Shown here: positions 1-56,823 of the stretch, in pieces
How positions within the stretch are numbered: the stretch's first letter is position 1
How the letters are laid out: each line of letters starts with the position of its first letter
DNA from: Oscillospiraceae bacterium
GTDB lineage: Bacteria; Bacillota; Clostridia; Oscillospirales; Ruminococcaceae
Assembly (NCBI GenBank): GCA_017435745.1
Contig: JAFSEN010000039.1
Coordinates: forward strand, 1 to 56,823
Reading direction: 5' to 3'
Length of the DNA stretch: 56,823 bases
Notes under the pieces: generated by a model
Told to the model about the DNA's origin: nothing
The model's input: only the letters and a program-made list of their open reading frames with translations
Databases searched by the model: none
Made by a program: the position numbers and the translations under genes

Positions 1-73
1 ATTGGCAGACGTGACGGACTCAAAATCCGTTGATAGCGATATCGTGTGGGTTCGACCCCCATCACCGGCACCA
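1..73 (+). tRNA. tRNA-Leu(CAA), 5' end cut off by the window
   Basis: The window opens inside the D-loop. The anticodon stem ACGGA/TCCGT closes the loop CTCAAAA, giving anticodon CAA (reads UUG). It has the long variable arm of class II tRNAs, a GGTTCGA T-loop and an encoded CCA at 71-73. About 14 nt of acceptor and D-arm lie outside the window. Downstream lies a decayed conjugative-element scar, and tRNA-Leu genes are common integration sites. Confidence 0.95.
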
Positions 74-117
74 AGCGATAAATGGCTTTGTTAAGCCATT
101 TATCGCTTTTTCTTTTA
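74..117 (+). terminator. Terminator of the tRNA-Leu transcript
   Basis: A perfect 15-bp inverted repeat, 74-88 with 93-107 around a 4-nt loop, is followed by a T-rich tract at 108-117. It begins directly after the tRNA CCA end. Confidence 0.85.
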
Positions 118-474
118 TCCGAAGTTTTATGTGAAAACGGCAGAATTTTCGCAATTGCCCTCCAAAACGCCCTCCGAATTCTCAAATACAAAATCGTCTG
201 CTATCAATTTTAATCATAAAAAAGCACCTCAATGAGGTGCTTTGAAATGTTTTTCTTTAGAATATTTCAACGTTTCCTAAAAAGAAAATCTATCAGGTTG
301 CAATGAAACATACCGTTATCATAGCGTTTCACCTTGAACTTTGTACGCAAGCGTCCTAACTTTAAGATAAAAATAGCACCTTTTTAACCGAAAGTCGACT
401 TAAAAAGCCGTTTTTATCGAGAACTTAATACGCAAATGCACTAACTCTATTGTATTCGCTATACGATAAACTAT
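118..474. other. Non-coding scar next to tRNA-Leu, with a hairpin and a degenerate direct repeat
   Basis: No convincing gene is seen. A terminator-like hairpin (AGCACCTC, loop AAT, GAGGTGCT) lies at 222-241. A degenerate direct repeat of about 30 nt occurs at 336-365 and 421-450, sharing the blocks GAACTT, TACGCAA and CTAAC. AT-rich sequence beside a tRNA and beside a conjugative-element gene fragment suggests the decayed end of an integrated element. A 61-codon open frame at 450-635 on the plus strand looks spurious. Confidence 0.4.
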
Positions 475-675
475 TCATATTTTTAAGGCTGCCGTTAGTT
501 CCGGCTTTTGCGCATAGAGAAGAATCCGGTCATCGAAATCCAATCGAAAGTTATATCCTGCGGTTCGCAGAAACTTTTGCCATTCCGCTGGGTTTGAAGC
601 TTCGTTCAATGTTTCTCTATACAGGATCGTTATGAGTCCGTATTTGTTGGGCAAGTTGGGTGCTCTGCTCTATAA
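475..675 (-). pseudogene. Fragment of the large N-terminal region of an ICE helicase/methylase-type protein
   Basis: Read on the minus strand, this stretch encodes a peptide containing WQKFLRTAGYNFRLDF and then DRILLYAQKPELTA before a stop at 475-477. The pattern W..FL.TA...F.F...LLIYAQ.P..TA is characteristic of the start of the very large helicase/methylase-like proteins of Tn916-type and CTn conjugative elements. There is no start codon with a ribosome site, there is an in-frame stop just upstream, and only about 65 codons remain of a gene that normally exceeds 1,000 codons. It is best read as a degraded remnant. The family match rests on recognising this motif. Confidence 0.6.
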
Positions 676-683
676 CGTTTATA

Positions 684-722
684 TAAAAAAGAGTGAATTT
701 TAACAAATCCACTCTTTAAAAC
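684..722. terminator. Hairpin with flanking A/T tracts
   Basis: AAAGAGTG and CACTCTTT form an 8-bp stem at 688-717 with a 14-nt loop. It is flanked by A-rich and T-rich runs and could end transcription in either direction. It marks the edge of the scar. Confidence 0.4.
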
Positions 723-886
723 ACACTTTATAGCAATATTTTTCTACACAATTTGATTTACCCGCTTTTGGGAACCTTTGAATAGCATTTAAACGATTTT
801 GGTATATTATAACAACGTAAAAAGGTGGACAAATTTCCGCCTTTTTTCTTTTTTGGTTTTCTGCGTTTTTTAGGTGCTGGAAATAA

Positions 887-915
887 TTGACATCATTACA
901 ATATAAGAATATAAT
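887..915 (+). promoter_or_regulatory. Sigma-A promoter for the zinc-ribbon operon
   Basis: TTGACA at 887-892, a 17-bp spacer, and TATAAT at 910-915, matching consensus at every position. It lies 57 bp upstream of the ATG at 973. Confidence 0.85.
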
Positions 916-972
916 AAATTTAAATACAAGCAATATCTGTTTTTCATCAGCAGATATGAGGAGGAATTTAAA

Positions 973-1812
973 ATGTTTTGTAACAAATGCGGAAAAGAAA
1001 TCCCGAATCATGCCCAGTTCTGCAACTATTGCGGAGCCCCGGTAAACAATTTCCAAAGCCAGCCCGCGGCACCCTCTGCGCCGCAAACTGTTGAAATTCC
1101 CGTTCCCAAAAAGAAAAAAGGCAATCTTGCCGTAAAAATCATTATCGGCATCGTGGTTTTTATTGCCGTTGTTTTTGTTGCAAAACTTATCACCGGGTTG
1201 TTCCTTAACAGCCTTGATGACGACCCCAATCCTCCGGTAAGCAACAGTTCCAGTTCCGACCCTGTTTTTGAGGAACCTTCCGTTTCTCTTACCGACCCTT
1301 GCATTTACGGTGCGGTTTACGAATACGGTTTCCTTACATACGGACTTACCGAACTTTATCTTCCCGGATACACCTATGTTCCCGGCGAAGGCAGCGAACC
1401 CGACGGTCTTCTTTCCCCGGACGAAAACTTTATGTTCACCTGCACAAAACAGCTTGAGATCATCGATATTTCTTACGAAGCAAGCGACAGAGAAGGCATG
1501 ATAAAATCCTTCGGCGACGACGTTACCATAATTCTTGTTGATTACCAAAAATATTATTTGGGCGATTATCCTGTAATCCGCTATATTGCAAGAACCGATA
1601 TGTACGGCCCCGAAAGATATGTCGGCGAACTTATCGTATTCCCCAGCGAAACAGCCAACGAAACCATAAGACTCCAGATGTATTCCACCATTGAAGGCGG
1701 ATATGAAGAAATCAACAGCGTTTTCGACACCCTTAACATCGTTCCCGCTGAATTTGCTCCTTCCGCAGAAAATTCGACAATGGTTGGTTTTAACCGCATA
1801 ACCGTAAAATAA
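973..1812 (+). CDS. Zinc-ribbon membrane protein with extracytoplasmic domain
   Basis: A 279-residue protein. It opens with a zinc-ribbon knuckle pair (Cys3, Cys6, Cys17, Cys20), followed by a Pro/Ala-rich linker ending in a lysine cluster (about 46-50), one transmembrane helix at about 54-78, a Ser/Pro/Asp-rich stretch, and an external domain of about 170 residues that I do not recognise. Topology is inferred as ribbon inside and domain outside. AGGAGG at 959-964 supports the ATG at 973. The next gene also carries zinc ribbons, starts 28 bp downstream and is likely co-transcribed. The architecture is common in Clostridia, but its function is not established; a sensory or envelope-stress role is only a guess. 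Confidence 0.8.
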   Translation: MFCNKCGKEIPNHAQFCNYCGAPVNNFQSQPAAPSAPQTVEIPVPKKKKGNLAVKIIIGIVVFIAVVFVAKLITGLFLNSLDDDPNPPVSNSSSSDPVFEEPSVSLTDPCIYGAVYEYGFLTYGLTELYLPGYTYVPGEGSEPDGLLSPDENFMFTCTKQLEIIDISYEASDREGMIKSFGDDVTIILVDYQKYYLGDYPVIRYIARTDMYGPERYVGELIVFPSETANETIRLQMYSTIEGGYEEINSVFDTLNIVPAEFAPSAENSTMVGFNRITVK

Positions 1813-1840
1813 AAAAACGCGAGCTATCCGGAGGATTACC

Positions 1841-3007
1841 TTGATTGACAGTAAAACGACCCAGATTTTAAACATGCTCGACGATCTTTCTTCCCAGGAT
1901 CTTCAGAGAGTTATTATGCGTTCAAAAGTTCTTTTTGAAAAAAAACAGAAAGAAGAAGCCGAACTTAGGGAACAGGAACGGATCCGCCAGGAAAGACTTG
2001 AGCTGGAAAGAAAACGCCAGGAAGAAATTGCGGAACTTCAGCGCAAAATTCAGGAACTGCAGAATCAGAAAATCGAAGTTCCGGAAGAACCTTGCAAGGC
2101 AAAGGGCGACGGTTTTGTGATGTATGATACGGCGGTTCCCGGTCCTTCCGTAAAAACCGAAGCGCCGATTCCGCCGGAACCCGAAAAAACGCCGGAACCC
2201 GCGCAAATAATCTGTCCCCGCTGCGGAGAAGCAAACACCGCCGGCAGCGGATTTTGCCTTAAATGCGGTAACAAGCTTTCCAAACCGGAACCGAAAGTTT
2301 CCGCACCGCAGGAACCTGCGCAGATAATCTGCCCCCGCTGCGGAGAAGCAAACACCGCCGGCAGCGGATTTTGTCTTAAATGCGGTAACAAGCTTTCCAA
2401 ACCGGAACCGGAACCGAAAGTTTCCGCACCGCAGGAACCTGCGCAGATAATCTGCCCCCGCTGCGGAGAAGCAAACCCCGCGGACAGCGCGTTTTGCCTT
2501 AAATGCGGACACAAGCTTTCCGGACCGAAACCGGAACCGGAAGTTTTTTCCGCGCCCGCTCCGAAACCGGAAAGAACCCCGGAACAAGTTTGTTACGCGG
2601 ATGAATCCATGAAAAAATGGGAAATGCTTCCCGGCGAAAAAGTTATTAAAAACAGCCATGAAACAGTTATTCTTCAGCCGGAAACGGACAAAAAATCTGT
2701 TTATTACATGGAAATCACCGACAGACGCATTCTTTTTAGCAAAGAAAGCGCATTTTCCAAAAACGCAAAAGTCGCCATGGGAGTTGGCGGCGGCCTTGTT
2801 GGCGCAATTATTGCGGAAGGGGTTTCTGCTGCTTCCGGCAATGGAGGCGTAAAACCTTATCTTGCAATACCTCTTTCTGCGGTAACCGATTGCGGGCTCA
2901 GAAATAAAAAGGAATTTTTTATCGCCGCGGGACAGACTTTTGTTTTTAAAAACCACGGATATGAAAACATTGTTCCGGATCTTGTTCGGAAAGCCAAAAA
3001 CTTATAA
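1841..3007 (+). CDS. Coiled-coil protein with three tandem zinc ribbons and a C-terminal PH-like/glycine-rich domain
   Basis: A 388-residue protein starting at TTG, supported by GGAGGA at 1829-1834. Residues about 30-75 are a charged, heptad-like coiled coil. Three repeats follow, each with CPRCGEAN...FCLKCG, giving four cysteines per unit, separated by Pro/Glu linkers (KPEPKVSAPQEPA). The C-terminal 120 residues contain YYMEITDRRILFSKES, resembling PH/GRAM-like bacterial domains, and a glycine/alanine-rich hydrophobic stretch (MGVGGGLVGAIIAEG). There is no signal peptide, so it probably acts in the cytoplasm or at the inner membrane face. The repeats are nearly identical at DNA level, implying recent duplication or conversion. 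Probably in an operon with the preceding zinc-ribbon gene. Function unknown. Confidence 0.8.
   Translation: MIDSKTTQILNMLDDLSSQDLQRVIMRSKVLFEKKQKEEAELREQERIRQERLELERKRQEEIAELQRKIQELQNQKIEVPEEPCKAKGDGFVMYDTAVPGPSVKTEAPIPPEPEKTPEPAQIICPRCGEANTAGSGFCLKCGNKLSKPEPKVSAPQEPAQIICPRCGEANTAGSGFCLKCGNKLSKPEPEPKVSAPQEPAQIICPRCGEANPADSAFCLKCGHKLSGPKPEPEVFSAPAPKPERTPEQVCYADESMKKWEMLPGEKVIKNSHETVILQPETDKKSVYYMEITDRRILFSKESAFSKNAKVAMGVGGGLVGAIIAEGVSAASGNGGVKPYLAIPLSAVTDCGLRNKKEFFIAAGQTFVFKNHGYENIVPDLVRKAKNL
2194..2545 (+). repeat. Three tandem in-frame repeats of about 117-123 nt encoding zinc ribbons
   Basis: Units begin near 2194, 2311 and 2434. The first two differ at only a few bases plus a 6-nt (Pro-Glu) length change; the third is more diverged (Asn-to-His and Gly-to-Asp type changes). 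All keep CxxC...CxxC. Confidence 0.85.
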
Positions 3008-3010
3008 CGG

Positions 3011-3047
3011 AAAAATGGGCGCATCTTTTCGGATGGGCCCATTTTTG
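3011..3047 (+). terminator. Terminator after the zinc-ribbon operon
   Basis: AAAAATGGGC...GGCCCATTTTT hairpin beginning 4 nt after the stop codon, ending in a T run. Confidence 0.7.
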
Positions 3048-3066
3048 TTGTATCGACACCGAATTA

Positions 3067-3095
3067 TTGAAAATTTTCTTTTCCGGTGTTATAAT
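3067..3095 (+). promoter_or_regulatory. Promoter of the alpha/beta hydrolase
   Basis: TTGAAA at 3067-3072, a 17-bp spacer, and TATAAT at 3090-3095, 38 bp before the ATG. Confidence 0.75.
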
Positions 3096-3133
3096 TCAGC
3101 TGTAGAATTTATAAAAAACAGGAGGTTTAAACC

Positions 3134-3961
3134 ATGGCAAAAGATTATCTTCAGAGCAAATATCAGACAGTTGATACCAATGTTGAAATCCATTACATTG
3201 AAAAAGGCGAAGGCGACCCGATTATTTTTATTCCCGGTCTTACTTTTTCCGGAGATATTTTTAAAGCGCAGGTTGAATATTTTTCCCAAAAATACCGTGC
3301 CATTGCCATTGACCCCAGAGGCCAGGGACTTTCCACCAAAGGAAATTCCGGAAACAACTATGTGACCCACGGGCAGGACCTTGCAAAATTTATCGATGCC
3401 CTCGGCCTTGAAAAAGTTATTCTTGTCGGCTGGAGCACCGGCAACCTTGACACCTGGTCCTATATCGAACAGTTCGGCACAGAAAAATTAAAAGCCGCCG
3501 TTACAATCGATATGTCCCCGCTTCCTCTTCATCCGGACCCGGCATGGTGGACCGAAGGCACCATTGAGGAACTTTCCGAAGTTGCAAGCCGCGTTCTTAT
3601 AACCCCCGAAGGCACCCGCGAATTTTTCAAAGAATATGCCGAAGGCACCATGATCCAGCACCAAATGACCGAAGAAGAGATAAGCTATCTTCTCGATATG
3701 TCCGGAAAAACCCCTTATTGGATCTGCGGCGAGCTTTTTGCAAGCGCAATTTTCTCCAATTATTACGACACCGCGTTTTCCGTAAGCCAGAACCTTCCGA
3801 GCCTTATGTTTATTGCGGAACATTGGGCAAACGTTGCGCAGCCTTTCTATTCCAAAAACTTCCCCGGAACCGAAACTTATGTTATGGGCGGCCACCTTAT
3901 GTTCTTTGAATATCCCGCAAAATGGAACAGCGTTTTTGAAGAATTCATCGAAAGAATCTGA
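3134..3961 (+). CDS. Alpha/beta hydrolase
   Basis: A 275-residue soluble hydrolase of the alpha/beta fold. The strand-nucleophile elbow is G99-W-S101-T-G103, the oxyanion loop is IPGLTFSGDIF at about 33-43, the early IDPRGQGLS motif (59-67) is typical of the family, and the likely catalytic histidine is His254 in GGHLMFFEYP. No signal peptide. AGGAGG about 7 bp upstream fixes the ATG. It is a single-gene unit with its own promoter and terminator. Family assignment is firm; the substrate cannot be read from sequence. Annotation as lipase, peptidase or haloperoxidase would be equally speculative. Confidence 0.9.
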   Translation: MAKDYLQSKYQTVDTNVEIHYIEKGEGDPIIFIPGLTFSGDIFKAQVEYFSQKYRAIAIDPRGQGLSTKGNSGNNYVTHGQDLAKFIDALGLEKVILVGWSTGNLDTWSYIEQFGTEKLKAAVTIDMSPLPLHPDPAWWTEGTIEELSEVASRVLITPEGTREFFKEYAEGTMIQHQMTEEEISYLLDMSGKTPYWICGELFASAIFSNYYDTAFSVSQNLPSLMFIAEHWANVAQPFYSKNFPGTETYVMGGHLMFFEYPAKWNSVFEEFIERI

Positions 3962-3976
3962 TTTTTATACAAAGGC

Positions 3977-4016
3977 AACCCCGTGCTCAAAAAATGAGCA
4001 CGGGGTTCTTTTTTTG
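3977..4016. terminator. Terminator, hydrolase side
   Basis: Stem AACCCCGTGCTCA/TGAGCACGGGGTT with an A-rich loop, followed by a T run at 4009-4015. Serves the plus-strand hydrolase gene. Confidence 0.85.
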
Positions 4017-4027
4017 TGAGCACGCAA

Positions 4028-4066
4028 ACAAAAAGCGGAGCAATTTTGCTCCGCCCTTTGTTTTTT
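4028..4066. terminator. Terminator of marR-degV
   Basis: Stem GCGGAGCAA (4035-4043) and TTGCTCCGC (4046-4054). On the minus strand it runs into a T-rich tract, and it lies 40 bp past the degV stop; it could act in both directions. Confidence 0.75.
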
Positions 4067-4096
4067 TGGGATTGCACTATGAAAAATTTTTGCTTT

Positions 4097-4942
4097 TCAG
4101 CTGTTTTTAAAAAACGCAACGGCTATTGCGCCGGGACCGATATGGGTTCCGATTACGCTTCCGATGCAGGTTTCCCGGAGTTTTTCGGCTTTTCCTTCCC
4201 AAAGAAAGCGGCTGTCCTCGACATATTTTTCGAGCATATAGCGGTCATGGCCGGTGTATCCGAGAAGGACGGGTTTTGAAAAATCGACCCCGCCGGCTTT
4301 TTCAATTTCCTTTACAAGGAAGTTGTTGCCCTGTTTTGAACCCCGGGCTTTTCCAAGAATGTTGATTTCGCCGTCAACAAGGCTTACAACCGGTTTTATA
4401 TTCAGCAAACTTCCGGCAAAAGCGGCAGTTTTTGAAAGGCGGCCGCCTTTTTTAAGATATTCAAGGGTATCGATAAGGGCAACAATTATTACATCTTCGC
4501 GCTTTTCGGCGATTTCTTTTTCGATTTCATCCGCTTTGCAGCCTTTTTCGGCAAGGGAAAGGGCATATTCCGCAAGAATCGCCGTTCCGATGGCGACGCT
4601 TTTTCCGTCTATAACCCTTACTTTTCCCGGAAATTCGGCGGCGGCAATGCAGGCGCTTTGGTAAGTTCCGGAAAGTTTTGAAGCAAGAGTTATACATATT
4701 GCTTCGTCGCCGTTTTCGATTATTTTTCTGAAAACTTTTTCAAAAGCTTCCGGCGATGCCTGGCTTGTTGTGGGCATTACGTCGCTTTCGATAAGTTTTG
4801 CATAGAATTCTTCTTTTGTAATGGTGATTCCGTCGATAAATTCTTCTTCGCCGAAATTTACCGTAAGATTTACGGTTTCAAATTTTCCGGCAAGTTCCGG
4901 CACAAGGTCGGTTGTGGAATCAAGAACGATTTTTATACTCAA
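4097..4942 (-). CDS. DegV family fatty-acid-binding protein
   Basis: A 281-residue protein of the DegV family, which binds long-chain fatty acids and, as FakB, presents them to the FakA kinase. Signature stretches are present in order: VLDSTTDL at the N-terminus, PTTSQASP (about 57-64), LSGTYQSA, DTLEYLKKGGRLS, and the C-terminal GSVIGTHIGPGAIAVAF. AAGGAG upstream supports the ATG. It sits 17 bp downstream of a MarR-family regulator and shares its promoter, suggesting regulation by fatty acid or envelope state. No FakA gene is in the window, so the FakB role is inference. Confidence 0.92.
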   Translation of the reverse strand: MSIKIVLDSTTDLVPELAGKFETVNLTVNFGEEEFIDGITITKEEFYAKLIESDVMPTTSQASPEAFEKVFRKIIENGDEAICITLASKLSGTYQSACIAAAEFPGKVRVIDGKSVAIGTAILAEYALSLAEKGCKADEIEKEIAEKREDVIIVALIDTLEYLKKGGRLSKTAAFAGSLLNIKPVVSLVDGEINILGKARGSKQGNNFLVKEIEKAGGVDFSKPVLLGYTGHDRYMLEKYVEDSRFLWEGKAEKLRETCIGSVIGTHIGPGAIAVAFFKNS

Positions 4943-4959
4943 TATTTTTTCTCCTTAAA

Positions 4960-5418
4960 TCAATCCTGGGGGATGCCTTCTTTTCCTACTTTCTGAAGAT
5001 TTTTATAAAGCGTATCGAGAATCAGATATAATTCTTCTCTTTGCTGTTCGGTCATAACTTCGCCGGAAACTGCGGAAACCGCAAGTTTTGCTTTTTCGGC
5101 AACAAAATCCGCCGTTTCCTTTCCTTTTTCAGTAAGGGTTATTTTGGAACGGTACCCCCTTACGCTCTTTTTTGGTCTTTCAACAAGTTCCTTTTCTTCC
5201 ATTTCGGCGATTATTCTTGAAACCGCGGCTTTGTCTTTATCGCAGATTTCGCAAAGTTCGGAAGCGGTAAGCCCTTCTTCATAGCGGTGAAGAGTTGCAA
5301 GATATTGGGCAAAGGCGCCTTTAAAGCCGCGTTTTATCATTTCCGCCCTTTCGATTTTTTGTATCTGGCGGTTGATTCCGGAAATTACGTATGAAAACTG
5401 TTCAAATCTGCTTATCAT
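4960..5418 (-). CDS. MarR family transcriptional regulator
   Basis: A 152-residue winged-helix regulator. The DNA-recognition region LTASELCEICDKDKAAVSRIIAEMEEKELV (about 50-79) and wing (RSKITLTEKGKE) are clear, with flanking helices typical of MarR dimers. It is the first gene of a two-gene operon with degV. Its promoter carries two inverted repeats built on GTTGA/TCAAC, so direct autorepression relieved by a ligand is the natural reading. MarR paralogues such as FabT control lipid genes in Firmicutes. Pairing with degV makes a lipid-linked role plausible but unproven. Confidence 0.9.
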   Translation of the reverse strand: MISRFEQFSYVISGINRQIQKIERAEMIKRGFKGAFAQYLATLHRYEEGLTASELCEICDKDKAAVSRIIAEMEEKELVERPKKSVRGYRSKITLTEKGKETADFVAEKAKLAVSAVSGEVMTEQQREELYLILDTLYKNLQKVGKEGIPQD

Positions 5419-5442
5419 TTCTGTACCTCGTTTTTTAACAAA

Positions 5443-5504
5443 GTTGACTTATCAACAAGTTGATGTTAAATATCATACACCATCGTTGTTGATTTGTCAA
5501 CAAC
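5443..5504 (-). promoter_or_regulatory. marR-degV promoter with two MarR-type operators
   Basis: Minus-strand promoter: -35 TTGACA (complement of 5495-5500), 17-bp spacer, -10 TATGAT (5472-5477). Operator 1, GTTGTTGA-TTTG-TCAACAAC at 5485-5504, covers the -35. Operator 2, GTTGA-CTTA-TCAAC at 5443-5456, lies just downstream of the -10. This arrangement would block both RNA polymerase binding and escape. Confidence 0.75.
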
Positions 5505-5511
5505 TTGATTC

Positions 5512-5546
5512 CAAAAAACGGGGCATCTCTTGCAAATGCCCCGTTC
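5512..5546 (-). terminator. Terminator of the two-lipoprotein operon
   Basis: ACGGGGCAT (5518-5526) pairs with ATGCCCCGT (5536-5544). On the minus strand the stem is followed by TTTTTT. Located 20 bp beyond the stop codon at 5568. Confidence 0.85.
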
Positions 5547-5567
5547 TTCGGAATCCGGCTCTGTATA

Positions 5568-7286
5568 TTAAATCACTTTAAATTCCTTTGTTTCCATATT
5601 GAAAACGCCCTCGAGACAAACTGTGCCCCGGTTTCCGGTTACGATAAGAGTAAGTTCATCTTCGGAATAACGCATATCCACATTGCAAAGTCCGAAAGGA
5701 TCGCCCATAAGCGGATACCCGGTATCATAGCTTTCCAAAAGCTTTCCTTCGGAATCTAAAAAGCCGATTTTGTAATTGCTGTTTTTTATATTGTCGTTTT
5801 CGTCCCACTGAAGACCGTTTTCATATTCATAATAAACTATTATATAGCTGAAATCATTGGGGTCACGGCGGAAAGTGAGGATTCCGCGGCCGCTGTTTGT
5901 TTCTTCATCATGGCCCAAAGGAAAGTTTTTGTTTATATCGAACTTCACTTTTAAAGTGAAAACATCGAGGATTTTAAGGCTGTAATTATCATAGATGTAA
6001 ATGTCGTTGTTTTTAAGAAAACCGATTCCGTTATAACCGCCGTACATTCCGCCGATTTCGCCGATATAGCGGTGCGTTCCGCTTATGTTGTCCCGAAGGG
6101 AAACATGGCGGTAGGAAATATCTCCCGCTCCGTAACGTCCGAAGAAACAGATTGAATAAAGCCCGTTTGAACTTTCTATCGGTTCCGAATATTCGTCAAT
6201 GTTTGCGTCCGTCGGGTTGAATTCGAGTTTGTGGCTATGTTTTTCAAAATCGAGAGTAAGGGTCATTGCAAAATAATCGAAGCGGAAAACTGCGGTTTCG
6301 CCTTTGACTGTAAGTTTTGGAAATTCCTTTTCGTCGCTTCCCGCATAGTTGGGGTCGCAAAATTTCGGTTCGGGAAAAATCATTGAATTTACCGCTTTTC
6401 CGTTTTTATAGAGAACCGCAAGATAGCCGCTTTTTCCCTCTTCGGTTTGCTTCGGGCTTACAAAAGATATTTCGAGAAGATGTTCTTCGTTTTCCGCAGT
6501 GATCCGGTCGTCGCTTTCTTTCCAAACGGTTTTGTTTTCAAGGTTTATTATTTCGTAGCCGAGGTTTAGAAAAGCTTCGCCGCAATATTCAAAATAAGCG
6601 GATTTTGTAAAGAAAAACGGGATGTTTTTTTCTCCGCTTTTTGCCGTTCCCCGAAGCTTTGTTTCGCTTTGGCCGAGGAATTTTCCTTTTTTATCAAAAA
6701 CAAGGGCTTTTGTTTCAACTTCGCCGGTCTGGAAATGATCCATAGGCGTTGCAAAAAGAAGGATCTCGCCTGTTTTTTCGTTTGTTCCGGCGCCGTTTAT
6801 CCAAATATCCTCTTTTCCGAAATCCGGAATTTCCGGAACGAAATCCCAAACTTCAAGGGTTTCTGTACTGAAGAAAAGGGCTTTTTTGTTTCCGCAGAAA
6901 ACCGCCGTTTTTTCGTCCGGGAACAAAACTTTTCCGTAATAGATATTTCCGTTGAAATCGAAAATTCCGCCGAAAGGAACCGAAAGTTCGGTTTTTGAAT
7001 TTTTAAAAACAAGTTCCGCTTTCCATTCTTCCTTTCCGGTAAATTCCCGGTTTTCGATGGAAACGGAAATTCCCCTTTCGGAAAGTTCCTCCGCCCAGAA
7101 ATTATGGCGGAATTCATATTCAAAAATATGTTTGTCAACTCTGTCATACACAAGGGGGTGCCATTCATAAGGTTCCTCTTCGGAAGAGGAATTTTCGCTT
7201 TCGGGCAAAACTTCCGGAGGAACTTCGGTTTTTCCGCAGGCGCAAAGAACCAAAACCAAAAGCAAAATCAAGAGAAGTTTTTTCAT
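5568..7286 (-). CDS. Large lipoprotein of unknown function
   Basis: A 572-residue exported lipoprotein. The N-terminus is a lipoprotein signal with lipobox L-C-A-Cys17, then a Glu/Ser/Pro linker. The mature part is rich in aromatic residues and repeated short beta-strand-like stretches (for example FGKEDIWINGAGTNEKTG and LENKTVWKE), resembling a beta-propeller, but I cannot assign blades with certainty. Its ribosome site, AAGGAG, overlaps the end of the upstream gene, leaving only 3 bp between them, so the two are translationally linked. Together they form an envelope-anchored pair of unknown role. The operon promoter shares a 12-nt element with that of the ECF sigma operon. Confidence 0.75.
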   Translation of the reverse strand: MKKLLLILLLVLVLCACGKTEVPPEVLPESENSSSEEEPYEWHPLVYDRVDKHIFEYEFRHNFWAEELSERGISVSIENREFTGKEEWKAELVFKNSKTELSVPFGGIFDFNGNIYYGKVLFPDEKTAVFCGNKKALFFSTETLEVWDFVPEIPDFGKEDIWINGAGTNEKTGEILLFATPMDHFQTGEVETKALVFDKKGKFLGQSETKLRGTAKSGEKNIPFFFTKSAYFEYCGEAFLNLGYEIINLENKTVWKESDDRITAENEEHLLEISFVSPKQTEEGKSGYLAVLYKNGKAVNSMIFPEPKFCDPNYAGSDEKEFPKLTVKGETAVFRFDYFAMTLTLDFEKHSHKLEFNPTDANIDEYSEPIESSNGLYSICFFGRYGAGDISYRHVSLRDNISGTHRYIGEIGGMYGGYNGIGFLKNNDIYIYDNYSLKILDVFTLKVKFDINKNFPLGHDEETNSGRGILTFRRDPNDFSYIIVYYEYENGLQWDENDNIKNSNYKIGFLDSEGKLLESYDTGYPLMGDPFGLCNVDMRYSEDELTLIVTGNRGTVCLEGVFNMETKEFKVI

Positions 7287-7289
7287 TTT

Positions 7290-8432
7290 TTATCGCTCCT
7301 TTTCTATAGCAGTTTGGGAGATATAGCGGAAGCTTCCGTCATCAAGAAGCTTTATTTCAAGGGCATAATATCTGTCGTCATAAATTGTTCCGCTTTCCTC
7401 GTGGTAAAGCAAATAATAAAGGGTGAGGATATCGCCGTTTTGTTCAAAATCAAAAACTCTTCTTTCCGGGGAGACGCCGCCTCTTCCGCCTTCATAAAAA
7501 ACGGTGTCGGTTTCCGGATCATATTCGATTCGGCGATTTATAAGGACCATTTCTTTCGTAACACCTTCAAAATATCGGTTAAGAAGCGAAATAATTTCGG
7601 AAAGCGGCCAGTTGTTTCCGTATTCCTGCCAGGGGTCATGGCCGTTTTCATAATTATAAATATCCTCGAAAATCCATATAAAATAGCTTGAAAGGTCCGA
7701 AACGGAGCTGAATTCCTCCGGGCTTACGGTAATTGTAAAAATCGGGTCGATATATTTTTCTTTAAGGGCGCGGTGTTCAGCCGCATTTTCATAAAGTGCA
7801 AAATCGCTTATCACCTGGTGATAATTCGGTTCAAAGCCGGATTTTTCTGTGGTGAAAAATCCGAAATCGTTTATATATGCTTTATCAATATAGAATATCT
7901 CTGAAGATTTTCCCGCCTTTCCCCAATCCGGATAATCCTCATATTTTCGGACTATAACGTTTTCTTCGCAGATATAATTAAAACAATATGCGTTTTTCGG
8001 ATTATATTGATCCGCATTGTGAAAATTATAGATATAAAGTTCGGAATGTTCGCCTTTTTCCGCTGCTTCAACAAAATTCACCGCCGCAAGGCAATCGCTT
8101 ATGGGTTCATAATCATAAAGGATAACCGAAGGGCGTTCCATTGCTTCGGCAAAGGCGGCGGATTTAAAAAGTTCTTCCGGAATATTTTCCGGATAGAGAA
8201 TTTCGGGTTTTTCAAACTCGAAATCCGGGTTTTCTTTCGGAATCTTTTCCGGGGTTTCTTCCGGAACTTTTTCCGGTTCGGAAGAAAAATCTTCCGGAAG
8301 TGAACAGTTTTCGCCCGGGTTTGTTTCTTCAAAAACCGGAGCATCTTCCGGAACTTCCGGCTTTTCAAAAGTTTCCTTTCCGCAGGAACAGAGCAAAAGC
8401 AGAGCCGCCAGAATCAAAACAACTTTTTTCAT
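7290..8432 (-). CDS. Lipoprotein of unknown function, first gene of the pair
   Basis: A 380-residue lipoprotein. A longer reading frame continues upstream, but the ATG at 8430-8432 is preceded by GGAGG and begins MKKVVLILAALLLLCSCGK, a textbook lipoprotein signal with Cys17 as the lipidated residue. A Glu/Pro-rich linker (about 20-75, with many EKPEVPE-like segments) leads to a mature domain of about 300 residues with no recognised motif. It is organised like the following lipoprotein gene, to which it is coupled. It may have a surface role; no catalytic signature is visible. Confidence 0.75.
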   Translation of the reverse strand: MKKVVLILAALLLLCSCGKETFEKPEVPEDAPVFEETNPGENCSLPEDFSSEPEKVPEETPEKIPKENPDFEFEKPEILYPENIPEELFKSAAFAEAMERPSVILYDYEPISDCLAAVNFVEAAEKGEHSELYIYNFHNADQYNPKNAYCFNYICEENVIVRKYEDYPDWGKAGKSSEIFYIDKAYINDFGFFTTEKSGFEPNYHQVISDFALYENAAEHRALKEKYIDPIFTITVSPEEFSSVSDLSSYFIWIFEDIYNYENGHDPWQEYGNNWPLSEIISLLNRYFEGVTKEMVLINRRIEYDPETDTVFYEGGRGGVSPERRVFDFEQNGDILTLYYLLYHEESGTIYDDRYYALEIKLLDDGSFRYISQTAIEKER

Positions 8433-8495
8433 GAAAAACACCTCCGGTCCAAAATTTCCGTATCCATAATATAAGTGCGTTTTTTTCCGGCTTTT

Positions 8496-8507
8496 GTTGC
8501 ACCGATT
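8496..8507 (-). promoter_or_regulatory. Shared AATCGGTGCAAC element upstream of the lipoprotein operon
   Basis: The 12-mer AATCGGTGCAAC on the minus strand, 63 bp before the start codon, is identical to one 69 bp before the ECF sigma gene (20201-20212). GCAAC-type -35 boxes are common for ECF sigma factors, so this may be the -35 region of a sigma-dependent promoter. Confidence 0.45.
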
Positions 8508-8518
8508 AAAAAAATTTC

Positions 8519-8547
8519 TTGTGACAATTTTTAATCTATGGTACAAT
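8519..8547 (+). promoter_or_regulatory. Promoter of the ZIP-Nudix operon
   Basis: TTGTGA at 8519-8524, a 17-bp spacer, and TACAAT at 8542-8547. It is divergent from the lipoprotein operon. Confidence 0.65.
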
Positions 8548-8588
8548 GTTCTTCTAAATCAAAGTTTTTTTGAAAGGAGATTTCCTTT

Positions 8589-9377
8589 ATGACAGATACA
8601 ATGAAAGTGTTTATCGGCGTTCTTCTTCCGTTTCTTGGAACAACCCTTGGCGCTGCTGCGGTTTTCTTTATGAAAGGCGAAATGAACCCAAAGCTCCAAA
8701 AAGCGCTTTTGGGTTTTGCTTCCGGTGTAATGGTGGCCGCTTCGGTCTGGTCCCTTATCATGCCGGGAATCGAAATGGCTGAAGCTGCCGGACAGATTGC
8801 ATGGCTTCCTGCGGCGGCGGGTTTTCTTTGCGGAATGTTCTTCCTTCTTATTCTTGACAGCCTTATTCCCCACCTCCACCTCAATTCCGACAAACCGGAA
8901 GGCCGCAAAACCACCCTTGGAAAATCCTTTATGCTGGTCTTTGCCGTTGCGCTCCACAACCTTCCGGAAGGAATGGCAGTTGGCGTTGTTCTTGCGGCAA
9001 TGCTGAGCGGCGAAAGCGTTATCACAACGGCCGGAGCTTTTGCTCTTGCAATCGGTATCGCTATCCAGAACTTCCCGGAAGGCGCGATTATTTCAATGCC
9101 CCTTGTCGGGACCGGACTTTCCAAAGGAAAAGCTTTTAAATACGGTTTTCTTTCCGGTGTTGTTGAACCGGCGGGCGCGCTTTTGACCCTTGCGCTTGTT
9201 TCGATAATTGAACCCGTTCTTCCGTTCATTCTTTCCTTTGCCGCAGGCGCAATGATCTATGTTGTTGTGGAAGAACTTATTCCCGAATCTCAGGACGGCG
9301 AGCACAGCAATATTGCAACCATCGGCGTTGCAATCGGTTTTGCGCTTATGATGATCCTCGATATCGCACTTGGATAA
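8589..9377 (+). CDS. ZIP family divalent metal transporter
   Basis: A 262-residue integral membrane protein with about eight helices, of the ZIP family (GufA/ZupT-like), which brings zinc and other divalent metals into the cytoplasm. The metal-site motifs are HNLPEGMAVG in helix 4 and QNFPEGAIIS in helix 5, with VVEELIPES near helix 7. A short histidine-containing segment (IPHLHLNS) sits in the loop before helix 4. AAAGGAG supports the ATG at 8589. It heads a run of four plus-strand genes ending with a small zinc-ribbon protein. No Fur or Zur box was recognised in the promoter. Confidence 0.93.
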   Translation: MTDTMKVFIGVLLPFLGTTLGAAAVFFMKGEMNPKLQKALLGFASGVMVAASVWSLIMPGIEMAEAAGQIAWLPAAAGFLCGMFFLLILDSLIPHLHLNSDKPEGRKTTLGKSFMLVFAVALHNLPEGMAVGVVLAAMLSGESVITTAGAFALAIGIAIQNFPEGAIISMPLVGTGLSKGKAFKYGFLSGVVEPAGALLTLALVSIIEPVLPFILSFAAGAMIYVVVEELIPESQDGEHSNIATIGVAIGFALMMILDIALG

Positions 9378-9389
9378 GCCGGTGATCTT

Positions 9390-9779
9390 ATGATAAAAGT
9401 TGTTGCCGCGGTTATTGAAGAAAACGGAAAATTTCTTCTCTGCAAAAGGGGACCCGGCGGAAACTGCCCCTTCCTTTGGGAATTTCCCGGCGGAAAAATT
9501 GAACCCGGCGAAACCCCGGAGGAAGCTATTATCCGGGAAATTCGCGAAGAACTTTCCGTCGATATTGAAACTTTCGGAATTTTCTGCGAATATTCTTTTT
9601 CCTATCCGGAAAAGGATATCTATTTTTATTTCATCCGGGCAAAAATCCTTTCCGGAGAAATTTTTCCAACATTCCATACGGAAATAAAATGGCTTTCGCC
9701 TGCAGAACTGGATTTTCCCCAATATTGTCCCGCGGACGTTGAAGCCGCAAAAAAGCTGAAAGGAGCTTTTGAAAAATGA
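9390..9779 (+). CDS. MutT-like Nudix hydrolase (8-oxo-dGTP diphosphatase type)
   Basis: A 129-residue Nudix hydrolase. The Nudix box spans residues 35-57 (G35, E41, REIREE at 49-54), with Ser56 where Gly is usual. The N-terminal VVAAVIEENGKFLLCKRGPG and the following LWEFPGGKIEPGE are typical of MutT and of (deoxy)nucleotide-sanitising members. It would hydrolyse oxidised or damaged nucleoside triphosphates, protecting DNA replication. The gene lies 12 bp after the ZIP gene and overlaps the next Nudix gene by 4 bp (ATGA), so it is translationally coupled. Exact substrate not provable from sequence. Confidence 0.88.
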   Translation: MIKVVAAVIEENGKFLLCKRGPGGNCPFLWEFPGGKIEPGETPEEAIIREIREELSVDIETFGIFCEYSFSYPEKDIYFYFIRAKILSGEIFPTFHTEIKWLSPAELDFPQYCPADVEAAKKLKGAFEK

Positions 9780-10243
9780 TAAATTCCACCCTTTGTTATA
9801 TTGAAAAAGACGGAAAATATCTTATGCTCCACAGGGTAAAAAAGGAAAACGACGCAAACAAAGACAAATGGATCGGAATAGGCGGAAAATTTGAGGACAA
9901 AGAAAGCCCCGAAGATTGTATTCTCCGTGAAACGAAAGAGGAAACCGGCCTTAGCCTTACGGATTACCGCTACCGGGGAATAGTCACCTTTGTTTCCGAT
10001 AAATGGGAAACGGAATATATGCACCTTTTTACCGCAACAGGTTTTTCCGGCGAACTTATGGATTGCGACGAAGGGGAACTTGAATGGATAAGCCGGGAAA
10101 AACTTGATTCCATTCCCAAATGGGAAGGGGACAGAATTTTTCTTGAACTTTTGCAGAAGGACGAACCTTTCTTTTCGCTTAAGCTCCGCTATGAAGGCGA
10201 AGATCTTCGGGAAGCTGTGCTGAACGGAAAGCCGATTTTGTAA
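9776..10243 (+). CDS. Second Nudix hydrolase (8-oxo-dGTP/MTH1-like)
   Basis: A 155-residue Nudix protein with its box at residues 37-59 (GGKFEDKESPEDCILRETKE, then ETGL). The WIGIGGKFE lead-in and C-terminal EWISREKL with WEGDRIFLELL match the MTH1/8-oxo-dGTP diphosphatase subgroup of Firmicutes. It overlaps the first Nudix gene by ATGA. Two different nucleotide-sanitising enzymes in tandem behind a metal importer suggest an oxidative-stress or housekeeping cleaning operon; that reading is inferred from context. Confidence 0.88.
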   Translation: MINSTLCYIEKDGKYLMLHRVKKENDANKDKWIGIGGKFEDKESPEDCILRETKEETGLSLTDYRYRGIVTFVSDKWETEYMHLFTATGFSGELMDCDEGELEWISREKLDSIPKWEGDRIFLELLQKDEPFFSLKLRYEGEDLREAVLNGKPIL

Positions 10244-10254
10244 AGGAGAAAAAA

Positions 10255-10458
10255 ATGTATTTTAAAACCCGCGACGAGGAAGTCGCTTTTTTAAAAAAAC
10301 TTTGGACAAAAGAAAAAGTTCCCTGCCCGAAATGCGGACACGAATTTCTTGAGCACCTCCACAAAAAAGCAAAGAAAAGCGACACCGAATGGAAATGCAG
10401 CAAATGCGGCGAAATTTTCCGCACCATAAATATGTTAATGGATCTTCCGGAAAAATAA
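10255..10458 (+). CDS. Small zinc-ribbon protein
   Basis: A 67-residue protein with two CxxC knuckles (CPKCGHEF at about 24-31 and CSKCGEIF at about 48-55) separated by a lysine-rich loop containing HLHKKAKK. Hydrophobic residues flank each knuckle, as in small rubredoxin/zinc-ribbon folds. AAAGGAG precedes the ATG. It lies 11 bp after the second Nudix gene and is probably co-transcribed. It could bind zinc, nucleic acid or a partner protein. It is too short for a functional call. Confidence 0.75.
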   Translation: MYFKTRDEEVAFLKKLWTKEKVPCPKCGHEFLEHLHKKAKKSDTEWKCSKCGEIFRTINMLMDLPEK

Positions 10459-10465
10459 TATCCGG

Positions 10466-10494
10466 TTGACAAAACCCCGCCAAAAAAGTAAAAT
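10466..10494 (+). promoter_or_regulatory. tRNA-Arg promoter
   Basis: TTGACA at 10466-10471, a 17-bp spacer, and TAAAAT at 10489-10494, 12 bp before the tRNA 5' end. Confidence 0.85.
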
Positions 10495-10505
10495 ATATTA
10501 GCAAT

Positions 10506-10582
10506 GTCTCTATAGCTCAGCAGGATAGAGCGTTCGCCTCCTAAGCGAAAGGCCGCGCGTTCGAATCGCGCTAGGGACGCCA
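10506..10582 (+). tRNA. tRNA-Arg(CCT)
   Basis: A 77-nt cloverleaf: acceptor GTCTCTA/TAGGGAC, D-arm AGCTCAGCAGGATAGAGC, anticodon stem TTCGC/GCGAA with loop CTCCTAA (anticodon CCT, reads AGG), T-loop GTTCGAATC, and encoded CCA at 10580-10582. Confidence 0.97.
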
Positions 10583-10585
10583 ATA

Positions 10586-10617
10586 AAAAAGACACTCCAT
10601 CGGAGTGTCTTTTTTTA
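10586..10617 (+). terminator. tRNA-Arg terminator
   Basis: GACACTCC (10591-10598), a 3-nt loop, GGAGTGTC (10602-10609), then seven T residues. Confidence 0.9.
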
Positions 10618-10636
10618 TGCAGCTGATTCCGGGAAA

Positions 10637-10847
10637 ATCCCTTCTCCACCGTCTTCGACGGTCCCCCCTCCTCCTCCGAGGAGGTTAAAACAAAAACCTT
10701 CCTTTTTGTAAAATACATGTTTTGCCGTAGAGAACGGTCTTGACCGTTCCGAAAACAGCGACCCGGAAGGCAAAAAAAAGAATCCCCCGGTCTTTTTATT
10801 CGCAGGCGAATAAAAATCCAGCCCCCTTTAGGCAAGGGGGCCTTTTT
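10637..10847. repeat. Intergenic mosaic of palindromic repeats
   Basis: Three repeat classes lie end to end. At 10637-10684 is a CCACCGTC-TTCG-ACGGT hairpin followed by CCTCCTCCGAGGAGG. At 10732-10749 is GAACGGTC-TT-GACCGTTC. At 10790-10845 are an AATCCCCC unit with TTTTTATTCG/CGAATAAAAA and a CCCCCTT-TAGGC-AAGGGGG hairpin, whose last part may also terminate transcription. Related copies occur throughout the window. No gene here. Confidence 0.8.
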
Positions 10848-11819
10848 TTAATTTACCCGGAAGATATCCTGTTTTATCCGCATTGGATAGAAAACCAAAA
10901 GGTCGTTTTCAAGGTTTTCTTTTTGCATATCAACGGCACAAATCCGGCTGTTTTCATAGGTTTTGTAATAATAAATTCCGTTTTCTCCGTCGGCGCAAAT
11001 TGAATAGACCGTTTTTTCAAGTTTTTCTTCCGGTAAACGGACGCAGCCTTTTATCTGGGCGACGGAATCAAGAATATGAAAAACGGCGGAAACATCTTCT
11101 TCCGAAGATTTTGAAATTGAATTTTCTTTCGCAAAGGCGGCTTTGATAAACCTTGAAACGGAAGAAAAATCCCCCGGAAGACCAACCGCGCCAATTCCGC
11201 GGCTGTATGGAAAAAGAGAAAGTTTTTTTGAAAAACGGTTTTCCGGTTCAAAGGGGGAAAGATTCAAATACCCGCGAATATTTTCCGAATGGAACGGAAA
11301 GGGCGGATTGTTGGTAAGAACGCCGAAGGGATTTTTATAAACCGAAAGACCTTTTTTGGTTTGTTCAACGGCAATAGAACCGGTTTTGTCCGCAAAAAAC
11401 CAATGGAGAGGCGTTGCGGAAAGCTCTTTGCTGAAATCCGTGCTCAAAATATTTGCATGCTCAAAAGCGGCTTTTGCTTCCGCAATGTTTGAGCACGAAG
11501 CGAGTATCCACGGTATAACTTCGAATGAAGCAACGTTTTCCACGCCCGGTTTTTCCGAAAAATATGCGGCATTTTCCGGAAAATTCAGCGCGGCGCCGAA
11601 AAGCCCATGCTCATTAATTCCGTCATAAAAAAGCGGATAGTCTTTGGAAATTATCGCCGTTCCTATAATTGAAAAATGGCGGCGCAATTCCGGAATTTTT
11701 AAGAAACGAAGAGGAAAATTCCTCGGCAGAACAACGATATTTTCCCCAAGGCTGTATTCAAGGTCAAGATTTCTTCCGAAAAAACTTTTGCCGGAACTTA
11801 AACTTATTGCGGTGCACAT
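10848..11819 (-). CDS. cbh: Choloylglycine hydrolase family enzyme (probable bile salt hydrolase)
   Basis: A 323-residue N-terminal-nucleophile hydrolase that cleaves amide bonds, classically glycine- or taurine-conjugated bile salts or penicillin V. After removal of Met1, Cys2 is the nucleophile (MCTAISL). The other active-site residues are in register: Arg16, Asp19 (FFGRNLDLEYS), Asn79 (GAALNF), the LTNNPPF motif with Asn170/171, and Arg223 (GLPGDFSSVSRF). Length fits the family. There is no signal peptide, so it is cytoplasmic. AAGGAG supports the ATG. It is a single-gene unit on the minus strand. The GLPGDFSS motif favours bile salt hydrolase over penicillin acylase, which agrees with a gut habitat. 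Confidence 0.9.
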   Translation of the reverse strand: MCTAISLSSGKSFFGRNLDLEYSLGENIVVLPRNFPLRFLKIPELRRHFSIIGTAIISKDYPLFYDGINEHGLFGAALNFPENAAYFSEKPGVENVASFEVIPWILASCSNIAEAKAAFEHANILSTDFSKELSATPLHWFFADKTGSIAVEQTKKGLSVYKNPFGVLTNNPPFPFHSENIRGYLNLSPFEPENRFSKKLSLFPYSRGIGAVGLPGDFSSVSRFIKAAFAKENSISKSSEEDVSAVFHILDSVAQIKGCVRLPEEKLEKTVYSICADGENGIYYYKTYENSRICAVDMQKENLENDLLVFYPMRIKQDIFRVN

Positions 11820-11864
11820 TATTTTTCTCCTTTTTCTTTAATATTGGCTTTAATAAAAGACTTT

Positions 11865-11904
11865 TTACACTTTATTAACTACTTTTCAGCAAAAATGGTG
11901 TAAA
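11865..11904. promoter_or_regulatory. Inverted repeat in the divergent cbh / DUF5685 control region
   Basis: TTTTTACAC (about 11865-11873) and GTGTAAAAT (about 11897-11905) form an inverted repeat with a 23-nt gap. The second arm contains a -10-like TAAAAT at 11900-11905 for the plus-strand gene. No good -35 is seen. Possible operator; weakly supported. Confidence 0.3.
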
Positions 11905-11939
11905 ATATTCAAAAGAATATTAAAAGGAGGTCCTGCGCT

Positions 11940-12797
11940 TTGTTCGGATATATAAAACCTTTCCGCCCGGAACTTAAAATCCGCGAAGCGGAGGATTATA
12001 AAGCGGTTTACTGCGGACTTTGCAAGGAACTTGGCAGAAGCTACGGGCTTTTTGCAAGAATGACCCTTAGCTATGATTTTGCGTTTATGGCGATGCTTTT
12101 TATGTCAATCGACAAAAACTGCTGCCCTTCCTTTGAAAAATGCTCGTGCATAGCCCACCCTTTTAAAAAACAATGCCGCTGCACCGAAAACAAGGCGATT
12201 TCTCTTGCGGCAAAAGCCGCAATGGTGCTCACTTATTATAAAATCAAAGATGACCTTGCGGACAAAGGTTTTCTTCATAAGATAAGGGCCGCTTTGCTTT
12301 TGCCTTTTGCTTCTTCCGCAAGAAAAAAGGCCCTTTCTTCCGGAAATGAAGCGGAAATAATCGACAAGGCCGCTTCCGGAATGATGGCGGCGCAAAGGGC
12401 GGTTGAGGATAAAAAATCCTCCCTTTCGGATGAAGCCGCCGAACCGACAGCAAAATTCCTTTCGGAAATAATGGTCCTTGGCGGAAACGGCGAAAACGAA
12501 AAGATCCTCGAAAGATTCGGCTATCTTCTCGGAAGATACATCTATCTTTGCGATGCTCTTGATGACCTTGAGGACGATATTAAAAAAGGCAACTACAATC
12601 CTTTTATTTTCGGCGGAGAAAACGCCGTTTGCGAAGCAAAATCCGTTCTTTTTATGACAACTGCGGAACTTTTTGATGACCTTGAACTGCTTGAACTTGA
12701 CAAATACAAGGAAATAGCGGAAAATACAATAGGTCTTGGTTTAACCGCGGAAGTTGAACGAATAATAAACAAAAAAGGGGGAGAACATAACGGATAA
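11940..12797 (+). CDS. DUF5685 family protein
   Basis: A 285-residue helical protein. TTG start with AAAGGAGG nine bases upstream. The N-terminus [32 protein letters not shown] is the hallmark of the DUF5685 family of Clostridia. A cysteine cluster follows at about 61-81 ([13 protein letters not shown], then KKQCRC) and could bind metal. A later segment ([17 protein letters not shown], about 202-218) resembles the acidic motif of helical prenyl-transferase-like folds, though no such activity is known. The gene overlaps or abuts a J-domain gene; this pairing recurs in the family and suggests a chaperone-linked role. Confidence 0.8.
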
Positions 12798-13440
12798 TCC
12801 ATATAAGGTGCTCGGCGTTTCCGAAAACGCCACCGACGAAGAAATTAAAAAAGCTTATCGCGAACTTGTTCGCAAATATCATCCGGATAAATATGTTGAC
12901 AATCCCCTTGCGGATATTGCGGCGGAAAAGATGAAGGACATAAACGCCGCTTATGATCAGATTCAGAAAGACCGCAAAGCCGGAAGAACTTCTTACGGAA
13001 GTTCCGGCGGAAATTACGGCGGTTATAACCAGGGATACGGCGGCGCAAGCTATAACGGTTACGGAACCGGATATTCCCAGAACAGCCAGTATTCCGACGT
13101 TCGAAGACTTATTCAGCAAAACCGCATTGCGGAAGCGGACGAAATTCTTGACGGAGTTCCGGAATATAACCGGAACGCCGAATGGTATTTTCTTAAAGGA
13201 AGCATTTATTACAGAAGGGGCTGGCTCGGCGAAGCTTCGAGATGTTTCCAAAGGGCTTACCAGATGGAACCGGGCAACAGGGAATATGCCGCCGCTTATC
13301 AGCGCATGGCTTATCAGCAGCAATATGGTTCTTCCCCGGGAAGAACCACCAACACCCAGTTTTATGGTTGCCCCTGCGATTGCTGCGATTGCTGCACGGC
13401 GATGATGTGCATGGACTGCCTTTGCGGAAACGGATGCTGA
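12787..13440 (+). CDS. J-domain protein with TPR-like region and cysteine-rich tail
   Basis: The J-domain begins [22 protein letters not shown] and carries the HPD motif (KYHPDKY) that stimulates DnaK-type ATPases. A Gly/Tyr/Ser/Asn-rich linker, a TPR-like repeat pair ([33 protein letters not shown]), and a tail with ten cysteines in 23 residues follow. The conserved DNPYK lies upstream of the first canonical start (GTG 12808), so translation may begin at ATA 12787 or ACG 12790, behind GGGGGAG at 12777-12783 and coupled to the end of the DUF5685 gene. If not, use 12808-13440 (210 residues). It lacks the DnaJ zinc-finger and substrate domains and is therefore a specialised co-chaperone. Confidence 0.85.
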
Positions 13441-13455
13441 TAAAAAATTTTTCAA

Positions 13456-13516
13456 TGTAGGGACCGCTGTCCTCAGCGGTCCGTTTTTCGGAACGTCGGG
13501 AACGACGTTCCCTACA
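13456..13516. repeat. Composite palindromic element, TGTAGGG...CCCTACA type
   Basis: Ends TGTAGGG (13456-13462) and CCCTACA (13510-13516) are inverted repeats. Inside are two perfect 9-bp hairpins with 4-nt loops: GGACCGCTG-TCCT-CAGCGGTCC and GGAACGTCG-GGAA-CGACGTTCC. The same architecture with different stem sequences is at 43739-43798. Confidence 0.85.
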
Positions 13517-13551
13517 AGTTTCAAATCATCGGGAAAGGAGAAAACTGCATT

Positions 13552-14097
13552 ATGACAAAGAAAAGCCAAAAGGTTGCCCTTTGTGGAATGGTTGCGGCGC
13601 TTTGCACCCTTTTGATGTTCATGACCGGCGTTTTTCCTTTTGCAACCTATGCAATGCCCTGTCTTGCGGGACTTTTAATGGTAACCGTTGCCGTTGAAAC
13701 CGGTGCAAACTGGGCTTTTACCCTTTATGCCGCGGTTTCGATCCTTTCAATGATCCTTACCCCGGATAAGGAAGCCATGCTTATGTTCGTAATGTTCTTC
13801 GGACATTACCCAATTACAAAATTCTGGCTTGAAAAGATAAAATTCAAACCCCTTTCGCTTATCCTTAAGCTTATTGTTTTCAACGCCTGTGTCGTTCTTG
13901 CATACACGGTAATAATTTTTGTTTTCCAGATGCCGGATATTCTTACGGAATTCGGCGATTTCGGAAAATATTCCGTTTATATAATGCTTGGGCTCGGAAA
14001 CGTTCTTTTCTTCGTTTATGATTTTGCGCTTACCCAGATTATGAACGTTTATGTCTATGTTTTCCGGCCGAAATTTTTAAGACGCAGCGCAAAATAA
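13552..14097 (+). CDS. Six-helix membrane protein, possibly an ECF-type S component
   Basis: A 181-residue integral membrane protein with about six predicted helices (about 8-28, 30-48, 52-68, 74-90, 102-127, 140-165), a short charged N-terminus, and a basic C-terminus. The size, helix count and N-terminal VALCGMVAALCTLLMFM resemble substrate-binding S components of energy-coupling-factor vitamin transporters, but none of the vitamin-specific motifs is recognised and no ECF ATPase or T component is nearby. AAAGGAG precedes the ATG. It is a single gene between a palindromic repeat and a terminator. Membrane location is secure, function is not. Confidence 0.7.
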   Translation: MTKKSQKVALCGMVAALCTLLMFMTGVFPFATYAMPCLAGLLMVTVAVETGANWAFTLYAAVSILSMILTPDKEAMLMFVMFFGHYPITKFWLEKIKFKPLSLILKLIVFNACVVLAYTVIIFVFQMPDILTEFGDFGKYSVYIMLGLGNVLFFVYDFALTQIMNVYVYVFRPKFLRRSAK

Positions 14098-14103
14098 AAA
14101 AAC

Positions 14104-14138
14104 AAACCCCCCGGAAATTTCCGGGGGTTTATTTTTTT
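14104..14138 (+). terminator. Terminator after the membrane protein
   Basis: AAACCCCCCGGAAA/TTTCCGGGGGTTT hairpin at 14104-14130, then a T run. Confidence 0.9.
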
Positions 14139-14186
14139 ATTTTGTTGTGATAAGATTGCTTTATAATTCAAAGGGGGTTTTTAAAA

Positions 14187-15032
14187 ATGATCGACGAAAA
14201 ACTTAAACAGGAACTTATTGAAAAGGGAAGAAGATTTATGCACGGATATCACGACGACGATTTGACCGCGGACAGCGATTTTAATCCTTCCGATCAACAG
14301 CTTCGCCTTCCCCAACCTCCTCTTTGCAAGGCACCGATGGCGGAAGATTCCGCAAAAATCGGCCTCAGCCTTGATTTTTCCGGACTTTCTCTCAACAATG
14401 ACGTAATTTCCCTTATCCGGGACAGAAGAAGTTCAAGGGTATATACCGAAGAGGATATGAGCCTTGATGAACTTTCGTTCCTGCTTTGGGCCACCCAGGG
14501 AATTAAAAGCATCCGCGGAAAAAGTTATGCCACAATTAGAACCGTTCCCTGCGGCGGCGCAAGGCATGAATTTGAAACATATCTCATAATCCGTAAAATC
14601 GACGGCCTCGAACCGGGAATTTATCATTATCTTCCCATGGAACATTCCATTGAACTTATCGGCAAGCCGGAAAACCCGGAAGAGATTATTACCGAAACCC
14701 TTTGCGGACAGAAATGGGCAGAAAAAGCCAACGTTGTTTTTTATTGGACCATGGTTGCATACCGCGCCGAATGGCGTTACGGAACCCATTCCCACAGGGT
14801 CGCTCTTCTTGATGCGGGCCACCTTTGCCAAAACCTTTATCTTGCGGCAACCGCCCTTGGAATAGGAACCTGCGGAATCGGCGCTTTTTCACATGATCTT
14901 TGCACAAAGGTTTTCGGAATCGACGGAAACGAAGAATATATGGTCTATACCGCGCCGGTTGGAACGATCCGTCCGGAGGACAAAGCGGCTGAAGCGGCAT
15001 TTTATAAATTTGTTGAGGACGAAGGACTCTGA
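14187..15032 (+). CDS. SagB-type nitroreductase family dehydrogenase
   Basis: A 281-residue FMN-dependent oxidoreductase of the SagB/ThcOx branch of the nitroreductase fold. Visible features are the RDRRSSRVYTEEDMSLDELSFLLWATQG entry motif (about 77-105), the TVPCGGARHEFETYLIIR strand (about 119-136), and AGHLCQNLYLAATALGIGTCGIGAF (about 211-235), which forms the FMN pocket. SagB enzymes oxidise azoline rings in microcins, but no precursor peptide or cyclodehydratase is nearby, and stand-alone members are common in anaerobes. AAGGGGG precedes the ATG. Own terminator. A redox enzyme of unknown substrate. Confidence 0.88.
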   Translation: MIDEKLKQELIEKGRRFMHGYHDDDLTADSDFNPSDQQLRLPQPPLCKAPMAEDSAKIGLSLDFSGLSLNNDVISLIRDRRSSRVYTEEDMSLDELSFLLWATQGIKSIRGKSYATIRTVPCGGARHEFETYLIIRKIDGLEPGIYHYLPMEHSIELIGKPENPEEIITETLCGQKWAEKANVVFYWTMVAYRAEWRYGTHSHRVALLDAGHLCQNLYLAATALGIGTCGIGAFSHDLCTKVFGIDGNEEYMVYTAPVGTIRPEDKAAEAAFYKFVEDEGL

Positions 15033-15046
15033 TAATCAAAAAAAAC

Positions 15047-15080
15047 AAAAATACCGGCGGAAAGATCCGCCGGTATTTTT
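15047..15080. terminator. Bidirectional terminator between the nitroreductase and MATE genes
   Basis: ATACCGGCGG (15051-15060), a 6-nt loop, CCGCCGGTAT (15067-15076), with A run before and T run after. It lies between convergent genes. Confidence 0.9.
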
Positions 15081-16438
15081 TATCTGTAATCGAATGTGTG
15101 GAGCCAATCGCCTTTAAGATAATAAATAAGGAATATAATACAGCTGAGCCCCCAGGTAAGGGGATATGCCCAATAAACGGTTTCTATAACCGGGAAGAAT
15201 TTTACCGCGACGGTTATATAGGTAACGCGGATTATGCACCAGCAAAGAAGCATTGTGTACATTGGCATTTTTGCTCTTCCTGCGCCGCGCATTACTGCGG
15301 AAACCGCATGGGCAAAAGCCAGCAGGAAGAAGAATATGGATTCCGTCCTCATTTGGTTAACGCCGATTGCCACAACGGCGGGGTCATCATTGAAAAGCGG
15401 AATTACCCAAGGGCAGATCACCCAAAGGATAGCGCCGAGAATTTCCGCAGAAGCCATTGCCGCGCATACACCGAAACGGGAACCTTTCAGCGCGCGGTCG
15501 TGATTTCCTGCGCCGAGGTTCTGGCCGATAAAAGTTGTTATTGCCATGGAAAAGGACATTATCGGAATGAAGATGAAACCTTCGATTTTCGAATATGAAC
15601 CGCATCCGGCCATTGCGTCATCGCCGAAAGCGTTGATGTTGGATTGGACAACTACGTTTGCGATTGAAATTATGGAGTTGTTGATGCCGGAAGGAATTCC
15701 CTGATGAAGAATCTCTTTAAGGCGGCCGAAATCAAAACGTATTTTATCGATATGGAGCTTATAATAACCTTCGCTCATAAGAAGTTTTCTGAAACCGAGA
15801 ACCGCCGAAAGCATCTGGCTTATAACAGTTGCAACCGCCGCGCCCGCAACGCCCAATTTAAAAACCCCGACAAAAACAAGGTCGAGCACTATGTTTGTTA
15901 TCGAAGCTGTTATCAGAAATTTGAGAGGGCTTTTTGAATCGCCCACCGCCTGCAATATTCCTGCGCAGACGTTATAGGTAAGGGAAAAGAAACTTCCGAA
16001 AAAGAAAATCCTGAAATAGGTTATCGAAAGGGGAAGAACATTTTCCGGGGTTTTCATAAGTATCAGAAGTTTCGGGGCAAGCCAAAGACCCAGAACCGAA
16101 AGCGTTACGCCGCAGCAAAGGGCAAAGGCAACGGCCGTATGTATCGCTTTCTGCATTTTTTCAAAATCCCTTGCGCCGAGATAGCGGCTTATGATTACGC
16201 CGGCGCCCATGCAAAGTCCCATGAAAAAACCGGTCATCATAAAAATAAGGTTTCCGCTGCTTGCAACCGCCGCAAGAGCTTCTTTTCCCACAAAGTTTCC
16301 GACGATTATGCTGTCGGCGGTGTTATAAAGCTGCTGGAAAAGATGTCCTATGAAAACCGGAATTGCAAAGCTTACCATACATTTCCAGATTGAACCGGTT
16401 GTCATATCGATTCGCTTTGCAGAAACTTCAGAAGCCAA
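15080..16438 (-). CDS. MATE family efflux transporter
   Basis: A 452-residue, twelve-helix multidrug and toxic compound extrusion protein that exports cationic drugs or metabolites using a sodium or proton gradient. The two half-domains are visible, with N-half landmarks IPVFIGHLFQQLYNTADSIIVGNFVG and the repeated C-half motif QGIPSGINNSI...FIGQNLGAG. TTG start (16436-16438) after AAAGGGGG; an internal ATG at residue 12 is an alternative. It is a single gene with its own consensus promoter, whose -35 overlaps an inverted repeat. Family assignment is secure, substrate unknown. Confidence 0.93.
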   Translation of the reverse strand: MASEVSAKRIDMTTGSIWKCMVSFAIPVFIGHLFQQLYNTADSIIVGNFVGKEALAAVASSGNLIFMMTGFFMGLCMGAGVIISRYLGARDFEKMQKAIHTAVAFALCCGVTLSVLGLWLAPKLLILMKTPENVLPLSITYFRIFFFGSFFSLTYNVCAGILQAVGDSKSPLKFLITASITNIVLDLVFVGVFKLGVAGAAVATVISQMLSAVLGFRKLLMSEGYYKLHIDKIRFDFGRLKEILHQGIPSGINNSIISIANVVVQSNINAFGDDAMAGCGSYSKIEGFIFIPIMSFSMAITTFIGQNLGAGNHDRALKGSRFGVCAAMASAEILGAILWVICPWVIPLFNDDPAVVAIGVNQMRTESIFFFLLAFAHAVSAVMRGAGRAKMPMYTMLLCWCIIRVTYITVAVKFFPVIETVYWAYPLTWGLSCIIFLIYYLKGDWLHTFDYR

Positions 16439-16483
16439 AAAAATGCCCCCTTTTTCTCTTTTAAAAAAATCAAACCGAAGAAT

Positions 16484-16533
16484 ATTATATTATTTAAAAA
16501 CAAAGCTGTCAATTGTAGCTTTTTTCTACAATT
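16484..16533 (-). promoter_or_regulatory. MATE promoter with overlapping inverted repeat
   Basis: Minus strand: TTGACA (complement of 16507-16512), a 17-bp spacer, TATAAT (16484-16489). AATTGTAG (16511-16518) and CTACAATT (16526-16533) form an inverted repeat with a 7-nt gap that overlaps the -35, a good operator candidate for drug-inducible control. Confidence 0.7.
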
Positions 16534-16539
16534 TTCAGT

Positions 16540-16668
16540 AAAAAAGAAAAAACACCGGGGTGGTCAATCCCGGTGTTCTTTCTTTTTTTGTAAGTCAATT
16601 AGTTTGAGTTTTTGAGGAGGGTGTAACTCAAAAAGTTTGCGGCTCTTTTTGAGTACATCTATATTATA
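16540..16668 (-). ncRNA. Candidate small RNA in the lexA-MATE gap
   Basis: On the minus strand a TATAAT (16663-16668) is followed about 90 nt later by a strong terminator (AACACCGGG/CCCGGTGTT, 16549-16578, then a T tract). In between, CTCAAAAAG and CTTTTTGAG (16627-16635, 16645-16653) form a 9-bp stem, and a further TTTTTGAG offers alternative pairing. A 19-codon frame starts 4 nt after the -10, too close for a normal leader. The -35 is poor (TTAACA at 19 bp). Weak support. Confidence 0.3.
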
Positions 16669-16762
16669 TCATCTTTATTTTTTTATTTGTTAAGGAAAAG
16701 TGAACAACCCGTGAAGAAAAATAATATTTTCCTGAACAAATTGTAAACATCAAAATTTTTAT

Positions 16763-16801
16763 CGAACATATGTTTACAAACCCGAACATATGTGCTATAA
16801 T
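16763..16801 (+). promoter_or_regulatory. lexA promoter with two SOS boxes
   Basis: LexA boxes of the Firmicutes GAAC type: CGAACATATGTTTA (16763-16776) and CGAACATATGTGCT (16783-16796). The promoter is TTTACA (16773-16778), a 17-bp spacer, and TATAAT (16796-16801), so box 1 covers the -35 and box 2 fills the spacer. This indicates autorepression. Confidence 0.9.
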
Positions 16802-16845
16802 GCATTTGGAATATTATGATTCTTTGAAAGGAGCGTTTGTTTTTT

Positions 16846-17421
16846 ATGGGAAACAAAGCCGATCTGATTCTTAATTATATGACGGATTTTATCAAGGAAA
16901 ACGGCTATCCGCCCACAGTTCGGGAAATTTGCGCCGAACTTGATATAAAATCCACCTCCACGGTTCACCGTTACCTTAAGGAACTCCAGGCCGAAGGCAG
17001 GATTTCTATGGGTGAAAACCAGAACCGCGCCATAAGCATCAAAAACACAACTCCCCCCGGAACGATCCCCGTTCTCGGCCATGTTGCCGCCGGCTCCCCG
17101 ATTCTTGCGGAGGAAGAAGTTGACGAATATGTTCCCTATGCCGGAAACACCGCCGACCTTTTTGCTCTGCATGTCCACGGAAACTCGATGATCAAATGCG
17201 GAATCCTTGACGGAGATATTGTTGTTGTAAGAAAAACCCCGGAAGCGCAAAACGGCCAGATCGTTGTTGCCCTTGTGGACGATTCCGCGACCGTAAAACG
17301 CTTCTATAAAGAAGAAGGACATTTCCGCCTTCAGCCGGAAAACGACGATTATGATCCTATTATCGTCGATTCTGTTGATATTCTCGGAAAAGTTGTTTCC
17401 GTTATGAGAAGTTATGACTGA
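16846..17421 (+). CDS. lexA: LexA repressor
   Basis: A 191-residue SOS repressor. The N-terminal winged helix carries YPPTVREICAELDIKSTSTVHRYLKEL (21-47). The C-terminal S24-type protease domain shows the self-cleavage site Ala82-Gly83 in HVAAGSP, catalytic Ser114 in HGNSMI, and Lys151 in SATVKRF. RecA filaments trigger its cleavage, opening the DNA-damage regulon. ATG 16846 is preferred over TTG 16837, because the AAAGGAG site is only 4 nt from the latter. Two SOS boxes in its promoter show autorepression. No divergent yneA-like gene is seen, unlike in B. subtilis. Confidence 0.97.
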   Translation: MGNKADLILNYMTDFIKENGYPPTVREICAELDIKSTSTVHRYLKELQAEGRISMGENQNRAISIKNTTPPGTIPVLGHVAAGSPILAEEEVDEYVPYAGNTADLFALHVHGNSMIKCGILDGDIVVVRKTPEAQNGQIVVALVDDSATVKRFYKEEGHFRLQPENDDYDPIIVDSVDILGKVVSVMRSYD

Positions 17422-17426
17422 TTAAA

Positions 17427-17476
17427 AAAACAAAAACCCTCGGAATTCAAAAGAGTTCCGGGGGTTTTATTTTTTT
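17427..17476. terminator. Bidirectional terminator after lexA
   Basis: AAAACCCTCGGAA...TTCCGGGGGTTTT hairpin at 17433-17468, with A and T runs on either side, between convergent genes. Confidence 0.85.
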
Positions 17477-17480
17477 GTTG

Positions 17481-18089
17481 TCAGAAAGTAAGCTTTGCAA
17501 GAGTTCCGTCAAGTTCATCCATGGTAAGAGTCGCCATGGTGACCATTGACATCCAGCTCATGTTCTTTTTTACAACGAGATACTGATAAATCGTTTGGCC
17601 GCCGTAGTTAAGTTCGATATAAAGGCAGGGGGCTTTTTCGCCGCCGACTTTTATTTCGCTTATTTTTGCATCCACAACACCGTTTTCAACGCCGGTGGAA
17701 ATAAGCTGGGTCATAACGGTTTCAAGATAATAGTTTTCGTCGGTAAATTCGGCAACGGTTCCAAGGTTTTCGTGGTTTATTGAAACAGTGGTTCCGTTGG
17801 TGTTTTCGACGCAGTACATATCGTAAATATGGTCGCCGGTAATTTCTGCGCCTTCGCCGAACATTTCTTCCGCCGCAATTCCCATTGCTTTTGCAATATC
17901 TTCATCGGAAAGGAAATACCAGTTTTCGCCTGCTTCAAATTTAATTCCGAAAGCGGTGTTTTCATAAATTCCATTTTCAACTTTTCCTCTTCCGGGGGTA
18001 ATTTCGGTGGGTTCGGTTTTTTCTTCGGAACAACCCGCGAAGGAAAGAAGCATAACAGCAGCAAGAATTGCTGCAATAATTTTTTTCAT
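17481..18089 (-). CDS. Lipoprotein of unknown function
   Basis: A 202-residue lipoprotein. The signal peptide ends in F-A-G-Cys20, and the mature chain opens with a Glu/Thr/Pro linker, then GIYENTAFGIKFEAGENWYFLSDEDIAKAMG, resembling the small secreted PsbP/DUF-like domains found in Clostridial lipoproteins. Overall alpha/beta composition, no catalytic motif, two cysteines in the mature part. Single gene, convergent with lexA. Function unknown; likely extracytoplasmic and membrane-anchored. Confidence 0.75.
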   Translation of the reverse strand: MKKIIAAILAAVMLLSFAGCSEEKTEPTEITPGRGKVENGIYENTAFGIKFEAGENWYFLSDEDIAKAMGIAAEEMFGEGAEITGDHIYDMYCVENTNGTTVSINHENLGTVAEFTDENYYLETVMTQLISTGVENGVVDAKISEIKVGGEKAPCLYIELNYGGQTIYQYLVVKKNMSWMSMVTMATLTMDELDGTLAKLTF

Positions 18090-18219
18090 AAAATCACATC
18101 CTTGGTTTTAATTTTCCGTTTAAGATTATAGCACATTAAAGGCTTTTGGTAAACAGCGTTTATTTTTTAAAACTTTGTAAATATTTTGGGTTTAAAAGTT
18201 GATTTTGCATTATTTGCAC

Positions 18220-18248
18220 TTGAACATATTCACTAAAGGTGATATTAT
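18220..18248 (+). promoter_or_regulatory. Promoter of the Ap4A-type Nudix gene
   Basis: TTGAAC (18220-18225), a 17-bp spacer, TATTAT (18243-18248), 41 bp before the ATG. Confidence 0.65.
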
Positions 18249-18289
18249 TGTAGTTAGTGAAAGTTTTGCCAAAATAGGAGAATGTGAAA

Positions 18290-18709
18290 ATGAAGCACGA
18301 AAAATCCTGTGGTGGCCTTATTTATCGCGAGCATGACGGCGAAACCCATATCCTCCTGCTCAAACATCGCTGCGGCGGCCATTGGTCCTTCCCCAAAGGC
18401 CATATGGAAGCCGGCGAAACCGAAATGGAAACCGCTCTTCGCGAAATCCGCGAAGAAACCGGCCTTCGTGTTTTTCTTCGCGAAGGTTTCCGCGAAGCGG
18501 TTGAATATTCGCCCAAGCCCAACGTTAAAAAACAGGTCATTTATTTTATCGGATTCACCCTTAACGAATCCACCCTTCACCCCCAGGAAGAGGAAGTTTC
18601 CGAACTTCAATGGATGGAGATCCACGCGGCTTACGAAGCCGTTACCTTCCGCAACGACAAAAATCTTATCGCAAAAGCGATGGATTTTATCGACAGAAGA
18701 GGAATGTAA
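18290..18709 (+). CDS. Nudix hydrolase, probable bis(5'-nucleosyl)-tetraphosphatase
   Basis: A 139-residue Nudix protein. The box at residues 37-59 reads GHMEAGETEMETALREIREE then TGL, preceded by HWSFPKG, and followed by YFIGF and EEEVSELQWM. The SFPKGHME variant and total length match asymmetric Ap4A hydrolases, which remove the dinucleotide alarmone Ap4A made by stressed aminoacyl-tRNA synthetases. ATG 18290 sits 9 nt after AGGAG; an in-frame GTG six bases earlier is too close. Monocistronic with its own promoter and terminator. Confidence 0.88.
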   Translation: MKHEKSCGGLIYREHDGETHILLLKHRCGGHWSFPKGHMEAGETEMETALREIREETGLRVFLREGFREAVEYSPKPNVKKQVIYFIGFTLNESTLHPQEEEVSELQWMEIHAAYEAVTFRNDKNLIAKAMDFIDRRGM

Positions 18710-18715
18710 AAAATT

Positions 18716-18749
18716 TGAGCACGGAGAAAACCTCCGTGCTCATTTTTTG
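18716..18749. terminator. Terminator after the Ap4A-type Nudix gene
   Basis: TGAGCACGGAG (18716-18726), a 5-nt loop, CTCCGTGCTCA (18732-18742), then TTTTTT. Confidence 0.9.
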
Positions 18750-18773
18750 TTTTATGGCGTGCTCAAAAGGTTT

Positions 18774-19577
18774 TTAATTATATGCATCAAGAATTTCCGT
18801 TATTGTTTTTCGGACTTCTTCTTTGTCGTTTCCGGAAACTTCGATAACAACAAAAATTCTGTCAACAACTGTAAAAGCTTTTTCGCGATATTCAAACTCT
18901 CCGTTTATGAGCACTATTTCACATTCCCTTCCGGAGGTGGTAACGTATTTTTCGCTTTCGGAAGAATTTTCATCCACTTCGAATCCGTATCCGCTGGTAT
19001 GTCCGGAAGGATTCCTGTCGCAAACTGCTTTATAGAAAACATTTGCGATAATATCGTCTGCAACAATTCCTTCGTCTTTATAATCTTTGAAAACATACCA
19101 GGCTTCTGCGGAAGCTACAAGAAGATTTCCTTCATTTTCACCTACAAAAACGTCACAATGGACTCTTTGGGGATAACCTTTTGAAAAAAAGTCCATCTGT
19201 ACATAAAAAGGATATGCTTTTTCAATAACCGCGTTATCCGGCATATCGATTCCGATGAATTCTTCCGCTTCAGTCATATTCTGCATAACAAAATATTCCT
19301 GGCCTTTTACTTTTCTTACTTCTTCGGAATATTCCTCAAGAGCAAAACTTGTGTTTGTTGTTGCCTCCCAATAATCTCCAGATTCATTGAAACTGAGAGT
19401 AAATCCGAAAACCTCTGCAACAACCGGCACCGCAAGAAGAAGGGCGATTGCCGCCGCAAGAACTGTCCATTTAATTTTCTTTATCGGGTGGATTTTTCTT
19501 TTCGGTTCCTCGATTGCGCCGAGGATAAGCTCGTCGTTTATATTTTCCATGGCTTCATAGAATTTTTCGTTTTTCAT
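18774..19577 (-). CDS. Membrane-anchored partner of the ECF sigma factor (anti-sigma-like)
   Basis: A 267-residue protein with a cytoplasmic N-terminus of about 35 residues (MKNEKFYEAMENINDELI), one transmembrane helix at about 36-56, and an external domain of about 210 residues. This topology, and the position directly after a sigma factor gene with start and stop overlapping by one base, are typical of anti-sigma factors (DUF4179-like) in Clostridia. It would hold the sigma factor at the membrane until an envelope signal releases it. The external domain is not recognised further. The anti-sigma role is inferred from context. Confidence 0.75.
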   Translation of the reverse strand: MKNEKFYEAMENINDELILGAIEEPKRKIHPIKKIKWTVLAAAIALLLAVPVVAEVFGFTLSFNESGDYWEATTNTSFALEEYSEEVRKVKGQEYFVMQNMTEAEEFIGIDMPDNAVIEKAYPFYVQMDFFSKGYPQRVHCDVFVGENEGNLLVASAEAWYVFKDYKDEGIVADDIIANVFYKAVCDRNPSGHTSGYGFEVDENSSESEKYVTTSGRECEIVLINGEFEYREKAFTVVDRIFVVIEVSGNDKEEVRKTITEILDAYN

Positions 19578-20131
19578 TAAAAGCCCTCCTTTTCAAGTTC
19601 TTTTTTAAGTTCCTTCCTCATCCTGAAAAGAATGGATTTTGCCTTGCTTTCGGAAATTCCGTAATCTTCGGCAATTTCGCAAACGGAAAACATATACCAA
19701 TAGCGGCGGATAAAAATGTTCCGCTTTTCCGGAGGATTTGAATAAAGAAATTTTTCGATCACTTTTGTAATTTCTTTTGATTCAACGGTTTCCTCAATTG
19801 TTTTGTTTTCCGGAATACATTCCTCAAATTCAGAAAAAGCAATTTCGGTTTCTCCGGCACCCCTTTTTTGGGCAAGCTTTTTTCTGAAAATGTTAAGTGC
19901 AATGTTATGGGTTATTCTTCCCGCAAAGGCTTTTAAATTTTCGGGTGAGTTAGGAGGAATAAGGTTCCAGACTGTAAGACAGGTATCGTTAAAACATTCT
20001 TCCGCGTCCTCGCTGTTTTGAAGAATATTCCGGGCAATTTTTTGGCAGTATGCGCCGAATTTTTCCTGCAGAGCAGAGATTGCTTCTTCGTTTCTGTTCA
20101 TAAAAAGCCAAATTATTTCTTTGTCTTCCAT
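19577..20131 (-). CDS. ECF-type RNA polymerase sigma factor
   Basis: A 184-residue sigma-70 family protein. The region 2 core includes AYCQKIARNILQNSEDAEECFNDTCLTVWN (about 30-59), where the NSEDAEE block is characteristic. Region 4 has VCEIAEDYGISESKAKSILFRMRKELKKEL, a helix-turn-helix that reads the -35. The frame is open further upstream, but AAGGAGGG sits correctly for the ATG at 20129-20131. It overlaps its membrane partner gene by one base. Upstream it shares AATCGGTGCAAC with the lipoprotein operon at 8432, a possible sign of autoregulation. Confidence 0.92.
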   Translation of the reverse strand: MEDKEIIWLFMNRNEEAISALQEKFGAYCQKIARNILQNSEDAEECFNDTCLTVWNLIPPNSPENLKAFAGRITHNIALNIFRKKLAQKRGAGETEIAFSEFEECIPENKTIEETVESKEITKVIEKFLYSNPPEKRNIFIRRYWYMFSVCEIAEDYGISESKAKSILFRMRKELKKELEKEGF

Positions 20132-20200
20132 TCGCTCCCTCCTTTTCGATTTTTTTTGAAAAAGCCTTTTCACCCATATAGTAACATTTTTTTGCATCCG

Positions 20201-20212
20201 GTTGCACCGATT
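20201..20212 (-). promoter_or_regulatory. AATCGGTGCAAC element upstream of the ECF sigma gene
   Basis: Identical 12-mer to the one before the lipoprotein operon, 69 bp from this start codon. Candidate autoregulated -35 region. Confidence 0.45.
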
Positions 20213-20218
20213 TATAAA

Positions 20219-20252
20219 AAAATCCCGCAAAATGCGGGATTTTTTGTTTTTT
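20219..20252. terminator. Terminator near the argS 3' end / sigma operon 5' side
   Basis: ATCCCGCA-AAA-TGCGGGAT hairpin at 20222-20240, with A and T tracts on both sides. Confidence 0.7.
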
Positions 20253-20256
20253 TAAC

Positions 20257-20303
20257 AATCCCTCCGTCTGCTTTGCAGACACCTCCCTTTACACAAGGGA
20301 GGC
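20257..20303. repeat. CCCTCC/GGGAGG palindromic repeat unit
   Basis: AATCCCTCC, a variable hairpin (GTCTGC-TTT-GCAGAC), then CCTCCCTTTACACAAGGGAGG. Same layout as units near 10637, 22507, 28053, 36768, 40145, 41009 and 46878, with changed inner hairpins. Confidence 0.75.
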
Positions 20304-20311
20304 TTAAGAGA

Positions 20312-22051
20312 TTACATGGATTCCGGGACGGAAACTTTGAGCATAGTGAGAACGTTTTTGATAACAATTTTGGTTGCGGAAGCAAGGGCCATTCTTGCGT
20401 ACATTCTGTCTTCTTCTTCACAGCGGCAGCGGCATGCGTTATAGAATTTGTGGAACATTGTCGCAACTTCGATTGCATATTTTGTAATTCTTGAAGGATC
20501 GTAGGTTTTTACGGATTCTTCGATTTCGCCGGGGAATTTTGCAAGTTCGGTAACAAGGGCAAATTCTTCCGGTTCGGTATAGGTGTAGCAGGAAATATCC
20601 TCTTTTACCTGAACTCCTTCTTCCGCAAGAGCGCGAAGAATGGAGCAGATTCTTGCGTGGGCATACTGAACGTAATAAACCGGGTTATCGTTGGTGTTCT
20701 TTACCGCAAGACCAAGGTCGAAAAGAAGGTGGGTGTTCGGTTCGCGCATATTAAAGAGGAATCTTGCTGCATCGATCGGAACTTCGTCGAGAAGATCGGT
20801 AAGGGTAATTGCCTTGCCGGTACGCTTGCTCATTTTTTCGGGTTTTCCGTCACGCATAAGTTCTACCATCTGCATGAGGACAACGTCGAGCTTGCTTCCG
20901 TCAAGACCAACAGCATCCATTGCTCCCTGGAGTCTTGCAACGTGACCGTGGTGGTCTGCGCCCCAGACATTGATTACCTTACTGAATCCGCGTTCAGCAA
21001 ACTTGTTGTAATGGTAAGCGATATCGCCCGCAAAATAGGTGGGGTTTCCGTTTGCGCGGATGATTACGTCATCTTTAAGCTCAAGGGCTTCGATCTGTTT
21101 GTCGGTTTTGCCTTCGGCTTTAAATTTTTTGGTAAGAACTTCGGCGTTTTTATACCAAAGGGCGCCGTCTTTTTCATAGGTAAGGCCTTTTTCGGTAAGA
21201 ATCTTTACGATTTTATCGATGGAACCGTCGTTATAAAGGCTGCTTTCGCGGAACCATACGTCATAGTTGATGCGGTATTTTCCAAGGTCGCGCTGAAGTC
21301 CTTCAACGTTTGCGGGAAGAGCATAGGCAACAAGAGCTTTTTTTCTTTCGGCGGAATCTGCTTCAACATATTTGTCGCCGTTTATCTCGGTAAATTCCTT
21401 TGCGCGTACTTTGATATCCTCGCCGTGATAACCGTCTTCCGGGAATTCGATTGCGTCTTCACCGAGATGGAGCTGGAGATATCTTGCTTCGAGAGATTTT
21501 CCGAATTTTTCGATCTGGTTGCCCGCGTCGTTGATATAGAATTCGCGGGTAATGTCATATCCGCACCATTTCATTGCTTCTGCAAGGCCGTCGCCGATTG
21601 CGCCGCCCCTTGCGTTACCCATATGCATGGGTCCGGTGGGGTTTGCGGAAACAAATTCGACCATTACTTTTTCGCCTTTGCCCATATTTCCGGTTCCGTA
21701 GGAATCTTTTTCGGTAAGAGCGGCGGAAACGGTTTCTGCAAACCAATGGGGCGCATAGAAAACGTTGAGGAAGCCGGGTCCGGCAACTTCCGCTTTTTCA
21801 AAATATGTTCCGTCAAGGGAGATATAGGAAACGATTGCTTCTGCAATCTGGCGCGGCGCTTTGCGGAAAGCTTTTGCAGAAACCATTGCCACGTTGGAAG
21901 CAAGGTCGCCGTTTTTGTTGTCCGCCGGGATTTCGATGTTGAATTTCGGAATTTCGCCTTCCGGAAGTTCGCCGGCGGCGATTGCGGAATTCACCGCTTT
22001 TTCAATAAGTTCTTTGTACTGCGCTTTGGCTTCCGCCACTAAGTTACGCAT
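20312..22051 (-). CDS. argS: Arginyl-tRNA synthetase
   Basis: A 579-residue class I synthetase that charges tRNA-Arg. It has the N-terminal Add1-type domain, the HIGH-box variant in ANPTGPMHMGNARGGAIGDG (about 117-136), a KMSKRTG loop, and the C-terminal anticodon-binding helical domain (DALRP type) ending in the VLTMLKVSVPESM region. ATG 22051 is chosen because AAGGAG lies 10 nt upstream; a GTG at 22060 overlaps that site. It overlaps the DUF1934 gene by 8 bp, so the pair is translationally coupled, as ywiB-argS is in B. subtilis. Confidence 0.97.
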   Translation of the reverse strand: MRNLVAEAKAQYKELIEKAVNSAIAAGELPEGEIPKFNIEIPADNKNGDLASNVAMVSAKAFRKAPRQIAEAIVSYISLDGTYFEKAEVAGPGFLNVFYAPHWFAETVSAALTEKDSYGTGNMGKGEKVMVEFVSANPTGPMHMGNARGGAIGDGLAEAMKWCGYDITREFYINDAGNQIEKFGKSLEARYLQLHLGEDAIEFPEDGYHGEDIKVRAKEFTEINGDKYVEADSAERKKALVAYALPANVEGLQRDLGKYRINYDVWFRESSLYNDGSIDKIVKILTEKGLTYEKDGALWYKNAEVLTKKFKAEGKTDKQIEALELKDDVIIRANGNPTYFAGDIAYHYNKFAERGFSKVINVWGADHHGHVARLQGAMDAVGLDGSKLDVVLMQMVELMRDGKPEKMSKRTGKAITLTDLLDEVPIDAARFLFNMREPNTHLLFDLGLAVKNTNDNPVYYVQYAHARICSILRALAEEGVQVKEDISCYTYTEPEEFALVTELAKFPGEIEESVKTYDPSRITKYAIEVATMFHKFYNACRCRCEEEDRMYARMALASATKIVIKNVLTMLKVSVPESM

Positions 22052-22481
22052 TTTCTTCACACTCCTTGACTACTATGTTAACTTCATTTTCGCTTGCAAA
22101 CATGGCGTTTATATCCATGGAATATTTAAAATTAAGAGTTCCACCGTTATCCTCGAGGCCGTTTTCAATTCCGTAACCCTGGATTCCCATTATCCAATCG
22201 GCATAGCCGTTATCATAATGGCACTGGTGGCGCTCGCCTTTTTCAATTATAAGCTGCTGGCGGCGTTTTCCGCTTCTGGTCATGGTGACCCGGTTGTCCC
22301 CTTCGATTTTAAGAAGGGTTTTCATGGTCGGCTCCGTATCTTCCTCGTCCATTTCCTCATAGGAAAGATAGAGGACGTCGCGCCTTTTATAATAGCGGCC
22401 CTTGGTCATAAGTTCGATGGTATCCTTTTCGCCATCAACTTCCTGGGTGCCTTTTATGAAAATCATAACGTCTTTTTTCAT
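22044..22481 (-). CDS. DUF1934 (YwiB-like) beta-barrel protein
   Basis: A 145-residue protein of the DUF1934 family (YwiB in B. subtilis), predicted calycin-like beta-barrel. Family features are the opening VMIFIKGTQEVDGEKDTIELMTKGRYYKRRDVLYLSYEE and a later TMTRSGKRRQQLIIEKGERHQCHYDNGYAD. Its linkage directly upstream of argS with an 8-bp overlap is conserved in Firmicutes, hinting at a translation-related role, but the biochemical function is not known. Confidence 0.88.
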   Translation of the reverse strand: MKKDVMIFIKGTQEVDGEKDTIELMTKGRYYKRRDVLYLSYEEMDEEDTEPTMKTLLKIEGDNRVTMTRSGKRRQQLIIEKGERHQCHYDNGYADWIMGIQGYGIENGLEDNGGTLNFKYSMDINAMFASENEVNIVVKECEENA

Positions 22482-22506
22482 TTGTTTTTCCTTTTTATTG
22501 ATAATT

Positions 22507-22620
22507 TACCCTCCGGGTTACTTGGTAATCCCTCTTTCGTCATTTCCTTCGGAAATGCCACCTTCCCCCCCGGGAAGGTTACCCTTCGGGAATCCTTTTT
22601 TTTGGCGGATAATATCCGCC
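22507..22620. repeat. Palindromic repeat mosaic upstream of DUF1934-argS
   Basis: Contains CCCTC...CATTTCC-TTC-GGAAATG, CCTTCCC/GGGAAGG and ACCCTTCGGG segments, then GGCGGATAATATCCGCC at 22604-22620. It fills the gap between murI and DUF1934; no gene. Confidence 0.7.
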
Positions 22621-22646
22621 CCTGCGGTTTTATCTGTATTTTTATA

Positions 22647-23459
22647 TCAGAGTTCGTCGATTTCAAGCTTTGTAACGTCGGAAAGTTCCTCGCCGAGAAA
22701 TTCTTTTCCAAGCTTTGCAAAACCTTCGATTTCGTCGGTAACAAAGAATTTCATTCCGCCGATCTTTCTCCAGCCGGAAAGCATATCCCGCTCTTCAAGA
22801 AGCGCTTTTGCGCCGAGAGCCGCTTCCTTTCCGGAATCGATTAGATTAAGTTTATGCTCTGTGATGGAATCGATAAGATTATAGAGCAAAGGATAATGGG
22901 TGCAGCCGAGGATAAGGGTGTCGATATCTTTTCCGTCGAATGCGGAAAGATAATCCTTTGCAACAAGCCTTGTTACTTCGCAGTTCGACGCAAAATAGCC
23001 GTTTTCAACAAGGGGAACAAAAAGCGGACAGGCTTTTCCGTAAAAATTTGCTTCCGGAATAATTTCCGCCGTCAGCTTTTCGTAAGAACCGCTTGCAACG
23101 GTGGCGGCGGTTGCGATAAGGCCGATGTTTTTATTTTTGGTTGCGGAAACGGCGGCTTTTACCGTTGATTCAAGAACGCCCATACAGGGAATTTTTCTTC
23201 CGTCGTTCATCTTTTCGCCAAGGACGGAACTTACCGTTCCGCAGGCCACAAGGATCATTTTTACGTCCTGTTTTTCAAGAAAATCCATACACTGGGTTGC
23301 ATATTCTTTAATTATATGAGGGCTTCGGCTTCCGTAGGGAACTCTTCCGGTGTCGCCGAAGAAAACAATATCTTCCCCGGGAAGGATCCTTCTTAATTCC
23401 CGGACGGCAGTAAGGCCGCCCAAACCGGAATCGAAAACGCCGATTGGTCTGTTATCCAT
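22647..23459 (-). CDS. murI: Glutamate racemase
   Basis: A 270-residue cofactor-independent racemase making D-glutamate for peptidoglycan. Motifs: FDSGLGGLTAVREL (9-22) with the acid/base Asp, PYGSRSP, Cys73 in VACGTVSS, and Cys186 in LGCTHYPLL; the two cysteines are the catalytic pair. The canonical ACNT is ACGT here, a substitution I believe is shared by a Clostridial subgroup. Close to ddl on the same strand, though a palindromic repeat separates them. Supplies the second residue of the stem peptide. Confidence 0.95.
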   Translation of the reverse strand: MDNRPIGVFDSGLGGLTAVRELRRILPGEDIVFFGDTGRVPYGSRSPHIIKEYATQCMDFLEKQDVKMILVACGTVSSVLGEKMNDGRKIPCMGVLESTVKAAVSATKNKNIGLIATAATVASGSYEKLTAEIIPEANFYGKACPLFVPLVENGYFASNCEVTRLVAKDYLSAFDGKDIDTLILGCTHYPLLYNLIDSITEHKLNLIDSGKEAALGAKALLEERDMLSGWRKIGGMKFFVTDEIEGFAKLGKEFLGEELSDVTKLEIDEL

Positions 23460-23505
23460 AATTTCTCCTTTGCGTATAAGTGAAATTCGGAACCACCGTT
23501 TTACG

Positions 23506-23594
23506 GTAGGGCGGGGTCTTGACCCCGCCGTTTTTTATTTACGGTTTATCTGAATGGAATGGGATTTGCGGCAGGAGCAAGCCCCCGCCCTACA
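23506..23594. repeat. Composite GTAGGG...CCCTACA element between murI and ddl
   Basis: Begins GTAGGG (23506-23511), contains GGCGGGGTC-TT-GACCCCGCC (23510-23529) and an imperfect GGCAGGAGC-AA-GCCCCCGCC near the far end, and ends CCCTACA (23588-23594), directly abutting the ddl stop codon. Confidence 0.8.
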
Positions 23595-24659
23595 TTAACA
23601 TTCTGATGCCAGTTCGAGAAGCTTATCGATAAGTTCGGAATAGGTCATTCCGGTGCTCATAATGAGCTTCGGATACATTGAGATGTTGGTGAAACCCGGA
23701 AGGGTGTTCGGTTCGTTGAGAACGATTTTTCCGGAATCGCCGTCAATAAGGAAATCGACGCGGGTAAGGCCTTTGCAGCCGAGGATTTTATAGGCTTTTT
23801 TAGCGGTTTCGCGGATTTCTTCCGCAACGGAATCCTCAATTCTTGCCTTGAGGAAAGTTTCGCTTTCGTCGTTGTAATATTTTGCGTCGTAGCTGTAAAA
23901 TTCATCCGCCGGAACGATTTCTCCCGGGCCGCCGACCATAAGTTCATCGTTGCCGAGCACGGCGCATTCGACCTCTATCGGATTGAGCACAGCTTCTTCG
24001 ATGATAACTTTTACGTCGTGCTCAAAAGCAAGTTCCATAGCTTCTTTGAGCATATCGGCGGATTTTACCTTGCTGATGCCGACGGAGGAACCTGCGTTTG
24101 CGGGTTTTACGAAAACCGGCCAGCCGAGTTCGGTTTCAACGGCTTTTTCCGCTTCGGAATAATCGACGTTTCCATGGAAATAGGTGAGCCATTTTACCTG
24201 GGGAACGCCAGCTCCTTTAAGAAGGGTGTGGCAGACGTCTTTATCCATACATGCGGCGGAAGCAAGCACTTTGCAGCCCACATAGGGAAGACCCGCTATT
24301 TCAAAAAGGCCCTGCATAGTTCCGTCCTCGCCGTTTTTTCCATGGAGAACCGGGAAAACAACGTCGATATAAAGTTTTTCCCAACCATTTTCGGTTTCTA
24401 CCATTGCGCCGTGAACGCTTCTGTCCGGGCAGATGAAAGCTTTTTTAAGGTTTTCGGAATCTTTATCCCATTCATGGCCGCGAACTTTTTCGATATCGCC
24501 GGAATAAAGATACCATTCGCCGGTTTTTGTAATTCCGAGAAGGACCGGTTCAAATTTTTCTCTGTCGATATTTTCCCAAACGGAGGAAACAGACATACAG
24601 GAAACGTCATATTCGCTTGAAACTCCGCCGAAAAGCAGAGCAACGGTTTTTTTGTTCAT
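23595..24659 (-). CDS. ddl: D-alanine--D-alanine ligase family protein
   Basis: A 354-residue ATP-grasp ligase joining two D-amino acids for the peptidoglycan stem. Features: LLFGGVSSEYDVSCMSV near the start, the HGKNGEDGTMQGLFE loop, CMDKD, the ATP-binding PVFVKPANAGSSVGI, the omega-loop EFYSYDAKYY typical of D-Ala-D-Ala activity, and metal site LNEPNTLPGFT. The central part (VFPVLHGKNGEDGT, ELAFEHD, EVECAVLGNDEL) looks notably like VanG-type ligases, but the YDAKY loop is that of Ddl rather than VanA. No vanH/vanX/vanT genes are nearby, so a housekeeping role is likely. Confidence 0.93.
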   Translation of the reverse strand: MNKKTVALLFGGVSSEYDVSCMSVSSVWENIDREKFEPVLLGITKTGEWYLYSGDIEKVRGHEWDKDSENLKKAFICPDRSVHGAMVETENGWEKLYIDVVFPVLHGKNGEDGTMQGLFEIAGLPYVGCKVLASAACMDKDVCHTLLKGAGVPQVKWLTYFHGNVDYSEAEKAVETELGWPVFVKPANAGSSVGISKVKSADMLKEAMELAFEHDVKVIIEEAVLNPIEVECAVLGNDELMVGGPGEIVPADEFYSYDAKYYNDESETFLKARIEDSVAEEIRETAKKAYKILGCKGLTRVDFLIDGDSGKIVLNEPNTLPGFTNISMYPKLIMSTGMTYSELIDKLLELASEC

Positions 24660-24738
24660 TTATGTAAAACCTCTTTTCGGTTTAAAATCAAAATTAAAAA
24701 AGGGATAAATCTTCTTTCGGTTTTTAATCGGATCAAAC

Positions 24739-24757
24739 GGGCGGATAATATCCGCCC
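24739..24757. repeat. GGGCGGATAATATCCGCCC palindrome
   Basis: Perfect 19-nt palindrome with odd centre, followed by CTAC. Near-identical copies at 22604, 37699 (ATATTAT centre) and 43815. Confidence 0.8.
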
Positions 24758-24781
24758 CTACTGGGGTTTGTTGAACCTTTT

Positions 24782-25339
24782 TTAAAATTCGCCCGCAAGA
24801 GTCATAAGAACGCCCATATAAGCTTCCGCAGGGTTGCTGAGGAATTTTTCCTTTACGGCAAGCGCCTGTTCCCTTGTGGGCATGAAAAGCGAAAGATCCA
24901 TAAGGTCGGTTCCGATATCGGTGACACGGATATGGATCATATAGCCGTCTTCGGTTTTTGTTATTGTTACAAGGTTTTCTTTTTCTATGCGGCGTCTTTG
25001 AAGAATATTCCTTGCGCTTTGGGTGGATTTTTCCCTTACGGAAAGGGGAAGATCCCCTTCAAGAGTTTTTGCGGCGGCTTTTCCGCTTTCGGTAACGGTG
25101 TATTCGTTTATTCCGGATTCTGTTTTAAAAGCAACCACGCATCCGCTTTCCCGAAGTTCCGCAAGGGCATCCGCAAATTCGAAATAGTTTGCGGTTCCGT
25201 CCGCAAGGATTGCTTCGGTCATTTCATCAAAGCCCATTGGCTCGCCGATTTCGGAAAGGATGTGGCAGATGAGTATTCTTATCTCTCTTCCTTCGGTAAG
25301 GCCGCCGGGTCTTATTCCCGCGGTAAAAGTTTCTTCCAT
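24782..25339 (-). CDS. DUF4364 family protein (winged-helix-like)
   Basis: A 185-residue protein of the DUF4364 family of Clostridia. The N-terminal part (REIRILICHILSEIGEPMGFDEMTEAIL) and the segment ELRESGCVVAFKTESGINEYTVTESGKAAAKTLEGDLPLSVREK read as a winged helix with beta-wing, suggesting DNA binding. ATG 25339 follows AAGGAGAGG. It lies 13 bp downstream of the thpR gene. Function uncharacterised; a transcriptional regulator is a reasonable inference. Confidence 0.8.
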   Translation of the reverse strand: MEETFTAGIRPGGLTEGREIRILICHILSEIGEPMGFDEMTEAILADGTANYFEFADALAELRESGCVVAFKTESGINEYTVTESGKAAAKTLEGDLPLSVREKSTQSARNILQRRRIEKENLVTITKTEDGYMIHIRVTDIGTDLMDLSLFMPTREQALAVKEKFLSNPAEAYMGVLMTLAGEF

Positions 25340-25352
25340 ATTGCCTCTCCTT

Positions 25353-25871
25353 TTACAAAAGTTCTTTGTAATAAATTTCGGTGTATTTAAGTTCGCCCCC
25401 AATCCTTTCGGATTTCATAAGGCTTATTCTTTTTGCTCTGATTGGTTTTTCCGGAAGTAATTTTTCGGTTTCGAAAAAAGAAAAATCCTCTTTTGGGCGG
25501 AATTTTCTTGCAAGGGTTATATGGGGAACAAATTCCCTTTCTTCCGGTTCAAAGCCGATTTCCCGGAGTTTTTCGAAAACGGTTTTATAAAGCTCTTTCA
25601 GCTTTTCGTTTTCGGAAATTCCGGCCCAGAAAATTCCTTTTTCAAAAGTTCCGGTTCCGGATATTTTAAAATCAAAAGAGGGAAAATCAATTTTGGAAAT
25701 TGCTTTTTCAATATCATCTTTCCGGTCGGTTTCACCGATGAAAACAAGGGTAAGGTGAAGATTTTCCTTTTTTGTAAAATTTCCGGAGGAAAGTTTTTCC
25801 GCTTCTTTTTCTGCGGAAAAAAGGGCGTTTTTTGTTTCGTCATCGAAACATATTGCAGTAAAAAGGCGCAT
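25353..25871 (-). CDS. thpR: RNA 2',3'-cyclic phosphodiesterase (LigT/ThpR family)
   Basis: A 172-residue 2H phosphoesterase that opens 2',3'-cyclic phosphates at RNA ends. The two catalytic HxTx motifs are HLTL (about 38-41) and HITL (about 115-118). Start RLFTAICFDDETKNAL and the EREFVPHITLARKF region are typical of the family. ATG 25871 follows GGAGG; a TTG 15 bases upstream is less likely. Same operon as the DUF4364 gene. Length is normal for the family. Confidence 0.9.
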   Translation of the reverse strand: MRLFTAICFDDETKNALFSAEKEAEKLSSGNFTKKENLHLTLVFIGETDRKDDIEKAISKIDFPSFDFKISGTGTFEKGIFWAGISENEKLKELYKTVFEKLREIGFEPEEREFVPHITLARKFRPKEDFSFFETEKLLPEKPIRAKRISLMKSERIGGELKYTEIYYKELL

Positions 25872-25939
25872 TTTCGCCTCCGCCAAAACTCACAAACGGA
25901 GGGACTTTCAAAAAAGTCCCTCCGCAGAAAGTATTTTTA

Positions 25940-27916
25940 TCAATCGGTTTTTACGCATTTATGCGGAATTTCGTGCTTCTGGAAAAGCTGGCCGCAGCGG
26001 GTGCATTTCCAGGCCCAGGGATGTTCTCCGGTGAATTCAAGGGGACCTTTGCAGTCGATATATTCCGGTTCGGCCGCTTTTGCTTCCTCTTTATGTTTCT
26101 GTTCGCCTGCGGCTTCTGCAAGACGCTGTTTGCGTTCTTCGGCGCGTTTGCGGTAGAATTCCGGGTCATAGGCGGTCATTCCTTCGGAATCGGTTTCGGG
26201 TTTTACCTGGTTGTCGGGTTTGCGTTTTTCTTCCCTTACCGGAGGAACATATTCGGTTACTGTATATTCTTCCTCTTCTTCCTCGGCGGGTTCTTCTGCC
26301 GCAGGTTCTTCAAAAACGGTTTCTTCGGAAACTTCTTCCTCCGCCGGTTCTTCGAAGATTTCTTCTTCGGCTTCAACAGGTTCTTCGGCTGCTTCCTCGG
26401 TTACTTCTTCGATTACCGGTTCTTCAAATTTGGAACGGTCAAGACCGTTCCCTACAGTTTCCTCGACAGGTTCCTCAACAACAGGTTCTTCAACTACGGG
26501 TTCGACCGGTTTTGCGCGTTTCGGTGCAAAAGGATTTACCCATTCTTCATCCGGAACGGATTTATAAGGGTTCGGTGCGGGAACAGGTTCCGGCTGGGGT
26601 TCGGGAATGGGTTCCGGGCGAACGGGTTTATAGGGATTTACGTAAGGAGCCGGTGCAGGTGCAGGCTGCTGCATGGGCTGCTGGGGCATTGCGTAGGGAT
26701 TTTGCTGATACTGGGGCATCTGCTGGGGCATTCCGTAAGGATTTTGCTGATACTGGGGCATCTGCTGGGGGTTCTGCTGATACTGCATCTGCTGCTGGGG
26801 CATTGCATAGGGATTCATATAGGGGTTCATATAAGGGTTGGGAGCCATCTGCTGCTGCATTGCGGCAATGCGCTGGGCAATAACGGTTTCCATTTCGCCT
26901 CTGAATGCGGCAAGTTCCGCTTTGATGGATTCTGCGGTATCGTCGGCGATTTCTGCGCGAAGTTCATCAAGGCCGGCTTCCTGTTCTTCCGGTTCGGAAA
27001 GAGCGGCAAGCTGGACGGCGGTTTTTGCGGCAAGTTTTGCGTTGTTGTAAACAAGCTCGATATTTGCGTCAAGACTCATTCCGCCGGTCATTTCTTTTAC
27101 AAGAGTGAGAAGGAAGGGGGTGAGTTCTTTTCCTTTGATGTTGTTTTCTTCGGCTTTTTTAACGGCAATTTCGATTGCTCTGTCGGCCATGCCTTTGGAC
27201 ATTGCGTATTCCTTGGGAATGGGGTTGCCTACAAGCATACCGCCGTGGATTCCGAGATCGAGTTTTGCTTTGAATGCGGCGGCAAGTTCGTTGGGGGTGT
27301 TGATTCTGTAATCAACGCCGAATCCGCTTTCTCTGCAATAGAATGCGGGAAGTTCGTCGGTGCCGTATCCGATTACCGGGACGCCTTTTGTTTCAAGATA
27401 TTCAAGGGTAAGGCCGATATCAAGAATGGATTTTGCGCCGGCGCAAACGACCATTACGTCGGTTCTTCCAAGTTCTTCAAGGTCTGCGGAAATATCCATA
27501 GTGGTTTCCGCTCCGCGGTGAACGCCGCCGATTCCGCCGGTTGCAAAGATTTTGATTCCGGCCATTGCGGCGATTATCATTGTGGAAGCAACGGTTGTTG
27601 CGCCGTCCTGTTTTGTTGCGGCAAGAATCGGAAGATCTCGGCGGCTTGCCTTTGCGATTTTTGTGCCTTTTTTGCCGAAATATTCAATTTCTTCCGCGGA
27701 AAGACCAACTTTGAATTTACCGCCGATAATAGCAATCGTTGCGGGAACGGCGCCTTCGTTGCGGATCATTCTTTCAACGTTTTTTGCGGTGTTTACGTTC
27801 TGGGGGTAGGGCATTCCGTGGCTGATGATGGTGGATTCAAGAGCGACGACGGGTTTTCCGTTTTCAAGAGCGGATTTTACCTCGGGTGCAATATCAAGAT
27901 ACTTTGCAAGATTCAT
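25940..27916 (-). CDS. psuG: Pseudouridine-5'-phosphate glycosidase fused to a disordered linker and zinc ribbon
   Basis: A 658-residue protein. Residues 1-305 are a complete PsuG, which splits pseudouridine 5'-phosphate into uracil and ribose 5-phosphate. Known E. coli catalytic residues map in register: Glu27, Lys89, His133, Asp145, Lys162, Asn285. The remaining 350 residues are unusual: a short helical segment, a Met/Pro/Gln/Tyr/Asn-rich low-complexity tract (about 355-430), a long Glu/Pro/Val acidic tract (about 470-580), and a C-terminal zinc ribbon (WKCTRCGQLFQKHEIPHKC). About residues 487-496 (VGNGLDRS) are encoded by an intergenic-type palindromic repeat inserted in frame. ATG 27916 follows AAGGAGGA. 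No psuK kinase is nearby. Confidence 0.9.
   Translation of the reverse strand: MNLAKYLDIAPEVKSALENGKPVVALESTIISHGMPYPQNVNTAKNVERMIRNEGAVPATIAIIGGKFKVGLSAEEIEYFGKKGTKIAKASRRDLPILAATKQDGATTVASTMIIAAMAGIKIFATGGIGGVHRGAETTMDISADLEELGRTDVMVVCAGAKSILDIGLTLEYLETKGVPVIGYGTDELPAFYCRESGFGVDYRINTPNELAAAFKAKLDLGIHGGMLVGNPIPKEYAMSKGMADRAIEIAVKKAEENNIKGKELTPFLLTLVKEMTGGMSLDANIELVYNNAKLAAKTAVQLAALSEPEEQEAGLDELRAEIADDTAESIKAELAAFRGEMETVIAQRIAAMQQQMAPNPYMNPYMNPYAMPQQQMQYQQNPQQMPQYQQNPYGMPQQMPQYQQNPYAMPQQPMQQPAPAPAPYVNPYKPVRPEPIPEPQPEPVPAPNPYKSVPDEEWVNPFAPKRAKPVEPVVEEPVVEEPVEETVGNGLDRSKFEEPVIEEVTEEAAEEPVEAEEEIFEEPAEEEVSEETVFEEPAAEEPAEEEEEEYTVTEYVPPVREEKRKPDNQVKPETDSEGMTAYDPEFYRKRAEERKQRLAEAAGEQKHKEEAKAAEPEYIDCKGPLEFTGEHPWAWKCTRCGQLFQKHEIPHKCVKTD
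26432..26460. repeat. Palindromic intergenic repeat inside the psuG coding sequence
   Basis: GGAACGGTC-AA-GACCGTTCC followed by CTACAGTTT. The 29 nt are identical to the intergenic copy at 56208-56236. Here they encode TVGNGLDRS on the minus strand without breaking the frame. Confidence 0.9.
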
Positions 27917-27958
27917 GGATAATGGCTCCTCCTTCATAGGCGAACTTTTACATATAAT

Positions 27959-27987
27959 ATAATAATAAAAATAAGGCGCTTTGTCAA
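27959..27987 (-). promoter_or_regulatory. psuG promoter
   Basis: Minus strand: TTGACA (complement of 27982-27987), a 17-bp spacer, TATTAT (27959-27964). Confidence 0.8.
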
Positions 27988-27994
27988 ATAGTAA

Positions 27995-28023
27995 TTGCGG
28001 AAAGAGGTTAAAAAGGGTATAAT
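27995..28023 (+). promoter_or_regulatory. cysK promoter
   Basis: TTGCGG (27995-28000), a 17-bp spacer, TATAAT (28018-28023). Back-to-back with the psuG promoter, 8 bp apart. No T-box or S-box leader seen before cysK. Confidence 0.65.
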
Positions 28024-28052
28024 ATTTTTGTTGGCTGCAATATGGAAACGAA

Positions 28053-28105
28053 TTCCTCCACCGTGCCATACGGCAACGGTTCCCTTCCGTTTAGACAAGG
28101 GAGGC
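28053..28105. repeat. CCCTCC-type repeat unit in the cysK 5' leader
   Basis: TTCCTCCACC, TGCC-ATAC-GGCA hairpin, CCCTTCCGTTTAGACAAGGGAGG. It lies between the cysK promoter and its ribosome site, so it is transcribed as part of the leader. Confidence 0.7.
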
Positions 28106-28127
28106 AATTCTGAAAGGAGATTTATAT

Positions 28128-29057
28128 ATGAAAATCGCAAAAAATTTCAGCGAACTTGTCGGGAACACCCCGATGCTTGAACTTTGTAAAATTGAGGAAG
28201 AACTTGGTCTTGAAGCAAAAATTTTTGCAAAGCTTGAAGGCCTTAACCCCGGCGGAAGCATCAAAGACAGAGTTGCGTGCTCAATGATTGATGAAGCAGA
28301 AAGAAACGGCATGCTCAAGCCAAATTCTCTTATTATTGAACCCACCAGCGGCAACACCGGAATCGGTCTTGCGGCGGTCGCCGCCGAACGCGGATACCGC
28401 TGTATCATAATCATGCCGGACACCATGAGCATCGAACGCAGAGCGGTGCTCAAAGCTCTTGGCGCGGAACTTATTCTTATTGACGGTGCTCTCGGAATGA
28501 CCGGATGCATTGCAAAGGCAAAGGAACTTCTTGAGGAAAACCCCGGTTCTTTCATGCCGGCGCAGTTTAAAAACCCGGCGAACCCCCTTGCCCATATTCT
28601 TACCACCGGCCCGGAAATGGTCGAACAGATGGACGGAAAAATCGATATTTTTGTTGCCGGAAGCGGCACCGGCGGAACGGTAAGCGGTTGCGGCAGATAT
28701 CTTAAAGATAATGTCCCCGGCGTTAAAATCGTTGCGGTCGAACCGGCTTCTTCCCCTCTTCTCAGCGGTAAAGGCCCCGCGGCAAAGCATAAAATTCAGG
28801 GGATCGGCCCCAACTATATTCCCGATAACGTCGATTTCGGCGTTATTGATGAAGTTGTTTCCGTTTCCGACGAAGAAGCTTATGAATACGGAAGGATGAT
28901 AGCCGCAAAACAGGGTTATCTTGCGGGAATTTCTTCCGGCGCCGCCCTTTGCGCAGCTGTTAAGCTTGCAAAACTTCCGGAAAACAGGGGCAAAAATATC
29001 GTAACTATTTTTGCAGACACCGGAAACCGCTATCTTTCCGGCGATTATCTCGGATAA
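28128..29057 (+). CDS. cysK: Cysteine synthase (O-acetylserine sulfhydrylase)
   Basis: A 309-residue PLP enzyme of fold type II forming L-cysteine from O-acetylserine and sulfide. The PLP lysine lies in NPGGSIKDRVA (about Lys46). The substrate loop is PTSGNTGIGLA, the phosphate-binding loop is GSGTGGTVSG, and the C-terminal SSGAALCAA contacts the pyridine ring. AAAGGAG precedes the ATG. Monocistronic with a downstream terminator. An Rrf2 regulator elsewhere in the window (34977) could be a CymR-like controller, but there is no direct evidence for this. Confidence 0.96.
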   Translation: MKIAKNFSELVGNTPMLELCKIEEELGLEAKIFAKLEGLNPGGSIKDRVACSMIDEAERNGMLKPNSLIIEPTSGNTGIGLAAVAAERGYRCIIIMPDTMSIERRAVLKALGAELILIDGALGMTGCIAKAKELLEENPGSFMPAQFKNPANPLAHILTTGPEMVEQMDGKIDIFVAGSGTGGTVSGCGRYLKDNVPGVKIVAVEPASSPLLSGKGPAAKHKIQGIGPNYIPDNVDFGVIDEVVSVSDEEAYEYGRMIAAKQGYLAGISSGAALCAAVKLAKLPENRGKNIVTIFADTGNRYLSGDYLG

Positions 29058-29078
29058 AATCAATAAAACAGCATTTGA

Positions 29079-29116
29079 ACGGAGGCACTTCGGAAGGGAG
29101 TGCCTCCGTTTTTTGA
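29079..29116 (+). terminator. cysK terminator
   Basis: ACGGAGGCACT (29079-29089) pairs with AGTGCCTCCGT (29099-29109), followed by TTTTT. Confidence 0.9.
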
Positions 29117-29120
29117 TTTA

Positions 29121-29353
29121 CCGTAAGGAACGGTCTTGACCGTTCCGCCTTGCCTTCCCTCGGGGGAAGGTGGCAAAACCGAAGGTTTTGACGGATGAGG
29201 GACAACCACATAACCCGGAGGGCAGGCATTCTGTTTACTGTAGGGCGGGACCTTGGTCCCGCCGAAATCCTATCCGGTTGGATTTATTCGCATTTTTTAC
29301 GGAATCATCGGAATACAGCCGACAACCCATAAAGAATCCCCCAGCCTTTTTTA
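29121..29353. repeat. Long mosaic repeat, copy A (contains the 112-nt core at 29233-29344)
   Basis: In order: GGAACGGTC-TT-GACCGTTCC; CCTTCCC...GGGAAGG with AAAACC-GA-AGGTTTT; then the 112-nt core starting GTTTACTGTAGGGCGGGACC and ending GAATCCCCCAG. The core recurs at 46954-47065 and 47208-47318. No gene is seen across 29058-29495. Confidence 0.85.
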
Positions 29354-29495
29354 ATACAAATATAACCGGTCATCGGATGCGGGCAAAAGCGTTTTTTTGT
29401 TTTTTCAATTTTTAAATTTTTTCGGGAATAAAAAAACTTTCGGCGGCAAAAATATTTCCGAAAAGATTATTTTTTTGAAAAAAGGTGGTCATAAA

Positions 29496-30206
29496 ATGAA
29501 AAACAACAAAAACGGCGGCCTTGCCGGCTTTCTTTCCGGGCGCGGATTTTATATTGCTATGGCGGTCTGCCTTATCGGTGCGGTTACTGCCGCCTGGGTC
29601 ACTGTTGACCGCACCGTAAATTCGGTAAACGAAAAAGACGACGTTCCCGTTCCCGAAAACCGCGTTATCGAGGAAGAAAAATACGACCCTTCCGAATCTG
29701 TTTTTTCCGCCGAAGACGTTGGAAAACCCAAAGATGATGTTAAAATTGAGGACGAAAAAACTTCCGGAACAAAAACCGACCCCGGCGCTTTAAAAAACAA
29801 AACAAGCTTTGTAAAACCTCTTTCCGGTAAAATTATCAAAAACCACAGCGGCGGCGAACTTGTAAAATACGAAGCTCTCGGCGAATGGAGAACCCACGAC
29901 GGAATTGATATTGCCGCAGACGCAGGTTCCGAAATTAAGGCATGCGCTGACGGAAAAATTCTTTCGGTAAAAAACGACCCCCTTTGGGGAACCGTTGTTG
30001 AAATTCAGCACGCCGGAAACATCATCAGCATTTACTGCGGACTTGAGCAGGAAGTTCCTGTTAAAGCGGGAGATGAGGTAAAAGCCGGAGAAGTTATCGG
30101 AATTCTTGGCGAAACAAATCTTGCTGAAACCGACATGGATTCCCACCTTCATTTTTCCATGAAAGAAAACGGAAAATTTATTGACCCTTCTGCAAAAATA
30201 AAATAA
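29496..30206 (+). CDS. M23 family peptidase with N-terminal membrane anchor, SpoIIQ-like
   Basis: A 236-residue protein with one transmembrane helix at about 17-36, a charged linker (about 45-105), and a LytM/M23 domain. The zinc ligands look intact: His134 and Asp138 in THDGIDI, and the H217-L-H219 pair in SHLHFSM. Size and topology match SpoIIQ, the forespore channel component that meets SpoIIIAH in engulfing Clostridia. Alternatively it is a general cell-wall endopeptidase. ATG 29496 follows AAAGGTGG; an in-frame upstream extension lacks a ribosome site. SpoIIID lies downstream of spoIIQ in many genomes but is absent here. Confidence 0.82.
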   Translation: MKNNKNGGLAGFLSGRGFYIAMAVCLIGAVTAAWVTVDRTVNSVNEKDDVPVPENRVIEEEKYDPSESVFSAEDVGKPKDDVKIEDEKTSGTKTDPGALKNKTSFVKPLSGKIIKNHSGGELVKYEALGEWRTHDGIDIAADAGSEIKACADGKILSVKNDPLWGTVVEIQHAGNIISIYCGLEQEVPVKAGDEVKAGEVIGILGETNLAETDMDSHLHFSMKENGKFIDPSAKIK

Positions 30207-30208
30207 AG

Positions 30209-30243
30209 AAAAAAGGACGCTTTGAAAAAGCGTCCTTTTTATT
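30209..30243. terminator. Bidirectional terminator between the M23 gene and mrdA
   Basis: AAAAAGGACGCTTT-GAA-AAAGCGTCCTTTTT between convergent genes. Confidence 0.9.
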
Positions 30244-30255
30244 CTTTAACCGATT

Positions 30256-32271
30256 TTACGGAACAAGAATTTCCGTTTCGGGAATATCGCCGGTTTCTGT
30301 TCCGAAATAATACTGCAGAATTTCTTTTGCAACCGGAGCCGCGGTGTAACCTTGCCAGCCTTTTTCAATGATTACCGCAATGGCAATCTGGGGATCATCC
30401 GCCGGTGCAAAACAGATAAAGGTACTGTTAACGGTTTTTGTGGTGGTCTGGGGGGTGCCGGTTTTTGAAGCGACTTTCATATCAAAATCGCCCCATACAA
30501 AACCGGAAGAATCCTGGGAGGATTGGAGCATTCCGGAAAGGACCGTTTCATAGGTGTAATCCGTCATTTCCATATCCGAAAGAACTTCCACAGGGGTTTC
30601 GTAAAGCACCTCGCTGAAATCATAAGCGTTTATTGATTTTACAAAATGGGCGTTTACCCGGACCCCTTTGTTCGCGATTGTCGCAACATAGTTTGCCATT
30701 TGTATCGGAGAAAAAAGGCTGTAGCCCTGGCCGATTGAAGCTTGGAGAACGTCGCCGTTGTTCCAATAGATTCCGTTGTCATTTGCCCAGTCCGGGTTGG
30801 AAACCTGGCCGGTTCTTTCTTTTATTTCAATTCCCGTCGGTTCGCCAAGCCCGTAATAATAGGCATATTGGCGGATATTGTTGATTCCCATGATTCGGCC
30901 GATTTCATAGAAAAAGATGTTGCAGGAATAACCGAGAGCATGGCGAACGTTTATTTTTCCGTGGTGGCCGAGGCAGGTTGGCTGATAGTCCGTGAAGTAC
31001 GTATAAACATGCTGGCAATCGACCATGCTTCTTGCTGTAATATTTTCAAGCTGGAGCGCCGCAGTTGCAACAACCGGCTTGAAAGTTGAACCGGGAGCAT
31101 AAAGTCCTTCCGCCGCACGGTTGAAAAGCGGGGTGTATTCCGTTTCAAGAAGGGTAGAGTAATCCTCGTAATACGTTGAAAGGTTATAGGAAGGATAGTT
31201 TGCTGCGGCAAGGATCTCGCCTGTTCCGATTTCAATCACAACGGCAACTCCTCCTTCGGATTCCTTACCCATTCCGGGTTTTGCGGTGTTTCGAAGGTTG
31301 AGTATCTGTTTTTCAAGGGCGTTGTATGTTACGCGCTGAAGGTCCATATCGATTGTTGAAACAACCGTTGCACCGGGAACGGCTTCTTCGATTATTTCCT
31401 CGCTTATAATTTCGCCTTCGGCATCATAGGTAACTTTCATCTTTCCGTCCTTGCCTTTAAGGACGCTTTCAAAAGCAGATTCAAGGCCGCTTTTTCCGAT
31501 TATATCGTTCATTCCGTAAACCGATTTATCAAGTTTTTCATATTCTTCTTCATAAATGATTCCGGTAAGGCCGATTACGTGTGGCGCTACGTCGCCGTTT
31601 GGATATTCTCTTTCATAGCTTTCGGTTATTTCGATTCCCTGGAAATAATAGCTGTGTTCGCTTATTATATTGATAGTCGCGGTGGAAACATCTTTTGCAA
31701 AGGTGTACGGAGTGACATAGTTGTAGCCGACTCTGTCCATTTCGTAGCGAACTCCGGCAACTTTTCGAAAATCTTCGTCGTTCATTTCCTCAAGGCCGTA
31801 TTTTTCCCGAAGGCGGAAAACAACGTCTTCTGCGGAAGCAAATTCCGCAAGGTCAAGATGTTTGCGAAGCCTTGTTCTCGAAGTTTCTGTTCCGGTATAT
31901 TCGAACGGAGCTTCTTTTGTCAGGGGAAGATTATCGAGCCATTCTTCTCCGTTTTTTTCAAGAATCGAAATAAGTTCAAGGATTACCGAGTTTTCCGAAT
32001 CCTTCACTATGTTGTTTTTGTCAAAGGTTATATCGTAGCAAACGGTGTTTCCCGCAAGGGAACGGCCATAGCGATCGACAATATTTCCTCTTGCGGCTTC
32101 GATTGTTTTTGTGACCGAATAGCCTTCAGTAAGATAGGAACGGTAGGATTCGCCCTCGACTATCTGCATTGTCATCAGGCGGACGAAAAAAATTGAAGCG
32201 ATTATAAGCACAAAAACAATTACTATTATCTGGCGTGCTTTTGAAACGTTTACATCCTTGTTTTCTGCCAA
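30256..32271 (-). CDS. mrdA: Penicillin-binding protein 2 (elongasome transpeptidase)
   Basis: A 671-residue class B PBP: N-terminal transmembrane helix (about 13-33), pedestal domain (ARGNIVDRYGRSLAGN), and transpeptidase domain. The active-site motifs are S-T-F-K in APGSTFKP, S-C-N in YSCNIFF, and K-T-G in ASKTGTP. It crosslinks sidewall peptidoglycan with RodA, guided by MreBCD. TTG start after AAAGGAGAG. Last gene of mreB-mreC-mreD-mrdA, an order conserved in many bacteria, but no rodA follows here. Confidence 0.95.
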   Translation of the reverse strand: MAENKDVNVSKARQIIVIVFVLIIASIFFVRLMTMQIVEGESYRSYLTEGYSVTKTIEAARGNIVDRYGRSLAGNTVCYDITFDKNNIVKDSENSVILELISILEKNGEEWLDNLPLTKEAPFEYTGTETSRTRLRKHLDLAEFASAEDVVFRLREKYGLEEMNDEDFRKVAGVRYEMDRVGYNYVTPYTFAKDVSTATINIISEHSYYFQGIEITESYEREYPNGDVAPHVIGLTGIIYEEEYEKLDKSVYGMNDIIGKSGLESAFESVLKGKDGKMKVTYDAEGEIISEEIIEEAVPGATVVSTIDMDLQRVTYNALEKQILNLRNTAKPGMGKESEGGVAVVIEIGTGEILAAANYPSYNLSTYYEDYSTLLETEYTPLFNRAAEGLYAPGSTFKPVVATAALQLENITARSMVDCQHVYTYFTDYQPTCLGHHGKINVRHALGYSCNIFFYEIGRIMGINNIRQYAYYYGLGEPTGIEIKERTGQVSNPDWANDNGIYWNNGDVLQASIGQGYSLFSPIQMANYVATIANKGVRVNAHFVKSINAYDFSEVLYETPVEVLSDMEMTDYTYETVLSGMLQSSQDSSGFVWGDFDMKVASKTGTPQTTTKTVNSTFICFAPADDPQIAIAVIIEKGWQGYTAAPVAKEILQYYFGTETGDIPETEILVP

Positions 32272-32310
32272 GGGTTTTTTCTCTCCTTTCCCCGATGATT
32301 TTATTTTTGT

Positions 32311-32835
32311 TTATTCCTTTGTTTGTTCCGGTTCAAATTTTTTATGAAGCCACCGGAAAAGCATACAGAACGGAAGAGAGAAAATCGAAGTCAAAACGAT
32401 TTGCGGAGCAATTTCAGTATAGAAAAAAGGTTCGAGATTTTCGTATCCGTAAAGTATAAAATTAAAGAAAAATTCCAGAGCGGAACGGATGAACACCGCA
32501 CCGAGGCAGAGCAGCATAACGTTCATGGTGCTTCTTCGGAAAATGTAAATCGTTGCAAGACCCGCCAAGACACAGAAAACAAGAAACAGAAGGGAATTGA
32601 ACCCAAAAATCGTTTCCGAAGCGCTGTCGCAGAAAAGACCGAAAATAAAACCGAAAAGCCCGCCGGCAAATTCGCCTTCGAAAACCGCAATGCAAATGCA
32701 CGCCGGAAGAACGAGAATCGGTTTTATTCCCCAAAAATCAAAAAGCCCCGGGGTACTCTGGATTATATATGCCGCAAAAACGATTGCCGCATAACAGATG
32801 AATTTAAGCGGCTTTTTGCGAACATTTTTTCTCAT
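32311..32835 (-). CDS. mreD: Rod shape-determining protein MreD
   Basis: A 174-residue integral membrane protein with about five or six helices. The family region is GGLFGFIFGLFCDSASETIFGFNSLLFLVFCVLAG (about 58-92), and the C-terminus (FRWLHKKFEPEQTKE) is charged. Together with MreC it links cytoplasmic MreB filaments to the periplasmic or external PBP2-RodA machinery. The ATG overlaps the mreC stop by 4 bp, giving translational coupling. Confidence 0.93.
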   Translation of the reverse strand: MRKNVRKKPLKFICYAAIVFAAYIIQSTPGLFDFWGIKPILVLPACICIAVFEGEFAGGLFGFIFGLFCDSASETIFGFNSLLFLVFCVLAGLATIYIFRRSTMNVMLLCLGAVFIRSALEFFFNFILYGYENLEPFFYTEIAPQIVLTSIFSLPFCMLFRWLHKKFEPEQTKE

Positions 32836-33713
32836 TCGGCTTCGCCGCCTTCCTTTTCAGAATCCGAAAAACCTTCGGACTGGCCGTTGAAGGATTTTAT
32901 TACAAGAACGTCGGTTACGTTTTCAATATCCGCCGCCGGTTCTATTACCGCGGTAAGAGAAAGTCCGCTTGAATCAACTTCGATGGATCTTACGGTTCCG
33001 ACAACAAGGTCTTTCGGAAAAACTCCTCCGATGCCGGAAGTTGCAATAAGGTTTCCGTTTGCAATTCCGCTGTCTATGGGAAGGAATTTAAGCTTGCAAA
33101 GTCTTTCTGCGGAAAGTTTTATATCTCCGGTTACTATTCCGGAGTCGCGGGTGGAAGTATCGTAAACGCCGGCTTCGACGGAAATATCAAGAATCGTTCT
33201 TACATGGGAATAGGTAAGGCCAACTTCCCAAACAATTCCGACAAGGCCGTCGGCGGTTATAACAGGGTCCGCCGCTTCAACTCCGTGGATGCTTCCGCGG
33301 TCGATAGTAAATGAATAAAAACGGTTTGTGGAATCTCGTCCGATTACCGTTGCGGGTTCAAATTCATAGTCCGGGTTTGTTTCTTTAAGGCCGAGGAATG
33401 AACGGAACTGGTCGTTTTCGCGTTTGTCCTGTTCATATCCGATAAGCTTTTCGTTCGCTTCCCTAAGCTGTTCCTTAAGCTTTTCGTTTTCAAGATAAAG
33501 TTCTTCCGCCCTTGCAAATCTGTTAAGAAAATCGTTGACAGAATCTGTTAAGGATGAACTTAATCTTAAAAAAGGTTGGGAAATTACCGAAACAGCCTGG
33601 GAAAGAAAAACTTCCGAACTTCCGGAAACCGCAGCGCGTATCATTATTGCAACAGAAAAAACCGCAAGTGCGCAAAGAACTTTAAAATACCAGCTTTTTA
33701 AAAATTTCTGCAA
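32832..33713 (-). CDS. mreC: Rod shape-determining protein MreC
   Basis: About 293 residues. A transmembrane helix near the start (FKVLCALAVFSVAIMIRAAV), a coiled coil (FARAEELYLENEKLKEQLREANEKLIGYEQD), and a double beta-barrel domain (ATVIGRDSTNRFYSFTIDRGSIHGV...DGLVGIVWEVG) are in the usual order. The reading frame extends 24 nt further to TTG 33737, but AAAGGAGG lies inside that extension, so TTG 33713 is the better start. Coupled to mreD by ATGA-type overlap. Ends with an acidic tail rich in Glu/Ser. Confidence 0.93.
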   Translation of the reverse strand: MQKFLKSWYFKVLCALAVFSVAIMIRAAVSGSSEVFLSQAVSVISQPFLRLSSSLTDSVNDFLNRFARAEELYLENEKLKEQLREANEKLIGYEQDKRENDQFRSFLGLKETNPDYEFEPATVIGRDSTNRFYSFTIDRGSIHGVEAADPVITADGLVGIVWEVGLTYSHVRTILDISVEAGVYDTSTRDSGIVTGDIKLSAERLCKLKFLPIDSGIANGNLIATSGIGGVFPKDLVVGTVRSIEVDSSGLSLTAVIEPAADIENVTDVLVIKSFNGQSEGFSDSEKEGGEAE

Positions 33714-33769
33714 GGTGCGCGCCGCACCTCCTTTCAACAGAATAGCTCCTCAAGGAGAAGCCTTAAACA

Positions 33770-33806
33770 AAATGGAGGATCCGTCGTTAAAGCGGTTCCT
33801 CCATGA
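33770..33806 (-). terminator. Hairpin between mreB and mreC
   Basis: ATGGAGG...CCTCCAT stem with inner CCG/CGG pairing, followed on the minus strand by TTTT. Weak T run; may reduce read-through so that MreB exceeds MreC and MreD. Confidence 0.45.
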
Positions 33807-33827
33807 ACGGATCGGTTATTTTGGATA

Positions 33828-34859
33828 TCAGCCAAGGCGGCGTTCGCTGTCGGAAACAACTTCTCTGAGAAGATCGATGTTGTCGAGAACTTCGCCTGCG
33901 CCCGCTGCAACGCAATCGAGAGAATTTTCTGCAATATATACGGGCATTCCGGTTTCCTTGCTGATGAGTTTGTCGATGTTATGAAGAAGGCTTCCGCCGC
34001 CGGTAAGGGTTATTCCGTGGTCGATAATATCCGCGGAAAGTTCCGGAGGGGTGCGTTCAAGGGTGGATTTTATTGCATCCATAATGGAAGAAAGCGGATC
34101 GGAAAGAGCGTCGCGGATTTCTTCGCTTGTGATGAACATATTTTTCGGAAGACCGTCAACAAGGTTGCGGCCTTTGATTTCCATTTCAAGTTCTTCTTCA
34201 AAGGGGAAAGCGGAACCGATTGTCATTTTGATAGCTTCGGCAGAACGTTCACCGATGAGAAGGTTGTATTTTCTCTTGATGTAGGAGATGATGGCTGCGT
34301 CGAATTCGTCGCCGCCTACACGAACGGATTTTGAAGCTACAATACCGCCGAGGGAGATTACCGCAACTTCGGAAGTGCCGCCGCCGATATCGACGACCAT
34401 GCTTCCGCAGGCTTCCGCAACAGGAAGACCTGCGCCGATGGCTGCTGCCATAGGTTCTTCAATGATATGTACCTGGCGTGCGCCGGCTTTCATTGCAGCT
34501 TCGCGGACAGCTCTGCGTTCAACCTCGGTTACGCCGGAGGGAATGCAGATTACGCAGCGGGGTCTTGCAAAAATTGAACCGTTGAAAATCTTTTTGATAA
34601 AAATCTGGAGCATGGAAGCCGCAATATCAAAATCGGCAATAACGCCGTCTTTAAGCGGTCTTACCGCAACGATTGAACCGGGGGTACGGCCGATTACTTC
34701 CTTTGCTTCCTGGCCGACATAGCGGACGGTGTCGGTTCTTGTATCAACCGCAACAACGGAAGGTTCGCGCATGATTATGCCCTTGCCTTTGGAAAAAATA
34801 AGGGTGTTTGCGGTACCGAGGTCGATACCTATATCCTGATTGAAAAAGCTGAAATTCAT
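33828..34859 (-). CDS. mreB: Actin-like cell shape protein MreB
   Basis: A 343-residue actin-fold ATPase. Phosphate-1 motif [14 protein letters not shown] (9-22), phosphate-2 [14 protein letters not shown], connect-1 motifs, and the adenosine motif [15 protein letters not shown] are all present. It polymerises along the membrane and steers the elongation machinery. An N-terminal MNFSFFNQD can serve as membrane contact. GGAG-containing ribosome site. First gene of the mreB-mreC-mreD-mrdA operon, with its own promoter at 34914-34942. Confidence 0.97.
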
Positions 34860-34913
34860 TATATAAGGCTCTCCTTTCGAGCGATGTGATCGGTTTTTTG
34901 TCTTTATAAAAAT

Positions 34914-34942
34914 ATTATACTTGCGCCGGGCTTCAAATGCAA
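34914..34942 (-). promoter_or_regulatory. mre operon promoter
   Basis: Minus strand: TTGCAT (complement of 34937-34942), a 17-bp spacer, TATAAT (34914-34919), in the gap between the Rrf2 gene and mreB. Confidence 0.8.
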
Positions 34943-34976
34943 TCCGGCAATTGTGAAAAAAATGTAAAAAAACAGC

Positions 34977-35390
34977 TTAGGGAAGCGATATTCCCGCATC
35001 TGAAAGCATATCCGAAAGGCTTGTGGAATCCACAACGCTGTCAACCGCATCCTGGATTTTTTTATAGAGCCCGAAAGTTACGCAACCGTCGGAACGATCG
35101 CATCCGCTTTCGCAGCATTCCACCGGGGCAATGGTTCCTTCCGCCGCCCTTAAAATATCCCCCGCGGTTATTTCCGCCGCCGGTCTTGCAAGGATATATC
35201 CGCCCTGTGCTCCGCGGATGCTTTTTACAAGGCCAGCTTTTGAAAGGGGGCTTATAATCTGTTCAAGATATTTTTCGCTTATGTTCTGTCTTTTTGCAAT
35301 TTCTTTTACCGGAACAGGTCTTTCGCCGCCTTCGGTTGCAAGGTCAAGCATAAGCCTGAGGCCGTAGCGGCCTTTTGTTGATATCATCAT
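34977..35390 (-). CDS. Rrf2 family transcriptional regulator with cysteine triad
   Basis: A 137-residue regulator. Winged-helix region MISTKGRYGLRLMLDLA...RPVPVKEIAKRQNISEKYLEQIISPLSKAGLVKSIRGAQGGY is diagnostic of Rrf2. The cluster CCESGCDRSDGC (about 91-102) offers three or four cysteines with IscR-like spacing (C-x4/5-C-x5-C), so an iron-sulfur-sensing, IscR-type protein is likelier than the cysteine-free CymR. No iscS/iscU follows in the window. The start is one of two adjacent ATG codons. Its targets cannot be named from here. Confidence 0.9.
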   Translation of the reverse strand: MMISTKGRYGLRLMLDLATEGGERPVPVKEIAKRQNISEKYLEQIISPLSKAGLVKSIRGAQGGYILARPAAEITAGDILRAAEGTIAPVECCESGCDRSDGCVTFGLYKKIQDAVDSVVDSTSLSDMLSDAGISLP

Positions 35391-35512
35391 GGTATTTGAA
35401 ATCCTTTTATTAATAATAATTATATTTAAGCAATTTATTATAACATAAGTGTAAATTCATAGCAAGACGCAGGGAAATAAATTTTATTAATTTTTTATTA
35501 AGTTTTTGCAAA

Positions 35513-35547
35513 AGCAAAAAAGCGGCGGAAATTTCCGCCGCTTTTTT
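35513..35547. terminator. Terminator after ispF
   Basis: Perfect palindrome with AAAAAAGCGGCGGAAA and its complement at 35515-35546; strong on either strand. Confidence 0.9.
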
Positions 35548-35553
35548 ATTCTT

Positions 35554-36024
35554 TTATTCTTTTTCAAGAAGAACCAACGCATGAGCACCGATTCCTTCGC
35601 CCCGAAGGCCAAGGCCTTCTTCTGTGGTGGCCTTTACGTTGACGTTTTCAATATCCGTGCTCAAGGTTTCGGAAAGAACCTTCCTCATCGGGTAGATAAA
35701 CGGCTTGAGCATCGGTTTTTCCGCGATTACGGTGCAATCGAGATTGCAGACTTTGTAACCCATGCTCAAAACTTCGGAATAAACATTTTTAAGAAGTTCG
35801 ATACTGTTTGCGTCCTTATATCTTTCGTCGGAATCCGGAAAACGTATTCCGATATTCGGAAGAGCAAGCGCCCCAAGAAGCGCATCCGCAACAGCATGGG
35901 TAAGAACATCCGCATCCGAATGGCCGAGAAGCCCCTTTTCATAAGGGATCTGCATTCCGCCAAGGATAAGGCGGCGCCCTTCAACAAGTTTGTGCACGTC
36001 ATAGCCATGACCGATACGAATCAT
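35554..36024 (-). CDS. ispF: 2-C-methyl-D-erythritol 2,4-cyclodiphosphate synthase
   Basis: A 156-residue MEP-pathway enzyme, trimeric and zinc-dependent, forming MEcPP from CDP-ME 2-phosphate. Zinc site GHGYDVH (5-11) and His in HSDADVLTHAVADALLGA; C-terminal ATTEEGLGLRGEGIGAHA. The usual GDIGKHFPDTD is PNIGIRFPDSD here. The ATG overlaps the ispD stop by 4 bp. Supplies isoprenoids for undecaprenyl phosphate and quinones. Confidence 0.96.
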   Translation of the reverse strand: MIRIGHGYDVHKLVEGRRLILGGMQIPYEKGLLGHSDADVLTHAVADALLGALALPNIGIRFPDSDERYKDANSIELLKNVYSEVLSMGYKVCNLDCTVIAEKPMLKPFIYPMRKVLSETLSTDIENVNVKATTEEGLGLRGEGIGAHALVLLEKE

Positions 36025-36746
36025 TCAGAATCCCTTCCTTTCAAAAGCGCTTCGGCAATAAGAACATCCTCCGGAGAGGTTATTTTTATGTTATATCTTT
36101 TTCCCGGTGTGAGAAAAACTTTTCTGGCATCGTTTTCAAAAATTCTGCTGTCGTCGGTACAATCCGAAAGTTCACGGAAAGCCCTTTCCATTGCGGTTTT
36201 GTAAACCGTAAGATCGAAAATCTGGGGAGTTTGGGCCGCAAAAAGTTTTTCCCTTGCGGGGGTATATTCCACAAAGCCGTTTTTCTTTCCGTATTTTATA
36301 GTATCCGTCACCGGAACCGCAAGAACCGCGCCTCCGCAGCGGAAAGCATCGTGTGCGCAGCGGCTTATGTCTTCCGGAAGAATAAGAGGTCTTGCGCCGT
36401 CGTGTATTGCGACAAAATCTGCTTCTGCAGAAACGGCAAAAACGCCGTTTTTAACGGATTCGGCTCTTGTTGATCCGCCGGGAACAACCGCTTTAAGCTT
36501 TTTTATTCCGTATTCCTTCGCAAGTTCTTCGATTTTTCCGATGGAATTTTCCTTTGTTACAACAACGATTTCGGAAACGTCCCCGCAGTTTTCATAGGCA
36601 AGAAGGCTTCTTGCGACCACGGGAATTCCGGAAATCGGAATAAAAATTTTATCTTCGCCGCCCATTCTTACGGAACTTCCGGCGGCGACGATTACCGCAC
36701 TTAAAAACGGTTTTTGAAAAAGGCTCGGTTCAAAAAATTCTTCCAT
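36021..36746 (-). CDS. ispD: 2-C-methyl-D-erythritol 4-phosphate cytidylyltransferase
   Basis: A 241-residue cytidylyltransferase. Nucleotide-binding motif VIVAAGSSVRMGGEDKIFIPISG (19-41), with GGSTRAESVKNG, FVAIHDGARPLI, VPVTDTIKY, and AQTPQIFDL all in place. It acts two steps before ispF in the MEP pathway and is coupled to it. The N-terminus carries a 14-residue extension (MEEFFEPSLFQKPF) beyond the usual start. The intervening kinase ispE is not in the window. Confidence 0.96.
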   Translation of the reverse strand: MEEFFEPSLFQKPFLSAVIVAAGSSVRMGGEDKIFIPISGIPVVARSLLAYENCGDVSEIVVVTKENSIGKIEELAKEYGIKKLKAVVPGGSTRAESVKNGVFAVSAEADFVAIHDGARPLILPEDISRCAHDAFRCGGAVLAVPVTDTIKYGKKNGFVEYTPAREKLFAAQTPQIFDLTVYKTAMERAFRELSDCTDDSRIFENDARKVFLTPGKRYNIKITSPEDVLIAEALLKGRDSE

Positions 36747-36767
36747 TAAGAAAACCTCCTTTGCAAT

Positions 36768-36887
36768 TTGCCTCCCTTGTTAAAGGGAGGGGGGGACCGT
36801 TGCCGCAGGCAACGCGGAGGGATTCTTTAAAAATATCCCTCCTTCGTCATTTCCTTTCGGAAATGACACCTCCTCCTCTGAGGAGGT
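36768..36887. repeat. Double CCCTCC-type palindromic repeat
   Basis: Two adjoining units: CCTCCCTT-GTT-AAGGGAGG with TTGCC-GCA-GGCAA, then ATCCCTCC with TCATTTCC-TTTC-GGAAATGA and CCTCCTC-TGAGGAGG. They lie in the divergent ispD-tmk gap. Confidence 0.75.
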
Positions 36888-36939
36888 ATTTATATTTTTA
36901 TAATACCACAAAACCCGCCTTTTGAAAAGAAAAACCCGT

Positions 36940-36968
36940 TTGACATTATCCGCTCCAATGGGTATAAT
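36940..36968 (+). promoter_or_regulatory. tmk promoter
   Basis: TTGACA (36940-36945), a 17-bp spacer, TATAAT (36963-36968), perfect consensus. Confidence 0.9.
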
Positions 36969-37002
36969 TATCCGTAGAAAAACCGAAGGGAGCGTTTTTA
37001 TT

Positions 37003-37632
37003 TTGGAAAACAAACGCGGACTTTTTATTGTTATAGAGGGCGTTGACGGAAGCGGAAAAACCACCCAGGCAAATCTTCTCGTTGATTACCTTCGCTCAAA
37101 AGGAAGAACAATCCACCACACTGCGGAACCCACCGCCACCGGACTTGGCGGAATGGTGCGCGACGGTCTTGGCGGCGAACACCCGAGAACCAGAGAGGAA
37201 CTTGCGGCGATGTTTGCGGCGGACAGAGTTTCGCACAACGTAAGCCCCAAAAACGGCATTATAAAGCACCTTAGCGAGGGAACGGACGTTGTTTGCGACC
37301 GCTATTATTATTCTTCCCTTGCTTACCAGGGGGTTGACGGCGCAATCGAATGGGTCGCATCCATGAACCTTGACTGTCCGTTTATCACAAAACCGGATAT
37401 TTGCATTTTCCTTGATATGGATCCGGAAAAATGCCACGAACATATCCGCGCCGGCAGAACCCATTTTGAAATTTACGAAGAAAACGCCGCAATGATTGCC
37501 GAAACCCGCCGCCGTTACGGAATTGCCTTTGAAATGTTAAAAGGTCGGGACAACATTGCGATAATCGATTCCACCGGCACCATTGAGGAAGTTTTTGAAC
37601 GCATCAAAGCCGAAATTGACAAACTTTTATAA
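37003..37632 (+). CDS. tmk: Thymidylate kinase
   Basis: A 209-residue dTMP kinase, giving dTDP for DNA synthesis. P-loop EGVDGSGKTTQ (about 12-22), the DRY motif in VCDRYYYSSLAYQG, a Lid region with RAGRTHFEIYEENA. TTG 37003 is chosen because GAAGGGAG ends about 11 nt upstream and the -10 box at 36963-36968 lies upstream of it; the longer frame to 36922 begins before the promoter and cannot be translated from it. Confidence 0.95.
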   Translation: MENKRGLFIVIEGVDGSGKTTQANLLVDYLRSKGRTIHHTAEPTATGLGGMVRDGLGGEHPRTREELAAMFAADRVSHNVSPKNGIIKHLSEGTDVVCDRYYYSSLAYQGVDGAIEWVASMNLDCPFITKPDICIFLDMDPEKCHEHIRAGRTHFEIYEENAAMIAETRRRYGIAFEMLKGRDNIAIIDSTGTIEEVFERIKAEIDKLL

Positions 37633-37640
37633 AAAAACAA

Positions 37641-37668
37641 AAGGCACCCGGAAGGGTGCTTTTTTTAA
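37641..37668 (+). terminator. tmk terminator
   Basis: GCACCC-GGAA-GGGTGC then seven T residues. Confidence 0.9.
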
Positions 37669-37698
37669 TGCAAAATTCAAAGCGCACAATGCAAAATT

Positions 37699-37908
37699 AT
37701 AGGGCGGATATTATCCGCCCTATAAAAAAAGGCCCCCTTGCCTAAAAGGGGCTGTCACGCTTTTAAGAAAAAGTGCGTGACTGGGGGATTCTTTTACATA
37801 TTACCGGAATTTTTTTGAATCCCTCCTCAGTCAGCTTCGCTTACACCTTCCCCCGATAGGGTAGGCTGTAACGTCGGAACAGTCAAGACCGTTCCCTACG
37901 GTAAATGG
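37699..37908. repeat. Palindromic repeat cluster between tmk and the glycosyltransferase
   Basis: Contains GGGCGGATATTATCCGCCC near 37699; at 37733-37792, in minus orientation, a GGGGGC...CACGC/GCGTG...CCCCC unit shared with 47055-47116 and 47310-47373; a CCCTCC-GTCAGC-TTCGC unit; and at 37876-37902 GGAACAGTC-AA-GACCGTTCC-CTAC. No gene. Confidence 0.75.
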
Positions 37909-37930
37909 GGAAGGATTTGTTTCTCCTTTT

Positions 37931-39190
37931 TTACGCGCTTCTTTTAAGTTCAGCTGCGCTTGTTTTTATTTTGTGTTCAATGGGCTTCCATTCAACTTTT
38001 TTAAAAATCGCCGTTATGGAAATCGGGATATAGGTGAACATGAAAAGCGGAAAAGTGAAGCAATAAAAAATCTTTTTCACGGCGGAAACATGGATCTGTT
38101 TCCATTCGGTCGCCGTTGTAATTACTCCTATTATAAAAAGGGTGGAATACATTCCCAAAAGGCTTTCCCCAAAGGAAACCAAAACAGGAAAAACGCTTTC
38201 GCCGGAAAAAACTGCCGCCGCAAAAGCCAAAAAATTTATTACCGCTGAACAAAAAGTAAGGGCCGCCGCGGGCATTATGTTCATAGTCATATCAAAACAG
38301 GAAAAATTTCCGCCCAAAATTCCCCGAAGAAGATCTTTTCCATATTTCCCGAAAACCTGGAGATATCCTTTTGCCCAGCGGAGCCGCTGGTTCCATGATT
38401 GGCGGAAAAGGGTCGGCTGTTCGTCATAGAGCACGGCGTTTTTGCAAAAACCGATTTTTTCGCCCCGGGTTATGTTGTGGACAGAAAATTCAATATCTTC
38501 CGTAAGAAGATGGAAAGGCCATCCGCCGCATTTTTCAAATATTTCCCGGCTGAAGAAAAAACCCGTTCCGGAAACCGCACAGGAATTTCCGAGCAGGAAC
38601 CGCGCATGGTTCAGATATCTGCTTTCCCGCAGGAACCAGAGGGAATATCCGGCGGAGATCCAGTTTCCGCCGTAGTTTTTTGAATTGCGGTAGCTTGTGA
38701 TTATGTTATACCCGTCGCAAAAGGTTTTGTTCATTTCCTCGATATAATTTTCTTCAAGGACGTTGTCCGCATCGAAAACGAAAAAACCGTCGAAATATTT
38801 TTTCGGATAATCTTCGGAAATATGGCGGAGAAGCTCTTCGAGAGCATAACCTTTCCCGACCTTTTCAAGGTTATAGCGCTTATAAACATAGGCTCCGGCT
38901 TTTCGGGCAATTCCCGCGGTTTCGTCGGTGCAGTTGTCTGCAATTACAAAAATCCGGATATTTTCCCTTCCGTAAGATTGGGAATGTATGCTTTTAATAA
39001 GTTCGCCGACAACCGCTTCTTCGTTCCTTGCGGAAATAAGCACAGCGAAGCGGTGTTTTTTGTTTGGCTTATGGGTTTTTTCCTTTATAAAAAGCGCGGA
39101 AGGAATATATAAAAGCTGGTAAAAATAACAGACAAAAAACACCGCCGCGATTATAAAATTTAGTTTTTCAATAATTTCCGTTTTTTCCAT
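37931..39190 (-). CDS. Family 2 glycosyltransferase, processive-type membrane protein
   Basis: A 419-residue GT2 enzyme: N-terminal helix (about 11-33), catalytic domain opening FAVLISARNEEAVVGELIKSI, sugar-nucleotide site FDADN (about 138-142), LLTEDIEFS, and acceptor motif QRLRWAKG (QxxRW), followed by three or four C-terminal transmembrane helices. This layout is that of processive synthases of beta-linked polysaccharides such as cellulose, hyaluronan and PNAG. No co-encoded polymer export or modifying genes are present, so the product cannot be named. Single gene. Confidence 0.9.
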   Translation of the reverse strand: MEKTEIIEKLNFIIAAVFFVCYFYQLLYIPSALFIKEKTHKPNKKHRFAVLISARNEEAVVGELIKSIHSQSYGRENIRIFVIADNCTDETAGIARKAGAYVYKRYNLEKVGKGYALEELLRHISEDYPKKYFDGFFVFDADNVLEENYIEEMNKTFCDGYNIITSYRNSKNYGGNWISAGYSLWFLRESRYLNHARFLLGNSCAVSGTGFFFSREIFEKCGGWPFHLLTEDIEFSVHNITRGEKIGFCKNAVLYDEQPTLFRQSWNQRLRWAKGYLQVFGKYGKDLLRGILGGNFSCFDMTMNIMPAAALTFCSAVINFLAFAAAVFSGESVFPVLVSFGESLLGMYSTLFIIGVITTATEWKQIHVSAVKKIFYCFTFPLFMFTYIPISITAIFKKVEWKPIEHKIKTSAAELKRSA

Positions 39191-39370
39191 CTCCCAAAAA
39201 TATTTTTTCTATGTTAAAATGATATAGAAAATATTTTTAAGAAACAATCACCGAAAATCTTAATGTTTTCTTAAGATTTTATTAAAATTATTCCTTTTGG
39301 GAATTTTTTGCAATAAAAACGGATTCTTTGCGAACTATTATATCAAAAGGCAAAAATTGGAGGCGTTTTT
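39191..39370. other. AT-rich divergent intergenic region
   Basis: Control region between the minus-strand glycosyltransferase and the plus-strand lipoprotein. Several TATAAT-like and T-rich stretches, but no promoter I can place with confidence, and no repeat element. Confidence 0.4.
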
Positions 39371-40096
39371 ATGAAAATATTCTGCCTTGTCCTGGCTATG
39401 ATTTTTTGTTTCTGCGGGTGCTTTTCGGAAAAACCGGAAATGTATGAAGAAACGGAAATTCCGCCGATAACACCCGGAAGCGGATATCAGAGCATGCCGC
39501 AAAAGATTTTTCTTCCGCTGATAAATTTCTTAACCGAAAACGAGCTTGAAATTCCGGATAATGCGGAAATTTTCGGAACAAGGGTCGAAATTCCGGTTGT
39601 TCTTCCGGAAAACACCGAAAATTCGGGCCTTGTTACGGTGGGTCTTTGGCCGGAACTTGTTGAGGAGATTAAAAAAGATTATCCCGCTTTTGATCCGGAA
39701 AATCCCGGCTGGAAATCGAACATAAACTTTTTCACCCAGGACGGAAAAGCCGGAATTTTACAGATAAAATATTATATCAGCGACAACATAATCACCGACA
39801 AGGCCATTATCGGAACCATTGAAGACGGAACAATAATCCGGCTTGATTACACCAACATTGATTTTGAAACTGACGAAGAAAAAATCCGCGCGAAGGCAGA
39901 AAAATTTCTTGCTTCAACCACCCAGGCCAAGCGGATTTTTGAGGAAGGGGAAGAATTTTTGAAGGAGGAAACAACTTTTCATTACCACTATCCTTCGGAT
40001 ATTCTTGCTTACTGCTACCAGCTTTATTTTTACGTTGATATGGGCGAAACAAAAGTTATCAACAACGATTGGGGTTACGAATGTATTGTGCAGTAA
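39371..40096 (+). CDS. Lipoprotein of unknown function
   Basis: A 241-residue lipoprotein, signal MKIFCLVLAMIFCFCGC with Cys17 as likely lipid site, then EKPEMYEETEIPPITPG linker. The mature domain mixes beta and alpha segments (VGLWPELVEEIKKDYPAF, KIRAKAEKFLASTTQAKRIFEEGEEF) and ends VINNDWGYECIVQ. No motif recognised. TTGGAGG precedes the ATG. Monocistronic. Confidence 0.72.
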   Translation: MKIFCLVLAMIFCFCGCFSEKPEMYEETEIPPITPGSGYQSMPQKIFLPLINFLTENELEIPDNAEIFGTRVEIPVVLPENTENSGLVTVGLWPELVEEIKKDYPAFDPENPGWKSNINFFTQDGKAGILQIKYYISDNIITDKAIIGTIEDGTIIRLDYTNIDFETDEEKIRAKAEKFLASTTQAKRIFEEGEEFLKEETTFHYHYPSDILAYCYQLYFYVDMGETKVINNDWGYECIVQ

Positions 40097-40127
40097 AAAA
40101 AGCAGGCGCAAAGCCTGCTTTTTTCTT
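40097..40127 (+). terminator. Terminator after the lipoprotein
   Basis: AGCAGGC-GCAAA-GCCTGCT flanked by A and T runs. Confidence 0.9.
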
Positions 40128-40144
40128 TTGGCGTGGTTTTTGAA

Positions 40145-40193
40145 TCCCACAACCGCCGAAGGCGGTCCCCCTCCCTTTAGGCAAGGGAGGCTT
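40145..40193. repeat. CCCTCC/GGGAGG repeat unit near the proC 3' end
   Basis: CCGCC-GAA-GGCGG hairpin then CCCTCCCTTTAGGCAAGGGAGG. May double as a proC terminator. Confidence 0.7.
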
Positions 40194-40194
40194 T

Positions 40195-40992
40195 TTATAA
40201 ATCAAAATTCTTTTCGTAAGCGGCGATAACTGCTTCGGTAACTGCGGAGCGGAAACCGCCTTTTTCAAGAGCGCGGACGCCTTGGATAGTTGTTCCGCCG
40301 GGAGAACAAACTTCGTCCTTAAGCTGTCCCGGATGTTTTTCGCTTTCAAGAATAAGCTTTCCGGCGCCCACAACCATTTGGGCGGCAAATTCCATTGCTT
40401 TTGCCCGGGGAAGTCCGCATGCAACGCCGCCATCCGCCAATGCTTCAACGAAAAGATCGACAAAAGCCGGTCCGCAGCCGGCAACGGAAGCGCCCGCATC
40501 CATAAGTTTTTCCGGAAGAAGAGAAAATCTTCCGGCTTCCTTCATGGAATCGAGAAAGAATGAAACTTCCTCTTCGGTAACTTTTTCGTTCGGAGCATAG
40601 AGAATCATTCCTTCGCCGATTGCGGCGGGGGTGTTCGGCATTATACGGATAACGGGATAATTTCCGCCGGCGGCTTCGCAGATTCTTTCGCAGGTAAAGG
40701 CAGCGAGCATTGAAACGAGCACGAAACGGTCGGTTCTTTTTTTGAGCACCGGGGCAATTTCATCCATCGTGTCTTTGAGCATTTGGGGTTTTACTCCAAG
40801 GAAAATATAATCCGCTTCGGCGGCGACGGTAAGATTATTCACAGCTTTTCCGCCGGTTTTTTCCGCAAGAGCATCGGCTTTTTCGGTTATTATATCGGAA
40901 AGAAGAAGTTTGTTTTCGGCTTTTGATTTTGCCGCGGAAATTATAAGGGCGCCGCCCATATTTCCGGTTCCGATGAATCCGAGTTTTTTCAT
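40195..40992 (-). CDS. proC: Pyrroline-5-carboxylate reductase
   Basis: A 265-residue NAD(P)H-dependent enzyme performing the last step of proline synthesis. Rossmann start MKKLGFIGTGNMGGALI, then IFLGVKPQML, IRIMPNTPAAIGEGM, SVAGCGPAFV and the family signature in CSPGGTTIQGVRALEKGGFRSAVTEAV. ATG 40992 follows AAGAGGTG; the upstream extension has no ribosome site. No proA/proB nearby, so it may act on glutamate- or ornithine-derived P5C. Confidence 0.95.
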   Translation of the reverse strand: MKKLGFIGTGNMGGALIISAAKSKAENKLLLSDIITEKADALAEKTGGKAVNNLTVAAEADYIFLGVKPQMLKDTMDEIAPVLKKRTDRFVLVSMLAAFTCERICEAAGGNYPVIRIMPNTPAAIGEGMILYAPNEKVTEEEVSFFLDSMKEAGRFSLLPEKLMDAGASVAGCGPAFVDLFVEALADGGVACGLPRAKAMEFAAQMVVGAGKLILESEKHPGQLKDEVCSPGGTTIQGVRALEKGGFRSAVTEAVIAAYEKNFDL

Positions 40993-41008
40993 AAAATACA
41001 CCTCTTTT

Positions 41009-41208
41009 GCCTCCCTTGTCTGAAAGGAGGTGGATTTTGCCAAAGGCAAAAGACAAAGGGATTTTTTAAAAATCCCTTACAGTTTTTTCAGCGGGGGTCA
41101 CAACCCTTCAGTCAGCTTCGCTGACAGCTTAGACACCCTTTTGTCGTCTTCGACGACATTTCCCCTGATAGGGGAATCTTCCTTACACAGGGGAGCCTTT
41201 AAAATTCA
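41009..41208. repeat. Cluster of CCCTCC-type palindromic units
   Basis: Successive hairpins CCTCCCTT...AAAGGAGG, TTTTGCC/GGCAAAA, AAGGGATT/AATCCCTT, CAGTCAGC-TTC-GCTGACAG and TCGTC-TTC-GACGA, then CCCCTGATAGGGG. Fills the proC-add gap. Confidence 0.7.
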
Positions 41209-41230
41209 TTATAAACCTTAGGCGCTGCCC

Positions 41231-41259
41231 TTGCAATATCCATCTTTTTGATATATAGT
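41231..41259 (+). promoter_or_regulatory. add promoter
   Basis: TTGCAA (41231-41236), a 17-bp spacer, TATAGT (41254-41259), 40 bp before the ATG. Confidence 0.7.
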
Positions 41260-41299
41260 TTAATTATAAAATTATAAAAAACAGGGAGGACAAATTATT

Positions 41300-42283
41300 A
41301 TGAAAACGCCCGGACTTATTGACCTTCATCTTCATCTTGACGGTTCCCTTTCCGTAAAATCCGTAAAGGAACTTGCCGCATTGCAGAATATTGAAATTCC
41401 CGAAAAAGAAGAGGAACTCCTTGAACTTCTCAGAATAAACGACGATTGCAAGGATCTTACCGAATATCTTGAAAAATTTGCCTTCCCGGGAAAACTTCTT
41501 CAGACAAAAGAAGCTCTTTCCCTTTCCGTATATAACCTTTGCGAGGAACTTAAAGAACAGGGCCTTATCCATGCGGAAATCCGCTTTGCGCCCCAGCTTC
41601 ATACCCACAAAGGTCTTTCCCAAACCGAAGTTGTTGAAGCGGCTATTGAAGGACTTAACAAAAGCGATTTTTCCGCCGGACTTATTCTTTGCTGCATGAG
41701 AGGAAACGACAACCACGAAGAAAACCTTGAAACCGTAAGAATTGCAAAAGGATTCCTCGGCAAGGGCGTTGTTTCCGTTGATATTGCCGGCGCGGAAGCG
41801 CTTTTCCCCACCGAAAATTTCGGAGACCTTTTTGCCCTTGCAAGGGAACTTGAAATCCCCTTCACCATTCACGCAGGCGAAGCCGACGGCCCGAAAAGCG
41901 TTTGGAAAGCTCTTGAATACGGCACAAAACGCCTTGGTCACGGCGTGCGCAGCCTTGAGGACCCAGAACTTATCGAAAAAATCGTCGCCGAGGGAATTAC
42001 CCTTGAACTTTGCCCCACCAGCAACATCCACACCTGCATGTTCCCTTCCATTGAGGAATACCCCCTTCGCAAACTTATGGAAGCGGGCGTTAAAGTTACA
42101 ATCAACACCGACAACATGACCGTTTCCAACATCAATCTTGCAAAAGAATTCGGAAAACTCATTGCCGCTTTTGACCTTACCGATGAGGAAATCAAAGGTT
42201 TCGCAAGAAATTCCGTTGCGGCCTGCTTTGCGGACGAGGAAACCAAAAAAGTTCTCCTTGAAAAAATCGAAGCGGCGGAATAA
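41300..42283 (+). CDS. add: Adenosine deaminase
   Basis: A 327-residue zinc amidohydrolase converting adenosine to inosine in purine salvage. Zinc and catalytic motifs: HLHLDGS (10-16), HAGEA (His and Glu), RLGHGV, and the INTDN metal site replacing the usual NTDDP. The usual TDDP lid is changed to DNMTVSNI, so a related 6-aminopurine such as adenine or N6-modified adenine cannot be excluded. AGGGAGG before the ATG. Followed 51 bp later by a TIGR04076 gene. Confidence 0.92.
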   Translation: MKTPGLIDLHLHLDGSLSVKSVKELAALQNIEIPEKEEELLELLRINDDCKDLTEYLEKFAFPGKLLQTKEALSLSVYNLCEELKEQGLIHAEIRFAPQLHTHKGLSQTEVVEAAIEGLNKSDFSAGLILCCMRGNDNHEENLETVRIAKGFLGKGVVSVDIAGAEALFPTENFGDLFALARELEIPFTIHAGEADGPKSVWKALEYGTKRLGHGVRSLEDPELIEKIVAEGITLELCPTSNIHTCMFPSIEEYPLRKLMEAGVKVTINTDNMTVSNINLAKEFGKLIAAFDLTDEEIKGFARNSVAACFADEETKKVLLEKIEAAE

Positions 42284-42334
42284 AATTTCGGCCGCATAAG
42301 CGGTTATAGCTTTTGCGCTTGTTTCGGAGGATTT

Positions 42335-42673
42335 ATGAAAAGGGTAAGAATAACGGCTATACGAAAAACAATTTATCCGGATTTAATTGAAAAATATGAA
42401 AATCCGATAGAGCATACCTGCGACGTTAAGGAAGGACAGGTCTGGATTGCCGAAGGCTGGGAAAAGCCGCAGGGCTTTTGCGACAGCGCATGGGAAAGCA
42501 TTTCCGCTTTTGTTATGACTCTGGCTCACGGCGGCGAAAACTTCTATGACGGTTGGATGAAAAACCCAAAAACGGCCATGATAAGCTGCAACGACGGATT
42601 CAGACCGGTGAGCTTTTTTCTTGAAGCGCTGGAAGAGGATGCCAACGCAGATTCGGACACGGAAAAAGCATAA
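42335..42673 (+). CDS. TIGR04076 family protein
   Basis: A 112-residue protein of the TIGR04076 family. Conserved elements: KRVRITAIRKTIYPDLIEKYE at the start, CDVKEGQVWIAEGWEKPQGFCDSAWESI, the FVMTLAHGG segment, and ISCNDGFRPVSFFLEA. Four cysteines, two in CxxG-type contexts, may bind metal. CGGAGG before the ATG. Function uncharacterised. Probably co-transcribed with add. Confidence 0.85.
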   Translation: MKRVRITAIRKTIYPDLIEKYENPIEHTCDVKEGQVWIAEGWEKPQGFCDSAWESISAFVMTLAHGGENFYDGWMKNPKTAMISCNDGFRPVSFFLEALEEDANADSDTEKA

Positions 42674-42675
42674 AA

Positions 42676-42708
42676 AAACAAGCCGCCTTTATTGAAGGCG
42701 GCTGTTTT
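42676..42708. terminator. Bidirectional terminator
   Basis: AGCCGCCTT (42681-42689), a 5-nt loop, AAGGCGGCT (42695-42703), between convergent genes. Confidence 0.9.
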
Positions 42709-42710
42709 TA

Positions 42711-43160
42711 TTACAGTTTTTTTATATAAACTCTCGAATCCTCTCCATCAACAGCTTTCATCATTTTAAAAAAGTTATAGCCGTATTTTTCATAAAGTCC
42801 GACATGGTTTGTAGATATATGGATTTTTTCAAATCCCTTTTCTTTTGCAAGCTTTTCCGCATAGGCAAGAAGTTTTCCAGCGTTTCGGTTTCCGCGGTAT
42901 TCCGGAAAGGTATAAACAAATCCGATCCAAGGTGTAAGCTCGGTTGGCTGGATATCGTCAAAATCCGCAAAGGTGCAGAACGAAACAAGGTTTTCTCCGT
43001 TTGTAAGCAAAATAACTTCGGCATTTTCCCCCACAATTTCTTTAAGTTTTTCTTCCTTAAGAAGTTTAAATAGAAATTTTCCTGCGCTCCAATCGCTTTT
43101 TTCAATTTTGGAAAGCCAATGTTCCCTTTTTTCGGAAGAAAAATATTCAATAATCTCCAT
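42711..43160 (-). CDS. GNAT family N-acetyltransferase
   Basis: A 149-residue acetyltransferase. The acetyl-CoA motif A is FVYTFPEYRGNRNAGKLLAYAEKLAKEKG (about 83-111), preceded by the VILLTNGENLVSFCTFADFDD beta strands and followed by LYEKYGYNF, the usual motif B end. The substrate (small molecule or protein amine) cannot be deduced. It is divergently transcribed from the phosphatase gene with interleaved promoters. Confidence 0.9.
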   Translation of the reverse strand: MEIIEYFSSEKREHWLSKIEKSDWSAGKFLFKLLKEEKLKEIVGENAEVILLTNGENLVSFCTFADFDDIQPTELTPWIGFVYTFPEYRGNRNAGKLLAYAEKLAKEKGFEKIHISTNHVGLYEKYGYNFFKMMKAVDGEDSRVYIKKL

Positions 43161-43198
43161 TGCAAACCCTCGTTTATTATCTTAAACTTTCTGATAAA

Positions 43199-43235
43199 AT
43201 TATACTTTGACACTTTTGATAAATCAAGATATACT
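43199..43235. promoter_or_regulatory. Overlapping divergent promoters of the GNAT and phosphatase genes
   Basis: Plus strand: TTGACA (43207-43212), 17 bp, TATACT (43230-43235). Minus strand: TTGATT (complement of 43222-43227), 17 bp, TATAAT (43199-43204). The two promoters occupy the same 37 bp, so only one can be bound at a time. Confidence 0.85.
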
Positions 43236-43269
43236 TATTTTCAGAAAAAAAGATTGGAGAAACAAACCA

Positions 43270-43731
43270 ATGACAAAAATCCTTTTCGTCTGCCATGGCA
43301 ATATCTGCAGAAGCCCCATGGCGGAATTTGTTATGAAAAACCTGCTTGAAAAAAACGGCAGGGAATTTGAGTTTGAAATTTCTTCCGCCGCAACAAGCAC
43401 AGAAGAAATCTGGAACGGAATCGGGAACCCGGTTTATCCCCCGGTTAAAAAGCTCCTTGCAAAAAAGGGCATCGATTGCTCCGGAAAAAGGGCAAGGCAG
43501 ATGACCCGCTCCGATTATGATTATTACGACCTTATCATCGGAATGGATAATTGGAATATCCGGAATATGCTCCGCATTACCGGCGGCGACCCGGACAATA
43601 AAATAAAAATGCTCCTGGATTTTACAAACCGCCCGGGCGAAGTTGCGGACCCTTGGTACAGCGGCGATTTTGCCGCAACCTATCGGGACGTCCTCGAAGG
43701 CTGCGAAGGGATTTTAAGGAGCCTCGGATAA
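43270..43731 (+). CDS. Low molecular weight protein tyrosine phosphatase
   Basis: A 153-residue LMW-PTP. P-loop VCHGNICRSPMAEF (Cys-x5-Arg-Ser), and general acid Asp in DPWYSGDF near residue 132; the helix SDYDYYDLIIGMD and tail EGCEGILRSL complete the fold. It dephosphorylates tyrosine (or arginine) on proteins. ATG 43270 follows TTGGAG; the longer frame starts at the -35 box. No tyrosine kinase gene lies nearby. Monocistronic. Confidence 0.93.
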   Translation: MTKILFVCHGNICRSPMAEFVMKNLLEKNGREFEFEISSAATSTEEIWNGIGNPVYPPVKKLLAKKGIDCSGKRARQMTRSDYDYYDLIIGMDNWNIRNMLRITGGDPDNKIKMLLDFTNRPGEVADPWYSGDFAATYRDVLEGCEGILRSLG

Positions 43732-43738
43732 TTTTGCC

Positions 43739-43834
43739 GTAGGGACCGTCGTCCCCGACGGTCCGTTTTGCGGAACGCTGAGGACAGCGTTCCCTACAAT
43801 AAAACAAACCCCGGGCGGATAATATCCGCCCCTA
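43739..43834. repeat. Composite GTAGGG...CCCTACA element plus GGGCGGAT palindrome
   Basis: GGACCGTCG-TCCC-CGACGGTCC (43743-43764) and GGAACGCTG-AGGA-CAGCGTTCC (43772-43793) lie inside GTAGGG/CCCTACA ends. A few bases later is GGGCGGATAATATCCGCCC (about 43814-43832). Same architecture as 13456-13516 with different stem sequences. Confidence 0.85.
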
Positions 43835-43835
43835 C

Positions 43836-43864
43836 TTGAAATTGAAACAAAACCGTGCTATATT
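43836..43864 (+). promoter_or_regulatory. Promoter of the ABC-F leader
   Basis: TTGAAA (43836-43841), a 17-bp spacer, TATATT (43859-43864). Transcription would start about 25 nt before the upstream ORF. Confidence 0.7.
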
Positions 43865-43896
43865 AAAGCCATAGAAAACACGAAAAGGGTGAAAAG

Positions 43897-43908
43897 ATGC
43901 GCAAATAA
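43897..43908 (+). CDS. Three-residue upstream ORF (Met-Arg-Lys)
   Basis: ATG CGC AAA TAA, preceded by GAAAAGGGTGAAAAG with a usable ribosome site. Tiny upstream ORFs of this kind occur in leaders of ribosome-protecting ABC-F genes, where drug-stalled ribosomes switch off a terminator. The codons overlap GCAAATAATC (43901-43910), which is the complement of 43997-44006. Translation is inferred. Confidence 0.5.
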   Translation: MRK

Positions 43909-44084
43909 TCCTGTTTTGATGTAAGAAAACGAACCGAAAAAACCTTCGGCAGCTTCCGCAAAAACGCGGCGGCTTTGTTCCTTACGGAAAAACGCAGATT
44001 ATTTGCAAGAAAAGCCCTTTTTTATCCGAAAAAAACGAGCTTTTATTGGTCTGCGTTCGCTTTGCCGAAGGCAGACCTTTTTTG
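43901..44084 (+). promoter_or_regulatory. Transcription attenuator controlling the ABC-F gene
   Basis: Three mutually exclusive pairings are visible. (1) Terminator: GGTCTGC...GCAGACC (44048-44077) then TTTTTT. (2) Antiterminator: AACGCAGA (43991-43998) with TCTGCGTT (44050-44057), which destroys the terminator 5' arm. (3) Anti-antiterminator: GCAAATAATC (43901-43910) with GATTATTTGC (43997-44006). A ribosome held on the MRK ORF would mask partner 3, freeing partner 2 and allowing read-through. Confidence 0.7.
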
Positions 44085-44106
44085 TTTCTCAAAGGAGGAA
44101 TGACTG

Positions 44107-45648
44107 ATGCTCCAAGTTAAAAATCTTTCAATGAATCACACAAAAGATTCCCACGTTCTTGCACAAAATCTTTCCTTCGTTCTTAACGAAGGGGAAAAAG
44201 CCGCCGTTATCGGCGAGGAAGGAAACGGAAAATCCACCCTTTTAAAACTAATCTATGACCCGGAACTCGCCCTTGATTACGTTGAATATTCCGGCGAAAT
44301 AATCCGCGGCGGCGCGGTTTTCGGCTATCTTGCCCAGGAAATTTTTGATTTTGAAAAGGAACTTTCCGTCGCGGAATTTTGCGAAAACGCAAAAGGTTTT
44401 TCCGAACTTCTTCCATACGAAATTTACGATATTGCTTCCCAGCTTGGGCTCGACCCGGAAATTTTTGAATCCGAAAGGAAGATGAAAACTCTTTCCGGCG
44501 GCGAAAAGGTAAAAATCCGGATGGCGGCTGTTCTTGCCGGAAAACCGGACGTTCTTCTTCTTGATGAGCCTTCCAACGACATCGACATTGAAACATTGGA
44601 ATGGCTTGAAAATTTTATCAATTACTGCGGGCTTTCGGTGCTTTTTATAAGCCACGACGAAACTCTTCTTGAGCGCACCGCGGATATGATAATCCACATG
44701 GAACAGCTGCGGCGGAAAACCGCCGCAAGATGCACTGTTGCAAAGCTTCCATACCGGCGCTATGTTGACGAAAGGCTTCTTGGTTTTGAAAAACAGGAAC
44801 AGCTTGCAAAAAGCGAAAAGCGTGATTTTGATAAAAAGATGGAACGCTACCGCCAGATTTACCAAAAAGTTGATCACAAGCAGGAAAATATTTCCCGGGG
44901 GGACCCCCACGGCGGCGCTCTTTTAAAGAAAAAAATGCATTCCGTTAAATCTATGGGAAAACGCTTTGAAAAAGAAAAAGAGAACCTTACGCAAATGCCG
45001 GAAAGCGAAGACGCAATTTTTCTCCGGTTCGGCGAAAACGCGAAAGTTCCAGGCGGAAAAAGGGTCCTTTCTCTCGAAATTCCGGAACTTTCTGCGGGAG
45101 AAAAGCGTCTTTGCGGCGAAATAAAACTTGAAATTTCCGGCGGCGAAAAAATTTGCATAATCGGAAAAAACGGCGCCGGAAAAACCACCCTTCTCAAAAA
45201 AATCGCCGAAGAACTCCTTTCACGAAAGGACATAAAAGCGGCATATATGCCCCAAAACTATGAGGAAGGTTTTGATCTTTCGAAAGACCCGGTTGAACTT
45301 CTTGCCGAAGGGGGAACAAAGGAAGAACGCACAAGAATACGCACTTACCTTGGAAGCATCAAGTTTACCGCGGACGAAATGAGCCACCCGGCAAAGGAAC
45401 TTTCCGGCGGGCAGAAAGCGAAGCTTTTCTTTGCAAAAATGGCTCTTTCCGATTACAACGTGCTCATTCTTGACGAGCCCACCCGAAATCTTTCGCCCCT
45501 TTCCAACCCGATGATAAGGGAAGTTCTTAAAAACTTCGGTGGGGTTATAATAAGCGTTTCCCACGACAGAAAATATATTGCCGAAGTTTGCGAAAAAGTT
45601 CTTGAACTTTCGGAAAACGGGCTTAAAAGAGTTTATCCGGAATTTTAA
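44107..45648 (+). CDS. ABC-F family ATPase, probable ribosome protection protein
   Basis: A 513-residue protein with two ATP-binding cassettes and no membrane helices. Cassette 1: Walker A GEEGNGKST (about 36-44), signature LSGGE, Walker B VLLLDEPSNDID. Linker helices (YVDERLLGFEKQEQLAKSEKRDFDKKMERYRQIYQ) form the P-site tRNA interaction motif. Cassette 2: GKNGAGKTT, LSGGQ, and VLILDEPTRNLSPLS, where EPTRN-SPLS replaces the usual EPTNHLD and is seen in a subset of resistance-type ABC-Fs. AAAGGAGG precedes ATG 44107. The attenuator in its leader supports induction by ribosome-targeting antibiotics (lincosamide, pleuromutilin or streptogramin A types); the spectrum is unknown. Confidence 0.88.
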   Translation: MLQVKNLSMNHTKDSHVLAQNLSFVLNEGEKAAVIGEEGNGKSTLLKLIYDPELALDYVEYSGEIIRGGAVFGYLAQEIFDFEKELSVAEFCENAKGFSELLPYEIYDIASQLGLDPEIFESERKMKTLSGGEKVKIRMAAVLAGKPDVLLLDEPSNDIDIETLEWLENFINYCGLSVLFISHDETLLERTADMIIHMEQLRRKTAARCTVAKLPYRRYVDERLLGFEKQEQLAKSEKRDFDKKMERYRQIYQKVDHKQENISRGDPHGGALLKKKMHSVKSMGKRFEKEKENLTQMPESEDAIFLRFGENAKVPGGKRVLSLEIPELSAGEKRLCGEIKLEISGGEKICIIGKNGAGKTTLLKKIAEELLSRKDIKAAYMPQNYEEGFDLSKDPVELLAEGGTKEERTRIRTYLGSIKFTADEMSHPAKELSGGQKAKLFFAKMALSDYNVLILDEPTRNLSPLSNPMIREVLKNFGGVIISVSHDRKYIAEVCEKVLELSENGLKRVYPEF

Positions 45649-45663
45649 AACGGAGGTTTTTTG

Positions 45664-46320
45664 ATGAAAAAATTTGCAGTTATTATCTATCCGGATTTTT
45701 CCCTTCAGGAGATAACCTGCCTGACCTCTGTTCTTTCGGTATGGTTCGGGGAGAAAATCGATTTTATCGCATCGGAAAACAAAAAATACAAAAGCGAAGA
45801 AGGACTTTTCGTGCTTCCGGCAAAAACAACCGCCGAAGCAAAAATCACCGATTATGACTGCGTTATCTTCCCCGGAACAATCAACCCTCTTCCGGCGCTT
45901 TTTGACGAAAAGCTTATTGATTTTATAAAAAACGGTGCAGATTCCGAAGTTGTTTTTGCCGCAATTTCTTCCGCACCTTTGCTTCTTGCAAAAGCGGGAA
46001 TTTTGAAAAACAAAAAATTTACCGCAGGATTTTTTATGCAGATGGCGGAGGTTTTTCCTTTTATCGAAAAGGAAAATTTTATCCACAAAGGAATCGTCTG
46101 CGACGGAAACATCATAACCGGAATAGGAATGTTTTTCCGGGAATTTGCGGAGGAGGTTCTCCGCCGTTTCGGATATAATATCGGCGATAATTTTATGCTC
46201 GATAAACCCGAAGATTATTCCGAAGAAGAACTTGCTTTTTATTGGTCCAATGAGGATTACAGCGAATTTCTGGAAGAACTGCAGAGTTATCAGCAAGGCG
46301 AAAATGCGGATTTTTCCTGA
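45664..46320 (+). CDS. DJ-1/PfpI family protein without the nucleophile cysteine
   Basis: A 218-residue class I glutamine amidotransferase-like protein of the DJ-1/PfpI fold. KKFAVIIYPDFSLQEITCLTSVLSVW and DYDCVIFPGTINPLPALFDEKLIDFIK match the family. The nucleophile-elbow position reads VFAAISSAPLLLAKAGILKNKKFT, so the usual AICxxP Cys is Ser. Loss of that thiol suggests a binding or regulatory role, or a serine nucleophile. GGAGG upstream of ATG 45664; a TTG directly before it is possible. It lies 15 bp after the ABC-F gene and is likely co-transcribed. Confidence 0.85.
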   Translation: MKKFAVIIYPDFSLQEITCLTSVLSVWFGEKIDFIASENKKYKSEEGLFVLPAKTTAEAKITDYDCVIFPGTINPLPALFDEKLIDFIKNGADSEVVFAAISSAPLLLAKAGILKNKKFTAGFFMQMAEVFPFIEKENFIHKGIVCDGNIITGIGMFFREFAEEVLRRFGYNIGDNFMLDKPEDYSEEELAFYWSNEDYSEFLEELQSYQQGENADFS

Positions 46321-46424
46321 AATATTTTCCAACATTCCATGAAAATTTATGAACGATTGATTTCCGGCCTGTAAACAATCGTTAAATATTGGGCCGGGGG
46401 CCATTTTTTGCCGAAAAAACATGA

Positions 46425-46452
46425 TATAATATTCTTGCAAAAGCTTTTGCAA
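46425..46452 (+). promoter_or_regulatory. yccF -10 box with adjoining perfect 18-bp palindrome
   Basis: TATAAT at 46425-46430 is followed by TTGCAAAAGCTTTTGCAA (46435-46452), a perfect palindrome where the transcript would begin. Likely operator; no good -35 seen. Confidence 0.55.
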
Positions 46453-46481
46453 AATATTTTTATATCAAAAGGTGATTTATA

Positions 46482-46850
46482 TTGAAAACTTTGGGCAACA
46501 TTCTCTGGTTTATTTTCGGCGGTTTTCTTCTTTGGCTTGAATGGGCCTTTGCCGGAATTGTTCTTTGCATAACAATTGTCGGAATCCCCGCGGGCGTTCA
46601 GTGTTTTAAAATTGCCGGAATGTGCGCTCTTCCGTTCAAAAAAGAAATAAACCGCGAAGGAAGCGGTTTTGGAAGCACCCTTTTCAATGTTCTTTGGGTG
46701 TTGGTTTTTGGTTGGGAAATTGCGCTCAGCGCATTTTTGTGCGGAATTTTTTGGTGCATAACCATTGTCGGAATTCCTTTCGGAACCCAGTTTTTCAAAC
46801 TTGCGGCTTTAAGCCTTTTTCCCTTCGGGGCAAAAACCGTCAGAGCCTGA
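46482..46850 (+). CDS. YccF domain membrane protein
   Basis: A 122-residue inner-membrane protein with two YccF domains, each carrying CITIVGIPxGxQxFK followed by a hydrophobic stretch and LFPF/LPF. Four helices are predicted. TTG start after AAAGGTG. E. coli YccF has no established biochemical function. The second repeat closes with GAKTVRA. Its promoter carries an 18-bp palindrome. Confidence 0.88.
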   Translation: MKTLGNILWFIFGGFLLWLEWAFAGIVLCITIVGIPAGVQCFKIAGMCALPFKKEINREGSGFGSTLFNVLWVLVFGWEIALSAFLCGIFWCITIVGIPFGTQFFKLAALSLFPFGAKTVRA

Positions 46851-46877
46851 AAAATAATCCGGAGGGCAAACTGATTA

Positions 46878-47373
46878 TCCCTCCTCCACCGTCTTCGACG
46901 GTCCCCCTCCTCCTCCGAGGAGGCAGAAACAATTCCGAAGGGAAAAGCCTCCCGTTTACTGTAGGGCGGGACCTTGGTCCCGCCGCAATCCTATCCGGTT
47001 AGATTTATTCGCATTTTTTGCGGAGTCATCTGAATACAGCCGACAACCCATAAAGAATCCCCCAGTCACGCACCTTTTCTTAAAAACGTGACAGCCCCCT
47101 TTAGACAAGGGGGCCTTTTTTAAAAAAGCCTTCCCAGAGGGGAAGGTGGCAAAACCGAAGGTTTTGACGGAAGAGGGATAACAATTAACCCGGAGGGCAA
47201 GCATTCTGTTTACTGTAGGGCGGGACCTTGGTCCCGCCGCAATCTTATCCGGTTAGATTTATTCACATTTTTGCGGAGCCATCGGAATACAGCCGACAAC
47301 CTATAAAGAATCCCCCGGTCACGCACTTTTTCTTAAAAGCGTGACAGCCCCCTTTAGGCAAGAGGGCCTTTTT
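46878..47373. repeat. Long tandem mosaic of palindromic repeats (copies B and C of the 112-nt core)
   Basis: 46878-46923 is a CCACCGTC-TTCG-ACGGT/CCTCCTCCGAGGAGG unit. Core copy B is 46954-47065, followed by a CACGC...GCGTG/CCCCCTTTAGACAAGGGGG unit to 47117. The AAAACC-GA-AGGTTTT segment is at 47152-47168. Core copy C is 47208-47318, followed by the second CACGC...GCGTG unit to 47373. The order B-link-C matches copy A at 29121-29353. No gene is found across about 600 bp. Confidence 0.88.
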
Positions 47374-47450
47374 TATCCGCCCGATATTTTTGCATTATGC
47401 ACTTTGAATTTTGCATTAAAAAAGCACCCTTCCGGGTGCTTTTTTTGATA

Positions 47451-48623
47451 TCAATATCTTTCGTCGTCGCGGTGAAGATCCCAAAGAGCTTCGTAAATTG
47501 CAACAACATCCTCTTTTGTGGGGACTCTCGGGTTGGTTTGGGTGGTCGCATCTTTAAGCGCGGCATCTGCCATTTCATCAATGGCTGCAAAATATTCCTC
47601 TTTGGAAATTCCGCCTACATCCTTGATGCAGCAGGGCATATCCATCTCTCTGGTGAGGATCTTGATATAGTTCATAAAGGAACGTACGGTGGAAACTTCG
47701 TTGAAGTTTACAATTCCGAGAGAAGCGGCAATCTCGCAATATTTTTTGACGCATGCGGGAAGGTTGTCATGGGGAATGGTCATATTGGTGATGTCACTGT
47801 TATAGCTTATGATGCAGGGAAGAAGCATTGCGTTTGCCCTTCCGTGGGGAATATGGAACCTTGCGCCAAGCTGGTGGGCCATTCCGTGGTTAAGGCCGAG
47901 GCCTGCTTCGTTAAAGGCCATTCCCGCCATGCAGGAAGCAACGTGGATTTTTCCTCTTGCTTCAATATCGTTTGCGTTAAGATAGGAACGGCAAAGATAG
48001 CGGCAGCAAAGTTTAATTGCTCTTTCCGCAAGAGCATCGGAAAATTCGCTGTTGCCGGTACTTACAAAAGCTTCGATTGCGTGGGTGATGATATCCATAC
48101 CGGTATCTGCGGTTATGGTTTTCGGAACGGTTTTTACAAGTTCCGCATCAAGAATTGCAACGTCGGCAATAAGTTCTTCGGAAACAAGGGGATATTTTGT
48201 TTTCTTTTCCGGGTCGGTGATAACCGCAACTTCGGTAACTTCGCTTCCGGTTCCGCTTGTGGTGGGAATTGCAACAAAAGGCGGATCAAAGGTGGGGTCG
48301 GCTCTGTGCGCAAACATTTTTACAGCTTTGGTAAAATCGATCGCGCTGCCGCCGCCCACAGCCATAATGCAGTCCGGGCGGAGAGCGAGAGCCTTTTGTA
48401 CTCCGACGATTACTTTATCCATCGGGGGATCCGGAACAACGTCGTCATAAATAAGATAGGGAACGTCCGTTGCTTCAAGGCGGTCGGTCACATGTTTTAT
48501 AAGGCCGCTTTTTACGGTGAAAGGATCCGCAACGATAAAAGCGCAGCTGCTGTCTTTATCGAGAAGATGGTCAAGGGCGTTTTCGCCAAAATATACTTTT
48601 GTTTTTAAATCAAATTCCTGCAT
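47451..48623 (-). CDS. Iron-containing alcohol dehydrogenase
   Basis: A 390-residue type III alcohol dehydrogenase. NAD-binding GGGSAIDFTKAVKMFA (about 93-108), TTSGTGSEVT, and metal ligands in DTGMDIITHAIEAFVS and GLNHGMAHQLG...FHIPHGRANAMLLP (Asp plus three His). Reduces aldehydes or oxidises short alcohols, balancing NADH in fermentation; the 1-propanol dehydrogenase/PduQ-like subgroup is closest by eye, but no microcompartment genes are nearby. ATG 48623 follows GGAGGA; an upstream ATG overlaps that ribosome site. Confidence 0.93.
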   Translation of the reverse strand: MQEFDLKTKVYFGENALDHLLDKDSSCAFIVADPFTVKSGLIKHVTDRLEATDVPYLIYDDVVPDPPMDKVIVGVQKALALRPDCIMAVGGGSAIDFTKAVKMFAHRADPTFDPPFVAIPTTSGTGSEVTEVAVITDPEKKTKYPLVSEELIADVAILDAELVKTVPKTITADTGMDIITHAIEAFVSTGNSEFSDALAERAIKLCCRYLCRSYLNANDIEARGKIHVASCMAGMAFNEAGLGLNHGMAHQLGARFHIPHGRANAMLLPCIISYNSDITNMTIPHDNLPACVKKYCEIAASLGIVNFNEVSTVRSFMNYIKILTREMDMPCCIKDVGGISKEEYFAAIDEMADAALKDATTQTNPRVPTKEDVVAIYEALWDLHRDDERY

Positions 48624-48735
48624 ATAAAAATCCTCCATGTTTTTGATGGGGAAACTTATCCGAATACATTATATAACAATTAAACAGAAAAATAAAGTGT
48701 ATATCGGGCGAAATTATAATATTTTTTTAACAAAA

Positions 48736-48772
48736 GCAAAACCCCGCATTTTCGAGAATACGGGGTTTTGTT
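48736..48772. terminator. Terminator of the ABC importer operon
   Basis: AAAACCCCG (48738-48746) pairs with CGGGGTTTT (48761-48769), 28 bp beyond the ATPase stop. Confidence 0.85.
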
Positions 48773-48799
48773 ATAGAATATAGAGGAAAATGAAAGGGG

Positions 48800-49588
48800 T
48801 TATCCAAGAATTGCGCGGTCGGTAAAATGTCCGCCAACTTCGCCGAATTTTTTCATAAGGTCTTCGACGGTAAGGTTTTTCTTTTCTTCGCCGGAAACAT
48901 CATAGACGATTTTGCCTTCGTTCATCATAATAAGGCGGTTGCCGTGTTTGATGGCGTCGCTCATATTATGGGTGATCATAAGAGCGGTAAGGTGGTTTTC
49001 GGTGATAACTTTATCGGTGATTTCAAGAACTTTTGCCGCGGTTTTGGGGTCAAGTGCGGCGGTGTGTTCATCAAGAAGAAGGAGTTTTGGTTTTACAATG
49101 GTCGCCATCATAAGGGTAAGAGCCTGGCGCTGGCCGCCGGAAAGAAGCCCGACTTTTGCAGAAAGACGGTCTTCAAGACCGAGATCGAGAGAAACGAGCA
49201 TATCGTGATATTTTTCCCTTTCGGCTTTGGTAACTTCCCAGCCGAGCCCGCGTTTTTTGCCCCTTCTTGCGGCAAGAGCAAGGTTTTCTTCAATCTGCAT
49301 ATTGGCTGCGGTTCCGGTCATAGGGTCCTGGAAAACGCGGCCGAGAAGAGAAGCTCTTTTGTGTTCCGGAACAGCGGTTACATCCTGTCCGTCGATAAAA
49401 ATGCTGCCTTCGTCAACGGGCCAGACACCTGCGATTGCGTTGAGCATTGTGGATTTTCCTGCGCCGTTGCCGCCTATTATTGTTACAAAATCGCCGTCTT
49501 CAAGATGAAGATCAATTCCCTGAAGGGCTTTTTTCTCGGTTATTGAACCGGGGTTGAAAGTTTTGAAAACGCCTTTTATATCAAGCAT
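48800..49588 (-). CDS. ABC transporter ATPase (TrpXYZ-type amino acid importer)
   Basis: A 262-residue ATPase. Walker A GGNGAGKST (about 39-47), Q-loop VFQDPMTGTAANMQIEENLAL, signature LLSGGQRQALTLMMATIVKPKLLLLDEHTAALDPKTA with Walker B, and the H-loop MITHNMSDAI. The Q-loop and EHTAALDP sequence match the uncharacterised importer clade that includes TrpXYZ. ATG 49588 follows AAAGGAGG. It overlaps the permease gene by 8 bp, so expression is coupled. Confidence 0.93.
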   Translation of the reverse strand: MLDIKGVFKTFNPGSITEKKALQGIDLHLEDGDFVTIIGGNGAGKSTMLNAIAGVWPVDEGSIFIDGQDVTAVPEHKRASLLGRVFQDPMTGTAANMQIEENLALAARRGKKRGLGWEVTKAEREKYHDMLVSLDLGLEDRLSAKVGLLSGGQRQALTLMMATIVKPKLLLLDEHTAALDPKTAAKVLEITDKVITENHLTALMITHNMSDAIKHGNRLIMMNEGKIVYDVSGEEKKNLTVEDLMKKFGEVGGHFTDRAILG

Positions 49589-50531
49589 TTTTGCCCGCCT
49601 CCTTTGCATTCTTTTTCTGTGCCAGTTTAAGGCGGAAGAACGAAGTTTTGAAGTTCTTTCTAAGATAAGGAACCGCAAGGAAGATTGCAACGATTATTGC
49701 GGTAAAAAGTTTCATGTCGTTGGTGGGGAGTTTAAGCCAGAGAACAACGCCCATGATGATATAATAAAGGATACCGCCGATTACTGCGGAAGAAAGGCAG
49801 AGCCAGAAAGTCATGTGTTTTCCGAAAAATGCTTCGGCAATAACTTCGCCGATTATTATGGAAGCAAGACCGATTACAATAGCGCCTCGGCCGATTGCAA
49901 CATCCGCAAAACCCTGGTACTGAGCAAGAAGTCCGCCGGAAAGCGCAACGATTCCGTTGGAAATTGCAAGAGCAAAAACCTTGCAGAAATCAACGTTGAT
50001 TCCCTGTGCTTTTGCCATCGCCTGGTTGCAGCCGGTTGCGCGGATTGCGGAACCTGCTTCGGTTCCGAAGAACCAATAAAAAGCAGCGATAAGAGCCGCC
50101 GCAAAGATAAGGGCGATTACAATAGCTTCGTTAACGGTACGGAGAGAAAGGATAAGGTCATATTTATCTACGGAAACAGCCTGGTTCGGTTTGTTGCCGA
50201 GGATATGAAGGTTGACGGAATAAAGAGCAATTTGGGTAAGGATACCCGCAAGGATCGGGGCAATTCCGAGAGCGGTATGGAGAAGGCCGGTTACAAGTCC
50301 GGCGAGCATTCCGGCAATAATTGCCGCAATCATTGCTGCCCAGGCGGGCCAGCCCATGATGATGAGCATAACGGTAACTGCCGCGCCGGTTGCAAAAGAA
50401 CCATCGACAGTAAGGTCCGAAAACTCCAGAAGTCTATATGAAATATATAGACCGAGGGCCATTATTCCCCAAATTGCGCCCTGGGCAACATAGCCCGGAA
50501 AAGCATTAAAAAGAGTACTGATGTCAAGCAT
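49581..50531 (-). CDS. ABC transporter permease (BPD_transp_2 family)
   Basis: A 316-residue permease with about nine helices. The family begins AQGAIWGIMALGLYISYRLLEFSDLTVDGSFATGAA, and the coupling-helix region has GTEAGSAIRATGCNQAMAKAQGINVDFCKVFALAISNGIVALSG. BPD_transp_2 permeases serve amino acid, purine-nucleoside and similar importers. GGAGG precedes the ATG. Encoded between the binding-protein gene and the ATPase. Confidence 0.93.
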   Translation of the reverse strand: MLDISTLFNAFPGYVAQGAIWGIMALGLYISYRLLEFSDLTVDGSFATGAAVTVMLIIMGWPAWAAMIAAIIAGMLAGLVTGLLHTALGIAPILAGILTQIALYSVNLHILGNKPNQAVSVDKYDLILSLRTVNEAIVIALIFAAALIAAFYWFFGTEAGSAIRATGCNQAMAKAQGINVDFCKVFALAISNGIVALSGGLLAQYQGFADVAIGRGAIVIGLASIIIGEVIAEAFFGKHMTFWLCLSSAVIGGILYYIIMGVVLWLKLPTNDMKLFTAIIVAIFLAVPYLRKNFKTSFFRLKLAQKKNAKEAGKNA

Positions 50532-50587
50532 TTCTAAATTTCCTCCGAAAAGGGTTAATAATAATTTTTTCTGATAAAGCCGCAGAT

Positions 50588-50618
50588 AGCCCCCTTTATT
50601 ACAAAGGGGGCTTTTTTT
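50588..50618. terminator. Intercistronic hairpin between binding protein and permease genes
   Basis: AGCCCCCTTT (50588-50597), loop ATTAC, AAAGGGGGCT (50603-50612). On the operon (minus) strand it lacks a T run, so it probably stabilises the binding-protein mRNA. On the plus strand it ends in TTTTTT. Confidence 0.6.
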
Positions 50619-50666
50619 GCTTTTAATTTTTAAATGGTTTTCTCCGCAAGGAGAAGAAGAATTTTA

Positions 50667-51623
50667 TCAGCCGAGAGGTGCATAGTCTTCCGGAACGTTG
50701 ATTCCGAGAGCGGCGCAGTTTGCTTCGTTATAAAGTTTCTGAACGTCAGCGGCATAAGCGATTTCCATTTCGCCGGGGTTTGCGCCGTTTACAAGAATTT
50801 CGTATGCCATTTCGCCTGCTGCATAACCGATGTCATAATAATCGATGGAAAGGGTTGCGATTCCGCATCCGCCGCAAATACCGGCTTCGCCTGCTACGAT
50901 AGGAGTACCTGCGGGAATTGCAACGTTTGCAATGGTTTCGGTGCAGGATGCTGCGGTGTTATCGGTGGGGATATAGATAACGTCTGCTGCTGCGCAGGCC
51001 GCGGTTGTTACGGAAGCAACGTCGTTGGAGTCTGCGAAAGTGAAAACTTCAACTTCATAACCCATGTCGGTAAGATAGCCGCTGATAACGTCGGACTGAT
51101 ATACGGAGTTGGGTTCTGCGGAGCAATAGAGAATACCGACAACTTTTGCATCCGGGAAGAGTTCCTGGATCATTGCTGCCTGTTCATCAAGAGGAGCAAG
51201 GTCTGCGGTACCGGTGATGTTGGAACCGGTTTTTCCGGTCCAGCCTTCAATTTCAAGAGCGGTTGCATAGTCGGTGATGGAAGTTCCGACTACCGGAATT
51301 GTTGCGGAAGCAGCGGCGGCAGCTTGGAGAGCTGCGGTTGCGTTGCCCATCATAAGATCAACACCTTCTGCTACAAGCTGGTTGCAGATGGTTACGCAGG
51401 TTGCTGCATCACCGGAAGCGTTCTGTTCGATAAAGTTTACTTTGTCGCCGAGCTTTTCGGTAAGAGCAGCCTTAAAGCCTTCGGTTGCAGCATCAAGAGC
51501 TTCGTGCTGAACAAGCTGGCAGATGCCTACTTTGTAGGCGTCTTTTGCTGCCGGCTCGGAAGAGCAGGCCGCCATTGAAAGAACCATTGCGATAACCATG
51601 AGAATACTTACGAGTTTTTTCAT
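50667..51623 (-). CDS. ABC transporter substrate-binding lipoprotein (TrpX-like), copy 1
   Basis: A 318-residue binding protein. Lipobox S-M-A-A-Cys20. The mature protein has two Rossmann-like lobes typical of ABC_sub_bind proteins: VGICQLVQHEALDAATEGFKAAL and IPVVGTSITDYATAL in lobe 1, VVGILYCSAEPNSVYQSDV in lobe 2. This family binds tryptophan or tyrosine-like substrates in characterised members. It precedes its permease and ATPase genes and sits behind a leader-peptide attenuator. Very similar along its length to the second copy upstream, with some stretches identical at DNA level. Confidence 0.92.
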   Translation of the reverse strand: MKKLVSILMVIAMVLSMAACSSEPAAKDAYKVGICQLVQHEALDAATEGFKAALTEKLGDKVNFIEQNASGDAATCVTICNQLVAEGVDLMMGNATAALQAAAAASATIPVVGTSITDYATALEIEGWTGKTGSNITGTADLAPLDEQAAMIQELFPDAKVVGILYCSAEPNSVYQSDVISGYLTDMGYEVEVFTFADSNDVASVTTAACAAADVIYIPTDNTAASCTETIANVAIPAGTPIVAGEAGICGGCGIATLSIDYYDIGYAAGEMAYEILVNGANPGEMEIAYAADVQKLYNEANCAALGINVPEDYAPLG

Positions 51624-51655
51624 TTTTCATTTCCTCCGAAAATTTTAAAAATCGA

Positions 51656-51719
51656 TACAAAAAAGCGGTTTCCAAAAAGGTTTTGGAAACCGCTTTGATT
51701 TGCAATTCAAAATTGCAAA
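51656..51719 (-). terminator. Leader terminator and preceding hairpin
   Basis: A perfect 16-bp stem, AAAGCGGTTTCCAAAA (51662-51677) with TTTTGGAAACCGCTTT (51681-51696), precedes a T run on the minus strand: a strong terminator 39 bp before the binding-protein start. TTGCAATT/AATTGCAA (51700-51718) forms a smaller hairpin just upstream. Sequence near 51731-51742 (AAGGCTTTTGG on the minus strand) can pair with CCAAAACCTT of the terminator arm and loop, a possible antiterminator. Confidence 0.75.
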
Positions 51720-51747
51720 ACGCTTGCAGAGGCCAAAAGCCTTTTTT

Positions 51748-51837
51748 TCAGGAATTTTTCATGCGGCAATAAGCGCTCATAAATCGAGCGCGGCGATACA
51801 TGAAATATTCTTTTTCAAAAACTTTCATGTTTTTCAT
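51748..51837 (-). CDS. Candidate 29-residue leader peptide rich in Tyr/Phe
   Basis: ATG at 51835-51837, stop TGA at 51748-51750. Residues include Phe7, Tyr11, Phe12, Tyr14, Phe19 and Tyr23, with a basic stretch Arg15-Arg18. AAAGG/GAAAGGA precede the ATG. It lies between a consensus promoter and a terminator in the leader of the ABC importer, the position of classical attenuator peptides. No Trp codon, and no T-box motif, is present. Confidence 0.5.
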   Translation of the reverse strand: MKNMKVFEKEYFMYRRARFMSAYCRMKNS

Positions 51838-51881
51838 AGCCTTTAAAATCCTTTCTGAAGCGTTTGCTTTTGATGTTTAAA

Positions 51882-51910
51882 AGTATAACGCTTTAAAGAG
51901 GTAAAGTCAA
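51882..51910 (-). promoter_or_regulatory. Promoter of binding-protein gene copy 1
   Basis: Minus strand: TTGACT (complement of 51905-51910), a 17-bp spacer, TATACT (51882-51887). The palindrome CTTTAAAG (51891-51898) sits in the spacer, as in copy 2. Confidence 0.75.
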
Positions 51911-51984
51911 GGCTTTTTTCGCGTTTTTTTGCTGTTTTTTAAAAATTTTTTCGGAAAATATTCGATTTTTGCAAAACGGAATGA

Positions 51985-52941
51985 TCAGCCGATTGCAACA
52001 TAATCCGCAGGGGGGTTGATTCCCAGAGCGGAACAGATTTCTGCGTTATATTTTTTGATAACTTCCGGAGCATAGCCGATTTCCATTTCGCCGGGGTTTG
52101 CGCCGTTTACAAGAATTTCATAAGCCATTTCGCCGGCAATATAGCCGATATCATAATAGCTGATGGAAAGAGTTGCAACGCCGAAACCTTTGCAGGCATT
52201 TTCTTCACCGGAAATTATTGGAGTTCCGGCCGGAAGAGCAACGTTGTTGATGGTTTCCGCGCAGGAAGCGGCGGTGTTATCGGTGGGGATATAGAGAACG
52301 TCGGAAGCGGCGCATGCGGTGGAAACTACGTTTGCAACGTCGTTTGTATCCGCAAAGGTGAAAACTTCGCAGGAAAGTCCCGCTGCTTCAAGTTCTTCAA
52401 TTACAATGTTTGCCTGATAAACAGAGTTGGGTTCCGCGGAGCAATATACGATTCCGACTTTTTTTGCATCCGGGAAAAGTTCGGTTACCATTGCCGCCTG
52501 TTCGGAAAGGGGAGCAAGATCCGCTGTGCCGGTAATGTTTCTTCCGGTTGCTCCGGTCCAATCGGCAATTTCAAGGGCGGTTGCATAGTCGGTGATGGAA
52601 GTTCCGACTACCGGAATTGTTGCAGAAGCAGCGGCGGCAGCCTGGAGAGCTGCGGTTGCGTTGCCCATGATGAGATCAACGCCTTCGGAAACAAGCTGGT
52701 TGCAGATAGTGATGCAGGTTGCGGCGTCGCCGGAAGCGTTGTGTTCGATGAAAGCAACGTCTTCACCGAGTTTTTCGGTAAGAGCAGCCTTAAAGCCTTC
52801 GGTTGCGGCGTCAAGAGCTTCGTGCTGAACAAGCTGGCAGATGCCTACGGTATATTTTCCTTTTGCGGCGGGTTCGCTTCCGCAAGCGGCAAAGGAAAGC
52901 ACCATTGCAAGTACAACAAGAATACTTACGATTTTTTTCAT
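51985..52941 (-). CDS. ABC transporter substrate-binding lipoprotein (TrpX-like), copy 2
   Basis: A 318-residue paralogue of the adjacent binding protein, equal in length and close throughout; lipobox S-F-A-A-Cys20. Differences cluster in lobe 2 (IVIEELEAAGLSCEVFTFADTNDVANVV) and near the C-terminus (ENACKGFGVATLSISYYDIGY), which may alter specificity. It has its own promoter and a hairpin in the 5' leader but no permease or ATPase, so it presumably shares those of copy 1. Arisen by tandem duplication. Confidence 0.92.
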   Translation of the reverse strand: MKKIVSILVVLAMVLSFAACGSEPAAKGKYTVGICQLVQHEALDAATEGFKAALTEKLGEDVAFIEHNASGDAATCITICNQLVSEGVDLIMGNATAALQAAAAASATIPVVGTSITDYATALEIADWTGATGRNITGTADLAPLSEQAAMVTELFPDAKKVGIVYCSAEPNSVYQANIVIEELEAAGLSCEVFTFADTNDVANVVSTACAASDVLYIPTDNTAASCAETINNVALPAGTPIISGEENACKGFGVATLSISYYDIGYIAGEMAYEILVNGANPGEMEIGYAPEVIKKYNAEICSALGINPPADYVAIG

Positions 52942-52963
52942 TTTGATTTTCCTCCATTTTTAA

Positions 52964-52993
52964 AGCAGGCTTTTTCGAAAGCCTGCTTTTAAT
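52964..52993 (-). promoter_or_regulatory. Hairpin in the 5' leader of binding-protein copy 2
   Basis: AAAGCAGGCTT...AAGCCTGCTTT, short loop, just before the ribosome site. It occupies the place where copy 1 has its terminator, but with only a short T run on the minus strand. Confidence 0.5.
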
Positions 52994-53000
52994 AATAAAG

Positions 53001-53029
53001 ATTATAGTGCTTTAAAGAACGAAGGTCAA
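53001..53029 (-). promoter_or_regulatory. Promoter of binding-protein gene copy 2
   Basis: Minus strand: TTGACC (complement of 53024-53029), a 17-bp spacer, TATAAT (53001-53006), with CTTTAAAG (53010-53017) in the spacer. Confidence 0.8.
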
Positions 53030-53101
53030 CAGCAAAAGCGTTTTTCTTTTAAATAGTGTATATATATTGTAAGAAAAAGGCGCATTTTCATGCGCACTTT
53101 T

Positions 53102-54424
53102 CTATTTATTTTTCGTAATAAAAGAAATAAGCTTTTCTTTTTCGTTCGGAACTTCGCCTTCGATTACCTTTCCAAGAAGAGTTTCGAGGATTTTTCCCAT
53201 TTTTGGGCCGGGTTTAAAACCTATTGAAATTAAATCCGCTCCGTTTACGGCAAGGTTTTTAAACGAAAAACATTCGTTTTTTTCGATAATTTCCATTTTG
53301 ATTTTCCGGAATTTTTCAAATTCCGAATGTGGAAGGCGAAATTCTTCTCTTTTTCCCATTTCGTCCGCTTCCATTAAAAGCAAAAGTTTTTCAAAAAGTT
53401 CCGGGCCGATTTTTCCAAGAAGGCGTTTTACAGCTTTTGGTTCCGGTTCAAAGCGGTCTTCGTGCCTTTTAACAAGTTCGCAAACGGTTTTTATTGTTTC
53501 CGAATCTGCTTTCAGCCTTTTGAGCACCGTTTCGGCAATTTCCGCGCTTTTTTGAGCATGTCCGTAAAAATGTCCGGTGCCGGAACTGTCAACAGTAATG
53601 CAAAGAGGCTTTGAAATATCATGGAAAAGGGCCGCAAGCCGAAGAACGGGTTCCGGCGGAACCGATTTGAGAACCACCGCAGTGTGTTCAAAAGCATCAA
53701 GATGATGACGAAAATGGCGCTGTTCAAAGCCTTTGAGCATTGAAAGTTCCGGAATGACTTCAAATATTACTTCCGCGTGCTCAAGAAGAACCTTTGCGGC
53801 ATTTTTGCCGCAAAGAAGCTTTGTCAGTTCCGAAAAAACTCTTTCGGAACTGACGTTTTTCAAAAGCTTGCGGTTTTTTAAAATTGAAGCGGCGGTTTTT
53901 TCTTCAATTTCAAAACCGAGAACCGAAGAAAAACGAAGCGCGCGCATTATCCGAAGGGCATCTTCGCCAAAACGGGTGTCCGGATTGCCCACCGCCCGGA
54001 TTATTCCGTGCTCAAGGTCGGAAATTCCGCCGAAAACATCGATTATTCCGGTTTTTTTGCCGAAAGCAAGGGCGTTCACAGTAAAATCCCTTCTTGCAAG
54101 GTCCTTTTCAAGCGAAGAAGTAAACTCAACTTTTGCCGGGTGGCGGTTGTCGGAATAATCTTTATCAATGCGGAAAGTTGTGGTTTCAATTGGTTTTCCT
54201 TCAACGAGCACCGTTAAGGTGCCGTGTTTTATTCCGGTTTCGATAACGTGCTCGTTTTTGAAAACTTCTTTCATTTCCTCCGGTTTTGCGGAAGTTGCAA
54301 CGTCGTAATCCGTCGGTTTTTTACCGAGAAGGCTGTCCCTGACGCATCCGCCGACGGCATAGGCTTCGAAACCGGAATTTTCGAGCATGGATATAACTTT
54401 TTCGGCTTCTTCCGGAAGATACAT
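53102..54424 (-). CDS. cca: CCA tRNA nucleotidyltransferase with HD domain
   Basis: A 440-residue class II nucleotidyltransferase that adds or repairs the CCA end of tRNAs. Head domain YAVGGCVRDSLLGKKPTDYDVATSA (the GGxVRD and DxD motifs), then RRDFTVNALA, neck motif GEDALRIMRALRFSS, and a C-terminal HD phosphohydrolase domain with LAALFHDISKP. Both sequenced tRNAs here already encode CCA, so the enzyme is probably for repair and for tRNAs lacking it. ATG 54424 (after a TTG) follows AAAGGAGG. Confidence 0.95.
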   Translation of the reverse strand: MYLPEEAEKVISMLENSGFEAYAVGGCVRDSLLGKKPTDYDVATSAKPEEMKEVFKNEHVIETGIKHGTLTVLVEGKPIETTTFRIDKDYSDNRHPAKVEFTSSLEKDLARRDFTVNALAFGKKTGIIDVFGGISDLEHGIIRAVGNPDTRFGEDALRIMRALRFSSVLGFEIEEKTAASILKNRKLLKNVSSERVFSELTKLLCGKNAAKVLLEHAEVIFEVIPELSMLKGFEQRHFRHHLDAFEHTAVVLKSVPPEPVLRLAALFHDISKPLCITVDSSGTGHFYGHAQKSAEIAETVLKRLKADSETIKTVCELVKRHEDRFEPEPKAVKRLLGKIGPELFEKLLLLMEADEMGKREEFRLPHSEFEKFRKIKMEIIEKNECFSFKNLAVNGADLISIGFKPGPKMGKILETLLGKVIEGEVPNEKEKLISFITKNK

Positions 54425-54460
54425 CAAAAAAACCTCCTTTCACGTTTTCGGATTTATTTA

Positions 54461-54976
54461 TCAGTCATAAAGGCAGGAATCGCAATAAAGTCTGTCGCTG
54501 GCGATACTTTTTCCGCAATCCTGGCAAACCCCGAAACCGAGGCATTTATCGCAATAGAGCCTGTCGTCGTCAATGCTTTTTCCGCAATCCTGGCAAACCC
54601 CGAATCCGAGGCATTTATCGCAATAGAGCCTGTCGTCGTCAATGCTTTTTCCGCAGTCCTGGCAAACCCCGAATCCGAGGCATTTGTCGCAATAGAGCCT
54701 GTCTGCGTCTATGGATCTTCCGCAGTCGAGGCATTTTCCGCTTCCGTAATCATATCCGCTGTCATAGTCATAGTCATAATCATAATCATAGCTGTCGTCG
54801 TAAATCGGGATCAGCGCATCGTAGCAATCTTTGCAGAAATACCAGCCTTCAAATTCGGCGATCGTTTTATATGCTCCCGCGCTTTGGCAGATATTGCAGT
54901 TTCTTTCGGGCGCGCCGCAGGAAGAAAAGGCAAAAATCATTGAAAGCACAAGCAGAACGGAAATTATCTTTTTCAT
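54461..54976 (-). CDS. Lipoprotein with Tyr-Asp tract and four tandem cysteine-knuckle repeats
   Basis: A 171-residue lipoprotein, lipobox F-S-S-Cys20. It begins with an isolated pair of CxxC motifs (NCNICQ, FCKDCY), followed by a Tyr/Asp-repeat tract, and then four repeats of 23 residues, each with CxxCG...LYCDKCLGFGV. Each repeat has four cysteines in a zinc-ribbon-like arrangement, unusual for an extracytoplasmic protein; they could bind metal or form disulfides. The repeats are almost identical at DNA level. No function known. Divergent from another cysteine-repeat lipoprotein. Confidence 0.8.
   Translation of the reverse strand: MKKIISVLLVLSMIFAFSSCGAPERNCNICQSAGAYKTIAEFEGWYFCKDCYDALIPIYDDSYDYDYDYDYDSGYDYGSGKCLDCGRSIDADRLYCDKCLGFGVCQDCGKSIDDDRLYCDKCLGFGVCQDCGKSIDDDRLYCDKCLGFGVCQDCGKSIASDRLYCDSCLYD
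54480..54755 (-). repeat. 69-nt tandem coding repeats (four units)
   Basis: Four 69-nt in-frame units encoding CxxCGKSIDDDRLYCDKCLGFGV-like peptides; the middle two are nearly identical in DNA. Suggests recent expansion. Confidence 0.85.
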
Positions 54977-55081
54977 TTTATCCCTCTTTTTTTACTGAAT
55001 CTTTTACCTTATTTTAATCTTTTGCGCTTTGTTTTGCAATATGGTGAACCTTATCTGCTTTTGCAGCGTAAGGTTGCAGCC

Positions 55082-55109
55082 TTGATTATTTTTTTCATAA
55101 TGCTATAAT
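55082..55109 (+). promoter_or_regulatory. Promoter of the cysteine-repeat lipoprotein at 55151
   Basis: TTGATT (55082-55087), a 16-bp spacer, TATAAT (55104-55109), 41 bp before the ATG. Confidence 0.65.
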
Positions 55110-55150
55110 TGGTTTTATCGGACCCGAAAATTTTTTTGGAGGACAGCAAA

Positions 55151-56140
55151 ATGAAAAAGATATTATGCCTTGTTTTAGCTTTTATTCTGGTTTTTTCTTC
55201 CTGTGCAAAAGAACATATCCATGAATTTGAGGATTGGGCAACAGTAAGGAACCCTTCCTGCACCGAAAGCGGACTTAAAGAACGCTATTGTTCCTGCGGA
55301 GAAAAACAGGAATCCGAAATTCCTTCCGAAGGACATTCCTCCGGAGATTGGATTATTGACATTGGAAACACCTGTTCCGAAGATGGAAAAAGGCACAAGG
55401 AATGTAAAACCTGCGGCGAAATTCTTGAGGAAGAATCAATTCCGGCGGGACATGTTCCGGGAGATTGGATAATCGACAAGGAATCCACCTGCACCGAAAA
55501 CGGAAAAAGACATAACGAATGTATTTCATGCGGCGAAACCATCACCGAGGAAGAAATTGTTTCTTCCGGACATAAGCTTGTTAAAGACCCGGCCGTTTCC
55601 GCAACCTGCACCAAAAAAGGACTTACCGAAGGGGAACATTGTTCCGTTTGTGGAAAGGTCACCAAAAAGCAGGAATCTGTTCCCGCAAAGGGACATAAAT
55701 GGAGCGGAAGTTCCTGCAGCGTCTGCGGTTCTTCCCTTGTTCTCGGAATCGGCGAAACATGGGTCGTTGAGGGACAATGGGAATTTACCATCGATTCCGT
55801 AAAAGCGCATTACGCCTGTAACTATCTTGAGGATATTGATGAAGGCGCCGGCGTTGTAATGATTGAATACCATTACAAAAACATCGGATATGTGGGCAAC
55901 CTTCAGGATCTTTATTTTGACGCTCTTTCCATAGACGTTTATGACGAAAAAGGCTATGTGGGTGAGATGTATCCCTGCACGCACAAAACATATCCCAAAC
56001 CCTGCGTCAACGGAACTTCCTGCAGGGCGATTCTCGGTTTTGTTATTCCGAATGAAAGCAGCCGCGTTACAATTGTTGTAAACCACATAATTCCCGGCGG
56101 AAAAAGCGCCCAGGCGCGTTTTGAAGTTGCGGTAAGCTGA
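55151..56140 (+). CDS. Lipoprotein with CxxCG-GH repeats and C-terminal DUF4352-like domain
   Basis: A 329-residue lipoprotein, lipobox F-S-S-Cys17. Residues about 20-190 contain four repeats of the form DWxxxxxxTCTExGxxxxxCxxCGxxxxxxIPxxGH, a pattern found in many gut Clostridial surface proteins; each supplies three Cys and a His. The C-terminal 140 residues (LGIGETWVVEGQWEFTIDSVKA...VVMIEYHYKNIGYVGNLQDLYFDALSIDVYDEKG) resemble the DUF4352 immunoglobulin-like fold. GGAGG supports ATG 55151; an in-frame TTG and ATG upstream are within the promoter region. Confidence 0.82.
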   Translation: MKKILCLVLAFILVFSSCAKEHIHEFEDWATVRNPSCTESGLKERYCSCGEKQESEIPSEGHSSGDWIIDIGNTCSEDGKRHKECKTCGEILEEESIPAGHVPGDWIIDKESTCTENGKRHNECISCGETITEEEIVSSGHKLVKDPAVSATCTKKGLTEGEHCSVCGKVTKKQESVPAKGHKWSGSSCSVCGSSLVLGIGETWVVEGQWEFTIDSVKAHYACNYLEDIDEGAGVVMIEYHYKNIGYVGNLQDLYFDALSIDVYDEKGYVGEMYPCTHKTYPKPCVNGTSCRAILGFVIPNESSRVTIVVNHIIPGGKSAQARFEVAVS

Positions 56141-56150
56141 TAAACGTAAA

Positions 56151-56185
56151 AAAAATCCCCTGCCGGGCGGCAGGGGATTTTTTTC
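56151..56185 (+). terminator. Terminator after the lipoprotein
   Basis: ATCCCCTGCC (56155-56164), GGGC, GGCAGGGGAT (56169-56178), T run. Confidence 0.9.
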
Positions 56186-56207
56186 TGTTTTTTTATTTAT
56201 TATTTGC

Positions 56208-56236
56208 GGAACGGTCAAGACCGTTCCCTACAGTTT
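56208..56236. repeat. GGAACGGTC/GACCGTTCC-CTACA half-element
   Basis: A 29-nt copy identical to the one inside psuG (26432-26460). It lies between the lipoprotein terminator and the GGGtGRT relic. Confidence 0.85.
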
Positions 56237-56256
56237 ACAAAGGAGGCATGCTTATA

Positions 56257-56331
56257 GCTTCGTAAACCGCTGCGGAAACAGGGCGGTTGCGCCGACCATG
56301 GGGTTGCTGTCCACGTAGAAATGATGGGTCT
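56257..56331 (-). pseudogene. Rearranged relic of the GGGtGRT gene 3' end
   Basis: 56257-56306 (50 nt) matches the 3' end of the downstream gene (56495-56545) in the same orientation, with a few substitutions and a one-base deletion that breaks the frame. 56312-56331 is a 20-nt exact reverse complement of 56561-56580 of that gene. The piece is a short duplication with an inverted segment. Confidence 0.8.
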
Positions 56332-56335
56332 TATT

Positions 56336-56375
56336 CATGTGGACAAAACGTGGACAAAAACGCCATGTGGACAAA
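56336..56375. repeat. GTGGACAAA triplicate
   Basis: CATGTGGACAAA (56336-56347), CGTGGACAAA (56349-56358) and CATGTGGACAAA (56364-56375), with an inverted GTCCACG upstream at about 56309-56315. It follows the GGGtGRT relic. Confidence 0.75.
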
Positions 56376-56395
56376 GCGACAGATTTTTCAAAAGA

Positions 56396-56431
56396 AAAAG
56401 CTCCCTTCCGTTTTGGAAAGGAGCTTTTTGT
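56396..56431. terminator. Terminator on the GGGtGRT 3' side
   Basis: AAAAAGCTCCCTTCC and GGAAAGGAGCTTTTT form a near-perfect stem with a TTTT tail. Confidence 0.75.
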
Positions 56432-56442
56432 TTTTATTTAGC

Positions 56443-56468
56443 GGCGGGAGCAAGCCCCCGCCCTACAT
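56443..56468. repeat. GGCGGGAGC/GCCCCCGCC-CTACA half-element
   Basis: Imperfect palindrome of the GTAGGG/CCCTACA family, ending 16 bp before the GGGtGRT stop; closely resembles 23570-23594. Confidence 0.8.
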
Positions 56469-56484
56469 TGGATATAAGGCAAGC

Positions 56485-56823
56485 TTATTTGCAGGCTTCG
56501 TAAACTGCTACGGAAACTGCAACGGTTGCGCCGACCATGGGGTTGTTGCCCATGCCGATGAGACCCATCATTTCTACGTGAGCCGGAACGGAGGAAGAAC
56601 CTGCGAACTGTGCGTCGGAATGCATTCTGCCCATGGAGTCGGTAAGACCGTAGGAAGCAGGGCCTGCTGCGACGTTATCCGGATGAAGGGTTCTGCCGGT
56701 GCCGCCGCCGGAAGCTACGGAGAAATATTTTCTGCCGTTTTCGATTGCCCATTTTTTATAGGTACCTGCAACAAGGTGCTGGAAACGGGTGGGGTTGGTG
56801 GAGTTGCCGGTGATGGAGATATC
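56485..56823 (-). CDS. GGGtGRT family protein, C-terminal part (runs off the window)
   Basis: 112 residues of the C-terminus. The family motif GGGTGRTLHPDNVA is exact, followed by AGPASYGLTDSMGRMHSDAQFAGSSSVPAHVEMMGLIGMGNNPMVGATVAVSVAVYEACK. The family occurs in anaerobic bacteria and archaea, often beside a NifU-like iron-sulfur scaffold protein; its biochemical role is not established. The start lies beyond 56823, about 220 residues further by family length. Confidence 0.9.
   Translation of the reverse strand, partial: DISITGNSTNPTRFQHLVAGTYKKWAIENGRKYFSVASGGGTGRTLHPDNVAAGPASYGLTDSMGRMHSDAQFAGSSSVPAHVEMMGLIGMGNNPMVGATVAVSVAVYEACK

Follow-up and report, generated by a model that had tools for sequence, protein, structure and literature searches.

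Within the reading frame of a psuG paralogue, an Oscillospiraceae bacterium carries a short palindrome that recurs between genes of the same contig. We asked what this palindrome is, how it came to be read as protein, and whether it serves the gene that hosts it. An initial annotation of the 56,823-nucleotide stretch analyzed here (the window) had reported that positions 26432-26460 are identical to 56208-56236 over 29 nt and encode TVGNGLDRS in a Glu/Pro-rich tract of psuG. A repeat comparison of the window bore out the identity, and the reading of the peptide proved correct, psuG being the minus-strand ORF at 25940-28069. By simple arithmetic, approximately 1e-8 identities of 29 nt are expected by chance in such a window. 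Furthermore, the 24-mer that starts at GTAG has 32 matches at two or fewer mismatches in the 1,818,117-base, 103-contig genome (1.82 Mb), compared with none for the reversed 24-mer used as a control over the whole genome. Taken together, these values exclude chance as the source of the identity.

On the coding (minus) strand of psuG, the 29 nt read AAACT-GTAG-GGAACGGTC-TT-GACCGTTCC. The element proper comprises 24 of these (26432-26455, minus strand), GTAG-GGAACGGTC-TT-GACCGTTCC, and forms a perfect hairpin after GTAG, with a predicted single-stranded DNA fold of -8.4 kcal/mol (z -3.2). It codes for VGNGLDRS, and the insertion adds nine codons to the psuG tail. The other five nucleotides, AAACT, are 5′ flank, part of which corresponds to a border preference of the family. 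The intergenic copy at 56208 lies between genes, right after a terminator-like hairpin, as judged by eye. The features of this locus are as follows.

25940..28069, minus strand: psuG paralogue with a long Q/P- and E/P-rich tail (Pfam PF04227 Indigoidine_A, E=1.5e-133)
26240..26545, minus strand: Glu/Pro-rich tract, EWVNPFAPKR to EYTVTEYVPP, with in-frame REPs in 3 of 13 genus species (alignment of relatives)
26432..26455, minus strand: GTAG-tagged REP in frame in psuG, encoding VGNGLDRS (repeat, hairpin and genome pattern searches, single-stranded DNA fold)
26456..26460, minus strand: 5′ flank AAACT, shared with the 56208 copy; its ACT codon gives the Thr before VGNGLDRS, and the family consensus is A-C-Y, then GTAG (repeat and border comparison)
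56208..56231, minus strand: intergenic copy of the psuG REP (repeat comparison and pattern search)

The psuG start codon is probably further downstream than the ORF boundary, at MNLAKYLD. The tail ends in a Cys-His motif (CTRCGQLFQKHEIPHKC), and matches from the genus extend to the end of psuG. A second psuG in the same genomes matches the enzyme domain only.

The psuG insertion is a GTAG-tagged REP of 24 nt in a genome with RAYT genes. Its relatives likewise consist of a short stem-loop whose foot is an unpaired GTAG, measure 24 to 28 nt and occur as many dispersed, mostly intergenic copies, and a RAYT gene associated with the same REP is present in the genome. Within the window, 14 occurrences of GTAG are followed by a hairpin scoring at least 7, and several stems are represented. 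The additional REPs located in the window are listed here.

10727..10750, plus strand: psuG stem family, tag GTAG, one stem change (pattern search)
13457..13482, plus strand: REP with stem GGACCGCTG, half of an inverted dimer (repeat comparison and hairpin scan)
13490..13515, minus strand: REP with stem GGAACGTCG, partner half of the dimer with 13457..13482 (repeat comparison and hairpin scan)
23506..23529, plus strand: REP with stem GGCGGGGTC (hairpin scan)
23570..23593, minus strand: REP with stem GGCGGGGGC, one mismatch (pattern search)
24739..24761, minus strand: REP with stem GGGCGGATA (hairpin scan and pattern search)
29123..29146, plus strand: psuG stem family, tag GTAA (pattern search)
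29240..29263, plus strand: REP with stem GGCGGGACC (hairpin scan)
37876..37899, minus strand: psuG stem family, one mismatch (hairpin scan and pattern search)
43739..43764, plus strand: REP with stem GGACCGTCG, half of an inverted dimer (repeat comparison and hairpin scan)
43772..43797, minus strand: REP with stem GGAACGCTG, partner half of the dimer with 43739..43764 (repeat comparison and hairpin scan)
43813..43835, minus strand: REP with stem GGGCGGATA (hairpin scan and pattern search)
46961..46984, plus strand: REP with stem GGCGGGACC, within a longer composite repeat (repeat comparison and hairpin scan)
47215..47238, plus strand: REP with stem GGCGGGACC, within a longer composite repeat (repeat comparison and hairpin scan)
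56443..56466, minus strand: REP with stem GGCGGGGGC (hairpin scan and pattern search)

By eye, 13457-13515 and 43739-43799 are two inverted, REPIN-like REP dimers with stem parts swapped: GGACCG and GGAACG bases carry CTG or TCG tops, as if the stems were mosaics in which both arms changed together. The composite repeat that holds the GGCGGGACC REP occupies 46947-47375 (two copies about 254 nt apart) and 29226-29401, also holds other palindromes (CAGCCCCCTTTAG.. and CCTTCCCAGAGGGGAAGG), and looks like a separate MITE-like family. Elsewhere in the window, two stretches within 50666-52704 are 74-84% identical and 1318 nt apart, perhaps as adjacent paralogues, and tandem repeats with 69-nt and 117/123-nt units occupy 54471-54746 and 2166-2528.

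We then counted hairpins over 265,305 bases of the genome's own sequence, made up of the 57-kb window and 20 stretches of other contigs. A hairpin scoring at least 8 follows 16 of 360 GTAG tetramers, and 15 of the 16 begin with GG. The same count gives 1 to 7 for each of 12 other tetramers (426-2195 occurrences apiece) and 15 for TAGG, which overlaps the GTAG tag and scores highly for that reason. The spread is uneven, with 12 of the 16 GTAG hairpins in the window and four in the 208 kb from the 20 other contigs. The borders of 95 distinct copies have A at -3 in 81%, C at -2 in 59%, a pyrimidine at -1 in 87%, and G after the hairpin in 93%, and the farther flanks show mainly an A/T bias, along with T in 59% at -6.

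Three of the 32 copies in the genome were placed in genes, namely psuG, a CopA-like gene and one RAYT gene, and the other 29 were not. A codon score applied to those 29 copies flagged only one (L011, contig C56), which was rejected as a gene insertion because by eye it adjoins a terminator-like hairpin. Note that the RAYT copy, on contig C85, was not flagged by the codon score and was called coding from RAYT homology.

The initial annotation had likened the psuG insertion to Rickettsia palindromic elements (RPEs), which are selfish palindromes often found in frame in genes. The resemblance is real in one respect, in that a palindrome is read in frame as an inserted peptide, as in psuG and CopA here, and RPE inserts are tolerated (PMC2229807). 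However, RPEs are 105-146 bp long (PMC2229807), not 24 nt, the intragenic Rickettsia repeats RPE-4 and RPE-6 are of the CGTC type (PMC3733652) rather than GTAG-tagged, and the available text of these two sources gives them no RAYT link, whereas RAYT genes are present in this genome. In addition, only the three copies named above, of 32, are placed in genes. The label was therefore not borne out for this 24-nt GTAG-tagged REP, and we regard an RPE-type origin as very improbable.

To trace the insertion, the psuG ORF was searched in 61 genomes, 15 of them of the genus, its own included. The tailed form, with an alignable tract, was present in 13 species (G000-G008, G010 and G012-G014), with G000 being the genome of the window; G009, which has a tail fragment only, and G011, which is divergent, also have psuG matches and were left out of the comparison. 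The same insertion is present in G000 and in G014, where it reads VGNVLDRS with one codon changed. The tract of G005 has two other in-frame REPs: VGNVALDVP derives from another stem, with one mismatch to the reference, and AGNGPDSFA is decayed, with four mismatches. In 10 of the 13 species, we found no tract element within six mismatches of ten stem families, the families and limit having been picked after an earlier scan of the CopA linker. The empty site of G003 reads GAGGAA-ATC-TTTGAAGAACCGGTAATC, and the filled site of G000 reads GAGGAA-ACT-(24 nt)-AAA-TTTGAAGAACCGGTAATC, for a net gain of 27 nt. The proposal of the initial annotation that a dispersed palindrome had been inserted with the frame kept is upheld by this comparison: most close relatives do lack the nine residues, and the opposite pattern, in which all relatives have the same peptide encoded by unrelated codons, was not observed.

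The further suggestion that the repeat was mobile recently is too strong for the psuG copy. Because the insertion is common to G000 and G014, whose psuG cores are 92% identical, and has one codon changed in the latter, it is not very recent and probably predates the split of these two species. In a tree of the psuG core, in which inner support is weak, G014 groups with G002 (97% core identity), which has no element, so loss or recombination must be assumed. One old insertion followed by later losses or recombination fits these data best; the alternative is two separate insertions at one site. The copy in G000 is without the usual 3′ G (93% conserved in the family), and the stem mismatch in G014 lowers the predicted single-stranded DNA stability from -8.4 to -5.0 kcal/mol.

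These comparisons also bear on whether the hairpin or its peptide is useful to psuG, for instance in mRNA stability, as a translation pause or as a binding peptide, and is kept by selection. The palindrome is perfect in the window genome and is common to G014, as would be expected of a selected feature. Nevertheless, 10 of 13 species have no element, the G014 stem has lost predicted stability, and other copies in psuG and CopA are decayed, with up to five mismatches. Because the elements decay, a functional peptide is not favored, and we judge such a use to be quite improbable. An assembly or binning artefact might also be considered, since the genome is a draft of 103 contigs with 5.3% estimated contamination and REPs are uneven over the sampled contigs. 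However, the insertion recurs, with a private change, in the separately derived genome G014, and a 24-nt repeat is shorter than the words usually used in assembly. An artefact is therefore extremely improbable.

In-frame insertions of the same family, which the initial annotation had suggested counting elsewhere in the genome, are present in a CopA linker and in RAYT genes. The second host gene, on contig C62, encodes a CopA-like P-type ATPase and carries the element in the linker that precedes the last HMA domain. Over the 13 alignable species (G009 has no CopA match and G011 a distant match only), the linker contains ten elements of at least four stems, ranging from perfect to five mismatches, in seven species and no element in the other six. 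All 14 elements of psuG and CopA, which are not independent events, lie on the sense strand in frame 0, and a codon-shuffle control on the same tracts yields 0.025 hits per complete set. In the sense direction, the psuG stem can be read through without a stop in frame 0 only. Its three antisense frames also lack stops, however, so frame alone does not explain why 14 of 14 are in sense. Intergenic copies of this stem between co-directional genes point with the genes in 20 of 25 cases (10 of 13 in the own genome and 10 of 12 in relatives), and 5 of 9 do so in a smaller sample of all stems. This orientation bias may be part of the reason for the sense-frame copies.

We next consider the enzymes that might mobilize these hairpins. 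A PF01797 profile search found Y1 transposases in 12 of the 15 genus genomes, with three matches in the window's genome. Two of the latter (contigs C62 and C67), together with a gene on contig C85 found through its REP, make up the three RAYT-type genes of this genome, and the third match (C91) is a short fragment. For four RAYTs, three from this genome and one from G003, the best family is NCBIfam REP_Tyr_transpos (NF047646), with scores of 61.6-69.9 bits that are below the cut-off of 80. The closest solved structure to the RAYT family, and its best PDB match, is TnpArep 4er8 (5.3e-12). As expected of TnpA-REP proteins, the HuH and single-Tyr columns are invariant in 54 RAYT sequences. Five strong IS200-type matches (L091-L095) look like another class and were rejected; L092 is without an embedded hairpin, and the other four failed the motif filter.

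RAYT-type ORFs contain GTAG hairpins in frame. In a scan of named genomes, we considered the best 80 of 562 loci, which are those closest to the query rather than a random sample; 78 have an ORF (L232 and L242 do not), and 63 of these carry in-frame GTAG hairpins, compared with 23 hits for ten permuted tags together. In these 78 loci, an N-terminal copy occurs in 32 of 50 titled Clostridia or other Bacillota versus 1 of 28 others, as grouped by record title. We then assembled 100 non-redundant ORFs, 24 of the genus and 76 of its closest named relatives (L110 and L166 are the same gene; L166 and L172, which belong to the two genus species G010 and G005, were dropped as duplicates from this count and from the tree). 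An antisense REP follows HuH in 80 of 100 (24 of 24 in the genus and 56 of 76 further ORFs), a sense REP precedes HuH in 50, and 48 have both. The paired REPs are inverted and in frame; relative to HuH, the first lies at residues -37 to -47 and the second at +11 to +22. In the six genus ORFs without a counted sense copy, the copy is at or before the start, outside the scan window, or decayed. RAYTs are usually single genes. Here, two or three related ones lie close together on one contig in some cases, namely L107 and L098 (G003 contig C51, 1.6 kb apart) and L097, L272 and L108 (G005 contig C84, within approximately 10 kb).

The two REPs of a gene match one another. Over the first nine bases of the stem, partners are identical at 8.67 positions on average, and 36 of 48 pairs are exact, versus 5.08 of 9 (SD 0.23) for shuffled partners, with 0 of 10,000 shuffles as high, although the shuffle ignores relatedness. 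We also built a RAYT tree of 103 rows, masking the residues encoded by REPs; an antisense stem is present in 83 rows, and 42 kinds of stem are represented. The 14 recurring kinds (55 rows) need 18 changes versus a minimum of 13, and all 42 need 46 versus 41, where the 28 kinds that occur once say little and many inner branches are weak. On this evidence, stems largely follow RAYT clades, with exceptions. Among three clades whose rows were drawn from the same tree, two conserve the embedded REP better than any other part of the gene: 0 of 417 and 0 of 408 other windows equal it, and third codon positions are 100% identical within it versus 49-53% elsewhere. This does not hold for the third clade, in which 26 of 404 other windows do as well. 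In an AlphaFold model of RAYT L098 (mean pLDDT 86.7, pTM 0.80), the REP-coded residues 38-45 and 94-102 are predicted to lie in loops of lower confidence, at 68 versus 89-98 for other blocks of residues 21 to 150, and the N-terminal REP falls in the connection from the first strand to the first helix.

Contig C85 holds the RAYT matching the psuG element (L065:1525-1989). Downstream of HuH, this gene contains the exact 24-mer in antisense, read in frame as AERSRPFPT, and a sense copy lies immediately 5′ of the gene start. A similar layout exists in G003, where the gene is broken, and in G006, G010 and G013. The G003 gene (contig C13, L250) is broken near its end with both REPs intact, in a genome with 43 copies of that REP.

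Stems embedded in RAYT genes are also dispersed in the genomes, and we compared their copy number with RAYT presence. Across 15 genomes and three stems, REP counts, which include copies inside RAYT genes, average 28.1 where a RAYT of the stem in question was found and 14.9 where none was (pooled p 0.005, from a test that assumes independence both among the stems of a genome and among related genomes). Single-stem p values are 0.18, 0.025 and 0.10, and the psuG stem alone gives 23.6 versus 16.3 (p 0.18). Genome G011 has no RAYT hit and 0, 0 and 0 copies of the three stems. G002 and G007, also with no RAYT hit, have 4, 11, 12 and 1, 0, 13 copies; G014, with an IS200-type hit only, has 10, 17 and 25; and in the draft genome of G005 the psuG stem occurs 67 times, although no RAYT matching it was found there. 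REPs may outlive their enzyme, or draft genomes may miss a RAYT. A strict rule of one RAYT, one REP was not adopted, being weakly supported by this comparison.

Copies in genomes where no matching RAYT was found would also be compatible with REP spread by template switching, gene conversion or slippage instead of RAYT cutting. Short perfect palindromes are suited to template switching, and the Glu repeats of the psuG tract do gain and lose units. However, across 95 copies the tag is fixed and the borders are ACY (5′) and G (3′), whereas the flanks are otherwise mostly unlike. This pattern points to a defined unit, and the repeated stems largely follow RAYT clades. We therefore consider spread by these processes rather unlikely.

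The psuG hairpin is a copy of a GTAG-tagged REP family that is most likely mobilized by RAYT-type HuH (Y1) transposases, and we hold this account, in which an old insertion is tolerated and decays neutrally, with considerable confidence. TnpA-REP enzymes of other bacteria bind and cut single-stranded GTAG hairpins (PMC8266576), and copies would then land elsewhere; those landing in genes would last only where the linker is tolerant and the frame open. In an ancestor of G000 and G014, a REP would have entered the Glu/Pro tract of psuG, a probably disordered region. It would have survived because it fell in the sole stop-free sense frame of its family and in a stretch of protein tolerant of extra residues, and the copy would now be decaying neutrally. 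The support for mobilization is comparative throughout, and from it we infer transposition itself; transfer by the RAYT, a single-stranded DNA intermediate, disorder of the tract and neutrality of the nine residues are likewise presumed.

A bolder proposal is that the REP is a coding module in these Clostridia: the RAYT gene would carry its own substrate as an inverted in-frame pair, and its hairpins, obliged to remain readable within that gene, would be pre-adapted to in-frame splicing into host linkers. Against this, the psuG-stem RAYT subfamily reads the copy after HuH in an antisense frame, and the sense copy is at or before the gene start in all five genus members, being open in the gene frame in G003 and G010. 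With this layout, there is no clear constraint from the gene to keep open the sense frame in which psuG reads the element, and the proposal is doubtful, though conceivable.

Both intragenic REPs and REPs within tnpA-REP genes are already published (PMC3733652, PMC6006769), and the psuG case alone is a further example. GTAG- and CGTC-tagged REPs were described in more than 80 species, with in-frame REPs in genes (Di Nocera et al. 2013, PMC3733652); as here, GTAG stands at one hairpin end, some genomes have several stems, and copies are mostly intergenic, often near RAYT genes and sometimes in frame. The main text of that paper has no words starting with Clostridi or Faecalibacterium. Quentin et al. 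2018 (PMC6006769) describe REPs in frame within the genes of TnpA-REP subclass 2.4, where they generally fall after HuH and before Tyr, in a variable insertion flanked by beta3 and alphaC. The antisense REPs reported above, in 24 of 24 genus and 56 of 76 further ORFs, share this placement between HuH and Tyr. The three G-C pairs at the stem bottom that mark this subclass are present in GGC- and GGG- stems but not in GGAACG- and GGACCG- stems, and by our own reading RAYT copies of several other phyla resemble the double-foot type of PMC6006769. In contrast to subclass 2.4 as described in the available text of that source, 48 of 100 ORFs here have a second, inverted in-frame REP before HuH. The Escherichia coli TnpA-REP binds and cuts single-stranded GTAG hairpins, at CT beside the REP (Corneloup et al. 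2021, PMC8266576). The GTAG-foot hairpin and HuH Y1 enzyme are common to both systems, and the ACY before GTAG here is comparable to the CT cut site; REPs lie around the gene there, as far as the accessible text describes, whereas here they are also coding. A literature search, mainly of open-access papers, found no paired N-terminal embedded REP, no Clostridia REPs and no REPs in psuG or CopA linkers.

What adds weight is that, within one genus, two unrelated host linkers have accumulated REPs of at least four stems, always in one and the same frame, and that presumed transposase genes of the same genomes often contain two in-frame REPs, matched and inverted, at fixed positions. In this setting, the joint change of a RAYT and its REP becomes a directly testable question. 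Should the doubtful coding-module proposal be true, enzyme and hairpin would be inherited and changed together, and the family would steadily supply bacteria with new protein segments, as in the psuG and CopA linkers.
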